Assembly: GCA_021774575.1 (NCBI GenBank)
Contig: JAJFIX010000006.1
Location: 62,001 to 126,000, forward strand
Reading direction: 5' to 3'
Length of the DNA: 64,000 nucleotides
DNA from: Alphaproteobacteria bacterium
GTDB taxonomy: Bacteria > Pseudomonadota > Alphaproteobacteria > UBA6615
Positions 1-64,000 of this stretch are shown in pieces. The translations under genes were made by a program, and so were the position numbers. A model generated the notes under the pieces. The model did no database searches, had not been told where the DNA came from, and saw nothing but the letters and a program-made list of their open reading frames with translations. Positions within the stretch are counted from its first letter, which is position 1, and the number at the start of each line of letters is the position of its first letter.

Positions 1-161
1 CGGGCGCTTTATATTTGGAAGTTGCAGCCACAAATGCCAAGGCAATTTCATTCTATGAAAAGCATGGATTTTCCGTGCAGGGGCGTCGACCCAATTATTA
101 TGAGACGACGACAGGGCGAACGGACGCAATTTTGATGGCGCGGCCATTTGCCCAACATTGA
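1..161 (+). CDS. rimI: Ribosomal-protein-alanine N-acetyltransferase, C-terminal part
   Basis: The window opens inside this gene. About 52 C-terminal codons are visible in frame 3, ending at TGA 159-161. They encode the end of a GNAT fold, with LEVAATNAKAISFYEKHGF as the acetyl-CoA-binding and substrate region, followed by RRPNYYETTTGRTDAILM. This is the usual RimI ending (GF, then Y, then D-A-ILM). RimI acetylates the N-terminal alanine of ribosomal protein S18. The position just upstream of fur and miaB matches the tsaB-rimI-fur order of many alphaproteobacteria. The last eight codons and the stop are duplicated in tandem directly downstream (see repeat). Confidence 0.85.
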   Translation, partial: GALYLEVAATNAKAISFYEKHGFSVQGRRPNYYETTTGRTDAILMARPFAQH

Positions 162-188
162 ATGGCGCGGCCATTTGCCCAACATTGA
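135..188 (+). repeat. 27-bp perfect tandem duplication over the rimI stop
   Basis: Bases 135-161 and 162-188 are identical. The unit begins with ATG and encodes MARPFAQH plus stop, so the rimI 3' end is followed immediately by a second copy of itself. The unit is nine codons long, so both copies are in the same frame. It looks like a replication-slippage duplication. The second copy lies outside rimI and probably has no function, unless translation reinitiates at the ATG at 162 next to the stop. Confidence 0.95.
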
Positions 189-251
189 AACGTCAGGGCC
201 TTTTCCTCGGCAGATCGGCACCTTATATCTGGTGCTCAAATATATGATCGA

Positions 252-704
252 ATGAAAGATCAATCTGAAATGAGCAAAAATATTTCGCGCATTGAGCGAT
301 TATGCGAGGACATGAACCTGAAGCTAACCGATCAGCGTCGGGTCATAGCGAAGATTCTTTCCGATGCAGCCGACCACCCAGATGCCGATATGGTTTATCA
401 GCGCGCCGTTCAGTTAGACCCGCGTATTTCAATTTCAACGGTCTATCGCACGGTTCGACTGTTCGACGAGGCGGGCTTCCTGGACAAGCACGACTTTGGC
501 GATGGCAGGGCGCGCTATGAGCAAACCGGGGACGAGCATCACGACCATCTGATTGATATCAAATCGGGCAAGGTGATCGAATTTGCCAACGCCGAAATTG
601 AGGAACTCCAGCGACGGGTCGCCCGTGAACTGGGTTACTTGCTTGTCGATCATAGATTGGAGCTATATGCAACGCCACTAGATGATGTAAAAGAAAGCAA
701 TTGA
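252..704 (+). CDS. fur: Ferric uptake regulator family protein (Fur/Mur)
   Basis: A 150-residue Fur-family repressor, the usual length. The winged helix spans about residues 20-85, with recognition helix ISISTVYRTVRLF at 59-71. The metal site HHDH is at 96-99 and is followed by IDIKSGKVIEF, the dimerisation-domain start. The structural CxxC zinc pairs of gammaproteobacterial Fur are absent, as in many alphaproteobacterial Fur/Mur proteins. It should repress iron (or, as Mur, manganese) uptake genes when metal-loaded. ATG 252 is taken as the start; ATG 270 is an alternative. A GCACC/GGTGC inverted repeat at 218-235 lies just upstream and could be an operator or hairpin. A second family member, Irr, lies at 29.6 kb. 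Confidence 0.9.
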   Translation: MKDQSEMSKNISRIERLCEDMNLKLTDQRRVIAKILSDAADHPDADMVYQRAVQLDPRISISTVYRTVRLFDEAGFLDKHDFGDGRARYEQTGDEHHDHLIDIKSGKVIEFANAEIEELQRRVARELGYLLVDHRLELYATPLDDVKESN

Positions 705-752
705 TCCAACATAATTTACGTACTTTAATTTTGATTAACTGGAGTTATTTCG

Positions 753-1682
753 TTGAGCGTAACCCGTATATCTCAGGGCCACATAGATAATCAGGAGAAC
801 GGGCCCACGAGTGAGTCGACCAAATCCGCTGAACTCGCCGGCGGCATCCCCTCCCTTTGGTTTGGATCCCTGGAATTGCGGTTGGCGGTGAGCGACACCG
901 ATATTGAAGCAATACAGGCCCTGCGTTTTCGCGTTTTTTATGAAGAACTGTCGGCGACCGCTTCTGCTGAAACTGTCATCTCACGGCGCGATGCCGACTC
1001 GTTCGACGCCATTTGCGACCATATACTGGTCTTAGATCATCAATTGGGTGACGACGCAGATGCGATCGTCGGAACCTATCGTTTGCTTCGCTCATCCGTC
1101 GCCAGTGCCCATGGCGGTTTTTATACCGCCGGCGAATTTGACATTTCATGCCTCGAAAATATTGGCGGCGAGCATGTCGAGCTCGGCAGATCTTGCGTGG
1201 CCCCGCGCTATCGAACCCGTCCAACGATGCAGCTACTGTGGCGCGGCATCGCCTATTATGTACTCGGATACGATATTAGTTTAATGTTTGGCTGCGCCAG
1301 CCTAGCGGGAACAGATTTGGACGCGCTCTCAACCTCTCTCAGCTATCTATATCAGTACCATTTAGCACCACCGGCGCTCAGGCCTAGGGCTCTTGAGGGG
1401 CAATATGTCGAGATGAATCGCGACCCGGTCGACGAATCACAAAAACGCCGCGCATTGGCTAAATTACCGCCCCTGATAAAAGGATATTTGCGCCTTGGCG
1501 CCTATGTTGGCGACGGGGCGGTTATTGATTCCCAGTTCAACACCACGGATGTTTGCGTGGTTGTTAAAACGGACCTTGTGACCGAAAAATATTCCAAACA
1601 TTATATCCGCTCTTTTAATGAAAACACTGATGGCGTTGATGCGGTCGAAGACGAGAAAAGCGACAAGAGTGGTGAATCCTGA
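753..1682 (+). CDS. olsB: OlsB-type N-acyltransferase (hemolysin-like GNAT)
   Basis: A 309-residue GNAT-like acyltransferase related to L-ornithine N-alpha-acyltransferase, which transfers 3-hydroxyacyl groups from acyl-ACP to ornithine in ornithine-lipid synthesis. Visible family blocks are LELRLAVSDTDIEAIQALRF near residue 40, ICDHILVLD and HVELGRSCVAPRYR. The only sensible start is TTG at 753, with GGAG at 741-744. The N-terminal 35 residues and the acidic C-terminus are poorly conserved. It overlaps the downstream PlsC-type gene, which is the expected OlsB-OlsA pairing. The substrate is inferred from family and context; other acyl acceptors are possible. Confidence 0.8.
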   Translation: MSVTRISQGHIDNQENGPTSESTKSAELAGGIPSLWFGSLELRLAVSDTDIEAIQALRFRVFYEELSATASAETVISRRDADSFDAICDHILVLDHQLGDDADAIVGTYRLLRSSVASAHGGFYTAGEFDISCLENIGGEHVELGRSCVAPRYRTRPTMQLLWRGIAYYVLGYDISLMFGCASLAGTDLDALSTSLSYLYQYHLAPPALRPRALEGQYVEMNRDPVDESQKRRALAKLPPLIKGYLRLGAYVGDGAVIDSQFNTTDVCVVVKTDLVTEKYSKHYIRSFNENTDGVDAVEDEKSDKSGES

Positions 1683-2553
1683 CGGGAAGAACGTAAACGA
1701 ATGGTCTGACGGAACGGCGCCACCCAGCTCCGCCATTCTGTCATTTATTCGCATCTGTGCGTATCTGGCCGTCACGCTCCTGCTGATACCGGCGCAGGCA
1801 TTGGCGCATTTGATTAGTCGCAACCTGGTGCGCAAAATACCCGTCTATTATCACCGACTGAGCTGCAGAATTCTCGGATTGCGCCTAAATATTGTTGGCA
1901 AGCCCGCACTTGCGGGAACGGTTTTGTTCGTCGCCAATCATTGCTCCTATCTCGACATAGAGGTATATGGCGCTGTCATTGAGGGTTCTTTCGTGGCGAA
2001 AAAAGAGGTCGCGTCTTGGCCGGTTTTCGGTCTGCTCGCAAGACTTCAACGTTCTGTATTTGTCGACCGGTCCCGGACTGCGTCCAAAGCAATGGGGGCA
2101 GCCATTCGCGACCGACTGCAGCAGGGCGGAAATGTCATTTTATTTCCAGAAGGCACAAGCAACGATGGAAACATGGTCATTCCGTTTCGAAGCTCACTCC
2201 TTGCCGCCGTCGATCGACCCGATGATGTTGCGCCGGAGGATTGGCGTGACATCACCGTGCAACCGGTTACGCTGACATACACCCATCTCGATGGCCTGCC
2301 GATCGGTCGTTCGCTGCGCCCCTATATTGCCTGGTACGGGGACATGGACATGGCCAGTCATTTTTTTCGTCTGTTCGGATTGGGCCGCGTAAGCGCGCGG
2401 ATCGAATTTCATCGGCCTGTCGGCCCTGGCGAATTTGCCTCGCGCAAAGAACTCACCGACCATTGCTATAAAACGGTTGCTGATGGCCACGCCAACGCCC
2501 TAGCAAGCAAAGGTTCGACCGGGCGGATGCTGACTTTGGGCCGACGCCTTTGA
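1669..2553 (+). CDS. plsC: 1-acyl-glycerol-3-phosphate / lyso-ornithine-lipid acyltransferase
   Basis: A membrane-associated PlsC-family acyltransferase of about 294 residues. The catalytic NHCSYLD block (the NHx4D motif) is followed by FPEGTSNDG, the glycerophosphate-binding motif, and a hydrophobic N-terminal segment (ICAYLAVTLLLIPAQALA) acts as membrane anchor. The start is uncertain. GTG at 1669 or 1672 overlaps the olsB stop and looks best, but ATG codons at 1618-1639 are in the same frame. Translation is probably coupled to olsB. Next to OlsB it may act as OlsA (O-acyltransferase making ornithine lipid) or as PlsC making phosphatidic acid; the sequence alone does not decide. Confidence 0.8.
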   Translation: MVNPDGKNVNEWSDGTAPPSSAILSFIRICAYLAVTLLLIPAQALAHLISRNLVRKIPVYYHRLSCRILGLRLNIVGKPALAGTVLFVANHCSYLDIEVYGAVIEGSFVAKKEVASWPVFGLLARLQRSVFVDRSRTASKAMGAAIRDRLQQGGNVILFPEGTSNDGNMVIPFRSSLLAAVDRPDDVAPEDWRDITVQPVTLTYTHLDGLPIGRSLRPYIAWYGDMDMASHFFRLFGLGRVSARIEFHRPVGPGEFASRKELTDHCYKTVADGHANALASKGSTGRMLTLGRRL

Positions 2554-2583
2554 ATTGCGGGCTATTAAGGCTAAATAAAGACC

Positions 2584-3927
2584 ATGACAAAAAATCTTTT
2601 TATCAAGACCTATGGCTGTCAGATGAATGTCTATGATTCTCAGCGCATGGCCGATGCGTTGGCGCCGCAAGGATATCGCCTTGTCGAGCAGCCCGATGAG
2701 GCGGACCTGGTCGTGCTAAACACCTGCCACATTCGTGAAAAAGCCTCGGAGAAAGTTTTTTCCGAACTCGGGCGACTAAACCGCATAAAAATGAACCGCG
2801 AGGCAGAGGGTGGCACCCTGGTCATCGGTGTGGGCGGCTGCGTTGCTCAAGCCGAAGGCGCCGAGCTAATCCGCCGCGCTCCCTATGTCGATATGGTGTT
2901 CGGCCCACAAACAACCCACAGATTGCCCGAAATGGTGTCCCGTGCGACGCGCGGCACGGAAAAAAACGGAATTATTGATACTGACTTCGCCGCTGCCGAA
3001 AAATTCGATGAGTTGCCCGCCCCCACCGGGACCAATCGCAGTAGCGCTTTTCTGTCGATCCAGGAAGGATGCGATAAATTTTGCACCTTTTGCGTGGTTC
3101 CTTATACCCGTGGAGCGGAATTCTCCCGCCCCCAGAACGATATAATTCTTGAGGCGCAAACCCTCGTTGATCAAGGAGTTCGCGAGATCACACTGCTCGG
3201 CCAGAACGTCAACGCGTATCGCAATAACGGCATAGGCCTTGCAGACCTGCTCGAAAATATGTCGCAAATCGACGACCTAAAGCGCATTCGATACACTACC
3301 AGCCATCCCAGAGACATGGACGACGCGCTCGTTGCTGCCCACGGCACCAACGAAAAGCTTATGCCGTTCCTCCACCTTCCTGTCCAATCAGGCAGCGATA
3401 CGATCCTTCGGGCGATGAATCGCGGCCATGGAGTTGATCGTTTTTTCGATATTATCGATCGATTGCGCGCCGCCCGGCCCGATATCGCCTTCAGTTCCGA
3501 TTTTATTGTTGGTTTCCCCGGCGAGACCGACGCCGATTTCGAAGCGACATTGGATCTAATTGGCCGGATCGAATTTGCCCAGGCCTATTCGTTCAAATAT
3601 AGCCCACGTCCCGGCACGCCGGCAGCCGATATGAACGACCAAGTTCCTGAACCGATCAAAAACGAGCGCCTCGCCGCGCTACAAGATCTCATCACCCAGC
3701 AGCAAAAAATATACAACGCCAGCCATATCGGGTCCCACACATCAATTTTATTCGAGAGTGCAGGACGGAATGAAAATCAGTATATTGGTCGCACACCGTA
3801 TAATCAGTCGGTCCATGTGACGGGGGATGCAACTCTTTTGGGTACTGTGAGACAAGTCGAATTGACGATCAGTAAAAGTCATAGTCTTGAAGGCCGGCTG
3901 ATTGAATCTGCCGGCGCGACTATATGA
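2584..3927 (+). CDS. miaB: tRNA-2-methylthio-N6-dimethylallyladenosine synthase
   Basis: A 447-residue methylthiotransferase that methylthiolates i6A37 of tRNAs. The N-terminal UPF0004 domain carries cluster cysteines C12, C48 and C86. The radical-SAM CxxxCxxC is at C163, C167 and C170 (EGCDKFCTFC). A TRAM domain ends the protein. Length and motifs are normal for MiaB rather than MtaB or RimO. The stop overlaps the phoH start by four bases (ATGA), so the pair is translationally coupled. Position between fur/plsC and phoH is standard for alphaproteobacteria. Confidence 0.97.
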   Translation: MTKNLFIKTYGCQMNVYDSQRMADALAPQGYRLVEQPDEADLVVLNTCHIREKASEKVFSELGRLNRIKMNREAEGGTLVIGVGGCVAQAEGAELIRRAPYVDMVFGPQTTHRLPEMVSRATRGTEKNGIIDTDFAAAEKFDELPAPTGTNRSSAFLSIQEGCDKFCTFCVVPYTRGAEFSRPQNDIILEAQTLVDQGVREITLLGQNVNAYRNNGIGLADLLENMSQIDDLKRIRYTTSHPRDMDDALVAAHGTNEKLMPFLHLPVQSGSDTILRAMNRGHGVDRFFDIIDRLRAARPDIAFSSDFIVGFPGETDADFEATLDLIGRIEFAQAYSFKYSPRPGTPAADMNDQVPEPIKNERLAALQDLITQQQKIYNASHIGSHTSILFESAGRNENQYIGRTPYNQSVHVTGDATLLGTVRQVELTISKSHSLEGRLIESAGATI

Positions 3928-5000
3928 GTACGGCGGCAAAGCCATCGCAGGCAAAACCACCACGGACAAAACCATTGCGGACAGAGCCATTGCATATTCG
4001 GTTCGATGATAACGCCATTATGGCGGCACTGTTTGGACCGCAGGACGAGCATCTGGTGCATATCGAGCGATTACTCGACGTAAAGCTGAGATATCGTGGC
4101 AACGAATTAAACATCACCGGCCCGAAGCAAAGTTTGGCCATTGCGGAACAGGCCATTCACGCCTTGTATGAACGCCTAGAACAAGGGCTGGAGGTCGGCC
4201 CCGAAGAGGTCAAAGCCGCCGTCCGCATGGCCGCCAGCGGCAACGTCAGTGCAGTAACCAGTGCCGATACGTCTATCCGCACCCGAAAGCGCGTTATTAC
4301 GGCACGAACCCCCAATCAAATGGCCTATATGGAAGCCCTGGGCCGGGTTGATATGGCGTTTGGCCTCGGCCCAGCCGGGACGGGAAAGACATATCTTGCC
4401 GTCGCTCAGGCCGTATCGCTGTTGCTGCGCGGCGAAGTTGAGAGGATTATTCTGTCTCGGCCCGCCGTCGAGGCCGGTGAACAGTTGGGGTTTTTGCCGG
4501 GCGATCTTCAAGAGAAGGTTGATCCTTATTTGCGCCCCCTTTACGACGCGCTTTACGACATGCTGCCGATAGATCAGGTCACCAACCGGATCCAGACCGG
4601 TGAGATCGAAGTCGCACCGCTCGCCTTTATGCGGGGGCGCACTCTGGATCGGGCCTTCATCATTCTTGATGAGGCGCAAAATACCTCGCCGATGCAGATG
4701 AAGATGTTTCTGACACGTCTGGGCGAAGGGGGCCGGATGGCCATCACCGGTGATATGACCCAAATCGATCTCGCGCCGGGCATGAAGTCGGGACTGGTTG
4801 ATTGCCTGGAAATTCTCAAAGATATCGAGGGTGTGGCGGTCATAGAGTTCGATGATCGCGACGTTGTCCGCCACCCGATGGTTGCCCGGGTTGTGCGTGC
4901 CTATAACCAGCGCGACAAACAAATTCAGGTAGCGCGCCGTAACCGAGCCAATGCGCGCAAATCGGCCGACCGGCAGCCGGAACCAACCGAGGCGGATTAA
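3924..5000 (+). CDS. phoH: PhoH-like ATPase
   Basis: A 358-residue PhoH/YbeZ family protein. Walker A GPAGTGKT is at residues 149-156 and Walker B IILDEAQNTSP near 240. The family partners YbeY in rRNA and ribosome maintenance, and ybeY follows directly. The start ATG overlaps the miaB stop. Residues 5-24 are four tandem five-residue units (AKPSQ, AKPPR, TKPLR, TEPLH), a local expansion ahead of the conserved domain. The C-terminus is basic and likely disordered. Confidence 0.95.
   Translation: MSTAAKPSQAKPPRTKPLRTEPLHIRFDDNAIMAALFGPQDEHLVHIERLLDVKLRYRGNELNITGPKQSLAIAEQAIHALYERLEQGLEVGPEEVKAAVRMAASGNVSAVTSADTSIRTRKRVITARTPNQMAYMEALGRVDMAFGLGPAGTGKTYLAVAQAVSLLLRGEVERIILSRPAVEAGEQLGFLPGDLQEKVDPYLRPLYDALYDMLPIDQVTNRIQTGEIEVAPLAFMRGRTLDRAFIILDEAQNTSPMQMKMFLTRLGEGGRMAITGDMTQIDLAPGMKSGLVDCLEILKDIEGVAVIEFDDRDVVRHPMVARVVRAYNQRDKQIQVARRNRANARKSADRQPEPTEAD
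3936..3995 (+). repeat. Four 15-bp repeats in the phoH 5' end
   Basis: Four degenerate 15-bp units in a row (3936, 3951, 3966 and 3981) encode (A/T)(K/E)P-x-x pentapeptides right after the PhoH start. The unit is a multiple of three, so copy-number change would not break the frame. The function is unknown; this is probably a flexible N-terminal leader. Confidence 0.75.
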
Positions 5001-5004
5001 TCGA

Positions 5005-5484
5005 TTGATCACACCGCCGTTCAATTCCGACCTTAATATCGATATCACCGTTTCCGCCGACCCATGGAAGCGCGCAGACATCAACGCCGAAGAAATTGCC
5101 CGGGGCGCAATTTTGGCGGCGCACGAGCAAACCGGTCCGGCCGAAGTTAGCGTCCTCCTCTGCGACGATGAGGCAATCCGCATTTTAAATCGAGAGTATC
5201 GCAGCAAGGATCAATCGACCGACACCTTGTCCTTCCCCGCCGAGACCCAAATTGGCGGCGTTACGGTTTTGGGCGACATTGTGGTTTCTTATGATACGGC
5301 TGAAGAAGCGGCAACTTCCCAGGGTAAAACCCTGGCGCATCACCTTGCGCATCTGGTTGTGCATTCCTATCTGCATTTGATTGGTTTCGACCACGAGCAG
5401 GATATTCAGGCCAAAGCGATGGAAATGCGGGAACGCGAAATTCTTGCCTCCCTTGGCATAGACGACCCCTATGAGCTACGATAA
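5005..5484 (+). CDS. ybeY: Endoribonuclease YbeY (16S rRNA maturation)
   Basis: A metal-dependent RNase for 16S rRNA 3'-end maturation and ribosome quality control. The zinc motif is HSYLHLIGFDH; the family consensus is HGxLHLxGxDH, so all three histidines are kept but the glycine after the first is serine. TTG 5005 is the best start: it lies just after the phoH stop, and the conserved fold begins at LNIDITV. Upstream in-frame starts would overlap phoH. The product is about 159 residues. Its C-terminus overlaps the corC start. Confidence 0.93.
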   Translation: MITPPFNSDLNIDITVSADPWKRADINAEEIARGAILAAHEQTGPAEVSVLLCDDEAIRILNREYRSKDQSTDTLSFPAETQIGGVTVLGDIVVSYDTAEEAATSQGKTLAHHLAHLVVHSYLHLIGFDHEQDIQAKAMEMREREILASLGIDDPYELR

Positions 5485-6418
5485 TTGCGATAGTATGAAC
5501 GACGCATCCTCATCGGCACTTTCGCGTACCGCACAGGCGGCGCGCAGTCAGGACGAGGCCACCGGCGACAGCCGGGCCCCTGGGCCGTTCGCTCGGCTAC
5601 GCAATTTTCTGCTTCGGCGCCACAATGACGCGAGTGTTCGCGAGGCGATCGAGGAACTTATCGACGAGAGTGAGGGCGAAACAGGCGAGGCGGCAATTGA
5701 CGCCGACGAACGGGCGCTCATCACCAATATTCTTCAACTCCACGAAGTAACCGCAGCCGACGTGATGATTCCCCGCGCTGAAATTGCTGCTATTGACGCC
5801 AAAACCCCACTCGACGATTTGGTCAAGCGAATGGCAGCGGAAACACATTCGCGTATTCCTGTCTATCGCGACAAGCTTGATGATGTCATTGGGTTTGTGC
5901 ACATCAAAGACGTGCTCGCTGCCCAACACTTAAAGCGCGACCAGGTCGCGGCCGACATCGTACGCAATATTTTGTTTGCCGCCCCCTCCATCCAAGTGCT
6001 CGATCTGATGCTGGAAATGCGCGCGGCACGGGTTCATATGGCAATCGTCGTTGATGAATTTGGCGGAGTCGATGGGCTGGTCACGATCGAAGACTTGGTT
6101 GAGGAAATAGTCGGCGAGATCGAGGACGAGCACGACGAAGAAGCGCCGATGCTGGCCAAGACCGGCGACGGATCGATCATTGCCGATGCCCGCGCGCGAA
6201 TTGAGGATTTGGAAGCCCTTATGGGCGGGTTCGCAACAGATGAAGAGCGCGAGGAGACCGATACGCTGGGCGGTATCGTTTTTTCCATTATCGACCGTGT
6301 ACCGAGACGTTTTGAGGTGATTGCCCACCCGTCAGGGCTGGAATTCGAAGTCATCGATGCGGACCCACGTCGGATCAAACGCTTGCGTGTTATTCGCCCC
6401 ACCAAGAAGCAGGACTAG
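5471..6418 (+). CDS. corC: CBS-domain transporter-associated protein (HlyC/CorC family)
   Basis: A 315-residue cytoplasmic CorC/TlyC-type protein. After a disordered Ser/Ala N-terminus come two CBS domains (from VTAADVMIPRAEI to GLVTIEDLVEEIVGEIEDEHD) and a C-terminal CorC_HlyC domain (DTLGGIVFSII). The DUF21 membrane domain is absent. Usually linked to Mg/Co efflux or membrane integrity; placement between ybeY and lnt is conserved. ATG 5471 overlaps ybeY by 14 bases; ATG 5495 is an alternative start. Confidence 0.9.
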   Translation: MSYDNCDSMNDASSSALSRTAQAARSQDEATGDSRAPGPFARLRNFLLRRHNDASVREAIEELIDESEGETGEAAIDADERALITNILQLHEVTAADVMIPRAEIAAIDAKTPLDDLVKRMAAETHSRIPVYRDKLDDVIGFVHIKDVLAAQHLKRDQVAADIVRNILFAAPSIQVLDLMLEMRAARVHMAIVVDEFGGVDGLVTIEDLVEEIVGEIEDEHDEEAPMLAKTGDGSIIADARARIEDLEALMGGFATDEEREETDTLGGIVFSIIDRVPRRFEVIAHPSGLEFEVIDADPRRIKRLRVIRPTKKQD

Positions 6419-6428
6419 GACCGTTTCT

Positions 6429-8027
6429 ATGGAGACGCTGGCAAACTTTGCCATCGTAATCCAGCGGCGCGGAGTGGACGAAAAGCGCCGGCGGGCAGTT
6501 TGGATTGCTTTTTTGCTCGGCGCTCTGACTGTCCTCGCATTGCCGCCGGTTTATTTTCTGCCCGCTCTCATTCCCGCCTTCGTCGGCACAATCTGGTTAT
6601 TGGAGCACGCGACATCTCGTCGAGCCGCATTAATCGGATGGGCCCATGGGCTCGGGTTTTTTATCGCCGGAACCTATTGGATCGGTGAAGCATTTCTGGT
6701 CGACCCGGTCCGCACCGGTTGGTTGACACCGTTTGCCGTCATTGGCCTCGCTGCGGGGCTGGCCTTGTTTCCCTGTTTCGGCTTTGCCGCCTCGGTCATG
6801 ATTTGGCGACGCTTGAAGCTGGGAGCGATCGGTCGCATTTTGATCTTTGCAGCCATTTGGACAATCATGGAATGGCTACGCGGCCACGTCCTGACGGGTT
6901 TCCCCTGGAACCTGATTTCCACTGTTTGGGCCGGTGATGTTTGGATGACGATCATGCCTGTTGCCCAGATCGCGGCATTTATCGGCGCTTATGGCCTCAG
7001 CCTACTCACGGTTATCATCATGGCAATGCCGGCAGTTTTGGCCCGGCCATCGCGAGGCGCCTGGCTGCTAGTTTGCGCATTATCTTTTGTGCTGCCTGTA
7101 TCGCTAGCGGCAGCTGGCGGGCAACGGCTTTACCGGGCCCCCGCACCCGACCTCAATAGCGCCGCCGGCGTGCGCCTGCGCATTGTCCAAGCCAATATTG
7201 ATCAAAGTTTAAAATGGGTCGGCCCCTTGCGTGTCCAGCATCTACGCACTCATTTAAATTTAAGCAGCCAGGCGCCGGCGCCGGGCGAACCACCACCCAG
7301 TCACATAATCTGGCCCGAAGCTGCGGTCCCATTTGCCCTCGCCAACCATGATGAGGCGAGAACTGCAGCCGCACAGATTGTCCCGGCGGGCGGTGCACTC
7401 TTAACCGGCGCCCTGCGCTTCGGGCGCGATAACGACAGCGTCTATAATGCAGTGCATGCTATCGGCGGCGACGGCGCAATCCTGGCGACTTACGACAAGG
7501 TCCATCTTGTGCCGTTCGGCGAATATATGCCGGCGCGGGGCATTCTGCCGTTTGACAAACTTGTGCCCAGTCAGGGCGACACCATTGCAGGGCCCGGTCG
7601 GGCCACTTTGCGAATACCTGGCTTGCCGCCGTTTGGCGCCTTGATTTGTTATGAAGCGGCCTTTCCCGGAGCGGTTACGGCGTCAGGAGACAGACCCGAT
7701 TGGTTACTCAACGTCACCAACGATGCCTGGTTTGGCAAGAGCGCCGGGCCCCATCAACATTTTGCCTCGGCTCGTATGCGAAGTATCGAGGAAGGCCTTG
7801 CCGTTGTTCGCGCCGCAAATACTGGCATTTCTGCCGTTATCGACCCATGGGGACGAATTACCGGGCGCATTGAACTCGGGCATGCGGGAACTTTAGACGC
7901 CAATCTGCCGTTGCCCCTTGGCCCAACATTATATGCACGGTTCGGTGATCAAATTCTGGCTTTGCTCTTGTTCGCCACCCTTAGCCTTGTGTTCGTCATG
8001 CGGCGTTACCTCCACCCAGGTGCTTGA
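6429..8027 (+). CDS. lnt: Apolipoprotein N-acyltransferase
   Basis: An inner-membrane enzyme that N-acylates the terminal cysteine of lipoproteins. From ATG 6429 the protein has 532 residues: about six to seven hydrophobic segments in the first 230, then a periplasmic nitrilase-like domain with the triad E297 (WPEAAVPF), K357 (TYDKVHLVPFGEY) and C407 (GALICYEAAFPG), and a last transmembrane segment. An in-frame extension to 6321 overlaps corC and is rejected. It is co-directional with corC and metK. Confidence 0.96.
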   Translation: METLANFAIVIQRRGVDEKRRRAVWIAFLLGALTVLALPPVYFLPALIPAFVGTIWLLEHATSRRAALIGWAHGLGFFIAGTYWIGEAFLVDPVRTGWLTPFAVIGLAAGLALFPCFGFAASVMIWRRLKLGAIGRILIFAAIWTIMEWLRGHVLTGFPWNLISTVWAGDVWMTIMPVAQIAAFIGAYGLSLLTVIIMAMPAVLARPSRGAWLLVCALSFVLPVSLAAAGGQRLYRAPAPDLNSAAGVRLRIVQANIDQSLKWVGPLRVQHLRTHLNLSSQAPAPGEPPPSHIIWPEAAVPFALANHDEARTAAAQIVPAGGALLTGALRFGRDNDSVYNAVHAIGGDGAILATYDKVHLVPFGEYMPARGILPFDKLVPSQGDTIAGPGRATLRIPGLPPFGALICYEAAFPGAVTASGDRPDWLLNVTNDAWFGKSAGPHQHFASARMRSIEEGLAVVRAANTGISAVIDPWGRITGRIELGHAGTLDANLPLPLGPTLYARFGDQILALLLFATLSLVFVMRRYLHPGA

Positions 8028-8096
8028 CCGCTGCAAACAAAAACGGCACAACCCTAATCCAGCAATTTACGCACGATCAATGATGGGGGTACTCCA

Positions 8097-9254
8097 GTGG
8101 CCAAAGGCGATTATATTTTTACCAGCGAATCCGTGTCGGAGGGTCATCCCGACAAAGTCTGTGACCGCGTGTCGGACGCCATCGTCGATACGTTTCTGAC
8201 GCTGGAGCCAGAAGCTCGAGTTGCGGTGGAAACACTGACGACGACCAATAGAATTGTTTTGGCCGGCGAAGTACGAGGCCCCGCGAGTATCGATGCAGCG
8301 CATATGGAAGAGGTTGCCCGCTCGGCTGTGCGCGAGATCGGTTACGAACAGGACGGCTTTCACTGGAAGAATGCCGCTGTAGACGTTTTTGTGCATTCCC
8401 AGTCATCGGATATCGCCCAGGGTGTCGATAGCGGCGGCAACAAGGACGAGGGCGCCGGCGACCAAGGGATCATGTTTGGCTATGCCTGCCGTGAAACCGA
8501 TGTCTTGATGCCTGCACCCATTCATTACAGCCACGCCATATTGAAATCCCTTGCCGAAGCGCGCCATTCGGGCGCCGAGCCAGGGCTCGAGCCTGACGCA
8601 AAAAGCCAAATTTCTCTGGCTTACAAGGATGGCAAACCGGTCGGGGCAACAACGGTTGTTGTATCGACCCAACATGCGGAAAGCCTTTCCCAGGACGAAA
8701 TTCGTGAGATCGTTCGGCCCCATGTCGAAAACGTGCTTCCCGAGGGCTGGATGTGCCCCGAAGACCAATTCTTCGTCAATCCAACCGGACGCTTTGTTAT
8801 CGGTGGACCGGACGGCGATGCAGGACTAACCGGGCGCAAAATTATCGTTGATACATATGGCGGCGCAGCACCACATGGCGGCGGCGCTTTCTCGGGCAAG
8901 GACCCGACCAAGGTCGATCGGTCGGCTGCCTACGCGGCACGTTATCTGGCCAAAAATGTGGTTGCGGCCGAGCTGGCCGAAAAATGTACCATCCAGCTCG
9001 GCTATGCGATCGGCGTTTCCTATCCGCTGTCGGTCTATGTCGATACCCATGGCACCGGATCGATCGATGAGGACGCGCTGGCCAAACGGCTGCGCGACAA
9101 TATGGATCTCAGCCCGCGCGGTATCCGCGAGCATCTCGGATTGAATAAACCGATCTATGCCCGCACATCCTCCTACGGCCATTTTGGCCGCGCCCCGGAA
9201 GAAGATGGCGGCTTCTCCTGGGAGAAAACTGACATCGCGGCAGCGCTGCAATAG
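8097..9254 (+). CDS. metK: S-adenosylmethionine synthetase
   Basis: A 385-residue MetK making SAM from methionine and ATP. The N-terminal block [13 protein letters not shown] and the P-loop-like [16 protein letters not shown] are complete. The start is GTG 8097, with GGGGG about 8 bases upstream. The 69-bp gap after lnt shows no recognisable SAM riboswitch. The 3' end overlaps the reconstructed start of trmB. Lnt-MetK-TrmB order is typical of alphaproteobacteria. Confidence 0.97.
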
Positions 9255-9934
9255 AAAATCTATACCGCTTCTATGGCCGGCGCCTGGGCCGCAAATTGCG
9301 GTCGGGGCGCCAGCGGCTGCTGGATGAGTTGTTGCCCGAAGTTGCGATTGAGCTTGAAACTGCGGCAACGCCAAACGCCCTGTTCGACTTTCAGCCCAAG
9401 GAGTTATGGCTCGAAATCGGATTTGGCGGCGGCGAACATATCGCGTGGCAAGCGGCTGCCAACCCTGAAATCGGCCTGATCGGAGCCGAGCCCTTTGTCA
9501 ACGGTGTCGCCTCGCTGCTCGGCCATATTGATCGGGAGAAAATTTCCAATATTCGTGTCTGGGCCGATGATGTACGCCCGCTTCTCGACGCTCTGCCCGA
9601 CGCGATTTTTACCCGGGTTTTTATTCTCCACCCCGATCCATGGCCAAAACGGCGACACGCCAACCGTCGTATCGTCAGTCAACCCGCACTGGACAGCCTT
9701 GCCCGCCTGATGACCGATAATGGATTGCTCCGAGTTGCGTCGGACGTGCCGTCATATGTTGACTGGACGCTGTTTCAACTCGGGCAGCGCCAGGACTTTG
9801 CTTGGACAGCGCGTTGCCCGGCCGACTGGCGTAATCCGCCCGCCGATTGGCCCGCAACCCGATATGAAACCAAAACCAGCAGCGAGGGCCGACCACCGAC
9901 CTATTTGCAATTCCGGCGGTACCCCCGAGACTGA
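9251..9934 (+). CDS. trmB: tRNA (guanine-N7-)-methyltransferase, unusual start
   Basis: A SAM-dependent enzyme methylating G46 of tRNA. The SAM motif is [12 protein letters not shown], and the signature [14 protein letters not shown] is present. The conserved N-terminal block [20 protein letters not shown] reads in frame from about 9266, but the frame upstream to the TGA at 9230 has no ATG, GTG or TTG. The first such codon is TTG 9296, inside the conserved block. I set the start at ATA 9251, which overlaps the metK stop; the true initiation codon is unknown. The end and function are sure. Confidence 0.85.
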
Positions 9935-9959
9935 GCTTGCGCCGCACCCATAATGTTCT

Positions 9960-10040
9960 ATATATAGGCTCAATAATTCCCATAATTACCTGCTCGCAGG
10001 TAAAAATAAGGGGTGGCCCGCTGGGCCGCCTTTTTTGTTG
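9960..10040 (+). ncRNA. Possible rimP leader RNA (two hairpins, second terminator-like)
   Basis: Between trmB and rimP a TATATA-rich segment (9957-9966) is followed by a small hairpin, CCTGC/GCAGG at 9989-10000, and then by a strong GC stem with a T6 run (10012-10036). The layout resembles attenuator-like leaders reported upstream of rimP in other proteobacteria. It could equally be just the terminator of the lnt-metK-trmB transcript. No 5' end can be seen. Confidence 0.35.
10012..10036 (+). terminator. Rho-independent terminator between trmB and rimP
   Basis: The stem GGTGGCCC / GGGCCGCC (one G-U pair) with a 3-base loop runs into TTTTTT at 10031-10036. It closes the upstream metK-trmB transcription unit and may attenuate read-through into rimP-nusA-infB. 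Confidence 0.8.
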
Positions 10041-10048
10041 GGTGCCTT

Positions 10049-10088
10049 ATTTGTTGAGCAGTTTCGGGATTTGTTGAGCCGTTTTGGG
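10049..10088 (+). repeat. Two 20-bp direct repeats upstream of rimP
   Basis: Bases 10049-10068 and 10069-10088 are adjacent copies of a 20-bp unit beginning ATTTGTTGAGC, differing at two positions. They lie just after the terminator and about 60 bp before the rimP start. They may be a slippage duplication or a regulatory element in the operon leader. Confidence 0.8.
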
Positions 10089-10148
10089 CAAAATATTCGC
10101 CGCGGCTTATGGTCATTGCGACGTATTTTGATCCAATATCAGGGAAAA

Positions 10149-10655
10149 ATGAGCCTAATCAGCCAGTCCAAACAAACCGACCAAATATTTCAACTCATTG
10201 AGCCGGCGATGGCCGACAAGGGGCTGGAAGTGGTACGGGTCCGCATATTGGACGGCGACGACACTATTTTGGAAATTTTTCTCGACCGCGCCGATGACCG
10301 ACATATCGATGTAGATGATTGCGTCTCAGCCTCTCGGGCCATTTCCGCCCTGCTCGATATTGAAGACCCGATAGCCGGCCATTACGATCTTGAAGTGAGT
10401 TCGCCGGGAATTGACCGGCCTCTGACCCGGCCGAAAGATTTTGAACGATATGCAGGCTTTGAAGCACGCATCGAATTGGAAAAAGCAAAAGACGGGCAGC
10501 GGCGCTTCCGCGGATTGCTGAAAGGACTCGCCGAAGACGAAGTAATGCTGGAAGCCGACGGCAAAGATGTATTATTGCCTCTTGAGGCAATAGCGAAAGC
10601 CAAGCTCATTCTAACCGATGAGCTGATTAAAAACGCTAACAAGCAACACTCCTGA
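10149..10655 (+). CDS. rimP: Ribosome maturation factor RimP
   Basis: A 168-residue 30S assembly factor. The conserved block YDLEVSSPGIDRPLTRPKDF lies in the N-terminal domain and the C-terminal SH3-like domain follows (FRGLLKGLAEDEVMLE). ATG 10149 has a GGGA upstream; the frame is open to 10035 but that extension lies in the leader. It is the first gene of the rimP-nusA-ylxR-infB-rbfA-truB-rpsO-pnp run. Confidence 0.95.
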   Translation: MSLISQSKQTDQIFQLIEPAMADKGLEVVRVRILDGDDTILEIFLDRADDRHIDVDDCVSASRAISALLDIEDPIAGHYDLEVSSPGIDRPLTRPKDFERYAGFEARIELEKAKDGQRRFRGLLKGLAEDEVMLEADGKDVLLPLEAIAKAKLILTDELIKNANKQHS

Positions 10656-10674
10656 GACCAAGGAACGTAGGACG

Positions 10675-12372
10675 ATGGAAACAGCAACAGGTCCGAGCCG
10701 CGTTGAAATGCTCGCCGTCGCCGACGCTGTCGCGCGGGAAAAAGGCATTCAGCGCGAAGAAGTTTTGGAAGCCATGGAAGAGGCCATCCAAAAGGCGGGC
10801 CGCAGTAAATACGGGCCGGAACACGATATTCGGGTCAATATCGACCGCAAGACCGGCCATATTAATTTGATGCGTTTTCGCGAAGTGGTCGAGGAAATCG
10901 AGGACGAGCACACCCAGCTCACCCTGGACGAAGCACGTCGAGAAAAAGAAGATGCCAGCCTCGGTGAATTTCTGACCGACGAGCTGCCGCCAATTGATTT
11001 TGGTCGGATCGCTGCGCAGACTGCAAAACAAGTTATCGTCCAAAAAGTCCGCGATGCCGAACGCGAACGCCAATACGAGGAATTCAAGGATCGGGCCGGA
11101 GAAATCGTCAACGGTTTGGTCAAGCGCGTCGAATACGGCAATGTCACCGTCGATTTCGGGCGCGCCGAAGGCGTAATGCGTCGCGACGAGACAATCCCCA
11201 GAGAAAATTTCCGGACCGGCGATCGGGTGCGGACTTTTATCTACGATGTCCGTCGCGAAGCAAGAGGCCCACAGATTTTCTTATCACGCAATAAGCCGGA
11301 ATTTATGACCGGGCTATTTGCGCAGGAAGTCCCTGAAATTTATGACCATATTATTGAAATTCGGTCGGCCGCTCGCGACCCAGGCAGCCGCGCCAAAATC
11401 GCCGTAATTTCAAACGACGCCTCGATCGATCCTGTTGGCGCCTGCGTTGGCATGAGGGGCAGTCGCGTCCAAGCCGTTGTCGGTGAATTGCAGGGTGAAA
11501 AAATTGACATCATTCCCTGGTCGGAAGACCCCGCCACATTTGTCGTCAATGCGCTGGCCCCTGCGGAAGTGGCGAAAGTCGTGCTCGACGAGGACGCCCA
11601 TAAAATAGAAGTTGTTGTTCCGACCGACCAGCTGTCTCTTGCAATTGGGCGGCGCGGACAAAATGTACGCCTGGCGACCATTCTGACCGGGTGGGATATC
11701 GACATATTGACCGAAGAAGAAGAATCGGAGCGACGGCAAACTGAATTCGCAGAAAAAAGCGAATTGTTCATGAATACACTCGATGTTGAGGACATCATCG
11801 CTCACCTGCTGGTGACCGAAGGCTTCTCCTCAGTCGAAGAAGTCGCCTATGTCCCTGTCAGCGACCTAAACAGCATCGAAGGCTTTACCGAGGACCTTTC
11901 GGAAGAGCTGCAGACCCGCGCCCGGACCTGGCTTGAAAAACGCGACGCAGATCTTGATACCGAACGCCACAGCCTCGGTGTTGCCGACGAGCTGGCCGAG
12001 TTGAAAGTTCTGACGCCGGAATATTTGGTTCGCCTCGGCAAAGCCGGTATTCGCAGTCTGGATAATCTCGCCGACCTCATCGGCGATGAATTGCGTTTCC
12101 TGCTGATGGAGGAGGAAACCGAAACGAGCCTCGACGACCTCGCCAACTTGGAGGGCGCAGCCCTGGCCAAATTGCTTGGCCCGTCGCCCCTTGATGCCGA
12201 AGAAGCCGACGCCGTCATCATGGCCGCGCGCAAACATTGGTTCCCGGAGGAAGAAGCTAGCGAGGACACGACAGCAGATACCACCGATAGCAATACCGAA
12301 AGCAAAACTGAAACCGCAACGGAAACCGCCACCGCAGAACCCGGTGACGGCAGCGACTCCGAAGCCTCATAA
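10675..12372 (+). CDS. nusA: Transcription termination/antitermination factor NusA
   Basis: A 565-residue NusA. The N-terminal RNA-polymerase-binding domain is followed by S1 (near residues 135-200), KH1 and KH2 (SIDPVGACVGMRGSRVQAVV and LAIGRRGQNVRLA), then acidic helix-hairpin-helix repeats in the C-terminal 200 residues and a Thr/Glu-rich disordered tail. It modulates pausing, termination and antitermination. Spacing of 19 bp to rimP and 30 bp to ylxR is typical of this operon. Confidence 0.97.
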   Translation: METATGPSRVEMLAVADAVAREKGIQREEVLEAMEEAIQKAGRSKYGPEHDIRVNIDRKTGHINLMRFREVVEEIEDEHTQLTLDEARREKEDASLGEFLTDELPPIDFGRIAAQTAKQVIVQKVRDAERERQYEEFKDRAGEIVNGLVKRVEYGNVTVDFGRAEGVMRRDETIPRENFRTGDRVRTFIYDVRREARGPQIFLSRNKPEFMTGLFAQEVPEIYDHIIEIRSAARDPGSRAKIAVISNDASIDPVGACVGMRGSRVQAVVGELQGEKIDIIPWSEDPATFVVNALAPAEVAKVVLDEDAHKIEVVVPTDQLSLAIGRRGQNVRLATILTGWDIDILTEEEESERRQTEFAEKSELFMNTLDVEDIIAHLLVTEGFSSVEEVAYVPVSDLNSIEGFTEDLSEELQTRARTWLEKRDADLDTERHSLGVADELAELKVLTPEYLVRLGKAGIRSLDNLADLIGDELRFLLMEEETETSLDDLANLEGAALAKLLGPSPLDAEEADAVIMAARKHWFPEEEASEDTTADTTDSNTESKTETATETATAEPGDGSDSEAS

Positions 12373-12402
12373 TGGGCATTCGGAGCAAATACGGAACGCG
12401 AC

Positions 12403-13182
12403 ATGATGCTCGCCGAAACAAACCTCAACGCAGCGCAGTCATGCGCGGCCAAGCCCGGCGAGCCCGGGCAGGCGGCGCGCACGGATGCGCCCGAGGAATC
12501 GGCGCACAATCCTAGACCCAGCCGGCCTAAACCCAGCCAAACTGAAAAGTCGTTGCGAAAATGTGCGGTCAGTGGAGACAGCCTGCCAAAGTCACACCTG
12601 ATCCGGTTTGTTGCTGACCCCGAAGGTCTTCTCGTTCCCGATATCAAAGCAACACTCCCAGGCCGCGGTGTATGGGTCAGCGCAAAACGTACGCTACTTG
12701 AAGAGGCCGTCCGGCGTAATGTCTTCGCCCGTTCTCTCAAAACTAATGTCATCTTGCCCTCCGACCTCATCGAGACTGTCGAAGCATTGGTCGCCGCAAG
12801 GGCAATTAACCTGATTGGATTGGCCCGCAGGGCTGGCGTAACTGTCGCCGGTTTCGAAAAATGCCGCGCCTATCTTGACGGCTTGAAATCTAGCGATACG
12901 TCGCCGCCTATCGTTGCGATTGCCGCTTCAGACATCGCGCCCGGTTCAGCAGCAAAATTTTTTGGCTTCCTGGACCGGCTATCCCCCGCTATACCGGTCC
13001 ACCGTGTGGATTTGCTGACAGCGGAAGAGCTCGGACGCCCCTTTGATCGGGAACGTTTGGCTCAGCTAGTGATCCAACCGGGCGGACTTGTCGCCGGGTT
13101 GATCGATGAGACTAACAGGTTGGCTGCACTCCGCGACGGCGGGACGGCAACGACGCAATCGTTGGATGGTGGAAATGAGTGA
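12403..13182 (+). CDS. ylxR: YlxR-L7Ae RNA-binding protein
   Basis: A 259-residue protein with a DUF448/YlxR domain ([19 protein letters not shown] through [17 protein letters not shown]) and a C-terminal L7Ae-like segment ([19 protein letters not shown]). This fusion is usual in alphaproteobacteria between nusA and infB. It probably binds RNA or nucleoid; the exact role is not established. The N-terminal 45 residues are low-complexity. The stop overlaps the infB start (ATGAGTGA). Confidence 0.88.
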
Positions 13183-15829
13183 GACAAAAGAAACCGCTGA
13201 AAACGGCAAGAAAAAGCCGCTGAAGTTGGGTCAACCCGGCCGTTTGGAGCTGAACAAGACCGTTGAATCCGGTCAGGTGAAGCAGAGTTTCAGCCACGGG
13301 AGATCGAAAACGGTTGCCGTCGAGGTGAAGCGCAAGCGCACCTTCAAAGCCGGCGATAGCGGCGCGATGAAAGAGGTCAGCAAGGGCGAAGCCGCGCCTG
13401 CTCCTGTTGAGCCCCCTGTCGTTGAAGCACCGCCCGAGCCGGTCAAAGAGACCGGGCGGGCACAACCAACCACCCCTCAAAGAACTTTGACCAAAGGTGA
13501 GCGAGAGGCTCGTGAGCGCGTTGTCGCCGAGGCCGCCCTTGCGCGCGCCAACGAACCTAGCCCGGCGGTACCAGAAACAAGTGCCGGTGAGGCACAGCCG
13601 GAAGAGCTGGCGGCAGAGGCTGGCCCAAGCGCGGAAGAACTCGGCCTGAGCGCAGAAGAACTTGAGCGCCGCCAAATTGAAGAGATCGAACGCAAGCGCC
13701 AGACCGACGAGGCCGAACGACTTGAAGCGGAAGAGAAAAAACGCAAATTAGCCGAAGCAGAAGTCGCAAGCGCGGCTGCAGCCGAGGCCGAGCGAAATCG
13801 ACCGGTGCCGGTTCAGGGAGAAGAACCTGCAGCCACTGAAGGACGGTCTCGCGGTAAACCGGGTGCTGCCAAAGTGGCGCCGGCCAAAAGCGAAAGATCA
13901 CGAAGCCGCGGCGGGCAAAACAAACGACGGGGCGGCAAGCTAACTATCAGCCAGGCGCTCAGCGACGAAAGTGGCGAAAAACGGCATTCCGTGGCGTCTC
14001 TTCGCCGCCGCCAGCAGCGTGAGAAGCAGAAGGCGGAAGGCCAATTCAGTGCCGATGCTGAGCGAAAGATCATTCGCGAAGCTGTTATTCCCGAGACCAT
14101 CGCTGTTGGCGAATTTGCCAACCGAATTGCCGAGCGAGCAGCCGACGTCATCCGGACCCTGATGAAAATGGGCATCATGGCCAATGTTAATCAAATCATT
14201 GACCAAGATACCGCCGAGCTTGTTGCCGAGGAGTTGGGTCATAAGATCAAGCGTATCGCCGCTTCCGATGTCGAAATTGGTCTTGGCGGTGATGTCGATG
14301 CCGATGAAGGCCTTCAAGAATCCCGTGCCGCGGTTGTCACCGTTATGGGGCATGTTGATCACGGCAAAACGTCCCTGTTGGACGCCTTGCGTCAGACCGA
14401 CGTGGTGGCCGGCGAGGCAGGCGGCATCACCCAGCATATTGGTGCGTACCAAGTACAGCTCAAAGATGGCGGCAGGATTACCTTTCTCGATACACCGGGC
14501 CATGAGGCATTTACCTCGATGCGCCAGCGTGGGGCAGAGGTCACAGATATCGTCATTTTGGTCGTTGCGGCCGATGATGGCGTCCGACCGCAGACGATTG
14601 AGGCGATAAATCACGCCAAAGCAGCAGGTGTGCCGTTGATCGTCGCTATCAATAAAATCGACAAAGAAGGCGCTGACCCAACCCGCGTTAAAACCGAACT
14701 TCTGAGCTACGAAATAGTTGCCGAGGATCTTGGCGGCGACACACAATGTATTGAAGTGTCAGCGACGCAAAAAACCGGCTTAGAATCGTTGGAAGAAGCC
14801 ATTCTTTTGCAGGCTGAAATTCTTGAGCTGCAGGCAAACCCCAACCGCCAAGCTTTTGGTGCCGTTGTCGAGGCTCAGCTCGAGCGAGGCCGGGGCCCAG
14901 TTGCTACCGTTTTGGTTCAGCGCGGCACACTGCGTATAGGTGACATATTTGTCGCCGGCGGCGAATGGGGCCGGGTTCGCGCTTTAATCGACGATCACGG
15001 CAAAAATGTCGAGGCAGCCGGGCCGTCGGTACCAATTGAAGTCTTGGGGCTAAATGGCACGCCGCTCGCCGGTCAGGATTTTGCCGTGGTCGATGACGAG
15101 GCCCGCGCCCGCGAAATCGTCGAATATCGTCAAGGGGTTGTCCGCGACAAACGCGCCGTAGCCAGTGCACGCGGTAGCCTAGAGCAAATGTTCGACCGTA
15201 TTGCCGCCGGTGAAGCCGCCGAAGTACCATTGGTTATCAAAGGCGACGTGCAGGGCTCGGTTGAGGCAATTATCGGTGCTTTTGATAAAATGGCGACCGA
15301 CGAGGTCAAGGTTCGAGTCCTCCATTCGGCGGTCGGTGGAATCACCGAATCCGACATATCCCTCGCCACAGCGTCGGCCGGAATTATCATTGGCTTCAAC
15401 GTCCGCGCCAATGCGCAGGCCCGCGACCAAGCCAAGCGCGACGGAACAGATATTCGATATTACTCGGTGATTTACGATGCCATCGACGATGTAAAAGCGT
15501 TGATGGAAGGTGAACTGGCACCGGACGTTCGCGAAAACCGTCTGGGATCGGCGGAAATTCGTGAGGTCTTTTCAGTATCCAAGCTTGGCAAAGTCGCCGG
15601 CTGTATGGTTATTGACGGTCTGGTTCGGCGTGGCGCCAAGGTACGCCTGCTGCGCGATAATATCGTCATCCATGAAGGCGATCTCGCCACTTTGCGCCGC
15701 TTCAAAGACGATGTCCGTGAGGTGCGTGATTCCTATGAGTGCGGCATGTCCTTCGAGCGTTATGATAATATCCGAATTGGCGATGTTATCGAATGCTACG
15801 AAGAAGAAGAAATTGCACGCAAGCTGTAG
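13175..15829 (+). CDS. infB: Translation initiation factor IF-2
   Basis: The 884-residue GTPase that places initiator tRNA on the 30S subunit. After an alphaproteobacteria-specific N-terminus ([19 protein letters not shown]) and a long Glu/Ala/Lys-rich region comes the G domain, with [13 protein letters not shown] (G1), DTPGHE (G3) and NKID (G4), then domains II-IV. ATG 13175 has GGTGGA upstream and overlaps the ylxR stop, so the frame open to 13106 is not used. Confidence 0.97.
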
Positions 15830-15842
15830 GTAACACTGAACC

Positions 15843-16247
15843 ATGGCCACTCGAAGAACTGCATCACCCGCTTCCCAGCGCCAGCTCAGGGTCGGCGAAG
15901 AACTGCGCCATATTGTCGCCGAAATATTCCTGGCTGACCGTCTTCATGATCCCGACCTCGCAGGAAAATCGTTCACCGTGACCGAGGTTCGGGTCAGTCC
16001 CGATTTGCGCAACGCAACTGTTTTCACCCTGCCGCTCAGCGGCGAGGAAGCTGGGTCGCAGGCGGACAAAACGATCTTCGAGGCGCTTAATCGGGCCGCA
16101 CCCCATATCACGGCATTAGCGGCCAACCAATTGCGCGCCCGGCGCGCACCACGACTGACATTTGAACGTGACGGATCTTTTGACCAAGCGCAATCGATCG
16201 ACGCCCTGCTTCGCCGACCCAACGTCGCCCGGGATTTATCAGAATGA
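15843..16247 (+). CDS. rbfA: 30S ribosome-binding factor RbfA
   Basis: A 134-residue cold-adaptation and 30S maturation factor. The start region SQRQLRVGEELRHIVAEIF and the VTEVRVSPDLRNATVF strand are the RbfA core. It lies 13 bp after infB and 45 bp before truB. Confidence 0.95.
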   Translation: MATRRTASPASQRQLRVGEELRHIVAEIFLADRLHDPDLAGKSFTVTEVRVSPDLRNATVFTLPLSGEEAGSQADKTIFEALNRAAPHITALAANQLRARRAPRLTFERDGSFDQAQSIDALLRRPNVARDLSE

Positions 16248-16292
16248 GGCGAGCTGCGCGGCGGTTCATCTCTATCGAAACGAACCAGTAAT

Positions 16293-17255
16293 ATGGGGCG
16301 GCGGCGGCGAGGGGGCATTCCCATTCATGGGTGGTTGAACGTCGACAAACCGGTTGGCATGAGTTCGGCCGCTTGTGTTGCAGCGGTGCGCAAAGCAACA
16401 AACGCCAATAAAGTAGGTCATGCGGGAACACTCGACCCACTGGCGTCCGGCGTTTTACCCATTGCTTTCGGTGAGGCCACAAAAACCGTTTCTATTTTGC
16501 AAGATGGGCGCAAGCGATACCGTTTCACCGCACGATGGGGCGAACGGCGAGCCACCGACGATGCGGAGGGCGAAATCGTTGCGACATCTGATCACCGCCC
16601 GAACGTGGCGGCGATAAAATCGGTTTTGCCGGAATTTACCGGCAGGATTAGTCAAATCCCACCGGCCTATTCGGCGATTAAAGTCAATGGTGACAGGGCC
16701 TATGCGCTCGCCCGGAGCGGAGAAACCGTTACCCTCAACCCGCGTCAGGTCGATATTTACGAATTGCGCTATCTCGACGAGGTTGAACTTCCAGAGGCGG
16801 CTGATATAGCGGATTATGGTGTGTTTGAAGTGACTTCCGGCAAGGGCATGTATGTGCGGTCATTGGCTAGGGATTTGGCGCAAAAACTAGGGACCGAGGG
16901 ACATCTCGCGCGATTGGTACGCGAGGCCGTCGGTCCATTCGAATTGACGAGGGCGATTTCACTAGAAATTATCGAACAACTCGGCCATAGTGCCGCCGAT
17001 TTTGACGAAATTCTTCCGATTACGACCGCGCTGGCCGACATCCCGGCGCTGGCCCTATCGGCAGACGAGGCGTCCCGCCTCAGAAACGGGCAGGCAGTGC
17101 CTATCATGCGCCCCGCCGACCGCGACATTTTGGACGAAGTGGAAGAGGATGATCCGATTCTCGCCATTGAAGCCAACGGCAAACTTGAAAAGCCGGTTGC
17201 ATTGGTCAAGGCGCAAGGAATTCAGATACTGCCGGTTCGCGTTTTCAACATATAA
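16293..17255 (+). CDS. truB: tRNA pseudouridine(55) synthase
   Basis: A 320-residue TruB forming psi55 in the T-loop of tRNAs. The catalytic aspartate is D48 in [16 protein letters not shown], and [12 protein letters not shown] opens the domain. The C-terminal PUA-like region contains an acidic insert ([10 protein letters not shown]). Start ATG 16293 is followed by an Arg-rich stretch (MGRRRRGG). Confidence 0.96.
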
Positions 17256-17272
17256 GTATTAGGAGTACCCCG

Positions 17273-17542
17273 ATGTCGATTACGAACGAGCGCAAGCAGG
17301 AATTGATCAAAGAGTATCAGGCTAAAGACGGCGACACTGGGTCGCCCGAAGTTCAGATCGCGATTATTTCCGAGCGCATCAAGAACCTCACCGAGCATTT
17401 TCAGACCCACAAAAAAGACCATCACTCGCGTCGTGGTCTGCTGATGTTGGTTGGCCAAAGGCGCCGGCTATTGGATTATCTGCGGCGCAAAAGTGAAGAT
17501 CGCTACCAGAGCACCATCGCCAGCCTCGGTATCCGTCGCTAG
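17273..17542 (+). CDS. rpsO: 30S ribosomal protein S15
   Basis: An 89-residue S15, the standard length, with the complete signature ([20 protein letters not shown] and [20 protein letters not shown]). It has a clear AGGAG ribosome-binding site 12 bp ahead. It is a primary 16S rRNA binder in 30S assembly and pairs with pnp as in most proteobacteria. Confidence 0.98.
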
Positions 17543-17730
17543 GCTCGGCGCGGAAACCGGGCCCTAAATACGCCCCTATATCGCGCCAGTTTACGATCGC
17601 GCTGGATGCGGCGCGATCGGCTCAAATACAACGTGCATAGACGTACGAAGGGGGACTGCAATTGGGCGGCCCCGAACGTTTGTCCCGGCATTGGGCCGGG
17701 TCGAACCTGAACGCAAATTGGAATATATGA
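17543..17730 (+). promoter_or_regulatory. rpsO-pnp spacer with hairpin
   Basis: This 188-bp gap contains GC-rich inverted repeats, the clearest being CCCGGC/GCCGGG at 17684-17700, 31 bp upstream of the pnp start. In enterobacteria the pnp leader is an RNase III and PNPase autoregulation site. The position here is analogous, but the sequence is not shown to be homologous. No gene is seen in it. Confidence 0.4.
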
Positions 17731-19884
17731 ATGTTTAATATCGTTAAAAAAGAGATTGAATGGGGTGGCCGTACCCTGACCCTGGAAACCGGGCGTATTG
17801 CCCGCCAGGCCGACGGCGCTGTCCTGGCCACCTACGGTGAGACCGTCGTTCTCTGTACCGCAGTTGCGCAGAGAACACCGAAGCCGGGCATTGATTTTTT
17901 CCCGCTGACCGTGAATTACCAAGAAAAAACTTTTGCCGCCGGTAAAATTCCGGGTGGCTTTTTTAAACGCGAAGGCCGACCTGCAGAAAAAGAAGTTCTG
18001 ACGTCGCGCCTCATTGATCGGCCGATCCGACCGCTTTTCCACAAAAACTTCCGCAACGAAACCCAAGTTATTTGTACGGTCATCAGTCACGACCTGGAAA
18101 ATGACCCCGACATCGTCGCCATGGTCGGCGCCTCCGCCGCACTGACCTTGTCCGGCATTCCATTCCTCGGCCCCATTGGTGGCGCGCGGGTCGGATATAA
18201 AGCCGGTGAATATGTCTTGAACCCGACGACATTTGATCTGGAAGAGACAGAGCTTGATCTCGTCATGGCCGGTACGCAAGAAGGCGTGCTGATGGTCGAA
18301 TCTGAAGCCCAGGAGCTTTCTGAAGAAGTCATGCTTGGCGCGGTCAAATTCGGTCACGAGCAAATGCAGGCCGTGATCAACCTGATCATCGACATGGCCG
18401 AAGAAGCTGCGAAAGAGCCGTGGAATATTCCCGAGACTCCGCAGGAAGTCATCGACCTGAACGAAAAAGTTGCCAAAATTGGCGAGGCGGATTTCCGTGA
18501 CGCCTATAAGGAAACAGTAAAGCAGGTTCGGGTCGAAAAACTCAGCGCGGCCAAAGAGGCTGTGCTGTCACAGCTTTCGGACGACGAGACAGCGATAGCC
18601 GGTGGCGCAATGAAGTCGCTGGAAAAGGATATTGTCCGCAAAGACATCCTGAAAACCGGCCAGCGCATTGACGGTCGTGATACCAAAACCGTGCGCCCAA
18701 TTGATGCGCAGGTTTCGATCCTGCCGCGCAGTCATGGTTCGGCCCTGTTTACCCGAGGTGAAACCCAGGCAATGGTCGTCACTACCTTGGGCACCGGCCA
18801 GGACGAGCAGATCATCGACGCCTTGGAAGGCGATTATCGCGAGCATTTTTTGCTCCATTATAACTTTCCCCCCTATTCGGTTGGCGAGGCCAGTTTCCTT
18901 CGCTCGCCGGGCCGTCGGGAAATCGGCCATGGCAAGCTCGCTTGGCGCGCTATCCGGCCGCTGCTGCCGTCGAAAGAAGATTTCCCTTATACGATCCGCA
19001 TCGTCTCGGAGATCACGGAATCCAATGGCTCGTCTTCGATGGCCACGGTCTGTGGCACCAGCTTGGCGATGATGGATGCTGCCGTGCCACTGAAACGGCC
19101 GGTCGCGGGTATTGCGATGGGCTTGATCAAAGAGGGCGACGATTTTGCCGTGCTCTCGGATATTCTTGGTGATGAGGATCATCTGGGCGACATGGACTTT
19201 AAGGTCGCCGGCACGGATGAGGGCGTTACCTCATTGCAGATGGATATCAAAATCACCTCGATCACGCCGGAAATCATGGAGATCGCGCTTGCGCAGGCCA
19301 AAGACGGCCGAATCCATATCCTGGGCGAAATGGCAAAGGCACTGACCGAGGGCCGCGACGAGGTTAGCGCCCACGCACCGCGCATCACCACCATGTCGGT
19401 TCCCAAGGATAAAATCCGTGAGGTCATTGGAACCGGTGGCAAGGTCATCCGCGAAATCTGCGAGGAAACTGGTTGTAAAATCGATATCGATGACGAAGGC
19501 ACAATTAAGATATCCTCGATCGACCTTGAGGCAACCGAAAAAGCCATGGACTGGATCAAGGGCATTGTTGCCGAGCCGGAACTCGGTGTCATTTATAACG
19601 GGAAGGTCGTCAAATGCGTCGATTTCGGCGCGTTTGTGAACTTCCTTGGCGCCAAGGACGGTCTTGTTCACATCTCCCAGATCAAGCCTGATCGTGTCGA
19701 AAAAGTCAGCGACGAGATCAGCGAAGGCGACGCGGTCAAAGTCAAAGTCATTGGCTTTGACGACCGCGGCAAGGTCAAACTATCGATGAAAGTCGTCAAC
19801 CAAGAAACCGGTGAAGATCTCGAGCCAGATCAAGACCTCTCGGGTTCCTCGGGTGGCGGAGGCGGTGGTCGCCGCCGGGGCTAA
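17731..19884 (+). CDS. pnp: Polyribonucleotide nucleotidyltransferase (PNPase)
   Basis: A 717-residue phosphorolytic 3'-5' exoribonuclease of the degradosome. There are two RNase PH-like cores (first with [12 protein letters not shown] and [12 protein letters not shown], second with [14 protein letters not shown] and [14 protein letters not shown]), then a KH domain ([17 protein letters not shown]) and an S1 domain ([18 protein letters not shown]). The C-terminal end is a short Gly/Arg tail ([10 protein letters not shown]). It is followed by a strong terminator. Confidence 0.97.
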
Positions 19885-19900
19885 TTAGAAACACAGCGAA

Positions 19901-19925
19901 AGGCCCGCCGGTTGGCGGGCCTTTT
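19901..19925 (+). terminator. Terminator after pnp
   Basis: A perfect 9-bp stem AGGCCCGCC / GGCGGGCCT with a GGTT-type loop and a short T run (TTTTA). It ends the rimP-to-pnp operon, 16 bp after the pnp stop. Confidence 0.9.
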
Positions 19926-19953
19926 ATTTGATCACGTAGGAGCAAGCCCGACT

Positions 19954-20718
19954 ATGGTTGTGCGAAATTCACCGCCACAGAATATCTTCTTACCACGCAT
20001 TGTCGGACATCGCGGCGCGGCCAGCCATGCACCAGAAAATACCTTCGAGGGCATTGCCATGGCCCGGCAAATGGGCCTGGAAGCGGTCGAGGTCGATGGC
20101 GTTCTAACCGCCGACGCCATTCCCGTCCTGTTCCATGACGCCGCCCTTGACCGAACATCAACCGGCCATGGGCCCGTCGGCGCATATAGCTTGAAAGATT
20201 TGCAGGCTCTCGATGCTGGCGCTTGGTTTGGAAAAGGCTTTAGCGGCGCCAAAATCCCAACATTGGCCGACGCCATTACCTATGCGACCGGCTTAAACCT
20301 GCAAATGAACATCGAAATTAAACCACAACCGGATGCCGAGGACGCGACCGCCCGGAAAATCGTCAAAATCGTCCAAGCGCACTGGCCAACGGACCGCAAG
20401 CCACCCTTGCTTTCAAGCTTTTCCATGACGGCCCTCGCCAGCGCCAGGGACGAAGCCCCTGGCCAGCCCCGCGCCGCAATCTTTGCCCACGGTACGCCCG
20501 ACGATTGGCTCAGCCAAGCAAACCCACTCTCGCCTGTCGCAATTCACATAAACAAAGAGAGTCTCGACCGCGATACGGTCGCCACCCTCAATGGATCAGG
20601 TTTTGCGGTTGGCGCCTACACTGTGAACTCTCGCTGGGAAGCCCAACGATTATTCGATGCCGGAGTTGATTATATTTTCACCGATGCCCCCGACGAAGTC
20701 GCCGGAGTTACAACCTAG
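19954..20718 (+). CDS. ugpQ: Glycerophosphodiester phosphodiesterase
   Basis: A 254-residue GDPD hydrolysing glycerophosphodiesters to glycerol-3-phosphate and alcohol. The metal and catalytic motifs HRGAASHAPENT, EVDGVLTADAIPVLFHD and MNIEIKPQ are in order, and VGAYTVNSRWEA with FTDAPDE closes the barrel. There is no signal peptide, so it is cytoplasmic (UgpQ-like rather than GlpQ). ATG 19954 has AGGAG at 19938-19942. The product of the upstream PlsC/OlsB pathway is lipid, but no functional link is implied. Confidence 0.9.
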   Translation: MVVRNSPPQNIFLPRIVGHRGAASHAPENTFEGIAMARQMGLEAVEVDGVLTADAIPVLFHDAALDRTSTGHGPVGAYSLKDLQALDAGAWFGKGFSGAKIPTLADAITYATGLNLQMNIEIKPQPDAEDATARKIVKIVQAHWPTDRKPPLLSSFSMTALASARDEAPGQPRAAIFAHGTPDDWLSQANPLSPVAIHINKESLDRDTVATLNGSGFAVGAYTVNSRWEAQRLFDAGVDYIFTDAPDEVAGVTT

Positions 20719-20732
20719 GCCCAGTGGCGCTC

Positions 20733-21224
20733 TTAGCCTCTGTGCGAACGCCGCCACCTAAGTTCATCACCAATTGCCGCATGCCGGGCCAGGGACTGCA
20801 AATCAGAGCGATTGAGAACCCCAACATCCGACAACATCCGGTCGTCAAGAGATTGAAGTTCGCTGTAATTGCGCCGATAGGCCGTCGCTAGCCGCCGACG
20901 AGCCGCCAAGCGGTTGAACCGCTCAGACAGTGTAGGGCCGGCTGTCCGCCGCCAAAATGGCAAGCGGGTTTCGGTCAGAACATCGGTCCGGCTGAGCCCA
21001 ACATCCGCCAGCTGAGCGGTACTTAACTCTGCCAACGCCCGACGTTGGGTGGCTCTAGCCTGCCAATCCTGCAGTTGGCGTATGTAGCGGTGGCGAACGA
21101 GGCGGCCCGCTGCCAACCCCAACTGCCAACCTACACCGCGCAACCAATAACCGGATCGAACAGAAAATGAAGTCTGTGCAAGCGATTTCGAACCGACTAA
21201 CACATTAGCATGACGGTAATCCAT
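20733..21224 (-). CDS. Protein with two DUF1127 (YjiS-like) motifs
   Basis: A 163-residue Arg-rich protein carrying two copies of the DUF1127 pattern (L-x-x-L-x-x-x-x-L-x-D-x-G-L-x-R-x-D). The first is ALAELSTAQLADVGLSRTDV near residue 85 and the second SLDDRMLSDVGVLNRSDLQS near 140. Single-domain DUF1127 proteins are 45-80 residues and some small ones act in phosphate or carbon RNA regulation. Function here is unknown. It is divergent from a LysR gene, an arrangement common in alphaproteobacteria, so the LysR protein may control it. Confidence 0.75.
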   Translation of the reverse strand: MDYRHANVLVGSKSLAQTSFSVRSGYWLRGVGWQLGLAAGRLVRHRYIRQLQDWQARATQRRALAELSTAQLADVGLSRTDVLTETRLPFWRRTAGPTLSERFNRLAARRRLATAYRRNYSELQSLDDRMLSDVGVLNRSDLQSLARHAAIGDELRWRRSHRG

Positions 21225-21370
21225 TTTTCGGCCCTTTCGTTTTCATTAAAAAAACTTACTCAAAAGGTCTTTGTAATTGCCCTTCCATCGCTATATGCGC
21301 CCACCAAAGCATGTTTACAAACGATGAAAATTCATATTTCAAATTAGATTAACTTATGCGAAAATGACCT

Positions 21371-22327
21371 ATGGTCAGACAATTGCCATCGTTAAATGCA
21401 TTGCGGGCCTTCGAAGCGGCGGCCCGACACCTCTCGTTCACCAAGGCCGGAGAAGAGCTTTTTGTGACCCAGGCGGCAATTAGTCATCAGGTTAAAGCGC
21501 TCGAAGATTATCTCGGCCTGCAGCTCTTTCGACGACTTAACCGACGCCTGCTGCTGACCGATGCGGGACAGGCTTATTTGTCACCATTGACAGCCGCCCT
21601 AGATCAAATTGCCGCGGCTACGGCGCGCCTATCACACCCGAAAAGCTCCTCAGCGTTGCGCGTAAGCGTACTGGCCTCAATGGCGGCAAAATGGCTGCTG
21701 CCCAGACTCTCTCGATTTCGCGGCCGTCATCCAGAAATCGACATATTGATATCGGCGAGCGCCTCACGCACCGATTTCAACAGTGACGATGTCGACGTGG
21801 CGATACGCTATGGGCCCGGCCGGGCCTATTCGGGTCTTGAAATCATACCGATGATGGGCGACCGGGTATTCCCGGTCTGTAGCCCGAAATTTTTGACCGA
21901 AGGGCCTGCAATGTTGCGCCCTCAGGACCTGGCCAATCACACATTACTGCATGATGAAACCGTCGAAGGCGAAATTCAGCACTGGGGCCGGTGGTTGGCC
22001 CATGCCGGTGTGACAGGAATAGACACATCGAGAGGGCCAGGGTTCAGCGACTCCAATCTCGCACTTGATGCGGCGGCGGCGGGCCAAGGTGTTGCCCTGA
22101 CACGCTGGTCTCTTGCTGCAATAGATCTGGCGGCTGGCCGCCTCATCATTCCGTTCGGTCCGATCGTCGACACGGATTTCAGCTATTTTGTCGTTTATCC
22201 AAAGGCAAAAGCCGACCTGCCAAAGGTACAAGCATTCGCCGACTGGTTGCTCGAGGAAGTCGCCGCAGACGACGGAACAATCGAGCCGACCATCAGCTCC
22301 GGCATTCGCCGTATCAATAGTCTCTAA
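21371..22327 (+). CDS. LysR-family regulator, GcvA-like
   Basis: A 318-residue LysR regulator. The N-terminal HTH (LPSLNALRAFEAAARHLSFT through QAAISHQVKALEDYLGLQLF) is of the GcvA subgroup. The effector domain follows, with GLEIIPMMGDRVFPVCSP and a GVALTRWSLAAIDLAAGRL block. The true target is not known. It faces the DUF1127 gene across a 146-bp AT-rich gap that should hold both promoters and the LysR operator. Confidence 0.88.
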   Translation: MVRQLPSLNALRAFEAAARHLSFTKAGEELFVTQAAISHQVKALEDYLGLQLFRRLNRRLLLTDAGQAYLSPLTAALDQIAAATARLSHPKSSSALRVSVLASMAAKWLLPRLSRFRGRHPEIDILISASASRTDFNSDDVDVAIRYGPGRAYSGLEIIPMMGDRVFPVCSPKFLTEGPAMLRPQDLANHTLLHDETVEGEIQHWGRWLAHAGVTGIDTSRGPGFSDSNLALDAAAAGQGVALTRWSLAAIDLAAGRLIIPFGPIVDTDFSYFVVYPKAKADLPKVQAFADWLLEEVAADDGTIEPTISSGIRRINSL

Positions 22328-22374
22328 CTAATGGTTTTTAATACCCTCATCACTGGGGGAAAAATTGTTGCTGT

Positions 22375-22410
22375 CCCTGGGGGCCGCCCTGGGGGCCGCC
22401 CTGGGGGCCG
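22375..22410. repeat. Three perfect 12-bp tandem repeats
   Basis: The 12-bp unit CCCTGGGGGCCG is present three times in a row, just beyond the stop codon of the leftward Q-rich gene. The unit is GC-rich and self-complementary in part (GGCCGCC...GGGGGCC), so it may fold in the 3' end of that transcript. Confidence 0.9.
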
Positions 22411-22415
22411 AATGA

Positions 22416-23528
22416 TTACTGGTTTTGCACCGCCCCGAATTGCTGCGGCCCGAACTGGTTTTGCTGAGGCGCCCTAAGATCTCCCCCGAAGGCACGTTGT
22501 GGTCCAAATTGGCGACCAGCGCTGGTCCGCCCAATCGGCGCGGAAGCCCCTTGCGCAAAGGAGCTTGGAAAAGTTTGCCCGTCGGAAATCGTATCAAAAA
22601 ACAGCGGCGGCTTAACCGGTTGGCTCGGTACTACCGCCCCGCCGAAATAGTTTTGATCGAGACCGTCGCGAACATATTGAGGTACGCCGTTCGTTCCGGG
22701 AGCAAAGCCCGGTTGCCCATTCGTCGGAACCCCATTTATCTGACCGAATGCGCCCGGCGCAAATTGAAGTTGCCCAGCTGGCTGGCCGCCGGATGGATTT
22801 TGGACGAACCGGGCCGGGCCAGCCTGACTAACTCCGGGTTGGCTCTGACCGAATAGGCCCTGCGAACCGCCAAATTGTTGTTGTGGGGGCAGCTGTGGCT
22901 GGATTTGCGCCTGCCGGGGCAAACCTTGTTGCCCAAATTGTTGGCCGGTCTGCTGGGTGAATTGTTGCGGCGCAACTTGCGGGCGTTGAAAAAATTGCTG
23001 CGGCGTGAACTGTTGCTGCTGCTGCGTAATTCGCGGGCGTTGAAAAAACTGCTGTGGGGAAAACTGTTGTTGTTGCGAAATTTGCGGACGCTGGACAAAT
23101 TGCTGCTGCGTGAACTGTTGCTGCTGTTGCGTAATTTGCGGGCGTTGAAAAAACTGCTGTGGGGAAAACTGTTGTTGTTGCGAAATTTGCGGGCGTTGGA
23201 CAAATTGCTGCGGCGTGAACCGTTGCTGCTGCTGCGTAATTTGTGGGCGTTGAAAAAACTGCTGTGGGGCGAATTGTTGCTGTTGAGTAATTTGCGGGCG
23301 TTGGAAAAATCGCTGCTGGACAAATTGTGGCTGACTGAATTGTTGCGGGTTGGCTGGCGTCTGCACACCAAACCGTAATTGGCGCGCAAATGGCTGAATT
23401 TCGAATTGCGGCTGGCCAAATTGTTGTTGGCGAACTTGCGCCATTGCACTGCCCGTCGCCCCAATGAGCACCAATAAACTCGCTGCCGATACCAATCCGG
23501 CAACCACCACCTTGACGCGCACCATCAT
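22416..23528 (-). CDS. Secreted Gln/Phe-rich tandem-repeat protein
   Basis: A 370-residue protein of unknown function. ATG at 23528 is chosen because AAAGG lies just upstream and the next residues form a clear signal peptide (KVVVAGLVSAASLLVLIGAT, ending SAMAQ). The mature part is low-complexity: about seven 17-18 residue units with consensus QQF(F/V)QRPQI(T/S)QQQQF(T/S)P, then Gly/Gln-rich QQFGG stretches and a Pro-rich end with FGPQQF. There is no histidine or cysteine in the repeat core. It is predicted to be exported and disordered, and could be a matrix or surface protein. It shares FGPQQF and QQF motifs with the gene at 52.0-52.5 kb. Confidence 0.75.
   Translation of the reverse strand: MMVRVKVVVAGLVSAASLLVLIGATGSAMAQVRQQQFGQPQFEIQPFARQLRFGVQTPANPQQFSQPQFVQQRFFQRPQITQQQQFAPQQFFQRPQITQQQQRFTPQQFVQRPQISQQQQFSPQQFFQRPQITQQQQQFTQQQFVQRPQISQQQQFSPQQFFQRPRITQQQQQFTPQQFFQRPQVAPQQFTQQTGQQFGQQGLPRQAQIQPQLPPQQQFGGSQGLFGQSQPGVSQAGPARFVQNPSGGQPAGQLQFAPGAFGQINGVPTNGQPGFAPGTNGVPQYVRDGLDQNYFGGAVVPSQPVKPPLFFDTISDGQTFPSSFAQGASAPIGRTSAGRQFGPQRAFGGDLRAPQQNQFGPQQFGAVQNQ
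22979..23310 (-). repeat. 105-bp higher-order repeats within the Q-rich gene
   Basis: The coding repeats alternate 51 and 54 bp, giving a 105-bp period: copies begin at 23033, 23138 and 23243 and are nearly identical, with a half copy at 22979. The near identity at third codon positions indicates recent expansion or gene-conversion-like homogenisation. Confidence 0.88.
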
Positions 23529-23840
23529 GCGTAGCCTTTCATATTTAGTCCAGTATTTGCCGCCGAATCCAGTTCCGCACACCACACTTGGCTATCCACG
23601 CCAATGTCTCTGCGAAAAACTCCAGGTTTCCAGATTAAGCATCAAGCGCGCCCCCATTAGTGCGCTCAGGACGGTTTTTGCCATTCGTCTGGCAAATAAA
23701 CGCCGCCAACTGAAGCATATCTTGGCTGGCAACGAATGTCGCTGTGGATAAAATCCGTGCGGGTAAGCTGGGCGGGTACACTGGAATGCTGAAGAAATAT
23801 GCCTGGCAAAGTATGTCTGCCTAAAAACAGCGCGACCGTG
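23529..23840. promoter_or_regulatory. Intergenic region with a perfect DnaA box
   Basis: About 310 bp without a convincing gene, upstream of the Q-rich gene. It contains TGTGGATAA (23743-23751), the reverse complement of the DnaA box TTATCCACA, inside CTGTGGATAAAAT, a 13-mer found again at 53353. No promoter is clear. The far end borders the small gene at 23841. Confidence 0.5.
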
Positions 23841-24071
23841 TTATCGCCGGTCGGCCCTGGCAGCCGTTATCGGGTAGGCCTGGACGGGCAGTTCGTAGGA
23901 TAAAACGATCGCCATTTTTACACATTCGGCGATATCGTGTCGGCCCATATCCATTGTAATAGTCAAAAGACTATCGAGGCCAACTCTCACATCTTCTATC
24001 TTTGGCCCTATCGCTATTGTCGCATCGGATCCGACGGCACCGCTTGGCGCGTCCAGGTCAACACTATCCAT
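23841..24071 (-). CDS. Small protein downstream of luxI (second micro-gene)
   Basis: A 76-residue open frame from ATG 24071 (GTG 24092 is an in-frame alternative). The C-terminal half is a predicted amphipathic helix pair with VGLDSLLTITMDMG and HDIAECVKMAIVLSYEL. I do not recognise a family. Its helix layout (hydrophobic LL, then a helix ending in Ala and aliphatic residues) resembles the gene at 24231, so the two may be related. Same strand and direction as luxR-luxI. Real-gene status rests on this and on position; coding evidence is modest. Confidence 0.45.
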   Translation of the reverse strand: MDSVDLDAPSGAVGSDATIAIGPKIEDVRVGLDSLLTITMDMGRHDIAECVKMAIVLSYELPVQAYPITAARADRR

Positions 24072-24176
24072 CGAGTTGTCTCGCGAAATCACGGCCCATT
24101 ATTCTGCCTTTATGCTTGAAAGCTTGGACATGCCCAAGGGGTTGGATAGGACCATTTACCGCTCGAACTATCGCCT

Positions 24177-24192
24177 ACCTATGTTGATAGGT
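24177..24192. promoter_or_regulatory. Perfect 16-bp inverted repeat
   Basis: ACCTAT-GTTG-ATAGGT is a perfect palindrome with a 4-bp centre. It sits between the two micro-genes, about 105 bp upstream of the second. The half-site resembles the ACCTGT of classical lux boxes, but the spacing is shorter. It could be an operator or the base of an RNA hairpin. Confidence 0.45.
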
Positions 24193-24230
24193 GACATGTC
24201 GATCCAGTTTTTTGGTGTTATGAGAAACCG

Positions 24231-24425
24231 TTACTCTAACAATTCAATTCCTTGTCCATGGGCCTCGCGCGCTGCCCTGGAAATCGCAACGGCAAGGCCG
24301 ACAAACCCATATCTGGCAGCCTCCCCCTGAAGATACAAAAGGGCACTGTAAATACCTTCTGCCGTTTCGCCGACGGACTCAAATTCCGCGCAATTTGCCT
24401 TCTCGGATTGCAATTTATGATTCAC
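24231..24425 (-). CDS. Small protein translationally coupled to luxI
   Basis: A 64-residue frame whose GTG start (24425-24423) overlaps the luxI TGA (24424-24422) as GTGA, the classic coupling geometry. The C-terminal part (EGIYSALLYLQGEAARYGF, then AVAISRAAREA) is helical and looks like the small alphaproteobacterial helical proteins that follow regulators. No family is recognised. The open frame extends upstream inside luxI, but the coupled GTG is favoured. It may modulate LuxR or LuxI; this is only inference from position. Confidence 0.5.
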   Translation of the reverse strand: MNHKLQSEKANCAEFESVGETAEGIYSALLYLQGEAARYGFVGLAVAISRAAREAHGQGIELLE

Positions 24426-25042
24426 GCTGCTTGGCGCGTTTGATCGGTTAGCAACTTTCCTCCGATACCAGCCTTGGTCCGCACCGTACGCCAAATTTCC
24501 TTTGAGACATGGATATAGGCAACGGCCGTTGAATATCCGTCGATATCACGGGGCGTACTAATGAGCTCTATCGGACAGCCGGCTGACGCAAGAACGCGGC
24601 GAAAAATTGCCACCGGCATCACGCCTAGAAACTTTTTGATATTGTGGTCAACGCCAAATTCCTGACATGCGCAAATGATCTCGGCCAAGGCCCGCCGCCG
24701 CATGCCCGGTGCTAAGTCACGATCACACCCAAAACGCGTCGCTTCCCAAATAATCTCAGACTCTGGCAATTCTTCTGACGGCCAGTCCGGCCATAATTCC
24801 CGTACCATATAGGGCCTAGTCGTCGGTATGAGCCGCACCGCTGCCCGGGCTTGCCCTGCATCATCGAGCCACAAAAGGTAGTTCGCCGCTGGCGTGTCGA
24901 ATTGATCATATTCGAGTCCGTTATGGACCGGCACCCGCCATTTTTGTCGAGTGACAAATAACTTATGGCGCAACCGATGATGCGAAATCCATGCATCCCC
25001 GTATAGATGCGCTGTTTCCCAATTTACTGAAAGTACCGGCAT
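24422..25042 (-). CDS. luxI: Acyl-homoserine-lactone synthase (LuxI family)
   Basis: A 206-residue LuxI-type autoinducer synthase joining SAM and acyl-ACP to give an AHL. All family landmarks are in place: R25, F29, W35, then EYDQFD (D46, D49), R70 and WEATRF (E100, R103). The acyl-chain specificity cannot be read. It lies directly downstream of luxR on the same strand, 112 bp apart, with a lux-box-like palindrome between them. MetK (8.1 kb) supplies the SAM. Confidence 0.9.
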   Translation of the reverse strand: MPVLSVNWETAHLYGDAWISHHRLRHKLFVTRQKWRVPVHNGLEYDQFDTPAANYLLWLDDAGQARAAVRLIPTTRPYMVRELWPDWPSEELPESEIIWEATRFGCDRDLAPGMRRRALAEIICACQEFGVDHNIKKFLGVMPVAIFRRVLASAGCPIELISTPRDIDGYSTAVAYIHVSKEIWRTVRTKAGIGGKLLTDQTRQAA

Positions 25043-25099
25043 GAACTGACCTCGCTTTGCGATTTCCAGTTCATTAGGCGAAAAATATTGGAGTCTCGG

Positions 25100-25119
25100 T
25101 ACTGCCTATCTTAGTAGTA
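25100..25119 (-). promoter_or_regulatory. Candidate lux box upstream of luxI
   Basis: Read on the minus strand this is TACTACTAAGATAGGCAGTA, a 20-bp imperfect palindrome (outer TACTxC/GxAGTA match) centred about 67 bp before the luxI start. Length, symmetry and position fit a LuxR-binding site giving positive feedback. The inner bases are poorly symmetric, so this is a candidate only. Confidence 0.5.
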
Positions 25120-25154
25120 TTTTCGACATCGGAGCGTCGGGTAAAATTGTACCG

Positions 25155-25889
25155 CTATGGTTTTAGAAGTCCAAATCGGATTGCTTTGACAACAGCAACC
25201 ACACGACTGCTAGTCTCAAATTTCCTCAGCGCATTCTTCATATGGTAATTCACCGTATTATGGCTAATGCCAATAATTACGGAAATGTCCCAAGACGATT
25301 TCCCCTTCGCCGCCCAGGACAAGCAATCAATCTCTCTTGGCGTCAAACTTGGCGCCACATTTGCTTCATACGAAACGCCACCAAGGTCCTCATAAACCGT
25401 ATGAAATTGCGCCGCCACGGTGGCGAACCATTTCATATTCGGTGCCGAATTGGCTTGTGAGTCGCTCGAAGCAAACGATACCACCGCCACACGCCCCATC
25501 GACCCATGAATTGGCACGCTAACGCCGCTGTAAAGCTCCGCTTCCTGCGCGTTCTGAAAAAATTCTTTTTGCGCCTCGGAAATTTCGAATTGGGAGGACA
25601 GTGTATCCCAATTGAATGCTCGGTCCAGCTTCGGCGTTAATTGAACGACCGGATCAATAGCCTGATAATTTTTCTCAAAATAAAATTTTACCCAGCTCTC
25701 CGGGTAGTTCAAGGCGATCGCAGGGGCAGGCAAATCGTGCCGACTGGTTGCGGCATATCCCGAAAGGACACCAAATGCCAGCCGGTCAAACCCAATGGAA
25801 TCGGCGGCGCTCTCAAAAGTTGAGAACAAGTCAGCGACGCTAGAGGTATTATTTGACGCTTCAATGAAGTCTAGAATTTTCACCTGCAA
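25155..25889 (-). CDS. luxR: LuxR-family quorum-sensing regulator
   Basis: A 244-residue AHL receptor and activator. The N-terminal autoinducer-binding domain keeps the conserved W66, Y70, D79, P80 and W94 (numbered from the TTG start). The C-terminal GerE/LuxR HTH starts at LTPREIDCLSWAAKGKSSWD and contains the recognition helix ISHNTVNYHMKNALRKF. The start is TTG at 25889, with GTG two codons later as alternative. It precedes luxI in the same direction. Confidence 0.88.
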   Translation of the reverse strand: MQVKILDFIEASNNTSSVADLFSTFESAADSIGFDRLAFGVLSGYAATSRHDLPAPAIALNYPESWVKFYFEKNYQAIDPVVQLTPKLDRAFNWDTLSSQFEISEAQKEFFQNAQEAELYSGVSVPIHGSMGRVAVVSFASSDSQANSAPNMKWFATVAAQFHTVYEDLGGVSYEANVAPSLTPREIDCLSWAAKGKSSWDISVIIGISHNTVNYHMKNALRKFETSSRVVAVVKAIRFGLLKP

Positions 25890-25990
25890 GTACCGCCGTT
25901 AATAAACTATCGTGTCGCCCCGTGTCGGCCACCCAAAGTCCGCAATTCACAACAATACCACCATTACCAACAACGGGACCCAAAACCCGG

Positions 25991-26413
25991 TTATTTTCGT
26001 CTATTTTTCTGCGGTGACTTTCCCTGTGACCCCTCCCCAAGAGTTTCAGCAATTGAGCGCACGAGGTGAATGAAGCGCCGGCGTAAGGCCTGGTTATCAA
26101 TTCGTTGAAAATAGGTGTTTAGCTCGTGTTGCAATTTATCGATTGTGTCTGCTCCATTGCCAAACCCCTCAGCCTGTTTGCCCGGACTATCTCCGCTTTC
26201 CAATCCGACAAAGAAAAAATCGGGCTCGGCACCCAGAAACTTACTTATTTCCCACATCCTGCTGGCGCTAACCCGATTAGCGCCGGACTCATACTTTTGA
26301 ATTTGCTGAAATGACAGACCTAATTCTTCAGCTAACTCAAGCTGAGTCACACGCTCGCCTTCGCGCCGTGTTCGCAATTTTTTACCGATATAGATATCTG
26401 TGGGATGAGCCAT
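25991..26413 (-). CDS. XRE-family HTH transcriptional regulator
   Basis: A 140-residue Cro/C1-type regulator. ATG 26413 is preferred (MAHPTDIYIGKKL), because the upstream in-frame extension is not conserved and GGTGG precedes this ATG. HTH residues 10-70 include VTQLELAEELGLSFQQIQKY and the conserved YESGANRVSASRMWEIS. The C-terminal half is variable. This type is widespread in alphaproteobacteria; its targets here are unknown. The position between luxR and fabI does not show which genes it controls. Confidence 0.82.
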   Translation of the reverse strand: MAHPTDIYIGKKLRTRREGERVTQLELAEELGLSFQQIQKYESGANRVSASRMWEISKFLGAEPDFFFVGLESGDSPGKQAEGFGNGADTIDKLQHELNTYFQRIDNQALRRRFIHLVRSIAETLGEGSQGKSPQKNRRK

Positions 26414-26551
26414 ACGAACTAAGCCACCTATAAGAACCAAAGAACCATCTGCCCATACATCGGACATCAATTTTCCGACAGACACAACGAAAAAGTTGCA
26501 AGTGGGGATTATATAGTGGTGCTAAATTCTGTAGCGCCTACATATAGCAGT

Positions 26552-27382
26552 CTAGGTAAGGGCACCCTTGGGAATACCAACCGCGTTAAAACCCGCATCC
26601 ACGTAATGGATTTCGCCGGTCACGCCGCGACTCATGTCCGACAGCAGATAGAGCCCGGCGCCGCCGACGTCATCAAGAAAGATATTGCGCCGCAGCGGCG
26701 AATGGTCGGCGGTAAATTTATAGACCTGCCGAGCGGACCCGACTGCCGATCCAGCCAATGTTCTCATAGGGCCGGCTGAAATAGCGTTTACCCTGATCGC
26801 ATCCGGACCAAGATCGGCTGCGAGATATTTAACGCTTGTTTCCAGGGCTGCTTTGGCGACGCCCATTACATTGTAATTGGGCTGAACGCGGGTTGAGCCA
26901 TCATAGGTCAATGTCACCATCGCCCCGCCGGTGGCGCCGCCGCCTTTCATCATCAAAGTCGCGGCGCGGCGGGCGACACTGGTAAACGAGTAGCAAGAGA
27001 CGTTCAGGCTCAATAAAAAGTTATCCAGGCTCGTATCGACATATCGGCCGGACAATTCCTCCTTATTTGAAAAGGCAATTGCGTGAACGACAAAATCCAG
27101 TCCACCCCAAATGCTTTCAAGCTCGCCAAAAGCTGCGTCCAATGACGCTTCATTTGTGACATCGCAATCCATCAGTGCAGCGGCGTTAACCGATTTAGCC
27201 AAGGGCGCCACGCGCCGCTCGAAGGTCTCGCCCTGATAGGTGAAGGCGAGCTCGGCCCCCGCTCCGTGCAATGCCGATGCAATGCCCCAAGCGATAGAGT
27301 GATCATTGGCGACGCCCATGATCAAACCACGCCGACCACGCATGAGTTCTGGTGCAAACGGCAGAGATGTATTCTTAGTCAT
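26552..27382 (-). CDS. fabI: Enoyl-ACP reductase (NADH)
   Basis: A 276-residue FabI, the last step of fatty-acid elongation. The Rossmann start GLIMGVANDHSIAWGIA and the catalytic pair Y-x6-K (YNVMGVAK) are present. ATG 27382 is favoured over the TTG one codon earlier. It is the third gene of fabA-fabB-fabI, with a 64-bp gap to fabB. This isoenzyme and the pair fabA-fabB are the unsaturated-fatty-acid branch. Confidence 0.95.
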   Translation of the reverse strand: MTKNTSLPFAPELMRGRRGLIMGVANDHSIAWGIASALHGAGAELAFTYQGETFERRVAPLAKSVNAAALMDCDVTNEASLDAAFGELESIWGGLDFVVHAIAFSNKEELSGRYVDTSLDNFLLSLNVSCYSFTSVARRAATLMMKGGGATGGAMVTLTYDGSTRVQPNYNVMGVAKAALETSVKYLAADLGPDAIRVNAISAGPMRTLAGSAVGSARQVYKFTADHSPLRRNIFLDDVGGAGLYLLSDMSRGVTGEIHYVDAGFNAVGIPKGALT

Positions 27383-27446
27383 CAAATAGGTGCCTTTTCG
27401 TCGGGCTGGGGGGCGTAACTGAAGGATGGGTGGCTATCAGGAGAAA

Positions 27447-28691
27447 TTAGCCATCGTATTTTTGAAATATCAGAGTCGCATTTGTACCGCCGAAACCGAA
27501 GCTATTCGACATTGCCGACGTAATTTCTACACCATCCATTCGAGACGTTGCGATCGGAACACCGTCGGCCGCAGGATCAAGCTCATCGATATTGGCCGAC
27601 GCGGAGATAAAACCGTTTTTCATCATTAACAGCGTATAGATGGCTTCATTTACCCCCGCCGCGCCCAGCGCATGGCCGGTTAGCGACTTGGTCGATGTGA
27701 CCACCGGCAGTTTATCGCCCTGACCAAAAACAGCTCTAATCGCTTCGAGTTCTTTTAAATCGCCGACGGGCGTTGATGTGCCGTGGGCATTCACATAGTC
27801 AATTTTTGCGTCCGGATCCTGCAACGCCATTTGATCGAGGGCCATATTCATACAGCGCACGGCGCCCTCACCCGATGGCTGGACCATATCGGCCCCATCA
27901 GAATTTGCCCCATAGCCAACCAGTTCAGCATAGATCGTCGCACCACGCGCTTTTGCGTGCTCCAATTCCTCCATCACCAATACGCCGCCGCCGCCGGAAA
28001 TGACAAATCCATCCCGATTTGCGTCATAGGGCCTAGATGCCCTTTCCGGCGTATCGTTATATCCGCCCGACAGGGCCGGCATGGCGTCGAATAGAACAGA
28101 CATCGTCCAGTCGAGCTCTTCACCGCCACCGGCAAATACGACATCTTGTTTTCCGAGCTGAATTTGCTCCGCAGCTGCCCCAATGCAGTGGGCGCTGGTC
28201 GAGCAGGCTGAACTTATCGAATAGTTAATTCCTTTGATCTTAAACCATGTAGACAAGGTCGCCGAATTCGTCGACGACATGGTCTTGGGCACCATATAGG
28301 GTCCGACACGTTTCGGGCTGCGTTCGCGAGCGGTGTCAAAAGCCGTCAATAATGACCGTGTTGAAGGCCCACCGGATCCGACGATCAACCCGGTGCGCGG
28401 ATTACTCACGTCGTTCGAGTCAAGTCCAGAATCGGCAATCGCCTGATCCATTGCGACATGGTTATAGGCGGCCCCACCACCCTCAAAACGCAAAGCTTTG
28501 CGGTCGATTAAGGAGTCAAGGTCAATGTTAAGATCTCCATGAACGTGACTGCGAAAGCCCATTTCCGCATAAATCTCGGAGAAGCTTATGCCTGACTTTC
28601 CGTCTCTCAGAGAATTTGTGACTTCTTCAGCATTGTTGCCTATTGAGGAAACAACGCCCAAGCCAGTAACAACAACGCGGCGCATTTTCAT
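27447..28691 (-). CDS. fabB: 3-oxoacyl-ACP synthase I
   Basis: A 414-residue beta-ketoacyl-ACP synthase. Active Cys lies in [14 protein letters not shown] and the two histidines in [11 protein letters not shown] and [13 protein letters not shown] (Cys-His-His triad). ATG 28691 follows AGGAG. Together with FabA it elongates cis-3-enoyl intermediates. It lies 9 bp after fabA, so the two are co-translated. Confidence 0.95.
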
Positions 28692-28700
28692 GTCTCCTAA

Positions 28701-29234
28701 TCAGCTATCAGCGGTATTTTGCGGAAATAATCCAACCCGCATGCCGGTTGACTCATAAACTTTTTCGCCGTCAAGCTCGGCATAGCCGTCGGCGACACCC
28801 AAAGTAAATGCCCGGGTCACTACTCGCTTTATATCCAAATGAAAACGAAGGAGCTTACCAGTCGGCTTCACTTCGCCGGAAAATTTTACCGTCCCAACGC
28901 TCAATGCCCGCCCCGGTCCCGGCAAGCCACGCCAACCGAGATGGAACCCGAGCATCTGCCACAGAGCGTCAAGCCCCAGACACCCCGGCATCACCGGGTC
29001 TCCTTCAAAGTGGCACTTAAAAAACCACAAATCGGGCAAAACATCGAATTCAGCGATCATTTCGCCAGCCCCGTGGGCGCCTCCGCTATCTGCAATCTTG
29101 GTCACGCGATTGAACATAAGCATAGGCGGCAAGGGAAGCCGGGCATTACCCTGACCAAACAACTCGCCATGGGCGCACGACAACAGATCCTCATAGGTAA
29201 AAGAGCTCTTTGCCAAATTTGGATTAGAATTCAC
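28701..29234 (-). CDS. fabA: 3-hydroxyacyl-ACP dehydratase/isomerase
   Basis: A 177-residue FabA introducing and isomerising the double bond in unsaturated fatty-acid synthesis. The catalytic histidine sits in WFFKCHFEGDPVMPGCLG, with the conserved aspartate in GLDALWQMLGF. The start is GTG at 29234. Divergent from irr, a conserved alphaproteobacterial arrangement. Confidence 0.95.
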   Translation of the reverse strand: MNSNPNLAKSSFTYEDLLSCAHGELFGQGNARLPLPPMLMFNRVTKIADSGGAHGAGEMIAEFDVLPDLWFFKCHFEGDPVMPGCLGLDALWQMLGFHLGWRGLPGPGRALSVGTVKFSGEVKPTGKLLRFHLDIKRVVTRAFTLGVADGYAELDGEKVYESTGMRVGLFPQNTADS

Positions 29235-29563
29235 GGCCTAAAAATGTCCTTCTATCTACGAAACAAAACACCGGATATACCCGTCTAGTAAGCAAATATG
29301 AGACGCCTGTCACCGCATTTCAACCAACTACGGCCCACATATTATAGCTAGATACCCGCCCATTATTGCGCGACTCTATCCTAGTTCGTTGTATGTCCAT
29401 ACCGCTATCTATAGGGCGCGACAAATACCCTTTATTTTGCTGAAAAACGTTCAAAAAACACCGCAAATAGACACCGCAAAAAACATTGCCTATAAATTTT
29501 CAATGGCTTTGATTAGAGTCCTATGATCACGATACGCACCGCAAACTTCAGCAGATCTGTAAG
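29235..29563. promoter_or_regulatory. Divergent irr / fabA promoter region
   Basis: A 329-bp AT-rich gap between fabA (leftward) and irr (rightward). It holds no gene. Promoters for both directions should be here. No convincing Irr box or FabR-like palindrome could be picked by eye. Confidence 0.5.
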
Positions 29564-29986
29564 ATGATCACAACCCGCCCATTCGCTAAAACTATCGACC
29601 GTCTTCGCGCCGCCGGACTACGTCCGACGCGTCAGCGCATGGCGCTCGGGCGAGCTCTGTTTGACGGCACCTATCGTCATGTAACGGCCGAAGGTCTATA
29701 TGAAGAGATCTGCCGCACTGGCGCCCGCATATCATTGGCAACCGTCTACAATGCCCTGCACCAATTTACTGAGGCGGGTCTGTTATGCGAAATTTCTGTC
29801 GATCCGGGAAAATCCTTCTTCGACACAAATACGAGCGATCACCATCACGTCTACTACCAGGACGAGGGTCGGCTTGAAGATATTCCGACCGACGAACTCC
29901 AGATCGATACCAGCACTATTGCGCGCTCTGGTTATACTCTGAACCGTCTTGATGTCATCCTCAGAATGACCTCAAAAATGGATTGA
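29564..29986 (+). CDS. irr: Iron response regulator Irr (Fur superfamily)
   Basis: A 140-residue Fur-superfamily protein. Winged helix with ISLATVYNALHQF as recognition helix; then the HHHVYY motif (DHHHVYYQDEG), the His cluster typical of Irr haem sensing. N-terminal haem-regulatory Cys-Pro motif of Bradyrhizobium Irr is missing, as in most other Irr proteins. The neighbours fabA on the left and the rubrerythrin-type gene on the right are the usual Irr context. It should repress or activate iron genes under iron limitation via ICE motifs. Confidence 0.9.
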   Translation: MITTRPFAKTIDRLRAAGLRPTRQRMALGRALFDGTYRHVTAEGLYEEICRTGARISLATVYNALHQFTEAGLLCEISVDPGKSFFDTNTSDHHHVYYQDEGRLEDIPTDELQIDTSTIARSGYTLNRLDVILRMTSKMD

Positions 29987-30028
29987 CTTTTCCATTATTT
30001 CCTTGCGTTACAATGAGATGTTTTATAT

Positions 30029-30044
30029 TTTAAAGTAATTCTAA
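30029..30044 (+). promoter_or_regulatory. Candidate iron control element (Irr box)
   Basis: TTTAAAGTAATTCTAA, 37 bp before the erythrin start, resembles the ICE consensus TTTAGAAnnnTTCTAAA on its right half. The match is partial, so this is only a candidate. Confidence 0.35.
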
Positions 30045-30080
30045 TAAGGTCGAAACGGCAAAAATAGGGAGCAGCCAGTC

Positions 30081-30500
30081 ATGTCCTTGAAGGACACAAA
30101 AACCGAACAGAATTTAAAAGACGCGTTTGCCGGAGAGAGTCAGGCCAATCGGCGGTATTTGTATTTCGCTCAGAAGGCCGATGTTGAAGGATATAACGAC
30201 GTCGCCACAGTTTTCCGGTCCACCGCCGAGGGCGAGACAGGTCATGCACACGGCCATTTGGAATTTCTCGAAGAAACCGGGGACCCAGCCACCGGCCTGC
30301 CCATCGGTGGGACAGCCGACAATTTGAAAGCGGCTGTTGCCGGTGAAACCCATGAATATACCGATATGTATCCTGGCATGACCAAAACAGCACGCGAAGA
30401 GGGATTTGAGGAAATCGCCGATTGGTTCGAAACCCTGGCAAAGGCGGAAAAAAGCCATGCCGGTCGGTTCCAAAAGGCTCTCGACACTCTCGACGATTAG
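30081..30500 (+). CDS. Erythrin / rubrerythrin-type di-iron protein
   Basis: A 139-residue ferritin-like di-iron protein. Helix with [20 protein letters not shown] and later [20 protein letters not shown] and [16 protein letters not shown] provide the Glu/His iron ligands. There is no C-terminal rubredoxin domain (no CxxC), so it is the short erythrin form. It probably reduces peroxide or buffers iron. It follows irr by 94 bp and precedes the CCG protein and DUF3501 gene, a recurring alphaproteobacterial module. A terminator follows at 30523-30550. Confidence 0.92.
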
Positions 30501-30522
30501 TCGACCCCAGGTTATTGGATTT

Positions 30523-30550
30523 AGGCGGTCGATTGTCGACCGCCTTTTTT
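30523..30550 (+). terminator. Terminator after the erythrin gene
   Basis: A perfect 10-bp stem AGGCGGTCGA / TCGACCGCCT with a 3-base loop and a run of T. It lies just 15 bp before the next start, so most transcripts end here and the CCG gene is partly uncoupled or transcribed by read-through. Confidence 0.92.
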
Positions 30551-30565
30551 CTAGGTACACATTTT

Positions 30566-31906
30566 ATGAAGACCACTAAGGAAGGCAGTCTGGGCGCGCC
30601 AACCCGCCATGCCGTCGACTGGAAAAGCGAGGCATTCTATGACCCGGATGCCCTTGATGCTGAAACGAGGCGCATATTCGATATCTGCCATGGATGCCGC
30701 CGTTGCTTTAATCTGTGCGATAGTTTCCCCCGGCTTTTCGATTTGATTGACGACAGCAACACCGGCGAACTCGACAGCGTTGAAAGTGGCGAGTTTGGTT
30801 CGGTAGTCGACGCCTGCACATTGTGCGACATGTGTTTTATGATCAAATGTCCCTATGTGCCCCCCCATGAATTCGATCTTGATTTCCCCCACCTAATGCT
30901 GCGCCATCGCGCGGTTGCGGCCAGCAACGGGTCGGTCAGTCGGAGCGACAAGGAGCTGGCAAAAACAGACCGCAACGGCAAATTTGCAGCGCCACTTGCC
31001 GCGCTCGTCAATTGGTCGGTTAGGCAAAAACCATTGCGCCAAATATTACAATCTGCCGTCGGCATTAGCTCTGACGCGCCATTGCCACAATATTCGGCAC
31101 GTTCAATGCAAAAACGATGGGCAGAAGAGGCGATGGGCGCCAATGATACGGCCCCTGCAAATGGACGCAAAGCCGTGATCTACGCCACTTGCCATATGAA
31201 TTACTCGGACCCTGATCTTGGTCTGTTAGCGCAGAAATTGCTTGCGATGAATGGGGTCGAGACTGAGTTCGTTTATCCCGAATGCTGCGGGATGCCGCAG
31301 CTGGAGCAGGGCGATCTCGCGAGTGTCGCCGGTAAAGCGAAAAACGTCGCGGCAACGATGCGCCCCTGGATTGATCAGGGCTATCAGATAATTGCGCTTG
31401 TCCCGAGCTGTTCTCTGATGTTGAAGATGGAATGGCCGTTAATCGCACACGACGATGACGATGTCCTGGCTCTAGCTGGCGCGACCAAGGACATTACCGA
31501 GTATTTGGTCGATATCGCCAAGGGTGAAGGCCTGTCGGCAGAACTATTGCCAGTGAGCGAGAAAACGAGCCTGCATATGGCCTGCCATGCACGCGCCCAA
31601 AATATGGGCCGGAAAGCCGAGGAGCTACTCGCCCTTATCCCCAAAATGGAGACCAAAATCATTGAACGCTGCTCGGGTCATGGCGGCGCCTGGGGCGTTA
31701 AGAATGACAATTTCGACATCGCCAAAAAAATTGGTCGACCCGTGATACGCGCCACTGCCAAAGCCGGCACCAAATATGTCGTATCCGAATGCCCCTTGGC
31801 GGCACAGCACATCCATTACGGACTTGACGAGAATGGCGAGGCTGGCCACGACGGCGCCGTCCGGCACCCGCTCGAAATTTTTGCCCGCTCTATCGGCATA
31901 TACTAG
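30566..31906 (+). CDS. CCG-domain iron-sulfur protein (GlpC/HdrB-like)
   Basis: A 446-residue Fe-S protein. Two ferredoxin-like cysteine sets, CHGCRRCFNLCDSFP and CTLCDMCFMIKCP, can bind two 4Fe-4S clusters. Two CCG regions follow: CHMNYSDPDLGLLAQ with PECCGMPQLEQG, and CHARAQNMGRK with CSGHGGAWG, the second being a variant with Ser and His in place of CCG. It is annotated in other genomes as heterodisulfide-reductase-related. The substrate is unknown; with the erythrin and DUF3501 partners an electron-transfer role in peroxide or iron stress is plausible. Confidence 0.88.
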   Translation: MKTTKEGSLGAPTRHAVDWKSEAFYDPDALDAETRRIFDICHGCRRCFNLCDSFPRLFDLIDDSNTGELDSVESGEFGSVVDACTLCDMCFMIKCPYVPPHEFDLDFPHLMLRHRAVAASNGSVSRSDKELAKTDRNGKFAAPLAALVNWSVRQKPLRQILQSAVGISSDAPLPQYSARSMQKRWAEEAMGANDTAPANGRKAVIYATCHMNYSDPDLGLLAQKLLAMNGVETEFVYPECCGMPQLEQGDLASVAGKAKNVAATMRPWIDQGYQIIALVPSCSLMLKMEWPLIAHDDDDVLALAGATKDITEYLVDIAKGEGLSAELLPVSEKTSLHMACHARAQNMGRKAEELLALIPKMETKIIERCSGHGGAWGVKNDNFDIAKKIGRPVIRATAKAGTKYVVSECPLAAQHIHYGLDENGEAGHDGAVRHPLEIFARSIGIY

Positions 31907-31924
31907 ACACCGGATATTTTGATC

Positions 31925-32539
31925 ATGCGTGAAATTTCCAAGAACGACATTATGGACCTGACAGCCTACGCAAAGGTCCGGACTGAACGTCGACGCAATA
32001 TAATTGCAGCGAAGGCGCGCCGGCGGATTGCTCTCGGGCCCTATGCCAATCTCCTGTTCGAAAATTACGACACCATGTTCCACCAGATCCACGAGATGCT
32101 CTATATCGAGCAGCAAGTAAACACCGGCCGCCCGATTGATCCCGTCGCCGTATCCGCCCAGATCGAAGATGAACTCGCTGCCTTTAATCCTCTAATACCC
32201 AACGGACGCGAGCTCGTTGCGACCATCATGTTTGAGATTGCCAGTCCGGCAATGCGGGACGCATTTCTCGACACGATAGGCGGAATCGAGAACAGGTTTT
32301 CAATTTGCCTTAGCGGTAGTGAGATAAATGGCATCCCAGAGACCGACACCCAGCGGACCAATTCGTCGGGCAGAGCGAGCTCGGTACAATTCGTGCATTT
32401 CCCCTTCGACAACGCTGCCGTGACGCAATTCAATGAGACCGGTGCGCGAGTGTCCATCGTTTGCAGCCACGAAAATTATGCCCATGCGACGGTGCTTAGT
32501 GAGGACGGAAGGTTCGCGTTAGCGCAAGATTTCAAGTAG
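31925..32539 (+). CDS. DUF3501 protein
   Basis: A 204-residue protein of family DUF3501. The typical start EISKNDIMDLTAYAKVRTERR and LFENYDTMFHQIHEMLYIEQ are visible. It has no known activity. It follows the CCG gene by 18 bp and belongs to the same erythrin/CCG/DUF3501 module. ATG 31925 is preferred over the TTG at 31919. Confidence 0.82.
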   Translation: MREISKNDIMDLTAYAKVRTERRRNIIAAKARRRIALGPYANLLFENYDTMFHQIHEMLYIEQQVNTGRPIDPVAVSAQIEDELAAFNPLIPNGRELVATIMFEIASPAMRDAFLDTIGGIENRFSICLSGSEINGIPETDTQRTNSSGRASSVQFVHFPFDNAAVTQFNETGARVSIVCSHENYAHATVLSEDGRFALAQDFK

Positions 32540-32552
32540 CTATCGCCGGCGA

Positions 32553-33266
32553 TTATTGAACCAGGTCGACCAATATTTCTGCCAGCGCCATCGGGTGAGA
32601 CACCATCATCATATGTCCGGAGTTTATCTCGCGATATCGCCACCGGTGATCGTTGCGCGCCGCTGCAGCAAATTTCTCGAACGGGCTCGGTGTGAAATCA
32701 GAGGCCCAAATAAAACTTCTGCTGCTGACCGGGCCTTGCGGATGACTTAGTTGAATTTGTTGCTCCAAGCACGCCAAAGGATGATCAACACTCAATCGGT
32801 CGACCCAAGCCAAATCTTGTCGGTCGGTGAGCTTCCAAAAAGAGGCGGGGGGAGACGGTATGCGCCAACCATCTCCGTCATCGTTGGCAACTGTCCGATA
32901 ATATTCCCGGCGCTCGGGCGGCTGCAGATCCATGATCGATTGCCCAGCTTCCGGCACAAATCCATCGAGATATATCAAATGCTTGATACGCGCGTGCTGG
33001 CGATCGGCTGCACCAGTTACCACCATGCCGCCGTAGGAATGGCCTACCAAAACCACGTCGTGTAGCTCTTCGACTTCTAATGTCATCGAAATATCGGCGA
33101 TGTGGGTGTCGAGATCTACTTTCCGCCCTAGAAGATGAGCCCGTTCGCCCAGCCCGGTCAGCGTTGGCGTGTAAACAGTTTGGCTGAGATCACGCAGGGC
33201 GCGGGCCGTCCGCCGCCAATACCAGCCGCCACCGCCAAATCCGTGCACGAGAACAAATACCGCCAT
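32553..33266 (-). CDS. Alpha/beta hydrolase
   Basis: A 237-residue alpha/beta hydrolase. Oxyanion HGFGGGGWYW, nucleophile elbow GHSYGG (Ser near residue 82) and catalytic His in SGHMMMVSHP are all present. Resembles the methylesterase and hydroxynitrile-lyase group, but the substrate cannot be read. Monocistronic and convergent with DUF3501; no signal peptide, so it is cytoplasmic. Confidence 0.85.
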   Translation of the reverse strand: MAVFVLVHGFGGGGWYWRRTARALRDLSQTVYTPTLTGLGERAHLLGRKVDLDTHIADISMTLEVEELHDVVLVGHSYGGMVVTGAADRQHARIKHLIYLDGFVPEAGQSIMDLQPPERREYYRTVANDDGDGWRIPSPPASFWKLTDRQDLAWVDRLSVDHPLACLEQQIQLSHPQGPVSSRSFIWASDFTPSPFEKFAAAARNDHRWRYREINSGHMMMVSHPMALAEILVDLVQ

Positions 33267-33315
33267 GCTGCTCCTCTTTGATACTGACGGCGAAAGGCTC
33301 GCACTTATTATTATA

Positions 33316-33798
33316 TTATTGGTGGGCGAGCGACGCCGCAGACATCAGCACGCTGAACGCTTCACACCAGATGACCACTGAGTTGAAGCGGCTAATATCC
33401 GTACCGGCCGGAACGGTATAATTCTGATCGCCGATATTTCCTTTCAATCGACCAAGGGCAACATAGTCTGAATTAGTTACATCTGCCGAACCCGTAACAT
33501 CTGCGGCTGAAACCAACCAAACTTTCAGATCCGGTCCGTTGGTGACTTCAAACCCTTCAAATCGAATTGTAATGACGCCATCGCTTCCTTCATAGAGGGT
33601 CGCCGTGCCGGTGCCTTTGTGGATTGCATCAACGTCGGTGAATTGCCCTTGTGCCAAAGTTTTTGTTGTTTGGCCGGCACCAGCACCTTCCGCCACTTCT
33701 ACATTGATCCATAAAGGGCTTGCGAGCCACCAGAATAGGTTGCCAGCTGCAAAGCCGATTAGCCCGGCGACAACGGCAATGAGGATTGATTTTTTCAT
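33316..33798 (-). CDS. DM13-domain membrane-anchored protein
   Basis: A 160-residue protein with an N-terminal uncleaved anchor (KKSILIAVVAGLIGFAAGNL) and a DM13 domain: G-T-A-T-L-Y-E-G, then RFEGFEVTNGPDLKVWLV, YVALGRLKGNIGDQNYTVP and FNSVVIWCEAFSV. DM13 domains are proposed to take part in redox or extracellular electron-transfer chemistry, with the Cys of WC possibly active. Next to the SH3-domain envelope gene in the same direction. Confidence 0.8.
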   Translation of the reverse strand: MKKSILIAVVAGLIGFAAGNLFWWLASPLWINVEVAEGAGAGQTTKTLAQGQFTDVDAIHKGTGTATLYEGSDGVITIRFEGFEVTNGPDLKVWLVSAADVTGSADVTNSDYVALGRLKGNIGDQNYTVPAGTDISRFNSVVIWCEAFSVLMSAASLAHQ

Positions 33799-33816
33799 GA
33801 AATTTCTCTCCTAATT

Positions 33817-34365
33817 TTACTCTTCAGCAAGTTCGGGGGCGATCTCGGGCGCCAAGTTTATCGGCCCAATATGGGTTACTCCCCACAGCGTACGAGCCGC
33901 GACCCAGCCCTTAAAGCGACCCTGGGATCCATCAACTTCGATGCGGCACCAGCCGGCCTCGCATTCGAGTAAATCTGCGATCACGCCAACACCCAATTGA
34001 GCCAACTGTGTCGTTTGGCTATCTGGCCGACGGTGTAGGAATGCCGGTTCGGCTAACAAAACCGTGCGTTGTGACGTCAGCATCGTGCGATGAACCCAGC
34101 CAACGTCGCCCTGCCAATCTCTGACTTGGCGCCAAGTATCGAATTCACCAACAATCTCGATCGGTTGGTTTCGCTTCGTCAGCACCCAGTCAATGGGATA
34201 TCGGCGACCGGGGCCGGTGCGCATATTGACCACGCCAGCCCGAACACTGGCAAAGCGCGGCAGGTTGGCTTGGTCTTGACCCAATAGATCTGTGCCGGAA
34301 CTCAGCAGCGTAATAATGGCCAAAACGGCAATATATTCGAATGGCTGTTTGGCCCAATACTTCAT
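33817..34365 (-). CDS. SH3-like (SH3b) domain envelope protein
   Basis: A 182-residue secreted or anchored protein. ATG 34365 (MKYWAKQPFEYIAVLAIITL, a hydrophobic N-terminus) is preferred over the upstream in-frame start, with GAGGG ahead. One bacterial SH3 domain spans residues 45-110 (VNMRTGPGRRYPIDWVLTKR and GDVGWVHRTML), and a degenerate second unit follows (FLHRRPDSQT and GWCRIEVDG). These domains typically bind peptidoglycan; the function here is not known. It ends the moeB-cysK gene group. Confidence 0.82.
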   Translation of the reverse strand: MKYWAKQPFEYIAVLAIITLLSSGTDLLGQDQANLPRFASVRAGVVNMRTGPGRRYPIDWVLTKRNQPIEIVGEFDTWRQVRDWQGDVGWVHRTMLTSQRTVLLAEPAFLHRRPDSQTTQLAQLGVGVIADLLECEAGWCRIEVDGSQGRFKGWVAARTLWGVTHIGPINLAPEIAPELAEE

Positions 34366-34427
34366 CAAAGACCCTCGGGGACCTCCCCCACACCTCATTG
34401 GCGGATACGCCCCCGTGCCGCGCCGGG

Positions 34428-35195
34428 TCAAGAACCACCACAGGTTTTACACGCCGGATCGACGGGAACGGCGATTTTACGAAACCGAGTGTCGAGGGCG
34501 TCGAATAGCAATAAATATCCAACCAATGGCTCGCCCAAATCCAGCAATATTTTCAAGACTTCAATTGCCTGCAGCGTACCGACGGTCCCCGCCAATGCGC
34601 CCAATACGCCAGCCTGTTCGCAACGTGGCACTAAATCTTCGCTGGGGGGTACTGGAAATAGGCAGCGATAACAGGCCGTCTTTTCAGCGGCCCGATTGTC
34701 AGCAGCAAATAGCTGACCTTCGAAGCGCAATATTGCGCCAGATACCAGCGGTCGCCGCAGCGCATAGCAAATATCATTGACCAGATATCGTGTTGGAAAA
34801 TTATCAGAACCGTCGGCGACCAAGTCATAACTGCTTACAATTTCCTCGGCGTTTGCCGCGTCGAGGCGGGTATCGTGACGCACGACCTCGACACCAGGAT
34901 TGACGCTGGCCAACATTTCCGCAGCACTATCGACCTTGCGTTCGCCGATATTTTCGGTCGAGTGAATAATTTGGCGCTGTAAATTGGTCAAATCAACTTC
35001 GTCATCGTCGACGATACCGAGCCGGCCAACACCTGCGGCAGCCAGATACATGAGCAACGGCGCCCCAAGACCTCCTGCCCCGACAACCAGGACTGACGCT
35101 GCAAGCAATTTTTGCTGCCCTTCTTCGCCAACTTCGTCGAGGATCAGGTGCCGCGCATAGCGGTTAAACTGCTCGTCTGACAAATCGGCCTGCAT
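34428..35195 (-). CDS. moeB: MoeB/ThiF/HesA-family E1-like adenylyltransferase
   Basis: A 255-residue E1-like enzyme that adenylates the C-terminus of ubiquitin-like sulfur carriers. Nucleotide motif GAGGLGAPLLMYLAAAGVG, RQIIHSTENIGERK, DGSDNFPTRY and the zinc cysteines CYRC and CKTCGG are present. There is no rhodanese domain. ATG 35195 is the conserved start, 8 bp after cysK. The carrier (MoaD, ThiS or a cysteine-type carrier) is not in the window; its coupling to cysK raises a link to sulfur carrier or cysteine formation. Confidence 0.85.
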   Translation of the reverse strand: MQADLSDEQFNRYARHLILDEVGEEGQQKLLAASVLVVGAGGLGAPLLMYLAAAGVGRLGIVDDDEVDLTNLQRQIIHSTENIGERKVDSAAEMLASVNPGVEVVRHDTRLDAANAEEIVSSYDLVADGSDNFPTRYLVNDICYALRRPLVSGAILRFEGQLFAADNRAAEKTACYRCLFPVPPSEDLVPRCEQAGVLGALAGTVGTLQAIEVLKILLDLGEPLVGYLLLFDALDTRFRKIAVPVDPACKTCGGS

Positions 35196-35203
35196 GGCGG
35201 TTC

Positions 35204-36193
35204 CTATTTTTCGAATAAGGCCGTTGAAAGATAGCGTTCGGCAAACGACGGCAGCACGACGACAATCGTTTTGTCGCTCATCTCCGGGCGGGCGGCGGCT
35301 TCCAGCGCCGCCGCAATGGCGGCTCCAGAGCTGATGCCGCATGGCAATCCTTCGAAGGTCGCCGCCTTGCGCGCAAACTCAAACGCCGTTTCATTTGCTA
35401 TCGGCAACACTTCATCAATCAGGTCAACGTCGAGATTGTCGGGCACAAAACCAGCGCCGATACCTTGAATTTTGTGCGGGCCCGGCTTGCCTCCTGAAAG
35501 GATTGCCGAGTCCTCAGGCTCTACTGCAACCATTTTTACTGATGACTTGCGGGCTTTCAGTACCGAGCCAACACCGGTCAACGTGCCGCCGGTTCCGACA
35601 CCGCTGATCACCATGTCAACGGCACCATTGGTGTCGACCCAAATTTCTTCCGCCGTCGTGCGCCGGTGTATTTCAGGGTTGGCCGGATTGCTGAACTGCT
35701 GCAGCATGATGGCGTCCCCCATATCGGCGATTATTTGATCGGCCTTGTCGATCGCCCCCCGCATTCCTTGTGCCGCCGGAGTTAGCACGATTTCCGCACC
35801 AATTAATGTCAGCATTTTGCGGCGTTCATGGGACATTGAATCCGGCATGGTTAGGATCAACCTATAGCCCTTAGCCGCGCAAACGAATGCCAGCGCTATA
35901 CCGGTATTACCGCTCGTCGGTTCAACGATCACTGTTCCAAGTCCAACGGTGCCATCAGCTTCGGCCGCCTCGATCATTGCCAATCCGATCCGATCTTTTA
36001 CCGACCCCAACGGGTTGAAAAACTCGGCCTTGGCCAAAACGCGAGCGACACTATTTGAGGCGGCACCAAGTCTTGGCAACTCAATCAGCGGCGTCGCGCC
36101 CACGGTGTCGAGGACGGACCCATACACACGACTGCGGACTTCGACCGGACGGTCGGTTGGATCTTGATTTTGGCTTTGATCGAATTGACTCAT
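35204..36193 (-). CDS. cysK: Cysteine synthase A
   Basis: A 329-residue PLP enzyme making cysteine from O-acetylserine and sulfide. The PLP lysine lies in FFNPLGSVKDRIG, the substrate loop TSGNTG is present, and GVGTGGTLTGVG binds the phosphate. ATG 36193 has GAAGG 8 bp ahead and is favoured over the ATG at 36208. It lies 40 bp downstream of the Rrf2 gene and 8 bp upstream of moeB. Confidence 0.95.
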   Translation of the reverse strand: MSQFDQSQNQDPTDRPVEVRSRVYGSVLDTVGATPLIELPRLGAASNSVARVLAKAEFFNPLGSVKDRIGLAMIEAAEADGTVGLGTVIVEPTSGNTGIALAFVCAAKGYRLILTMPDSMSHERRKMLTLIGAEIVLTPAAQGMRGAIDKADQIIADMGDAIMLQQFSNPANPEIHRRTTAEEIWVDTNGAVDMVISGVGTGGTLTGVGSVLKARKSSVKMVAVEPEDSAILSGGKPGPHKIQGIGAGFVPDNLDVDLIDEVLPIANETAFEFARKAATFEGLPCGISSGAAIAAALEAAARPEMSDKTIVVVLPSFAERYLSTALFEK

Positions 36194-36232
36194 AGAATTA
36201 ACCTTCAAATTTCTCGGGCCGAAGCCACGAAT

Positions 36233-36718
36233 TTATATCGAGTAGTCGAGACGGTTGGCGGTGTCGCTTTCAATCCCCGCCTCTGTTGCCTGGGTACAGA
36301 GGTCTTGAACGGTTATCATGTCAAGGTGGGCGATCATGTTTGCGACGGTCGAGACCCACATTGGTTTCACTATTTTTTCGCCCAGATCGGACCCGATCGG
36401 TGCACTGGAAATTTTCCTATCAGTACCGGCTTCAAAATTGCCCTCCGCCTCCTGCGCTTCCTCATGGATTGCCCGCACGATCTCCCCGACGGAAATTCGC
36501 CGCCGCTCCTTTGCCAGGCGATAGCCGCCACGAGGCCCACGCACCCCCGCCAAAATCTTGGCCCGCACCAATTGCTGCAATACCTGCTCAAGGTAACGCC
36601 GGGGAATGCCCTGGCGAGTGGTAATTTCTCCGCTTTGAACGGGCTGATCGGAGGTGTGATAGGCAATATCAAGCACGGCCTCTATGGCAAACATGGTTTT
36701 GCGCGATAATTTCAGCAT
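36233..36718 (-). CDS. Rrf2-family regulator, CymR-like
   Basis: A 161-residue Rrf2 transcription factor. HTH with KTMFAIEAVLDIAYHTSDQP and IPRRYLEQVLQQLVRAKIL; GVRGPRGGYRLAK is the wing. The three cluster cysteines of IscR, NsrR and RirA are missing; only one Cys near residue 143 is seen, so no 2Fe-2S cluster is expected. This and its place directly upstream of cysK recall CymR, the cysteine-metabolism repressor that binds CysK. The target is inferred from context. Confidence 0.85.
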   Translation of the reverse strand: MLKLSRKTMFAIEAVLDIAYHTSDQPVQSGEITTRQGIPRRYLEQVLQQLVRAKILAGVRGPRGGYRLAKERRRISVGEIVRAIHEEAQEAEGNFEAGTDRKISSAPIGSDLGEKIVKPMWVSTVANMIAHLDMITVQDLCTQATEAGIESDTANRLDYSI

Positions 36719-36723
36719 CGCCG

Positions 36724-37197
36724 CTACCCGGTTCCGGTGGACCCAAAACCGCCGGCACCACGCTCGGTATCATCGAGGGTCGGACGTAACTCGAAGACCA
36801 CTTGCGACACCGGTGCGATCACCATTTGGGCGATGCGCATACCCCGATCAATTTCAAAAGCCTGATCCCCATGATTGATCAATATGACGCCAATCTCACC
36901 ACGGTAATCGGCATCAATTGTGCCGGGACTGTTCAACACGGTCACACCATGTTTATACGCTAGGCCGGATCGAGGCCGAATTTGAGCCTCCATTCCCGTC
37001 GGCAATCCCAGCGCCATACCCGACGGAATTAGGCGCCGCTCACCAGGGGCCAAAATTACCGTTTCTTCGATCGCCGCAGGCAAATCCACCCCAGCAGAAA
37101 ATTCGGTTGCATATTCGGGCAGCCCCAAATCATGACCATGGGGCAATATCATTACCTCGACCGTTACTCGCGCCGGCCCATCGCCGCCATCCCTCAT
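36724..37197 (-). CDS. dut: dUTP pyrophosphatase (dUTPase)
   Basis: A 157-residue trimeric dUTPase. Motifs include [66 protein letters not shown]-type region and a Gly-rich end ([11 protein letters not shown]). It prevents uracil misincorporation. Start overlaps the coaBC stop (ATGA). The rrf2 gene follows by 5 bp. Confidence 0.96.
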
Positions 37198-38435
37198 TGC
37201 CCAACCTCTTTCTCGCCACCCAGCGACGTCACCATGTTTTTTGCCCCAATCGTTTCAGCAATTCGCCCGGCAAGCTTTCGGGCAATATCTTGTTTCGACA
37301 TTTTTGGCCAAGTTTCGACGCCGGCCGCAGTAACGAGGTGAACCGTATTCTCGGTGCCACCGAAAACATCCGACCCGGGCCCGACGTCATTGGCCACGAC
37401 CCAATCACACCCTTTTTCGGTCAATTTAATCGTCGCATTATCGATCAATCGTGTCGTTTCAGCGGCAAATCCAACCACCAAGTCGGGCCGTCCAGGGCCA
37501 CTCGCAATGGTTTTCAAAATATCGGGATTTTCGGCCAGAACCAAAGACGGCGGTTCGCCGTCGGCTTTCTTAATTTTGTGCGCCGCCATGGTTTTGACCT
37601 GCCAGTCACCTACCGCTGCGGCGAAAACAGCGATATCGGCGGGCAATGCCGCTTCACACGCGGCCAGCATCTGCGCTGCCGTTTCAACCCGCATGATTTC
37701 AACGCCCTTTGGCAGGGACGAACCGACCGGGCCGGTCACCAGGGTCACCCGGGCGCCAAGCCCAGCGAGTGCCGAGGCGATTGCGTTTCCCTGCCGACCT
37801 GAAGAGCGATTGCCGATAAAACGAACTGGATCAATCGGCTCATGAGTCGGCCCACTGGTCACCAATGCCCGGTGTCCCGATAAGGGGGCTGCCACCGAGA
37901 AATGATCCTCAATCGCGGCGATCATCTCAAGGGGTTCGGCCATGCGCCCAAAGCCAAACTCACCGCACGCCATATCGCCTTCGCTAGGGCCGATCACCTT
38001 CAGACCACGCAACGTCAGCGTCGCCAGATTTTCTTGTGTCGCCGCATTTTGCCACATAGCGACATTCATCGCCGGTGCAAACATAATTGGACAGTTCGCC
38101 GCCAACAACACCGTCGAAGCAAGATCATCGGCCAGACCGTGCGCCATCTTTGCCATCAGATCTGCGGTAGCAGGCGCAACGAGAATGAGATCGACCTCGC
38201 GCGACAGTCGGATATGCCCCATCTCCGCTTCATCGGTCAGCGAGAACAGATCTTCATAAACTTTATTCTCGCTCAGCGATCCAACCGACAGCGGAGTCAC
38301 GAATTTTGCCCCGGCGCGGGTCAATACACATTGTACACCAGCGCCTCGCTCACGCAGGCGACGGATTAAGTCGAGGCATTTATACGCAGCAATTCCGCCA
38401 CCAATGACCAGCAGAACCTGTTTTCCATTTAACAC
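37194..38435 (-). CDS. coaBC: Bifunctional CoaBC
   Basis: A 413-residue bifunctional phosphopantothenoylcysteine synthetase and decarboxylase of CoA synthesis. The N-terminal flavin CoaC domain starts [20 protein letters not shown] and has [18 protein letters not shown]; the C-terminal CoaB begins at [19 protein letters not shown]. Upstream ubiB is co-directional, 58 bp away. The dut overlap makes a coaBC-dut pair as in other alphaproteobacteria. Confidence 0.96.
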
Positions 38436-38493
38436 GGCGTAGTTTCCGTAAAATTTACGTAAATTTCATGTAGTTCAATAACATGGCTCGGCC

Positions 38494-40014
38494 CTAGCTC
38501 GCAATAAGCAGTATCGCCAAGATCATAATTGCCGCCCAATAGGGCCAAATTGGCCTGTGCGGAACGGTGCGCGGAGCGGCGGGTTGATCACCGTCTTCGG
38601 CCAATCGCCGGATGACCGCCGGCAGCATGCCCAGGGTTTCGACCGTATCTTCGACCCAATCGCGCACCCGCGCCTCGGGCCCGCGATGGGTCCGCACCCA
38701 GTCTTCAACGAGGGGTCGCGCCAGCATCCACATATTTGCGTTCGGCGCCAATGTCCGGCCGACACCTTCGGCAAGGAACATGGTTTTCTGCAGCAGCAAT
38801 AGCTGGGGCTGTGTTTCCATTTCGAACTGCTCGGTCACGTGAAAAAGCTGCGCCATGAGCCGGGCGATAGAAATTTCGTGGCTCGGTCGCTCCAGGATTG
38901 GATCACCGATTGCCCGCAAGGCCTGTTCGAAAGCCCCCTTATCCTTATGCGGTGGCACCAGCCCGGAGCGAAAATGCACCTCGGCAACAGCAGCGTAATT
39001 GCGACCGAGAAATCCAACCAATATGTCGGCGAGATAATTGCGGGTTTTGATGTCCACTCGGCCCATTATGCCGAAATCCACCGCTATTAGACCTCCGTCG
39101 GCGCCAACGAACAAATTTCCCGGATGCATGTCGGCATGGAAAAATCCGTTTTTGAAGACCTGAGTAAAAAACACCTCGGCTGAACGGCCAACGATCTGCT
39201 CCAAATCCAGACCCTGCGAGATTAGATTGTCGACATCATGTATCGGCACGCCCTCGATCCGCGACGCCGTCATAACGCGCCGCGCGGTCAACGGCCAAAT
39301 CACTTTAGGAACAGAGTAAATTTGGCTGTCGCGAAAATCGGCGCGCAGCTCCTCTGCGGCCGCCGCCTCCATCCGCAAATCCATTTCAAGACGTACCGTG
39401 TCGACGATGGTCTGGACCGAAGCGACGGGTTTGAGCCGCCGCAATGTCGGCACCATCCGCTCCGCTAGACCGGCGAGCCACAGCAATAAATCCAAATCCC
39501 GAGCGAACGCTTTTTCGATACCCGGTCGCAATACTTTCACTGCAACCTCTTGGGGATTGCCATCCTCACCCTGGACAATGGCGAAATGAACTTGGGCGAT
39601 CGAGGCGGCGGCAACCGCCTCACCTTCGAAAGCGACGAAAAGGTCTGCCACCGGCGCACCAAGCTCAGCCTCAACGACCTCGCGGGCGAGCGCGCCGGAA
39701 AAAGGTGGTAATCGATCTTGCAGGGTCGAGAGGTCGGCAGCCATTTCGGCCCCCAATATATCCGTGCGCGTGCTCAGGCCCTGGCCGAATTTGACAAAAC
39801 CGGGACCAAGCACCTCCAGCGCCATCGCAAGACGCTGACCCTGCCGTAAGTCAGCCATCGCCGCCGACCGCCTAAACCCGGGCACCCAGCCAATAAGGCG
39901 CGCCACCCGCGCCAATGCGGGCCAACGGTCGAGCAAAAATAATGCATCGTGTCGCGAAAGGACACGGGCGATTGCCGTCAATCGCAGCAAATTATTCCGC
40001 CTCAAATTCGCCAC
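38494..40014 (-). CDS. ubiB: UbiB-type protein-kinase-like ubiquinone biosynthesis factor
   Basis: A 506-residue atypical ABC1/UbiB kinase-like protein needed for ubiquinone synthesis. The KxGQ motif (FVKFGQGLSTRTDI), the Ala-rich loop AAASIAQVHFA, and HADMHPGNLFV with VDFGIMG are all seen. The C-terminal hydrophobic tail (WAAIMILAILLIAS) anchors it to the membrane. It overlaps the ubiE stop by 13 bp. Confidence 0.96.
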   Translation of the reverse strand: MANLRRNNLLRLTAIARVLSRHDALFLLDRWPALARVARLIGWVPGFRRSAAMADLRQGQRLAMALEVLGPGFVKFGQGLSTRTDILGAEMAADLSTLQDRLPPFSGALAREVVEAELGAPVADLFVAFEGEAVAAASIAQVHFAIVQGEDGNPQEVAVKVLRPGIEKAFARDLDLLLWLAGLAERMVPTLRRLKPVASVQTIVDTVRLEMDLRMEAAAAEELRADFRDSQIYSVPKVIWPLTARRVMTASRIEGVPIHDVDNLISQGLDLEQIVGRSAEVFFTQVFKNGFFHADMHPGNLFVGADGGLIAVDFGIMGRVDIKTRNYLADILVGFLGRNYAAVAEVHFRSGLVPPHKDKGAFEQALRAIGDPILERPSHEISIARLMAQLFHVTEQFEMETQPQLLLLQKTMFLAEGVGRTLAPNANMWMLARPLVEDWVRTHRGPEARVRDWVEDTVETLGMLPAVIRRLAEDGDQPAAPRTVPHRPIWPYWAAIMILAILLIAS

Positions 40015-40811
40015 CCCGAATGGATTGCCGCAATCCCGCCAGACAGGAGTTGATATGAGACCCGCCCAAATCCAGCCGCCTCCATTTCGGTTTGCAGCAC
40101 ATTGGGCCTGGGAAATTTCCGGATGCTTTCGGCCAGATAGCGATAAGCGTCGCGGTTGCGCGCAATCAGCGCACCAATTTCCGGCAATATTGAAAAGGAA
40201 TAGCGGTCGTATAACCGAGCCATCAGGGGCTCATTCACGGTGCTGAATTCGAGAATCAGATAATGACCGCCAGGCTTTAAAGCACGATAGGCCTCGGCCA
40301 ATGCCAATGTACGGTTAGTGACATTGCGCAAACCAAAGGCAATCGTAACAGCATCCATCGTCACGTCTTCAACGGGCAAAGCTTCGGCGTTGCCGCACAC
40401 CCACTCAATTGTTGGCGCACCCTTCAGGTTTAGCGGCCGATCAATTGCCCGATCTCGACCGGCAACGGTCATTTCAAAATTAATGTCGCAAACTATTGCC
40501 CGGGATGCGGTCCTGACGGTCGGTCCAAGGTCGGATTTGGGTTTTTCGGCCGGCTGAGATGCAGAAATCCGTTCGCAAAATGCACGAACGATATCACCTG
40601 TCCCGCCGGCAACATCCAACAAAGCCATGCCAGCACGCGGTTTTAACCTGTCGATGAAGGCCGCTTTCCACAATCGATGAACCCCAAACGACATCAAGTC
40701 GTTCATCAAATCATAGCGACCGGCAACGTCGGAAAACACCTCCCCGACAAGACCGCTTTTTGCATCGCGGGGCACTTGATCGAATCCGAAATCGACCAAA
40801 TCCTCGTTCAT
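40002..40811 (-). CDS. ubiE: Demethylmenaquinone/2-methoxy-benzoquinone C-methyltransferase
   Basis: A SAM-dependent C-methyltransferase of about 269 residues for ubiquinone synthesis. The motifs are YDLMNDLMSFGVHRLWK, LLDVAGGTGDIVRAF, and DAVTIAFGLRNVTNRTLAL. ATG 40811 (MNEDLVDFGFDQVP) matches the family start; ATG 40829 and TTG upstream are in frame. An insertion near residue 100 (SASQPAEKPKSDLGPTVRTA) lengthens it slightly. It is divergent from fpg and first of ubiE-ubiB-coaBC-dut. Confidence 0.93.
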   Translation of the reverse strand: MNEDLVDFGFDQVPRDAKSGLVGEVFSDVAGRYDLMNDLMSFGVHRLWKAAFIDRLKPRAGMALLDVAGGTGDIVRAFCERISASQPAEKPKSDLGPTVRTASRAIVCDINFEMTVAGRDRAIDRPLNLKGAPTIEWVCGNAEALPVEDVTMDAVTIAFGLRNVTNRTLALAEAYRALKPGGHYLILEFSTVNEPLMARLYDRYSFSILPEIGALIARNRDAYRYLAESIRKFPRPNVLQTEMEAAGFGRVSYQLLSGGIAAIHSGWRI

Positions 40812-40939
40812 ATTTTGCTCAGCTTCCATAATGCCGCCAGTCCAACTCCTCAACTTGGCCATAAGGTGGGATCACAAACATATCCTCATTTATACATATC
40901 CTCGTTTATATTGGGCCGTATGTGTATACAAATTCTGTC

Positions 40940-41782
40940 ATGCCAGAGCTTCCCGAAGTAGAAACGACCCGCCGCGGCTTGGCCGCTGCAATTGAAGGGC
41001 GACGGCTAGTCTCTGTTGAGGCGCGGCGCGGCAATTTACGCTTTCCCCTGCCCGCCAAATTTGTCGAACGCCTAACAGGGCGCACCGTCAATTCGGTTTC
41101 CCGGCGTGCTAAATACCTGTTATTCGCGCTTGATGACAGCCAAGTCCTGATCGCCCATCTCGGGATGAGCGGGCGCTTCAAAATTTTCAGCCCAGGCGAA
41201 GCTCCCGCACCGGAAAAACATGACCATATACTGTTTGAGACCGGCAATGGCGGCGTACTGCGCTATTGTGACCCGCGCCGCTTCGGTTTCATGGATTTAA
41301 CCACCTGCGCCCAAGTTGGCTCCCATCCATTGCTCGCATCCTTGGGGCCCGAACCCCTTGAGCCCGACTTCAACCGAGCCTATTTAGCCGATCGGCTGGC
41401 CGCCCGGAGCGGACCGATAAAAACCGCCCTTCTCGACCAAAAATTGGTTGCGGGACTTGGCAATATATACGTCTGCGAGGCGCTCTACCATGGCGCCATT
41501 TCACCCCTTCGCCGCGCCGATACAATTCCCGGAGCCCGCGCCGCACGCCTCGTGCCAGCCATACGAGACGTGTTACTCGCCGCCATTGAGGCGGGAGGTT
41601 CATCCTTACGTGATTTTCAACATACAGACGGCAAATTAGGCTATTTTCAAACACAGTTTGCCGCTTACGGGCGTGAAGGCGAGCCATGCGCGTATTGTGC
41701 AGCCTCCAACAAGATTTCGACAATTCGCCGAATTACCCAGTCGGGCCGGTCGACTTTTTATTGCCCAACGCACCAGCGATAG
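40940..41782 (+). CDS. mutM: Formamidopyrimidine-DNA glycosylase, variant zinc finger
   Basis: A 280-residue Fpg that removes 8-oxoG and FaPy and nicks the AP site. The catalytic N-terminal Pro-Glu follows the ATG at 40940 ([14 protein letters not shown]), which fixes the start. The H2TH region ([20 protein letters not shown]) is normal. The C-terminal zinc finger is C-x2-C then FYCPTHQR, so the fourth Cys of the usual CPTCQ is His. Divergent from ubiE. Confidence 0.95.
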
Positions 41783-41824
41783 GTATGCAGCAGTCCAGCA
41801 TCATGATTGGAGACACGCGACCCC

Positions 41825-42601
41825 ATGGCATATGACAACATTATCGTCGAAATTCGGGGCGGAGTAGGCCTTGTCACATTTAATCGGCCAAAAGCCCTCA
41901 ACGCGTTATCGGCCGGGTTAATCGCCGACCTGGTTAACGCCCTCGACACGCTCGAGGCCGACAATTCGATCGGTTGTATTGTTCTGACTGGATCGGAAAA
42001 AGCCTTCGCTGCCGGCGCCGACATCACGGAAATCGCTGGCCGGTCTTATCTGGAAATGTATTCCGACGATTTTATCGCCGATGGATGGGAACGAGTCGCT
42101 AGATGCCAAAAACCGATTATCGCCGCCGTTGCGGGCTACGCCTTGGGCGGTGGGTGCGAAATTGCCCTTATGTGTGACTTCATCATTGCCGCTGATACCG
42201 CAAAGTTCGGCCAACCGGAAATTATGATCGGCACAATTCCAGGCGCCGGTGGCAGCCAGCGTCTCGCCCGCACCATTGGTAAGGCAAAGACAATGGATAT
42301 GTGCCTTACCGGACGCAACATTGGCGCCGAAGAAGCCGAACGAGCAGGAATTGTCGCAAGAATTTTTGCTGCGGCTGATCTCGTCGATGAGGTGATCAAA
42401 ATTGCGCAAGGTATCGCCGACAAATCCCAGCCGATCGTCGCGATGGGCAAAGAGGCGGTGAATAAGGCCTTCGAAACAAGTTTGGCCGAGGGCATCCGGT
42501 TCGAGCGGCGACTATTTCATGCGACCTTCGCCACCGAGGACCAAACGGAAGGCATGGCTGCCTTTGTCGAGAAGCGTCAACCGAGCTTCAAAAACAAATA
42601 A
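41825..42601 (+). CDS. Enoyl-CoA hydratase
   Basis: A 258-residue crotonase. Oxyanion-hole segments KAFAAGADITEIA and YALGGGCEIALMCD, catalytic glutamates in FGQPEIMIGTIPGAGGSQRL are all kept. ATG 41825 is used; the open frame begins at 41807. Likely short-chain enoyl-CoA hydration in beta-oxidation. Located between fpg and rpsT, a common alphaproteobacterial order. Confidence 0.93.
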   Translation: MAYDNIIVEIRGGVGLVTFNRPKALNALSAGLIADLVNALDTLEADNSIGCIVLTGSEKAFAAGADITEIAGRSYLEMYSDDFIADGWERVARCQKPIIAAVAGYALGGGCEIALMCDFIIAADTAKFGQPEIMIGTIPGAGGSQRLARTIGKAKTMDMCLTGRNIGAEEAERAGIVARIFAAADLVDEVIKIAQGIADKSQPIVAMGKEAVNKAFETSLAEGIRFERRLFHATFATEDQTEGMAAFVEKRQPSFKNK

Positions 42602-42634
42602 TCACTAAATTGATACAAATAGGCGAAGCGATGC

Positions 42635-42664
42635 TTGACCTAGCAGGCAAGACACCGTTATAAC
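42635..42664 (+). promoter_or_regulatory. Promoter of rpsT
   Basis: A sigma-70-like promoter: -35 TTGACC (42635-42640), 18-bp spacer, -10 TATAAC (42659-42664). It is 35 bp before the rpsT start and after the enoyl-CoA hydratase stop, so rpsT is transcribed on its own. Confidence 0.7.
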
Positions 42665-42699
42665 GCCGCCGCGATCAATCAAATTAGGTAGACCTCTAT

Positions 42700-42963
42700 A
42701 TGGCACATCATCAATCGGCCAAAAAACGCATACGCCGTAACGAACGACGCCGCGTTATCAATGCCAACCGCGTCGGCAGAATCAGAACTTATGTGAAAGC
42801 CGTCGAAACAGCCATCGAAGGCGGTGATGCCGCCGGTGCGAAAGAGGCCCTGAAAGCTGCACAGCCTGAGATACAGCGCGGTGTGACTAAGGGTGTTGTG
42901 CACAAGAACACGGCCAACCGCAAACTCAGCCGCCTGTCGGCTCGCGTAAAGGCGATCGGCTAA
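42700..42963 (+). CDS. rpsT: 30S ribosomal protein S20
   Basis: An 87-residue S20 with full family sequence ([20 protein letters not shown] and [19 protein letters not shown]). Primary 16S rRNA binding protein. Its place just ahead of dnaA is common in alphaproteobacteria. Confidence 0.98.
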
Positions 42964-43808
42964 GCCCGACAGCTTTTCCGTCTACACTTTAAAATTAAAG
43001 CGGGCGACATGTGTCGCCGGAGGCTATCCAGCTTGTCGTATGGGCGACTTGCGGGCGCTGGCACGTGCGCACATTAAAAAAACTGACAATTGTCACAACA
43101 ACACACCCCCATGCCACACCCCTAATGTGTGGGTAACCCCGTAATATCACACTAAGATTTGCAGAATTGTTACCTGTGACGGCCATCGGTCGCCTCAACA
43201 AGGGTTGCAATCAAGCAACAGTCGACGCCCCAAAAGCCGGTTAAGCCTTGCATTTTTATTCGAATCGGCCTTCAAAGCGTTGCATAGCCTGCACAAGCCA
43301 TGTAACGTGACGCTCATTGGATCCGCATAAAGTTATTAAGATAATCCACAGGACGTAAATGTGGAAAACAATGGGTCCAGGGGTTTGAAGAGCAACGGGG
43401 GAGAATGTAGACGGGGGAGAGCGCAGTAAAATTAATCCAAAAATCGGTCGGCATAAAATAAGGGCCAGATAAGGTCTGTGTTTCGACAGGGATGACATTT
43501 TCGAAAGAGCGCTCAAATTTATCTCAACGCCTCGACTACAGTGATATTCTCATAGTTGTGAAGGAAGCCCGTAGCGGTTGCTTTGCCATTTGGCATGGCC
43601 AGTACGTTGCGACATGGGTTTCGCCGAGCTTAATTTGCGGCACCTTTTGGGGTGCGGGATAGCGGTTTGGTGGTTTCGGATCTGATCGTTGCGAGCAATG
43701 GAGCGACAGCTCTTGGGTTCGCAAGGTGAGGATCGGGCCAATCGGGGATAGAGAGGGGAAAACTCTCTCTAAGTCGGTTGGCGGGGAGTATGGGGAGGTT
43801 ACCGCCAG
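42964..43808. promoter_or_regulatory. 845-bp rpsT-dnaA gap: dnaA regulatory or possible origin region
   Basis: No convincing gene lies here. Three one-mismatch DnaA boxes are present: TGTGGGTAA (43128-43136), TAATCCACA (43342-43350) and TGTGGAAAA (43360-43368). There are also a perfect hairpin GGCGACA/TGTCGCC (43003-43018) and a 12-bp palindrome TGACAATTGTCA (43084-43095). Short minus-strand open frames are not conserved-looking. It may regulate dnaA or contain an origin; in many alphaproteobacteria oriC is near hemE instead. Confidence 0.4.
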
Positions 43809-45227
43809 ATGACGGGTTTGTGGGCGCGCCCGGATGGTGCCTTGGCGGAACAGTGGGCACGTGTTCGCGCAAAATTGCGGACTGAGTTCGGTGATGCGGC
43901 TTTTAATAGCTGGCTGAAACCGCTGACTCTTGCCGAAGTTTCGGATGGCCGAATTCGTGTTGCAGTACCGACGCGGTTTATGCGCGATTGGATTGAAACG
44001 AACTATGCGGCGCGTCTAGCAGAGCTATGGCGCGATGAGAATTCTGATTTTGGCTCAGTGGAGGTCATCGTTGCGCCGGCGCGCACGTCAATCCACCAAG
44101 CCGGATCACCACCGCCACAAGCACGCCAGATAGAAGTTGAGGCCGAGGCGACACCAGCACCGGCAGTTCAAGCACCGGTCGAGGCGATAGATGCGCCTTC
44201 AGGCCTGACATCCGTGCTTGACCCGCGCTTTACCTTCGAGAATTTTATTGTCGGTCGGCCGAATGAATTGGCCCATGCGGCGGCGCGTCGGGTAGCGGAA
44301 TCGAGCGAAGTTCCGTTTAATCCGCTGTTTCTTTATGGCGGCGTCGGGCTTGGCAAAACCCACCTGATGCACGCTATCGCTTGGCATATTTATCGACGGA
44401 ATCCTGATCGCCGAGTCATGTATTTGTCGGCTGAGCAGTTTATGTATCAATTTATCCGCGCCTTGCGCTTTAAGACCACGATGGATTTTAAGGAGCAGTT
44501 CCGCTCAGTCGACGTGTTAATGATCGACGACATCCAATTCATCGCGGGCAAAGACTCGACCCAGGAAGAATTCTTTCATACGTTTAATGCCTTGGTCGAT
44601 CAAAGCTGCCAGATCATTATTTCGGCGGACAAATCGCCAAACGATCTGGAAGGCATGGAAGAACGTCTGCGATCACGCCTCGGTTGGGGTCTCGTTGCCG
44701 ATATTCACCCAACGGACTATGAATTGCGGCTTGGCATTCTCCAGGCGAAGGCCGAACAACTTGGGCTTGATAGCCAACCGAAGGTATTGGAGTTCCTGGC
44801 ACACCGGATTACGTCAAATGTGCGCGAGCTCGAAGGGGCGCTTAATCGGATTGTCGCTCATTCTTCCCTGGTTGGACGGGCGGTTAATCTCGATACGACC
44901 CAAGAGGTTCTTCAAGACCTCCTACGGGCAAACGACCGCAAGGTCACGATCGAAGAAATTCAGAAAAAGGTGGCGGAGCATTTCAATATCCGTTTCGCCG
45001 ATATGCATTCCGCGCGCCGTGCCAGGGCAGTGGCACGACCGCGGCAAGTAGCGATGTATCTGTCCAAACAACTTACGTCTAGATCCCTGCCCGAGATTGG
45101 CAGGAAATTTGGCGGCCGTGACCACACGACGGTCATGCATGCAGTCCGCAAGATCGACGAACTCAGAGCAACCGACAGCAGCTTTAACGAAGATGTTGAA
45201 CTGCTAAAACGTATGCTGGAGACCTGA
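43809..45227 (+). CDS. dnaA: Chromosomal replication initiator DnaA
   Basis: A 472-residue initiator. Domain I ends near residue 80. Domain III is the AAA+ core with Walker A YGGVGLGKTHLMHAI and Walker B VLMIDDIQFIAGKD. Domain IV carries the DNA-binding signature GRDHTTVMHAVRKID. The extreme N-terminus is short and normal. Followed by a strong terminator before dnaN. Confidence 0.97.
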   Translation: MTGLWARPDGALAEQWARVRAKLRTEFGDAAFNSWLKPLTLAEVSDGRIRVAVPTRFMRDWIETNYAARLAELWRDENSDFGSVEVIVAPARTSIHQAGSPPPQARQIEVEAEATPAPAVQAPVEAIDAPSGLTSVLDPRFTFENFIVGRPNELAHAAARRVAESSEVPFNPLFLYGGVGLGKTHLMHAIAWHIYRRNPDRRVMYLSAEQFMYQFIRALRFKTTMDFKEQFRSVDVLMIDDIQFIAGKDSTQEEFFHTFNALVDQSCQIIISADKSPNDLEGMEERLRSRLGWGLVADIHPTDYELRLGILQAKAEQLGLDSQPKVLEFLAHRITSNVRELEGALNRIVAHSSLVGRAVNLDTTQEVLQDLLRANDRKVTIEEIQKKVAEHFNIRFADMHSARRARAVARPRQVAMYLSKQLTSRSLPEIGRKFGGRDHTTVMHAVRKIDELRATDSSFNEDVELLKRMLET

Positions 45228-45261
45228 TTCGACGATCGCTTTTCAGACCCATACTATCCTT

Positions 45262-45300
45262 GGCCCGTCCTGAGCGCCCTCAGGAGCGGGCCTTTTTTTT
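45262..45300 (+). terminator. Terminator after dnaA
   Basis: A long stem GGCCCG-TCCTGAG / CTCAGGA-GCGGGCC with one bulged base, loop CGCC, and a run of eight T. It separates dnaA from dnaN transcripts. Confidence 0.92.
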
Positions 45301-45443
45301 CACGCATTTTTTGCTGGAATCGATAAGCCTTTGCTATAGTGCACGGCCTATCCGCCTGCCGATGCAGCATCGGATGCAAATCGCACCCTCTCGCACAATT
45401 TTTTTGATTGAAGGACAGCGCCCAGAGCGCATTTCGAGGCACC

Positions 45444-46562
45444 ATGAAATTTACAATCGAACGGTCGACACTCCTAAAAATTTTGGCCCATGTGCAAAGT
45501 GTGGTCGAGCGCCGCAACACGATCCCCATTTTGGCCAATGTCCGCCTTGAAGCAGGCGATGGGATGGTTCGCCTCACGGCAACCGATATGGATCTGACCA
45601 TTGACGAAAGTGTGGCAGCCGACATTGGAGCAAGCGGGGCAACAACCGCTCCGGCCCACCTATTTTACGACATCATCCGCAAATTGCCCGATGGAGCCCA
45701 GGTTGAGATTACGGCCAATGATGGCCGCCTCGATATTGTTTCCGGACGGTCGGTATTTAATCTCAATTGCCTTCCAGCAGAGGATTTTCCGGGCCAGGGT
45801 GATGGCGATTTACCGCACAAATTTACCATCGGGTCAGCCGAATTACGCGGCTTGATAGACCGCACGCGATTTGCCATCTCCACCGAGGAAACCCGTTATT
45901 ATTTGAACGGCATATATATACACGCCTCAAGCGGTGACGATGGTGGCCAAAAAATGTTGCGGGCGGTCGCGACAGACGGTCATCGCTTGGCACGGGTTGA
46001 GGTTGAGTTGCCCGACGGTGCAGAGGGCATGCCCGGGATTATCGTGCCGCGCAAAGCTGTTGCTGAATTACGCAAGCTTGCCGACACTACTTCTGCTGGC
46101 ATTGAAATCAGTTTATCCGATACGCGGATTGTCGTCTCCTTTGATAATATTACCCTGGCATCGAAGCTCATTGACGGAAAATTTCCCGACTATGAGCGCG
46201 TCATTCCGACCGATAACGACAAACTTCTGGCAGTCGATTGTCGGACATTCGAGGCCGCCGTTGACAGGGTTTCAACAATATCGACGGAAAAAAGTCGCGC
46301 CATCAAACTTAAAGTCGATGCGGGAAATTTGACCCTTTCGGCCTCAAGCGCCGAGACCTCAAGTGCCACCGAGGCTATGGAAGTTGATTATGATCGCGAG
46401 GCCATCGAAATCGGATTTAATGCCGGTTACCTGCTCGATATTACCCAACAGATTGAAGGTAGCGATGCAGAATTGCTGATGGCCGATGCCGGGTCGCCGA
46501 CAATCGTGCGCGAGGCCGGGGATTTATCCGCCCTTTATGTCCTGATGCCGATGCGCGTTTAG
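45444..46562 (+). CDS. dnaN: DNA polymerase III beta subunit (sliding clamp)
   Basis: A 372-residue beta clamp. The start MKFTIERSTLLKILAHVQSV is standard and the C-terminal SALYVLMPMRV is complete. It tethers Pol III to DNA. ATG 45444; the open frame starts at 45408 but is not conserved there. recF follows three bases later. Confidence 0.97.
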   Translation: MKFTIERSTLLKILAHVQSVVERRNTIPILANVRLEAGDGMVRLTATDMDLTIDESVAADIGASGATTAPAHLFYDIIRKLPDGAQVEITANDGRLDIVSGRSVFNLNCLPAEDFPGQGDGDLPHKFTIGSAELRGLIDRTRFAISTEETRYYLNGIYIHASSGDDGGQKMLRAVATDGHRLARVEVELPDGAEGMPGIIVPRKAVAELRKLADTTSAGIEISLSDTRIVVSFDNITLASKLIDGKFPDYERVIPTDNDKLLAVDCRTFEAAVDRVSTISTEKSRAIKLKVDAGNLTLSASSAETSSATEAMEVDYDREAIEIGFNAGYLLDITQQIEGSDAELLMADAGSPTIVREAGDLSALYVLMPMRV

Positions 46563-46565
46563 GAA

Positions 46566-47852
46566 ATGCTGGCACAGTCGCACCCTGGCGTCGGCGCCTC
46601 CGAGCCGTCGGACCAACAAGGCGGCCAGGTTGGGGTCAGGAAATTAATTTTAAACAATTTCCGAAATTACGCGTCGGTTGAGCTAAGCGTAGATGCCGCT
46701 ATCGTCGTTTTGACAGGCGCGAATGGCGCGGGAAAGACGAACATTCTTGAGGCCTTATCTTTCCTCTCCCCCGGTCGGGGTTTGCGCAACAGCCATCTCG
46801 GAGAAGTCACCCATCGTGTCAAGCAGTGCGAAAATTTGGTGCAAAACAGCAGCGATGGTTGGTCCGTTCGCGTTCACTTAACCAACACAAATGGACCCGT
46901 TGAAATCGGCACCGGGCTCGCTTCGGCAGATCGCGCAAAAAGGACGATTCTTATTAACGATTTGCCGGCTCGGTCACAAAATGACTTGGCTAACGAGGTC
47001 GGCATCGTCTGGATGACGCCGGATATGGACCGGTTGTTTCACGATAGTTCGGGGCAGCGGCGACGGTTTCTCGACCGGCTGGTCTACGGTTTTGATACGC
47101 AACATGCGGCGAGAATAACAGCCTATACGAAAACCATTCGCGAGCGTGCCCGGTTGTTGAAAGCACGGCGCGCAGGGGCGCCGACCGACACGGCATGGCT
47201 TTCAGCGCTTGAGGACACAGCGGCGCAACAGGGCATAGCGGTTGCTGCTGCGCGGCGTGATATTATCCAACGATTGAATGGCGCCCTCGGCGAGGGAGAG
47301 CTAGTCGACCGGCAAAATGAGCACAGGCAAGCGCTGCCTGGCGTCCGAATAACATTGGTCGGCAAGGTCGACGGATGGCTGGAATCCTGCCCAGCAGCAG
47401 AGGCGGAAGATAAATTCCGCACTGCCCTCGAATTGGAGAGGAATTCTGATGCGGCGGCGGGGCGCACCGAAACCGGGCCGCACAGGAGCGATCTGGAAAC
47501 GACCCATCTAACGCAGAACTGTGCCGCTGTTCGATGCTCGACCGGCGAACAAAAGGCTATACTGCTTGCGATGGTTTTGGCATATGCTGAAATATTGTCG
47601 CATGCCCTACCCGCCTCACCAATAATGTTGCTCGACGAGGCCACAGCACATCTCGACTCCCGGCGTCGCATTGCTCTTTTTGCTCGGCTAATTGCCTATC
47701 CCGGCCAAGTATGGATGACTGGAACCGACCTGGCCCCATTTGCACCCCTTTCTAATTCGGTCAGCACATTGACCCAAATATCTGTGCTCAGGGGCCCTGT
47801 TCTGCATTTTGAGGTAGAAGACGGGCAAATCATCCCAATTTCGAACCCGTAG
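46566..47852 (+). CDS. recF: Recombination factor RecF
   Basis: A 428-residue SMC-like ATPase that loads RecA at gaps. Walker A GANGAGKTNILEALSFLSPG, signature SCSTGEQKA-type (RCSTGEQKAILLAMVLA) and Walker B IMLLDEATAHLDSRRR are all complete. It has a 20-residue N-terminal extension ahead of LILNNFRNYASV. Next to dnaN. Confidence 0.95.
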   Translation: MLAQSHPGVGASEPSDQQGGQVGVRKLILNNFRNYASVELSVDAAIVVLTGANGAGKTNILEALSFLSPGRGLRNSHLGEVTHRVKQCENLVQNSSDGWSVRVHLTNTNGPVEIGTGLASADRAKRTILINDLPARSQNDLANEVGIVWMTPDMDRLFHDSSGQRRRFLDRLVYGFDTQHAARITAYTKTIRERARLLKARRAGAPTDTAWLSALEDTAAQQGIAVAAARRDIIQRLNGALGEGELVDRQNEHRQALPGVRITLVGKVDGWLESCPAAEAEDKFRTALELERNSDAAAGRTETGPHRSDLETTHLTQNCAAVRCSTGEQKAILLAMVLAYAEILSHALPASPIMLLDEATAHLDSRRRIALFARLIAYPGQVWMTGTDLAPFAPLSNSVSTLTQISVLRGPVLHFEVEDGQIIPISNP

Positions 47853-48045
47853 CTTGACAATCTCATTGCCTTCGGAAAATTGAAGTGAGCCGATTTTATC
47901 GGCAACGCACCGCCATTTAAGGTATACTGACTGGTGCCTTTTCGCACTATTGAAGATTTCCCCCGAGGGCCCAAATTTACCGGACGATATTGTGCAGATG
48001 CAGTATCGCAGGCTCTGCGAAAACATCGCGGCAAATGAACATTGA

Positions 48046-50532
<2,487 letters not shown>

Positions 50533-50629
50533 TTCTGGTCCTTCCGCCGGCAGGTCGGTCTTTGCGCATAGCTATGGTAGGATTACCCAGCATGACAGTG
50601 CACAGGCCCCTCCAGGGAAAGGATGTAAT

Positions 50630-51199
50630 ATGTTCAATTTACCGCGTGCCCACAGCATGCACACCCATGACCCACGTCCCCATGGCCAATTTAGAAAGCT
50701 GACGAGGGCGAATGTTTTCGGCTCGACGACGCTATTGGTCGCCCTCCTTTCGGCGGCCTTTCAACCTGCAAAGGCTGCTGAAATAGCTCAAATTATTATT
50801 GGGCCGGGATCGGTAGGTATTTCGCAGGGCTTTTTGCTACCGAACGCACAAAACCTACCGCCCTTCGCCGCATTTCGGGCGGATATTGCAACCGCTGGCC
50901 CGTCAACAAGCTCTGGTTTGTTGTTTTATCAAACTCCGGGCTTAACCTGGTCGTGCCAAGGCACGTCGTGCGGCGCGCAGGGCCGATTTGAGCGGTTTAC
51001 CCTTGAGACTTGCATTGCCTTGGCGGCGAAGGTCGGGCCTATTTTGACCCTCAGCGCGGCCGGTCAGCACGCCGCTGATAGCGATATTAAGAGCTGCAAC
51101 GAAATAGCTTCCGGCGGGGCGGGGCAGCAAAACGGTACGATTTCAGCGCCAGGGTCAAATTCGCAGCCAACAATACGAATTGCCCCACCCGGCCAGTAA
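50630..51199 (+). CDS. Secreted Cys-containing protein, CC_3452-like
   Basis: A 189-residue protein. Its N-terminal 50 residues are His-containing (HSMHTHDPRPHG), then a hydrophobic signal segment (FGSTTLLVALLSAAFQPAKA) ending near AKAAE. The C-terminal half has W-x-C-x-G-x-x-C (LTWSCQGTSCG), a later C-IALAAKVGPI and a terminal CN. This pattern resembles the small CC_3452 family of alphaproteobacteria, for which no function is known to me. The tail is Gly/Gln/Ser-rich. Confidence 0.6.
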   Translation: MFNLPRAHSMHTHDPRPHGQFRKLTRANVFGSTTLLVALLSAAFQPAKAAEIAQIIIGPGSVGISQGFLLPNAQNLPPFAAFRADIATAGPSTSSGLLFYQTPGLTWSCQGTSCGAQGRFERFTLETCIALAAKVGPILTLSAAGQHAADSDIKSCNEIASGGAGQQNGTISAPGSNSQPTIRIAPPGQ

Positions 51200-51306
51200 A
51201 ATATTTGGTGGCCGCGGTGGGACAGATAGTCGTCGCTATCGCACGCAAATTCGTGGAATTGTGCCAAATGCGGGACACAAGTCATCGATGAGCGTAGAGC
51301 TCGCGC

Positions 51307-51615
51307 CTACATGTGCCGGTGGGAAAATTCGCTAATCCAATGCTCAACCCGCCGGTGAGTATGGAGGGCCGGACTGGGTCGCACATGTATTCGTAACACT
51401 TGATAGGCTGGATTGTGGGAATGGGCGCGCGTGAACGGTAAATGGCGATGCGGCCCAACATTCGGAAAATGCTGATGGCGCACCGGGGCATCATGAAAAT
51501 ACGAATGGCCAGCCGAGCCATAATAGTCACCCGCAACAGCTGTTGAAGGTGCCGAAACCATTGACGCCAAGCCCACAAGCATAGCAGCCGCAATCATCCT
51601 ATCTATTTTCAACAT
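51307..51615 (-). CDS. His-rich secreted protein (PHxH/HxH motifs)
   Basis: A 102-residue protein with a signal peptide (MIAAAMLVGLASMVSAPSTA, ending AVAG). The mature part has 14 histidines in about 74 residues, in GPHRHLP, RAHSHNP, ALHTHRR and EFSHRHM. This is what a metal-binding periplasmic or extracellular protein would look like. No named family is recognised. The upstream block (AGGTACCCTGGTA before ATG) resembles that of the gene at 52.5 kb. Confidence 0.6.
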   Translation of the reverse strand: MLKIDRMIAAAMLVGLASMVSAPSTAVAGDYYGSAGHSYFHDAPVRHQHFPNVGPHRHLPFTRAHSHNPAYQVLRIHVRPSPALHTHRRVEHWISEFSHRHM

Positions 51616-52034
51616 TACCAGGGTACCTCACTAAAAAAACGAACCAAAATGCGGTGGATCATCAAAATGATCGCCAATCTAGTAATCCAAACCGCGCCAG
51701 AGATTAGACAATATCGATAACATTCTATTCACGCCACTAATAAAGTAAAACTAGGTTTTGCTTACTTGATCTAAATATGTTGTGGCGGCATGAAACTCTA
51801 TACTTCGTATCCGGAAATTTGACTCAGTGTAATGCTCAAAAATGGAAAACTGGACTCAATCAGGTCTTTCTGACGACAGACTCATATTTGTGACCCTTTC
51901 TACGGGCCTGACATAAAAAGAAAACCCCGGATCGAATTTCAATCCGGGGTAAGTCTTGCCAAATTTATCCGACGTCAAAATCGTCTCTGTGGAAACCCCT
52001 GATTGAGTCCACCACCAAAAACGCCTTGGCCGAA
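51616..52034. other. Intergenic segment between two secreted genes
   Basis: No gene is seen. It contains GATCAT-CAAA-ATGATC (51658-51673), an inverted repeat 43 bp before the 51615 start, and the terminator below at 51915-51949. Confidence 0.5.
51915..51949 (-). terminator. Leftward terminator after the 52.0-kb gene
   Basis: On the minus strand a perfect 8-bp stem CCCCGGAT/ATCCGGGG is followed by a T-rich run (AAAAGAAAA on plus). It ends the leftward transcript of the gene at 52035-52463. Confidence 0.85.
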
Positions 52035-52463
52035 TTACTGCCGCGCGTGCATATGTGGTGCCATTTGGCCAAATTGTTGACTGAAATGCGTGTGGGGTGC
52101 GTTGACGCCCAACCGAGGATCCTCATGTGAATGCGGTTGGGTCGACCCAAATTGTTGACCGCCGAACTGTTGGCCGCCGAACTGTTGACCATTGAATTGC
52201 TGCGCCCCGAACTGACGGCTGACAAATTGTTGGGGTCCGAAATCTGCGCGATCATTGACCCGACGGCCAAAAACAACGCCGTCCCGAGCTGGTCCCGGCC
52301 CAATACCTGTTGCTGTATGAAGCGCCGCATATCCGGCGCCCAAAATCAAAGCCAGAGTAATCGGCTCGATCGCCGTTGCCGGCCTAGACGTGCCGCCAAT
52401 TAACCCGACCGTGGCGAACGTCCCAATAAGTAATGCAAATACAGCCTTCCTGGTTCTCCTCAT
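52035..52463 (-). CDS. Secreted Gln/Gly-rich protein with PHxH motifs
   Basis: A 142-residue protein from ATG 52463 (AAAGG upstream). A signal peptide (AVFALLIGTFATVGLIGG, ending RPATA) is followed by a hydrophobic stretch (ITLALILGAGYAALHTATG). The mature region has FGPQQFVSRQFGAQQF and repeated GQQFG, then three P-H-x-H units (PHSHEDP, PHTHFS, PHMHARQ). It shares QQF repeats with the gene at 22.4 kb and PHxH with 51307. Unknown function; metal binding is inferred. Confidence 0.6.
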   Translation of the reverse strand: MRRTRKAVFALLIGTFATVGLIGGTSRPATAIEPITLALILGAGYAALHTATGIGPGPARDGVVFGRRVNDRADFGPQQFVSRQFGAQQFNGQQFGGQQFGGQQFGSTQPHSHEDPRLGVNAPHTHFSQQFGQMAPHMHARQ

Positions 52464-52563
52464 GACCAAGCTACCTTTCCTAGTGCCCGATAAAGGCAAA
52501 TTCATCGATTTATAGAACGGCGAATTCTTGTGGTTAAGTAGGCTAAGTGCTGGGTGTGTTTAC

Positions 52564-53244
52564 TTATCTTAAATTGAGCAATGTTGAAGTCGTTCCCGGA
52601 ACAACATAGGGCTGCCCGTAACGACCCATGCATGTTTTGTAGTGAAGCAATCCGATTTGCCCGCTCCACGTCTGCGTTTGCTGCAGGTTCCACTGACAAA
52701 CTTGAACGGTCGTCGGAACGTAAACAGGCTGCGGTACGGGGATCACGACCGGCGCATGCTGATGCGGCGGCACAACTTGAAGCGATGGCTGCGGATGCAG
52801 TTGCTGCACTGGTTCGCGATATGTTGGTTCGCGATAGACTGGCGGCTCCCGCCGTGGCGGCTCGGCATATGATTGCACGGGCGGTTGCGGCGTGTAACCC
52901 TCCGGCCGATTTTGCTGCTGCGGCGCAGGATATTCATTTGTTTGGGCATGGCGCTGTTGACGTGTGCCGGGATGCCCCGAATGGGCCGGGTGTGTAGACG
53001 GCACATTGGAGCCAAAATAATTTGGCGTGCTGCCGTATCGCGTAATCTGTCCGGTCTGCGCCGGTTGATCCTCATAGCCGCCGCCATAGCGGCCACCGTT
53101 GGAGCCGGAGGCAAATATCAGATAGAAAAACGCCGTGAGACCAAACAGGGCCGCCGGCGTTGCTTGTGCGGGTCGCGGAACCGATACTGTGCCTAGGGAT
53201 ACGGCCAGTAAAAGCGCTGCAAACACCTTTATAGTGCGTTTCAT
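52564..53244 (-). CDS. Secreted Pro/Gln-rich protein with PHxH motif
   Basis: A 226-residue protein with a signal peptide (KVFAALLLAVSLGTVSV, ending RPAQA) and a following hydrophobic segment (AALFGLTAFFYLIFASGS). The middle is a Pro/Gln/Tyr/Arg-rich disordered part with two YREPTYREPV-type units. PPHQHAP lies near residue 165. Two cysteines (VCQWNLQQTQTWSG and KTCMGRYG) are near the end. GAGGA precedes the start. Same direction as 52035 and 51307, so probably the same transcript or locus. No known function. Confidence 0.6.
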   Translation of the reverse strand: MKRTIKVFAALLLAVSLGTVSVPRPAQATPAALFGLTAFFYLIFASGSNGGRYGGGYEDQPAQTGQITRYGSTPNYFGSNVPSTHPAHSGHPGTRQQRHAQTNEYPAPQQQNRPEGYTPQPPVQSYAEPPRREPPVYREPTYREPVQQLHPQPSLQVVPPHQHAPVVIPVPQPVYVPTTVQVCQWNLQQTQTWSGQIGLLHYKTCMGRYGQPYVVPGTTSTLLNLR

Positions 53245-53523
53245 CAGGGGTCCTCGCCTTACTACATGTAGGCTTCGCTTTTCTGCTTATCCGGGCGGCT
53301 CGATTCGTGCCAAGGGCCCCGATCACCCGAGAGCAACAAATCGCAAAAATACCTGTGGATAAAATGACCCGCATGGTCGCCCATTCCAAATTTGGGCCAA
53401 ATTTATGCCAAATTGGCGTTAGGGCTTGTAAGCTTTGGGGCAAGCCGTCACTTGTCATTTATCGCAATCGGCGACACCACAATTTATTTGTTCCGGTGAC
53501 GAAGCCGGACTTAGGTTGAAACC
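53245..53523. promoter_or_regulatory. Divergent region with DnaA box and phased CCAAATT array
   Basis: A 279-bp gap between the secreted-protein gene and PBP1A. It contains TGTGGATAA (53354-53362), a perfect DnaA box, and three CCAAATT copies at 53386, 53397 and 53408, exactly 11 bp apart. The array is 110 bp before the PBP1A start. Likely regulatory; the factors are unknown. Confidence 0.45.
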
Positions 53524-55581
53524 ATGGCTGGCACCGGCGGAAATAGTAAAAAGGGTCAGGGTACAAAACGACGATCGAGCCCTGCCACGAAAAAGCCCAT
53601 AGCTCGCGGAACCGCGAAAAAGCGCGCACCGAAAAAAACCGCTGCGGCCGGTGCCGGGCTGCTTGCCCGTGCCTTAAGCCGATTACGCACATTTAGAAAA
53701 CGTCGGCCCAGAAAGAACCGTCAAAGCCGACCCGTGGCACAACGTATAAAGTGGGCGGCAAAATGGACGTCAGTTGCGGCCATTTGGGCTGCCCTTATCA
53801 CCGGTGGGGTATTCTCTTGGTTTGCCTGGGATCTGCCGTCAATCGATCACCTGACACAAGACACACGCCGGCCCAATATTACTATTCTCGCTGCCAACGG
53901 CTCGGTTTTGGCGGCCTATGGTGAGCTGCACGGTAATCGGATCGCCGCCAGCGATTTACCACCGCACGTAATTGAGGCCGTTACCGCGATCGAAGATCGC
54001 CGCTTTTTCATTCATATGGGTGTCGACCCATTTGGTCTGGCCCGAGCAATGTGGCGGAACATTCGTGCCGGGGGAATTGTTCAGGGCGGCAGCACCCTCA
54101 CCCAACAATTGGCGAAGAACATATTCCTCACCCGTGAGCGCACCTTCGCGCGAAAAATACGCGAAGCCATACTTGCGGTTCGGCTCGAACTGCGTTTCAC
54201 CAAACATGAAATTCTTACGGTCTATTTAAACCGTGCCTATTTTGGCGCCGGAGCCTATGGGATTGAGGCGGCGTCGGAGCGCTTTTTCGGTCGCCACGCC
54301 CGCGACTTGACCCTCTATCAAGGCGCCATGCTGGCCGGGCTTTTAAAGGCACCCTCGCGGCTAAACCCCTTAAATTCACAACAAGCAGCCGAACAAAGAA
54401 CGGATATCGTGCTCGCTGCGATGGTCGATGTCGGCTGGATCGGCGAAGCGGAAAAAACCGCGGCGATAGCGATGGGGATGACACCAGATCGCAAGGCCAC
54501 CAGGCCCGCCGGTCAAATAGCTGGCCAACGCTACTTTACTGACTGGATTCTCGACCGGGTGAACGGGCTGATCGGCGTCTATGAAAGCGATATAACCGTT
54601 GAAACGAGTTTTGACCCGCGACTGCAAGCCATTGCCGCGCGCTCACTCGAAGACGGCCTAAACGAAGGTTCGGGACTTGGCGCCGAACAAGGTGCCTTTA
54701 TTGCCATGACCGCAGGCGGTGCGGTGCGCGCGATGGTCGGTGGGCGGGATTATCAAGTCAGCCAATTTAATCGCGCGACACAGGCCCGGCGCCAACCTGG
54801 CTCGGCATTTAAACCTATTGTCTACCTGACCGCACTCGAGCGGGGCCTTACCCCCGACAGCATGATTGAAGACACGTCGTTTGCCGTCGGTGACTGGAGA
54901 CCGCGCAATTTTAACGGACGCTTCAATGGCCGCGTTACCTTGCGTGAGGCACTGACGCGCTCGCTAAATGTTGCGACGGCGCGACTTGGGTACCGCATCG
55001 GTCTTGATAATGTAATTTCAACCGCTCGACGCCTTGGCGTCACCAGTGACCTAGAACCCCACCCAAGCCTGTCGCTAGGTACAGCCGGTTTATCCCTGAT
55101 CGAGCTGACCGGTGCCTATGCCGTTATCGCAAACGGCGGTCAAGCGGCGGGTCCTTATGGCATACTCCGCATTCGCGGCCGCGACGGTCAACTGATATAT
55201 GCTCGGCGAAACGGAGTGATCGACCAATACCAGCGACGGATTATCGCCGACGCCCATGTCGGCATGATGCATGACATGCTAGGTTCGGCGATCACCCGAG
55301 GCACTGCGCGCAGAGCCGCGCTGAGCCGACCGGCAGCAGGCAAGACCGGCACCAGCCAGCAATTTCGCGACGCCTGGTTTATCGGGTATACCGGCGGTGG
55401 CCCCGATGCAGCATTGGTCGCCGGTGTCTGGCTTGGCAATGATAGGTCGGCGCCAATGGACGGTATTACCGGCGGACGAATTCCTGCCGCCGTCTGGCGC
55501 GCCTTCATGTTGGACGCGTTGGCCGACATCGCACCTCTGCCATTGGCCCGCGCACCGACACAGATTGCCCGGCAACCCTGA
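53524..55581 (+). CDS. Class A penicillin-binding protein (PBP1A-type)
   Basis: A 685-residue bifunctional peptidoglycan synthase. A basic cytoplasmic tail (KKRAPKKTAAAGAG, residues 30-45) precedes a transmembrane helix near 80-100. The GT51 glycosyltransferase has EDRRFFIHMGVDP and GGSTLTQQLAKN; the transpeptidase has SxxK in QPGSAFKPIVYL, SLN in TRSLNVATAR and KTGTS. It polymerises and cross-links glycan. zapE follows 19 bp later. Confidence 0.95.
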   Translation: MAGTGGNSKKGQGTKRRSSPATKKPIARGTAKKRAPKKTAAAGAGLLARALSRLRTFRKRRPRKNRQSRPVAQRIKWAAKWTSVAAIWAALITGGVFSWFAWDLPSIDHLTQDTRRPNITILAANGSVLAAYGELHGNRIAASDLPPHVIEAVTAIEDRRFFIHMGVDPFGLARAMWRNIRAGGIVQGGSTLTQQLAKNIFLTRERTFARKIREAILAVRLELRFTKHEILTVYLNRAYFGAGAYGIEAASERFFGRHARDLTLYQGAMLAGLLKAPSRLNPLNSQQAAEQRTDIVLAAMVDVGWIGEAEKTAAIAMGMTPDRKATRPAGQIAGQRYFTDWILDRVNGLIGVYESDITVETSFDPRLQAIAARSLEDGLNEGSGLGAEQGAFIAMTAGGAVRAMVGGRDYQVSQFNRATQARRQPGSAFKPIVYLTALERGLTPDSMIEDTSFAVGDWRPRNFNGRFNGRVTLREALTRSLNVATARLGYRIGLDNVISTARRLGVTSDLEPHPSLSLGTAGLSLIELTGAYAVIANGGQAAGPYGILRIRGRDGQLIYARRNGVIDQYQRRIIADAHVGMMHDMLGSAITRGTARRAALSRPAAGKTGTSQQFRDAWFIGYTGGGPDAALVAGVWLGNDRSAPMDGITGGRIPAAVWRAFMLDALADIAPLPLARAPTQIARQP

Positions 55582-55600
55582 CTGCTCTAAACACCACCCC

Positions 55601-56767
55601 ATGACAGAGAGTCCACCTTCGGTCACCGGTCCCTCCAGCGCATTTCATTCGCGGATCCAATCCGGCGACCTCAAGCCCGATGCAGGGCAAATTGATGCCG
55701 TCGAACATTTACAGCTGGTTCACGATGAGCTGCATACCTACCGACAAGGAACACCCACAGGCATCGTCGGGTTTTTGAAAAACCTCGTTGGGGTAGGCGG
55801 TTCAGACCAAAACCTGTCGCCGAAGGGTTTATATATTCACGGACCGGTCGGGCGGGGAAAATCCATGCTGATGGATTTTTTCTTCGACACGGTGCCGGTG
55901 ACCTCAAAACGACGCACCCATTTTCATGCCTTCATGATCGAGGTTCAGGATCGGCTGAAGGGATACCGAGAAAAATCCATCCGCGACCCGCTTGCCGCGC
56001 TGGCGGCGGAGATATCGGCAGAGACGTCCCTACTATGTTTTGATGAGTTTCATGTTGTTGATATCGCCGATGCAATGATCTTGGGGCGATTGTTCGAAGG
56101 GCTCTTTTCCGGCGGTACGGTTGTTGTGGCCACATCGAATGTCGCGCCGCATAACCTCTATAAGGACGGTCTGCAGCGACGTAATTTCCTACCTTTTATC
56201 AAGCTCATCGAACAACGAATGGGCGTCGTTGATATCCACGAAGGCGACGACCACCGCCGTATCGCACTCGCCGGACACAAGGTATATTTCACACCGCTGG
56301 GCGTCACCGCATCAACCGAACTCGATCGCATTTTTGTTGAACTCATTGCCGGTATGCCCTCGGCTCCACACCTCATTTCAGTTCAGGGGCGCACCCTCGA
56401 AGTACCAAAAGGCGCCGGTGGCGTAGCGCGTTTCAATTTTGACGATTTGTGCCGAAAACCTCTTGGTGCCGCCGATTATCTGACAATCGCTGCACATTTT
56501 CACTGCGTCGTGCTCGACAATGTACCGGCGCTAACTCCCACCGAACGGAGTGCGGCAAAACGGTTCGTTGTTCTAATCGACGCCCTCTACGAACATAAGG
56601 TGACCCTTATTTGCTCGGCCGATGCAGAGCCCGACGCGCTTTACCCGTCCGGCGATGCGGCCTTCGATTTTGAGCGGACCGCCTCCCGATTAATTGAAAT
56701 GCAATCACGAACCTATCTTGCAACCCCCCATGCGCCACCGGGCGAGCAACCGGAAAAACAGGCGTGA
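55601..56767 (+). CDS. zapE: Cell-division / AFG1-type ATPase ZapE
   Basis: A 388-residue AFG1 (ZapE) ATPase linked to Z-ring constriction and membrane-protein quality control. Walker A is IHGPVGRGKSMLMDFFF, Walker B LLCFDEFHVVDIADAMI. ATG 55601 (MTESPPSVTG) is preferred over an open frame upstream inside the PBP gene. Placement just ahead of mdh is characteristic of alphaproteobacteria. Confidence 0.94.
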   Translation: MTESPPSVTGPSSAFHSRIQSGDLKPDAGQIDAVEHLQLVHDELHTYRQGTPTGIVGFLKNLVGVGGSDQNLSPKGLYIHGPVGRGKSMLMDFFFDTVPVTSKRRTHFHAFMIEVQDRLKGYREKSIRDPLAALAAEISAETSLLCFDEFHVVDIADAMILGRLFEGLFSGGTVVVATSNVAPHNLYKDGLQRRNFLPFIKLIEQRMGVVDIHEGDDHRRIALAGHKVYFTPLGVTASTELDRIFVELIAGMPSAPHLISVQGRTLEVPKGAGGVARFNFDDLCRKPLGAADYLTIAAHFHCVVLDNVPALTPTERSAAKRFVVLIDALYEHKVTLICSADAEPDALYPSGDAAFDFERTASRLIEMQSRTYLATPHAPPGEQPEKQA

Positions 56768-56908
56768 TCCTTGAGCCCAATTATGCTGCGAAACAGGGCG
56801 CAAAATCTGTTCGCCAACACCCCTTCTCTACGGTCGCGCCTGAATCCCTTGCGTTTGGCTCCGTTTCGGGCTAACACCGCGCCGTCCGCGCTGTGGAGTC
56901 GGCACTAG

Positions 56909-58144
<1,236 letters not shown>

Positions 58145-58193
58145 GGGTTTCGTCACCCGTTAAGGATTTAGATCGAGGATAAGCAAAAACCTG

Positions 58194-59390
58194 ATGAACA
58201 TTCACGAGTATCAAGCCAAAAGCCTGCTCGCCAAATTTGGCGTCGCTGTGCCCCGGGGGCATGTCGCCTATACCAAAGACGAAGCAAGAGAAGCCGCCGA
58301 AAAATTGGGTGGCAAAATCTGGGTCTGCAAGAGCCAAATTCATGCCGGTGGGCGCGGCGCCGGGCGATTTGCCAACGACCCGGAAGGGGCAGGCGGTGTG
58401 CGCCTGGCAACATCGATCGACGATGTCGCGGCGAACGCCGAAGCGATGCTCAATCAGGTTCTCGTCACCAAGCAGACCGGCCCGAGCGGCAAAGCCGTCA
58501 AGCGTCTTTATATAGAAGAAGGCTGCGATATCGCGCGTGAGCTTTATCTCGGACTGCTGATCGACCGGGCAACGTCGCGCGTCACCATCATGGCCTCGAC
58601 CGAGGGCGGTATGGAGATCGAAGAGGTTGCCGAGCAAACCCCCGAAAAAATCGTGACCGTTGCGATCGACCCGGCAACTGGATTGACCGCCGAGGACATT
58701 GGCCAAATTAGTGCGGGACTGCAGCTCGAAGACGGGCAAATGGGCAGCGCCGAGGCGTTTTTGACGGCTATGTATAAGGCCTTTCTCGACCTCGACGCCT
58801 CGATGGTTGAAATAAATCCGCTGGTGGTTACCGGCGCTGGCGAAGTTATTGCCCTCGACGCGAAAATGAATTTTGACGACAACGCCCTTTATCGGCATGC
58901 CGATATCGAGGAACTGCGCGATGAGGACGAAGAAGACCCGATGGAGCTTGAGGCCGCACGCCACGAACTCAATTATATTAAACTCGACGGTTCGATCGGC
59001 TGCATGGTCAACGGTGCCGGTCTCGCCATGGCAACGATGGACATCATCAAGTTGAAGGGAAGTTCGCCAGCCAACTTTCTCGACGTTGGCGGTGGCGCGA
59101 CCAAGGAACGGGTGACAACCGCGTTTAAGATTATTCTTTCGGACCCAAACGTCGAAGGAATACTGGTCAATATTTTCGGTGGGATCATGCGATGCGACGT
59201 GATCGCCGACGGTATTGTCGCGGCGGCTCGCGAAGTCGCGCTCCACGTTCCGCTAGTGGTTCGGCTTGAAGGCACGAATGTCGATCTCGGCAAGAAGATA
59301 CTTGCCGAATCCGGCCTCCCCATCCTGTCGGCTGACGATTTATCCGATGCCGCCGAAAAAGTTGTTCATGCAGTCAAGGAGGCCGCTTAA
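58194..59390 (+). CDS. sucC: Succinyl-CoA ligase beta subunit
   Basis: A 398-residue ADP- or GDP-forming subunit with ATP-grasp start [17 protein letters not shown] and the conserved [15 protein letters not shown]. Pairs with SucD to make succinate and nucleotide triphosphate in the TCA cycle. sucD starts four bases after. Confidence 0.97.
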
Positions 59391-59393
59391 ATT

Positions 59394-60266
59394 ATGGCCG
59401 TACTCGTTAATAGCGACACGAAAGTCATCTGCCAGGGTTTTACCGGAGCCCAAGGCACTTTCCATTCAGAGCAGGCAATTGCCTATGGCACCAAAATGGT
59501 TGGTGGCGTCACGCCGGGCAAGGGCGGACAAACCCATCTCGATTTGCCGGTTTTCAATACTGTCGTCGAGGCGGCAAATGAAACCGGCGCCGATGCCAGC
59601 GTTATATATGTACCGCCGCGTTTTGCCGCAGATGCAATTTTAGAAGCGATCGAAGCCGAAATTGCGTTGATCATCTGCATCACCGAGGGCATCCCGGTAT
59701 TGGATATGGTCCGCGTGAAGCGGCGGCTGAACGACAGCTCATCAAAACTGATCGGTCCCAATTGCCCCGGCGTCATCACCCCCGGCGAATGCAAAATTGG
59801 TATTATGCCCGGCCATATTCATCAGCGGGGCAAGATCGGCATTGTGTCTCGCTCGGGCACACTTACCTATGAGGCTGTGGCGCAGACTTCTGCTGTGGAT
59901 CTCGGTCAGACGACCTGCATCGGCATCGGCGGCGACCCGGTAAACGGCATGAATTTCATCGACTCGATCGAACTGTTCCTCAATGATGACGAAACGCAAG
60001 GCATCATCATGATCGGTGAAATCGGCGGATCCGCCGAAGAGGACGCCGCTGAATATATTGCCAACGCCGCCATTAAAAAACCGACTGTTGGTTTTATCGC
60101 CGGCGTCACCGCACCCCCGGGTAAACGCATGGGTCATGCCGGGGCAATCATTTCTGGCGGCAAAGGTACGGCCGGTGCCAAAATCGAGGCAATGAAGGCG
60201 GCGGGAATTCACGTCGCCGATTCGCCCGCAGCACTGGGCACGACAATGATCGAGGCGCTTGGTTAA
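59394..60266 (+). CDS. sucD: Succinyl-CoA ligase alpha subunit
   Basis: A 290-residue subunit carrying the phospho-histidine in [15 protein letters not shown]. Rossmann CoA-binding start is [20 protein letters not shown]. The end is close to the sucA start, so the genes are translated together. Confidence 0.97.
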
Positions 60267-60282
60267 TATATTTGGAGGGCCG

Positions 60283-63198
60283 GTGACGGACCAACAGACG
60301 GCGGAAAATTTTCTTACCGGTACCAATGCGACTTTTGTCGCTGAGTTGTACGCGCGTTACGTAGATAGGCCCGACAGCGTAGATGTCGGCTGGGCTGAGT
60401 TTTTCGCCGGACTTGGCGATAGCGCGAAAGAGCTTCTCGAGGATATGCGTGGCGCGAGCTGGGCCCCACGCGACACCGCAGTTGTCGGTGCCGCTTCGGG
60501 TGAAGCTGCGCGGCCAACCGGGCAATTTGAGAGCCGTTCTTACGGCAACATAAATGGCGGCCCAACGACCACCCCGAGCGAAATCCGGCGGGCAACGCTG
60601 GACAGTCTTCAGGGGCTAATGATGATCCGAGCTTATCGAGTTCGGGGGCATCTTGAGGCCGATCTTGATCCGCTGCGCTTGAACGCGCCCGAGCCCCACC
60701 CGGAACTTGATTATCGGTCCTATGGATTTTCCGAGAACGATTTGGACCGACCGATATTTATTAACTATGTGCTGGGACTGGAAACCGCCACCCTACGTCA
60801 GATTTTAGATGTCCTGCACGCGACTTATTGCGGGCGCATTGGCGTCGAATTCATGCATATCCAGGATCCGGAGCAAAAAGCCTGGATACAGGAACGCATC
60901 GAAGGCGTTCGAAACCACACTGAATTTACCAAAAACGGCAAACGGGCGATTTATGGAGCCCTGGTGCGATCAGAGTCATTTGCCGGGTTTCTAGATAAGA
61001 AATATACCGGCGCAAAGCGATTTGGTCTCGAAGGCTGCGAATCACTGATCCCCGCGCTTGAGCAAATCCTTAAGCGTGGCGGTCAGATGGGCGTGCGCGA
61101 AATCGTCATTGGCATGGCTCACCGTGGTCGCCTGAACGTCCTTGCAAATGTCATGGAAAAACCCTTTCGGGCAATTTTTTCCGAATTCGAAGGCGTCTCG
61201 GCAAACCCCGAGGATGTTCAAGGCTCCGGCGACGTAAAATATCACCTAGGCACCAGCGCCGACCGCAGTTTTGACGGGAATAATATTCACCTTTCCCTGA
61301 CCCCAAACCCGAGCCATTTGGAAGCCGTTAGCCCGGTTGTTCTGGGCAAGGTTAGGGCCAAGCAAACCCAGCGCGACGATCGTCAGCGCGAAGTCGTGAT
61401 GGGACTGGTGCTGCACGGCGACGCGGCGTTTGCTGGGCAAGGACTGGTACCCGAAACTCTCGACCTTTCGCAGCTCAAGGGATACCGCACCGGCGGCACG
61501 ATCCACGTCATTATCAATAATCAAATCGGCTTCACCACCAACCCGACCCACGCCCGCTCGTCGCCCTATAGTTCCGACGTGGCCAAGATGATCCAGGCGC
61601 CGATTTTTCACGTCAATGGCGACGATCCCGAAGCGGTGGTGCATATAGCCCGTATTGCCATGGAATTCCGGCAGAAATTTAAGTCTGACGTTGTGGTCGA
61701 TATGTTCGGCTATCGGCGGGCCGGTCACAATGAAGGTGATGAGCCGGCGTTTACCCAACCGCTTATGTACGAAAAAATTGCCGCGCGGCCGACGGTGGTT
61801 GAGCTTTATCGAGCACAGTTGAAATCCGAAGGCATTCTCAGCGACGAGGAGGCCGAGCGCATAACATCCGACTTCCGCGCTGTGTTGGATGAGGAATTCG
61901 AGGCCGGTAAAAGCTATAAGGTTAACAAGGCCGATTGGCTTGAAGGTCGCTGGTCGGATATCGGTCTGGCCGGTGCCAGTGATCGACGCGGCGATACCGC
62001 AGTTGAGCTGGAATTACTGCGCGAAATTGGCAATAGCCTAACCCAGACCCCGCGCAACTTTTCGGCCCATCGCAAAATCGAGCGCCAACTTAAGGCCAAA
62101 AAAGCGATGTTCGATACCGGCCAGGGTATCGACTGGGGAACCGGAGAGGCACTGGCGTTCGGCACGTTACTCTGCGAGGCAACCCCGGTTCGCCTCTCTG
62201 GCGAGGATTGCGGTCGCGGTACATTTTCCCATCGTCACGCAGTGCTAACAGACCAGAAAAACGAAGATCCGTATATTCCGCTGAACAATATCAAATACGG
62301 CCAGGCGCCGATTGAAATCGTCGACAGCCCGCTATCTGAATTTGGCGTCCTCGGCTTTGAATATGGTTACAGCCAGGCCGAGCCCCACGCTTTAGTGTTG
62401 TGGGAAGCGCAGTTTGGTGACTTTGCCAACGGCGCCCAGATTGTGATCGATCAATTTATTACATCAGGCGAGACAAAGTGGCTGCGGATGTGCGGCTTGG
62501 TTTTGCTGCTGCCCCATGGGTTTGAGGGTCAGGGACCCGAGCATAGCTCGGCACGACCCGAGCGCTTTTTGCAGCTCTGTGCCGAAGATAATATCCAGGT
62601 GGTAAACTGCACGACTCCGGCAAGTTACTTTCATGTTTTGCGCCGCCAAGTTCGGCGCAAATTTAGAAAACCCCTGGTCATAATGACGCCCAAATCCTTG
62701 CTGCGTCATAAACTTGCGGTTTCATCCCTCGATGATTTTGGACCCGGAAGTTATTTCCATCGTGTGCTGCCCGATAGCGACAATCGTGCGGCAGATGCTG
62801 ATATTCGGCGGGTCGTTCTGTGCTCGGGCAAGGTCTATTACGATCTATATGAGGCACGCGCAGAGCGTTCCGCCGATGACATATTGCTTCTCCGGCTTGA
62901 GCAATTATACCCGTTCCCACGCGAGGAATTGATCGACGAATTATCGCGGTTCAAAAATGCCGAAATCGTCTGGGCCCAGGAAGAACCTTCTAATATGGGC
63001 GCGTGGACATTTGTGAATGATCGTTTGGAACACGTCATATCCGATATCGGCGCCAAACAAACGCGCCCGATTTACGTTGGGCGCCCGGCGGCGGCATCAC
63101 CAGCCACCGGCAGCAACAAGCGACATCGTATTGAACAAGCAACTCTGGTCGATGAGGCCTTGACCGTCGGGGCGAAATCGATCCTCCGGCACGACTGA
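60283..63198 (+). CDS. sucA: 2-oxoglutarate dehydrogenase E1
   Basis: A 971-residue thiamine-diphosphate enzyme. GTG 60283 (GGAGG just upstream, then VTDQQTAENFLTGTN) is favoured over the TTG at 60259 within sucD. ThDP signature lies in AHRGRLNVLANVMEKPF and the histidines of GHNEGDEPAFTQP. It decarboxylates 2-oxoglutarate and passes succinyl to E2 (sucB). Confidence 0.96.
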   Translation: MTDQQTAENFLTGTNATFVAELYARYVDRPDSVDVGWAEFFAGLGDSAKELLEDMRGASWAPRDTAVVGAASGEAARPTGQFESRSYGNINGGPTTTPSEIRRATLDSLQGLMMIRAYRVRGHLEADLDPLRLNAPEPHPELDYRSYGFSENDLDRPIFINYVLGLETATLRQILDVLHATYCGRIGVEFMHIQDPEQKAWIQERIEGVRNHTEFTKNGKRAIYGALVRSESFAGFLDKKYTGAKRFGLEGCESLIPALEQILKRGGQMGVREIVIGMAHRGRLNVLANVMEKPFRAIFSEFEGVSANPEDVQGSGDVKYHLGTSADRSFDGNNIHLSLTPNPSHLEAVSPVVLGKVRAKQTQRDDRQREVVMGLVLHGDAAFAGQGLVPETLDLSQLKGYRTGGTIHVIINNQIGFTTNPTHARSSPYSSDVAKMIQAPIFHVNGDDPEAVVHIARIAMEFRQKFKSDVVVDMFGYRRAGHNEGDEPAFTQPLMYEKIAARPTVVELYRAQLKSEGILSDEEAERITSDFRAVLDEEFEAGKSYKVNKADWLEGRWSDIGLAGASDRRGDTAVELELLREIGNSLTQTPRNFSAHRKIERQLKAKKAMFDTGQGIDWGTGEALAFGTLLCEATPVRLSGEDCGRGTFSHRHAVLTDQKNEDPYIPLNNIKYGQAPIEIVDSPLSEFGVLGFEYGYSQAEPHALVLWEAQFGDFANGAQIVIDQFITSGETKWLRMCGLVLLLPHGFEGQGPEHSSARPERFLQLCAEDNIQVVNCTTPASYFHVLRRQVRRKFRKPLVIMTPKSLLRHKLAVSSLDDFGPGSYFHRVLPDSDNRAADADIRRVVLCSGKVYYDLYEARAERSADDILLLRLEQLYPFPREELIDELSRFKNAEIVWAQEEPSNMGAWTFVNDRLEHVISDIGAKQTRPIYVGRPAAASPATGSNKRHRIEQATLVDEALTVGAKSILRHD

Positions 63199-63222
63199 TA
63201 AATAGGTAAACAGGAATATCCC

Positions 63223-64000
63223 ATGGCTACAGAAATCACAGTCCCCGAGCTCGGCGAATCGGTCACCGAGGCCACTGTCGCAAAATGGCTGAAAGCCGTT
63301 GGTGAACATGTTGATGTGGACGAAACGCTGGTTGAGCTGGAAACCGACAAAATTACTGTCGAAGTAAGCGCCCCGGCGAGTGGCGCCCTGGAAACCATCA
63401 CGGCCGAAGAGGGTGTTGACGTCGAGGTTGGCGCCGTCTTGGCAAGATTTGCCGAGGGTGCGGCGCCGGGCAGCTCCGAGAAGGCCGCCGAGCAGGATGT
63501 GCCGGCAGAAGCCCCTGATGATGCACCAATTGAGGAAAAACCGCTGTCACCGGCCGTACGCAAACTTGTCGACGAAAATGAAGTCGATACCGGCACCATT
63601 TCCGGCACGGGCAAGAACGGACGATTGACGAAGGGTGACGTGATTTCGGTGATTGACGCCAAAGATGCATCCCCTCAGGTAAAAAGCCCGCCCAGCAGAC
63701 CCGCCCCGGCAAAACCACATGTTGCCGACGAAAGAGGCGAAGAGCGTGTGCGGATGACAAAATTGCGCCGCACCGTCGCTGCACGCCTAAAGCAGGCCCA
63801 AAATGAGGCTGCAATGCTAACGACTTTTAACGAAGTCGACATGTCGGCAGTTATTGCCTTGCGCAGTCAACACCGGGATGCTTTCGAGAAAAAGCACGGC
63901 GTGCGCCTAGGGTTCATGAGTTTTTTCGTTCGAGCGACAATCAATGCGTTGCGTGAAACACCTGGGGTGAATGCGGAGATTAGCGGCGACGAAATTATTT
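63223..64000 (+). CDS. sucB: Dihydrolipoamide succinyltransferase E2, N-terminal part
   Basis: The first 259 codons are visible and the gene runs off the window. It has a lipoyl domain with lysine in ETDKITVEV (near residue 43), an acidic/Pro linker, an E1/E3-binding domain (SPAVRKLVDENEVDTGTISG), and the start of the catalytic domain (MTKLRRTVAARLKQAQNEAA). ATG 63223 opens it. Confidence 0.95.
   Translation, partial: MATEITVPELGESVTEATVAKWLKAVGEHVDVDETLVELETDKITVEVSAPASGALETITAEEGVDVEVGAVLARFAEGAAPGSSEKAAEQDVPAEAPDDAPIEEKPLSPAVRKLVDENEVDTGTISGTGKNGRLTKGDVISVIDAKDASPQVKSPPSRPAPAKPHVADERGEERVRMTKLRRTVAARLKQAQNEAAMLTTFNEVDMSAVIALRSQHRDAFEKKHGVRLGFMSFFVRATINALRETPGVNAEISGDEII

Follow-up and report, generated by a model that had tools for sequence, protein, structure and literature searches.

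The window analysed here comprises 64,000 nucleotides and is part of contig C42 of a 3.5 Mb genome (G000, the host genome). Three open reading frames follow one another on its minus strand: p1 (51307-51615, 102 aa), p2 (52035-52505, 156 aa) and p3 (52564-53244, 226 aa). Each has a ribosome-binding site and begins with a hydrophobic export-type N-terminal segment. Together with a plus-strand gene at 50630-51199, which is convergent with p1, they lie in a segment of 2,991 bp (50533-53523) between two genes that we take to be gyrB and a PBP1A gene; a further neighbour is presumably a ZapE-like gene.

Coding evidence, start sites and transcription

Codon statistics are nearly uninformative at such compositions. 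The coding frames of p1-p3 were barely distinguishable from the other frames, and the codon score of p3 was slightly exceeded by one antisense frame. Taken with the lack of homologues described below, these weak scores speak for the view that the ORFs are spurious and the stretch is noncoding. The frequency of such ORFs by chance provides a stronger test. Long genes totalling 1.64 Mb were screened in their five wrong frames for ORFs that are 100 aa or longer and have an ATG, a Shine-Dalgarno (SD) sequence and a signal-peptide pattern; this filter retained one shadow ORF, which corresponds to 0.0018 per 3 kb. Both p1 and p3 pass this filter within 2 kb. p2 has the SD sequence and shows the signal peptide at a looser threshold only; the signal-peptide calls come from a crude rule-based predictor, used in its strict form for p1 and p3 and in its loose form for p2. 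The clustering of SD and signal-peptide-like starts, and a terminator-like hairpin positioned 3' of p2, argue against a noncoding stretch, which we regard as highly improbable. All three ORFs are taken as real genes, p1 and p3 being the strongest on the shadow-ORF test.

p1 (SD sequence AGGT) is predicted to be a His-rich exported protein with a signal peptide of approximately residues 1-28 and a single N-terminal hydrophobic stretch. The single-sequence structure model of p1 has a mean pLDDT of 60 and is mostly of low confidence, with an unstructured middle and a predicted C-terminal helix at residues 83-100.

The p2 ORF extends to 52505. The internal ATG at 52463 is most likely the start, because an SD-like AGGTA block and an export-type segment (MRRTRKAVFALLIG...) both begin there; it is also the start indicated by the leader block of the initial annotation itself. 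The resulting protein of 142 aa (52035-52463) would comprise an export-type N-terminus, a tract of QQFG repeats (with 15-bp DNA repeats at 52153-52190) and a C-terminal PHSH-9-PHTH-9-PHMH array. p3 consists of an export-type N-terminus, a Pro/Gln-rich linker and a predicted C-terminal three-strand beta unit with two cysteines, one in each of the first two predicted strands. Its single-sequence model has a mean pLDDT of 58, with values of about 75 for the first two strands of the C-terminal unit, and an unstructured middle.

Both p2 and p3 contain a second hydrophobic segment directly after the first (approximately residues 28-52 of p2 and 26-48 of p3), so that the term secreted is less certain for these two proteins than for p1. 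They could be anchored as membrane hairpins with two spans and cytosolic low-complexity tails, as the second segments themselves, several arginines past the second segment of p2 (R60, R67, R68, R72) and a helix at residues 30-45 in the p3 model would suggest. In both proteins, however, a signal-peptidase-type RPAxA stretch lies right after the first segment and before the second, and the cysteines in the first two predicted strands of p3 would suit an oxidising periplasm. We consider an anchored topology unlikely, though clearly less so than a noncoding stretch. Export across the inner membrane via Sec-type N-termini is proposed for p1 and, less surely, for p2 and p3; the three would then be largely disordered proteins that function within the envelope or outside it.

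The leaders of p1 (AGGTACCCTGGTA, 51616-51628, minus strand) and of the internal p2 start (AGGTAGCTTGGTC, 52464-52476, minus strand) are identical at 10 of 13 positions. Such a leader block common to two of the genes had been pointed out before. In 2.56 Mb of the host genome, AGGTANCYTGGTNATG was found at just two places, before p1 and before p2, and a comparison with 795 other leaders gave no equally good match to either of the two. An agreement of 10/13 was reached by 0.075% of random SD-type leader pairs (P about 7.5e-4), a value to be read with the comparison having been picked post hoc and part of the match being the SD sequence itself. The likeness is a hint at common origin or regulation.

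Between p2 and p1 a hairpin resembling an intrinsic terminator (51924-51950, minus strand) combines a 12-pair stem with a T-rich tail. Given its position after p2, p3 and p2 probably share one transcript that would end at this hairpin (51950-51924), and p1 would form a separate transcription unit. The hairpin is flanked by a 20-bp inverted repeat (90% identity) with arms at 51851-51870 and 51992-52011, 121 bp apart, of which no other copies were found in 2.56 Mb of the host genome. The 215 nt 5' of p1 showed no structured leader (RNA folding z = 0), an Rfam search across the region gave no match, and a promoter scan returned fewer matches than in shuffled sequences.

Genomic position and searches for homologues

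In the genome collection used, the order of the host is represented by a single family with 24 genomes. In all 20 family genomes that are readable at this site, gyrB is followed on the same strand by the adjacent PBP1A gene; the gap is 3-164 bp in genomes with a callable start, and in the others alignment places the two genes equally close together, compared with 2,991 bp in the host. Because the two genes are contiguous in the family, the island appears to have arisen within the host lineage, by insertion or by gene birth. Its edges carry no flanking direct repeat, it is not repeated in 2.56 Mb of the host genome, and its base composition is not strongly atypical except for an AT-rich gap before p1. 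In some distant alphaproteobacteria the same joint holds other, unrelated ORFs (L006, L011, L050).

No credible homologue of p1-p3 was found in 142 relatives or plasmids, none of p1 and p3 in the 24 genomes of the order, and none of p1 among viral contigs. Pfam and NCBIfam gave no match to the three proteins, PHROGs gave none that was significant, and p3 had no useful match among PDB sequences. One p3 match in the genome G002 (E=9.5e-4) was rejected as spurious: it covers only the low-complexity middle (residues 85-170) and is on the plus strand, with longer gene-like ORFs on the opposite strand there (L083). Three distant genomes gave weak, partial matches to p2, two of which run across stop codons. 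As p1-p3 are thus orphan genes, the initial statement that no described system has this set holds. Like other lineage-restricted bacterial genes they are short, of low complexity, without detectable homologues and located at a synteny break; they are set apart from a typical short orphan ORF by more specific features, namely the export signals and, in p2, the regular PHxH array.

The three proteins are not detectably homologous to one another either, as no significant mutual alignment was obtained. The common layout of signal peptide, RPAxA and hydrophobic segment in p2 and p3 is suggestive of paralogy, but alignment scores do not support it: the p2-p3 N-terminal alignment ranks only 41st-44th among about 937 export-type N-termini.

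The convergent gene at 50630-51199 encodes a predicted secreted protein with four cysteines. It scores 35.6 bits against profile NF047636 (positions 38-92 of 92) and is named CC_3452-like, not a member, because the curated cut-off is 40 bits. p1-p3 are not homologous to the CC_3452 family. The gene had been noted for its His-rich N-terminus. The histidines (RAHSMHTHDPRPHG) are present, but they precede the hydrophobic core (about residues 26-50) within a long signal-peptide n-region; they would thus belong to the n-region or the cytosolic side and are not expected in the mature protein. In Caulobacter, low iron and a fur mutation each raise CC_3452 about 2.5-fold (PMC3751524); this link to Fur was measured in Caulobacter only. 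The host genome encodes a second CC_3452-family protein diverged from the first (L201:1198-2283; G000:C16:186915-187262), which has 361 aa, passes the cut-off with 49.3 bits and carries a C-terminal repeat (LTVTGKGLSGAPVFPSGFVPGTIRT). In the other genomes of the host's bacterial family the NF047636 profile found no member.

Histidine motifs in p1-p3 and other exported proteins

The initial annotation described p1-p3 as a cluster of three leftward signal-peptide genes with PHxH or HxH units. The ORFs and all quoted motifs exist; what did not stand is the even distribution of PHxH. p2 contains three units (PHSH, PHTH, PHMH), whereas p1 (PHRH) and p3 (PHQH) contain one each and hence no array. 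We shuffled the mature sequence of each protein 20,000 times. For p2, three PHxH against 0.03 expected were reached in 0 of 20,000 shuffles. The single PHxH of p3 (0.04 expected, P=0.04) is marginal and that of p1 (0.24 expected, P=0.22) is not significant. The PHQH of p3 is also its sole HxH and is situated in the linker predicted to be disordered.

Proteome counts were based on 2,546 predicted genes in 2.56 of 3.50 Mb (73% of the genome), with p1 tallied apart since an overlapping ORF had displaced it from the gene list. There were 35 PHxH and 523 HxH in 793,000 residues, and p2 was the only predicted gene with at least two PHxH.

The three units of p2 (52047-52136, minus strand) follow a 13-residue period, PHSH-EDPRLGVNA-PHTH-FSQQFGQMA-PHMH, with two nine-residue linkers. 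A DNA pattern for this layout, PHxH-N27-PHxH, was searched in 385 alphaproteobacterial genomes, matches being counted as DNA. Scattered matches occurred in 49 of the 385 genomes, and two overlapping matches only at p2, both exact (G000:C42:114047-114097 and 114086-114136). A recurrence of this layout across alphaproteobacteria was thus not borne out: among the 385 genomes no conserved PHxH-9-PHxH layout was seen.

The mature part of p1 contains 14 histidines in 73 aa, i.e., 19% His compared with 2.1% in the proteome. Its five HxH units (HQH, HRH, HSH, HTH, HRH) exceed the 2.46 expected from the His content with P=0.06, and we therefore call p1 His-rich rather than HxH-patterned. HH and HxxH are absent (0 each, compared with about 2.4-2.5 expected each). 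Neither p1 nor p2 contains cysteine.

Several other exported proteins of the host genome have unusual compositions. At least six ORFs have a conserved signal peptide (MSLSIKKISGAVAPA..SLALIFATSGVLLVT..DAFA) and very different mature parts, some with Cys/His-containing tails (G000:C36:14422-14544, 15624-15746, 16823-16939; C42:281977-282093, 282972-283082; C43:160839-160952); this set was found in no other genome of the family. An exported protein of 348 aa (L123:10984-12030, contig C2 of G000) carries HDH units (GHDHFDPLLDGFI.HDH..GD..HDH.R.IES) between Pro-rich linkers. With nine HxH, the highest number of any exported protein found, and no Pfam match, it may be a better candidate for metal binding than p1-p3. 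Next to each other on contig C25 of G000, two small exported proteins (L165:16369-16683 and 16735-17091) have His/Cys-rich C-termini (HPYFHCHHGSRSQ; NNFELHCH) and likewise no Pfam match. The host genome thus has further sets of orphan exported proteins, among them the one with the common signal peptide, and in their light the p1-p3 cluster is less exceptional, being one of several lineage-specific sets.

Possible roles of the island

That p1-p3 form a genuine island of orphan exported proteins is in our view very probable; what the proteins do is a matter of much lower confidence. For p1 and the tail of p2, the likeliest biochemical role would be to bind Zn, Cu or Ni with low specificity via the HxH/PHxH units; such binding could serve buffering or cross-linking of an envelope matrix. 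The His composition of p1, the regular array of p2 and the iron- and Fur-responsive Caulobacter relative of the neighbouring gene are points for metal binding. Points against are the lack of Cys ligands in p1 and p2 and the position of the single HxH of p3 in a linker. No metal-homeostasis gene, transporter or metalloregulator adjoins the island, whose neighbours are gyrB, the PBP1A gene and the ZapE-like gene; for this reason, and because of the lack of homologues, a metal role remains inferential.

The same proteins could be low-complexity structural components of a surface or envelope matrix, in which the histidines are part of a sticky disordered composition and have no metal function. The QQFG repeat tract of p2, the Pro/Gln-rich linker of p3 and the largely low-confidence models of p1 and p3 are in line with this. 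An exported protein of 389 aa in the same window (22416-23585, minus strand) consists of QQQQF/QRPQITQQQQF repeats encoded by a 105-bp DNA tandem array; it has no Pfam match and no His at all, so that Gln/Phe repeat proteins do occur in the window without metal motifs. The three PHxH units of p2 are spaced at exactly 13 residues, and p1 lacks HH and HxxH, with about 2.5 of each expected; both points argue against a matter of mere composition and suggest that the HxH spacing is more than that. We regard it as rather unlikely that the proteins form a matrix without metal function, and as a little less likely still that p1 and p2 were selected for metal binding. The features of p1 and p2 plausibly fit weak metal binding or a matrix, the two roles suggested in the initial annotation, and a matrix role is as compatible with them as metal binding. 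Our overall reading, held tentatively, is that of a lineage-specific island of small, fast-evolving exported proteins in which p1 and the p2 tail would be plausible weak, low-specificity metal ligands. A more elaborate version, in which the island would be a lineage-specific envelope metal-handling module acquired with the CC_3452-like protein, with p1 as diffusible chelator, p2 as matrix or anchored PHxH-array protein and p3 as anchored partner with a disulfide unit, seems quite doubtful.

The His-rich proteins of Helicobacter are cytosolic and have runs of adjacent histidines. p1 differs from them by its export signal and by having no HH and only HxH. Two His-rich proteins of gastric Helicobacter are examples of small bacterial His-rich metal-binding proteins (PMC4671568); the likeness lies in small size, richness in His and restriction to a lineage.

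If the metal role is true, the island would provide a compact and directly testable new set for metal buffering in the envelope, from one bacterial lineage. If it is false, the locus still shows how orphan sets of exported proteins appear at chromosomal joints that are otherwise conserved, here in an alphaproteobacterial order that has been sampled sparsely.
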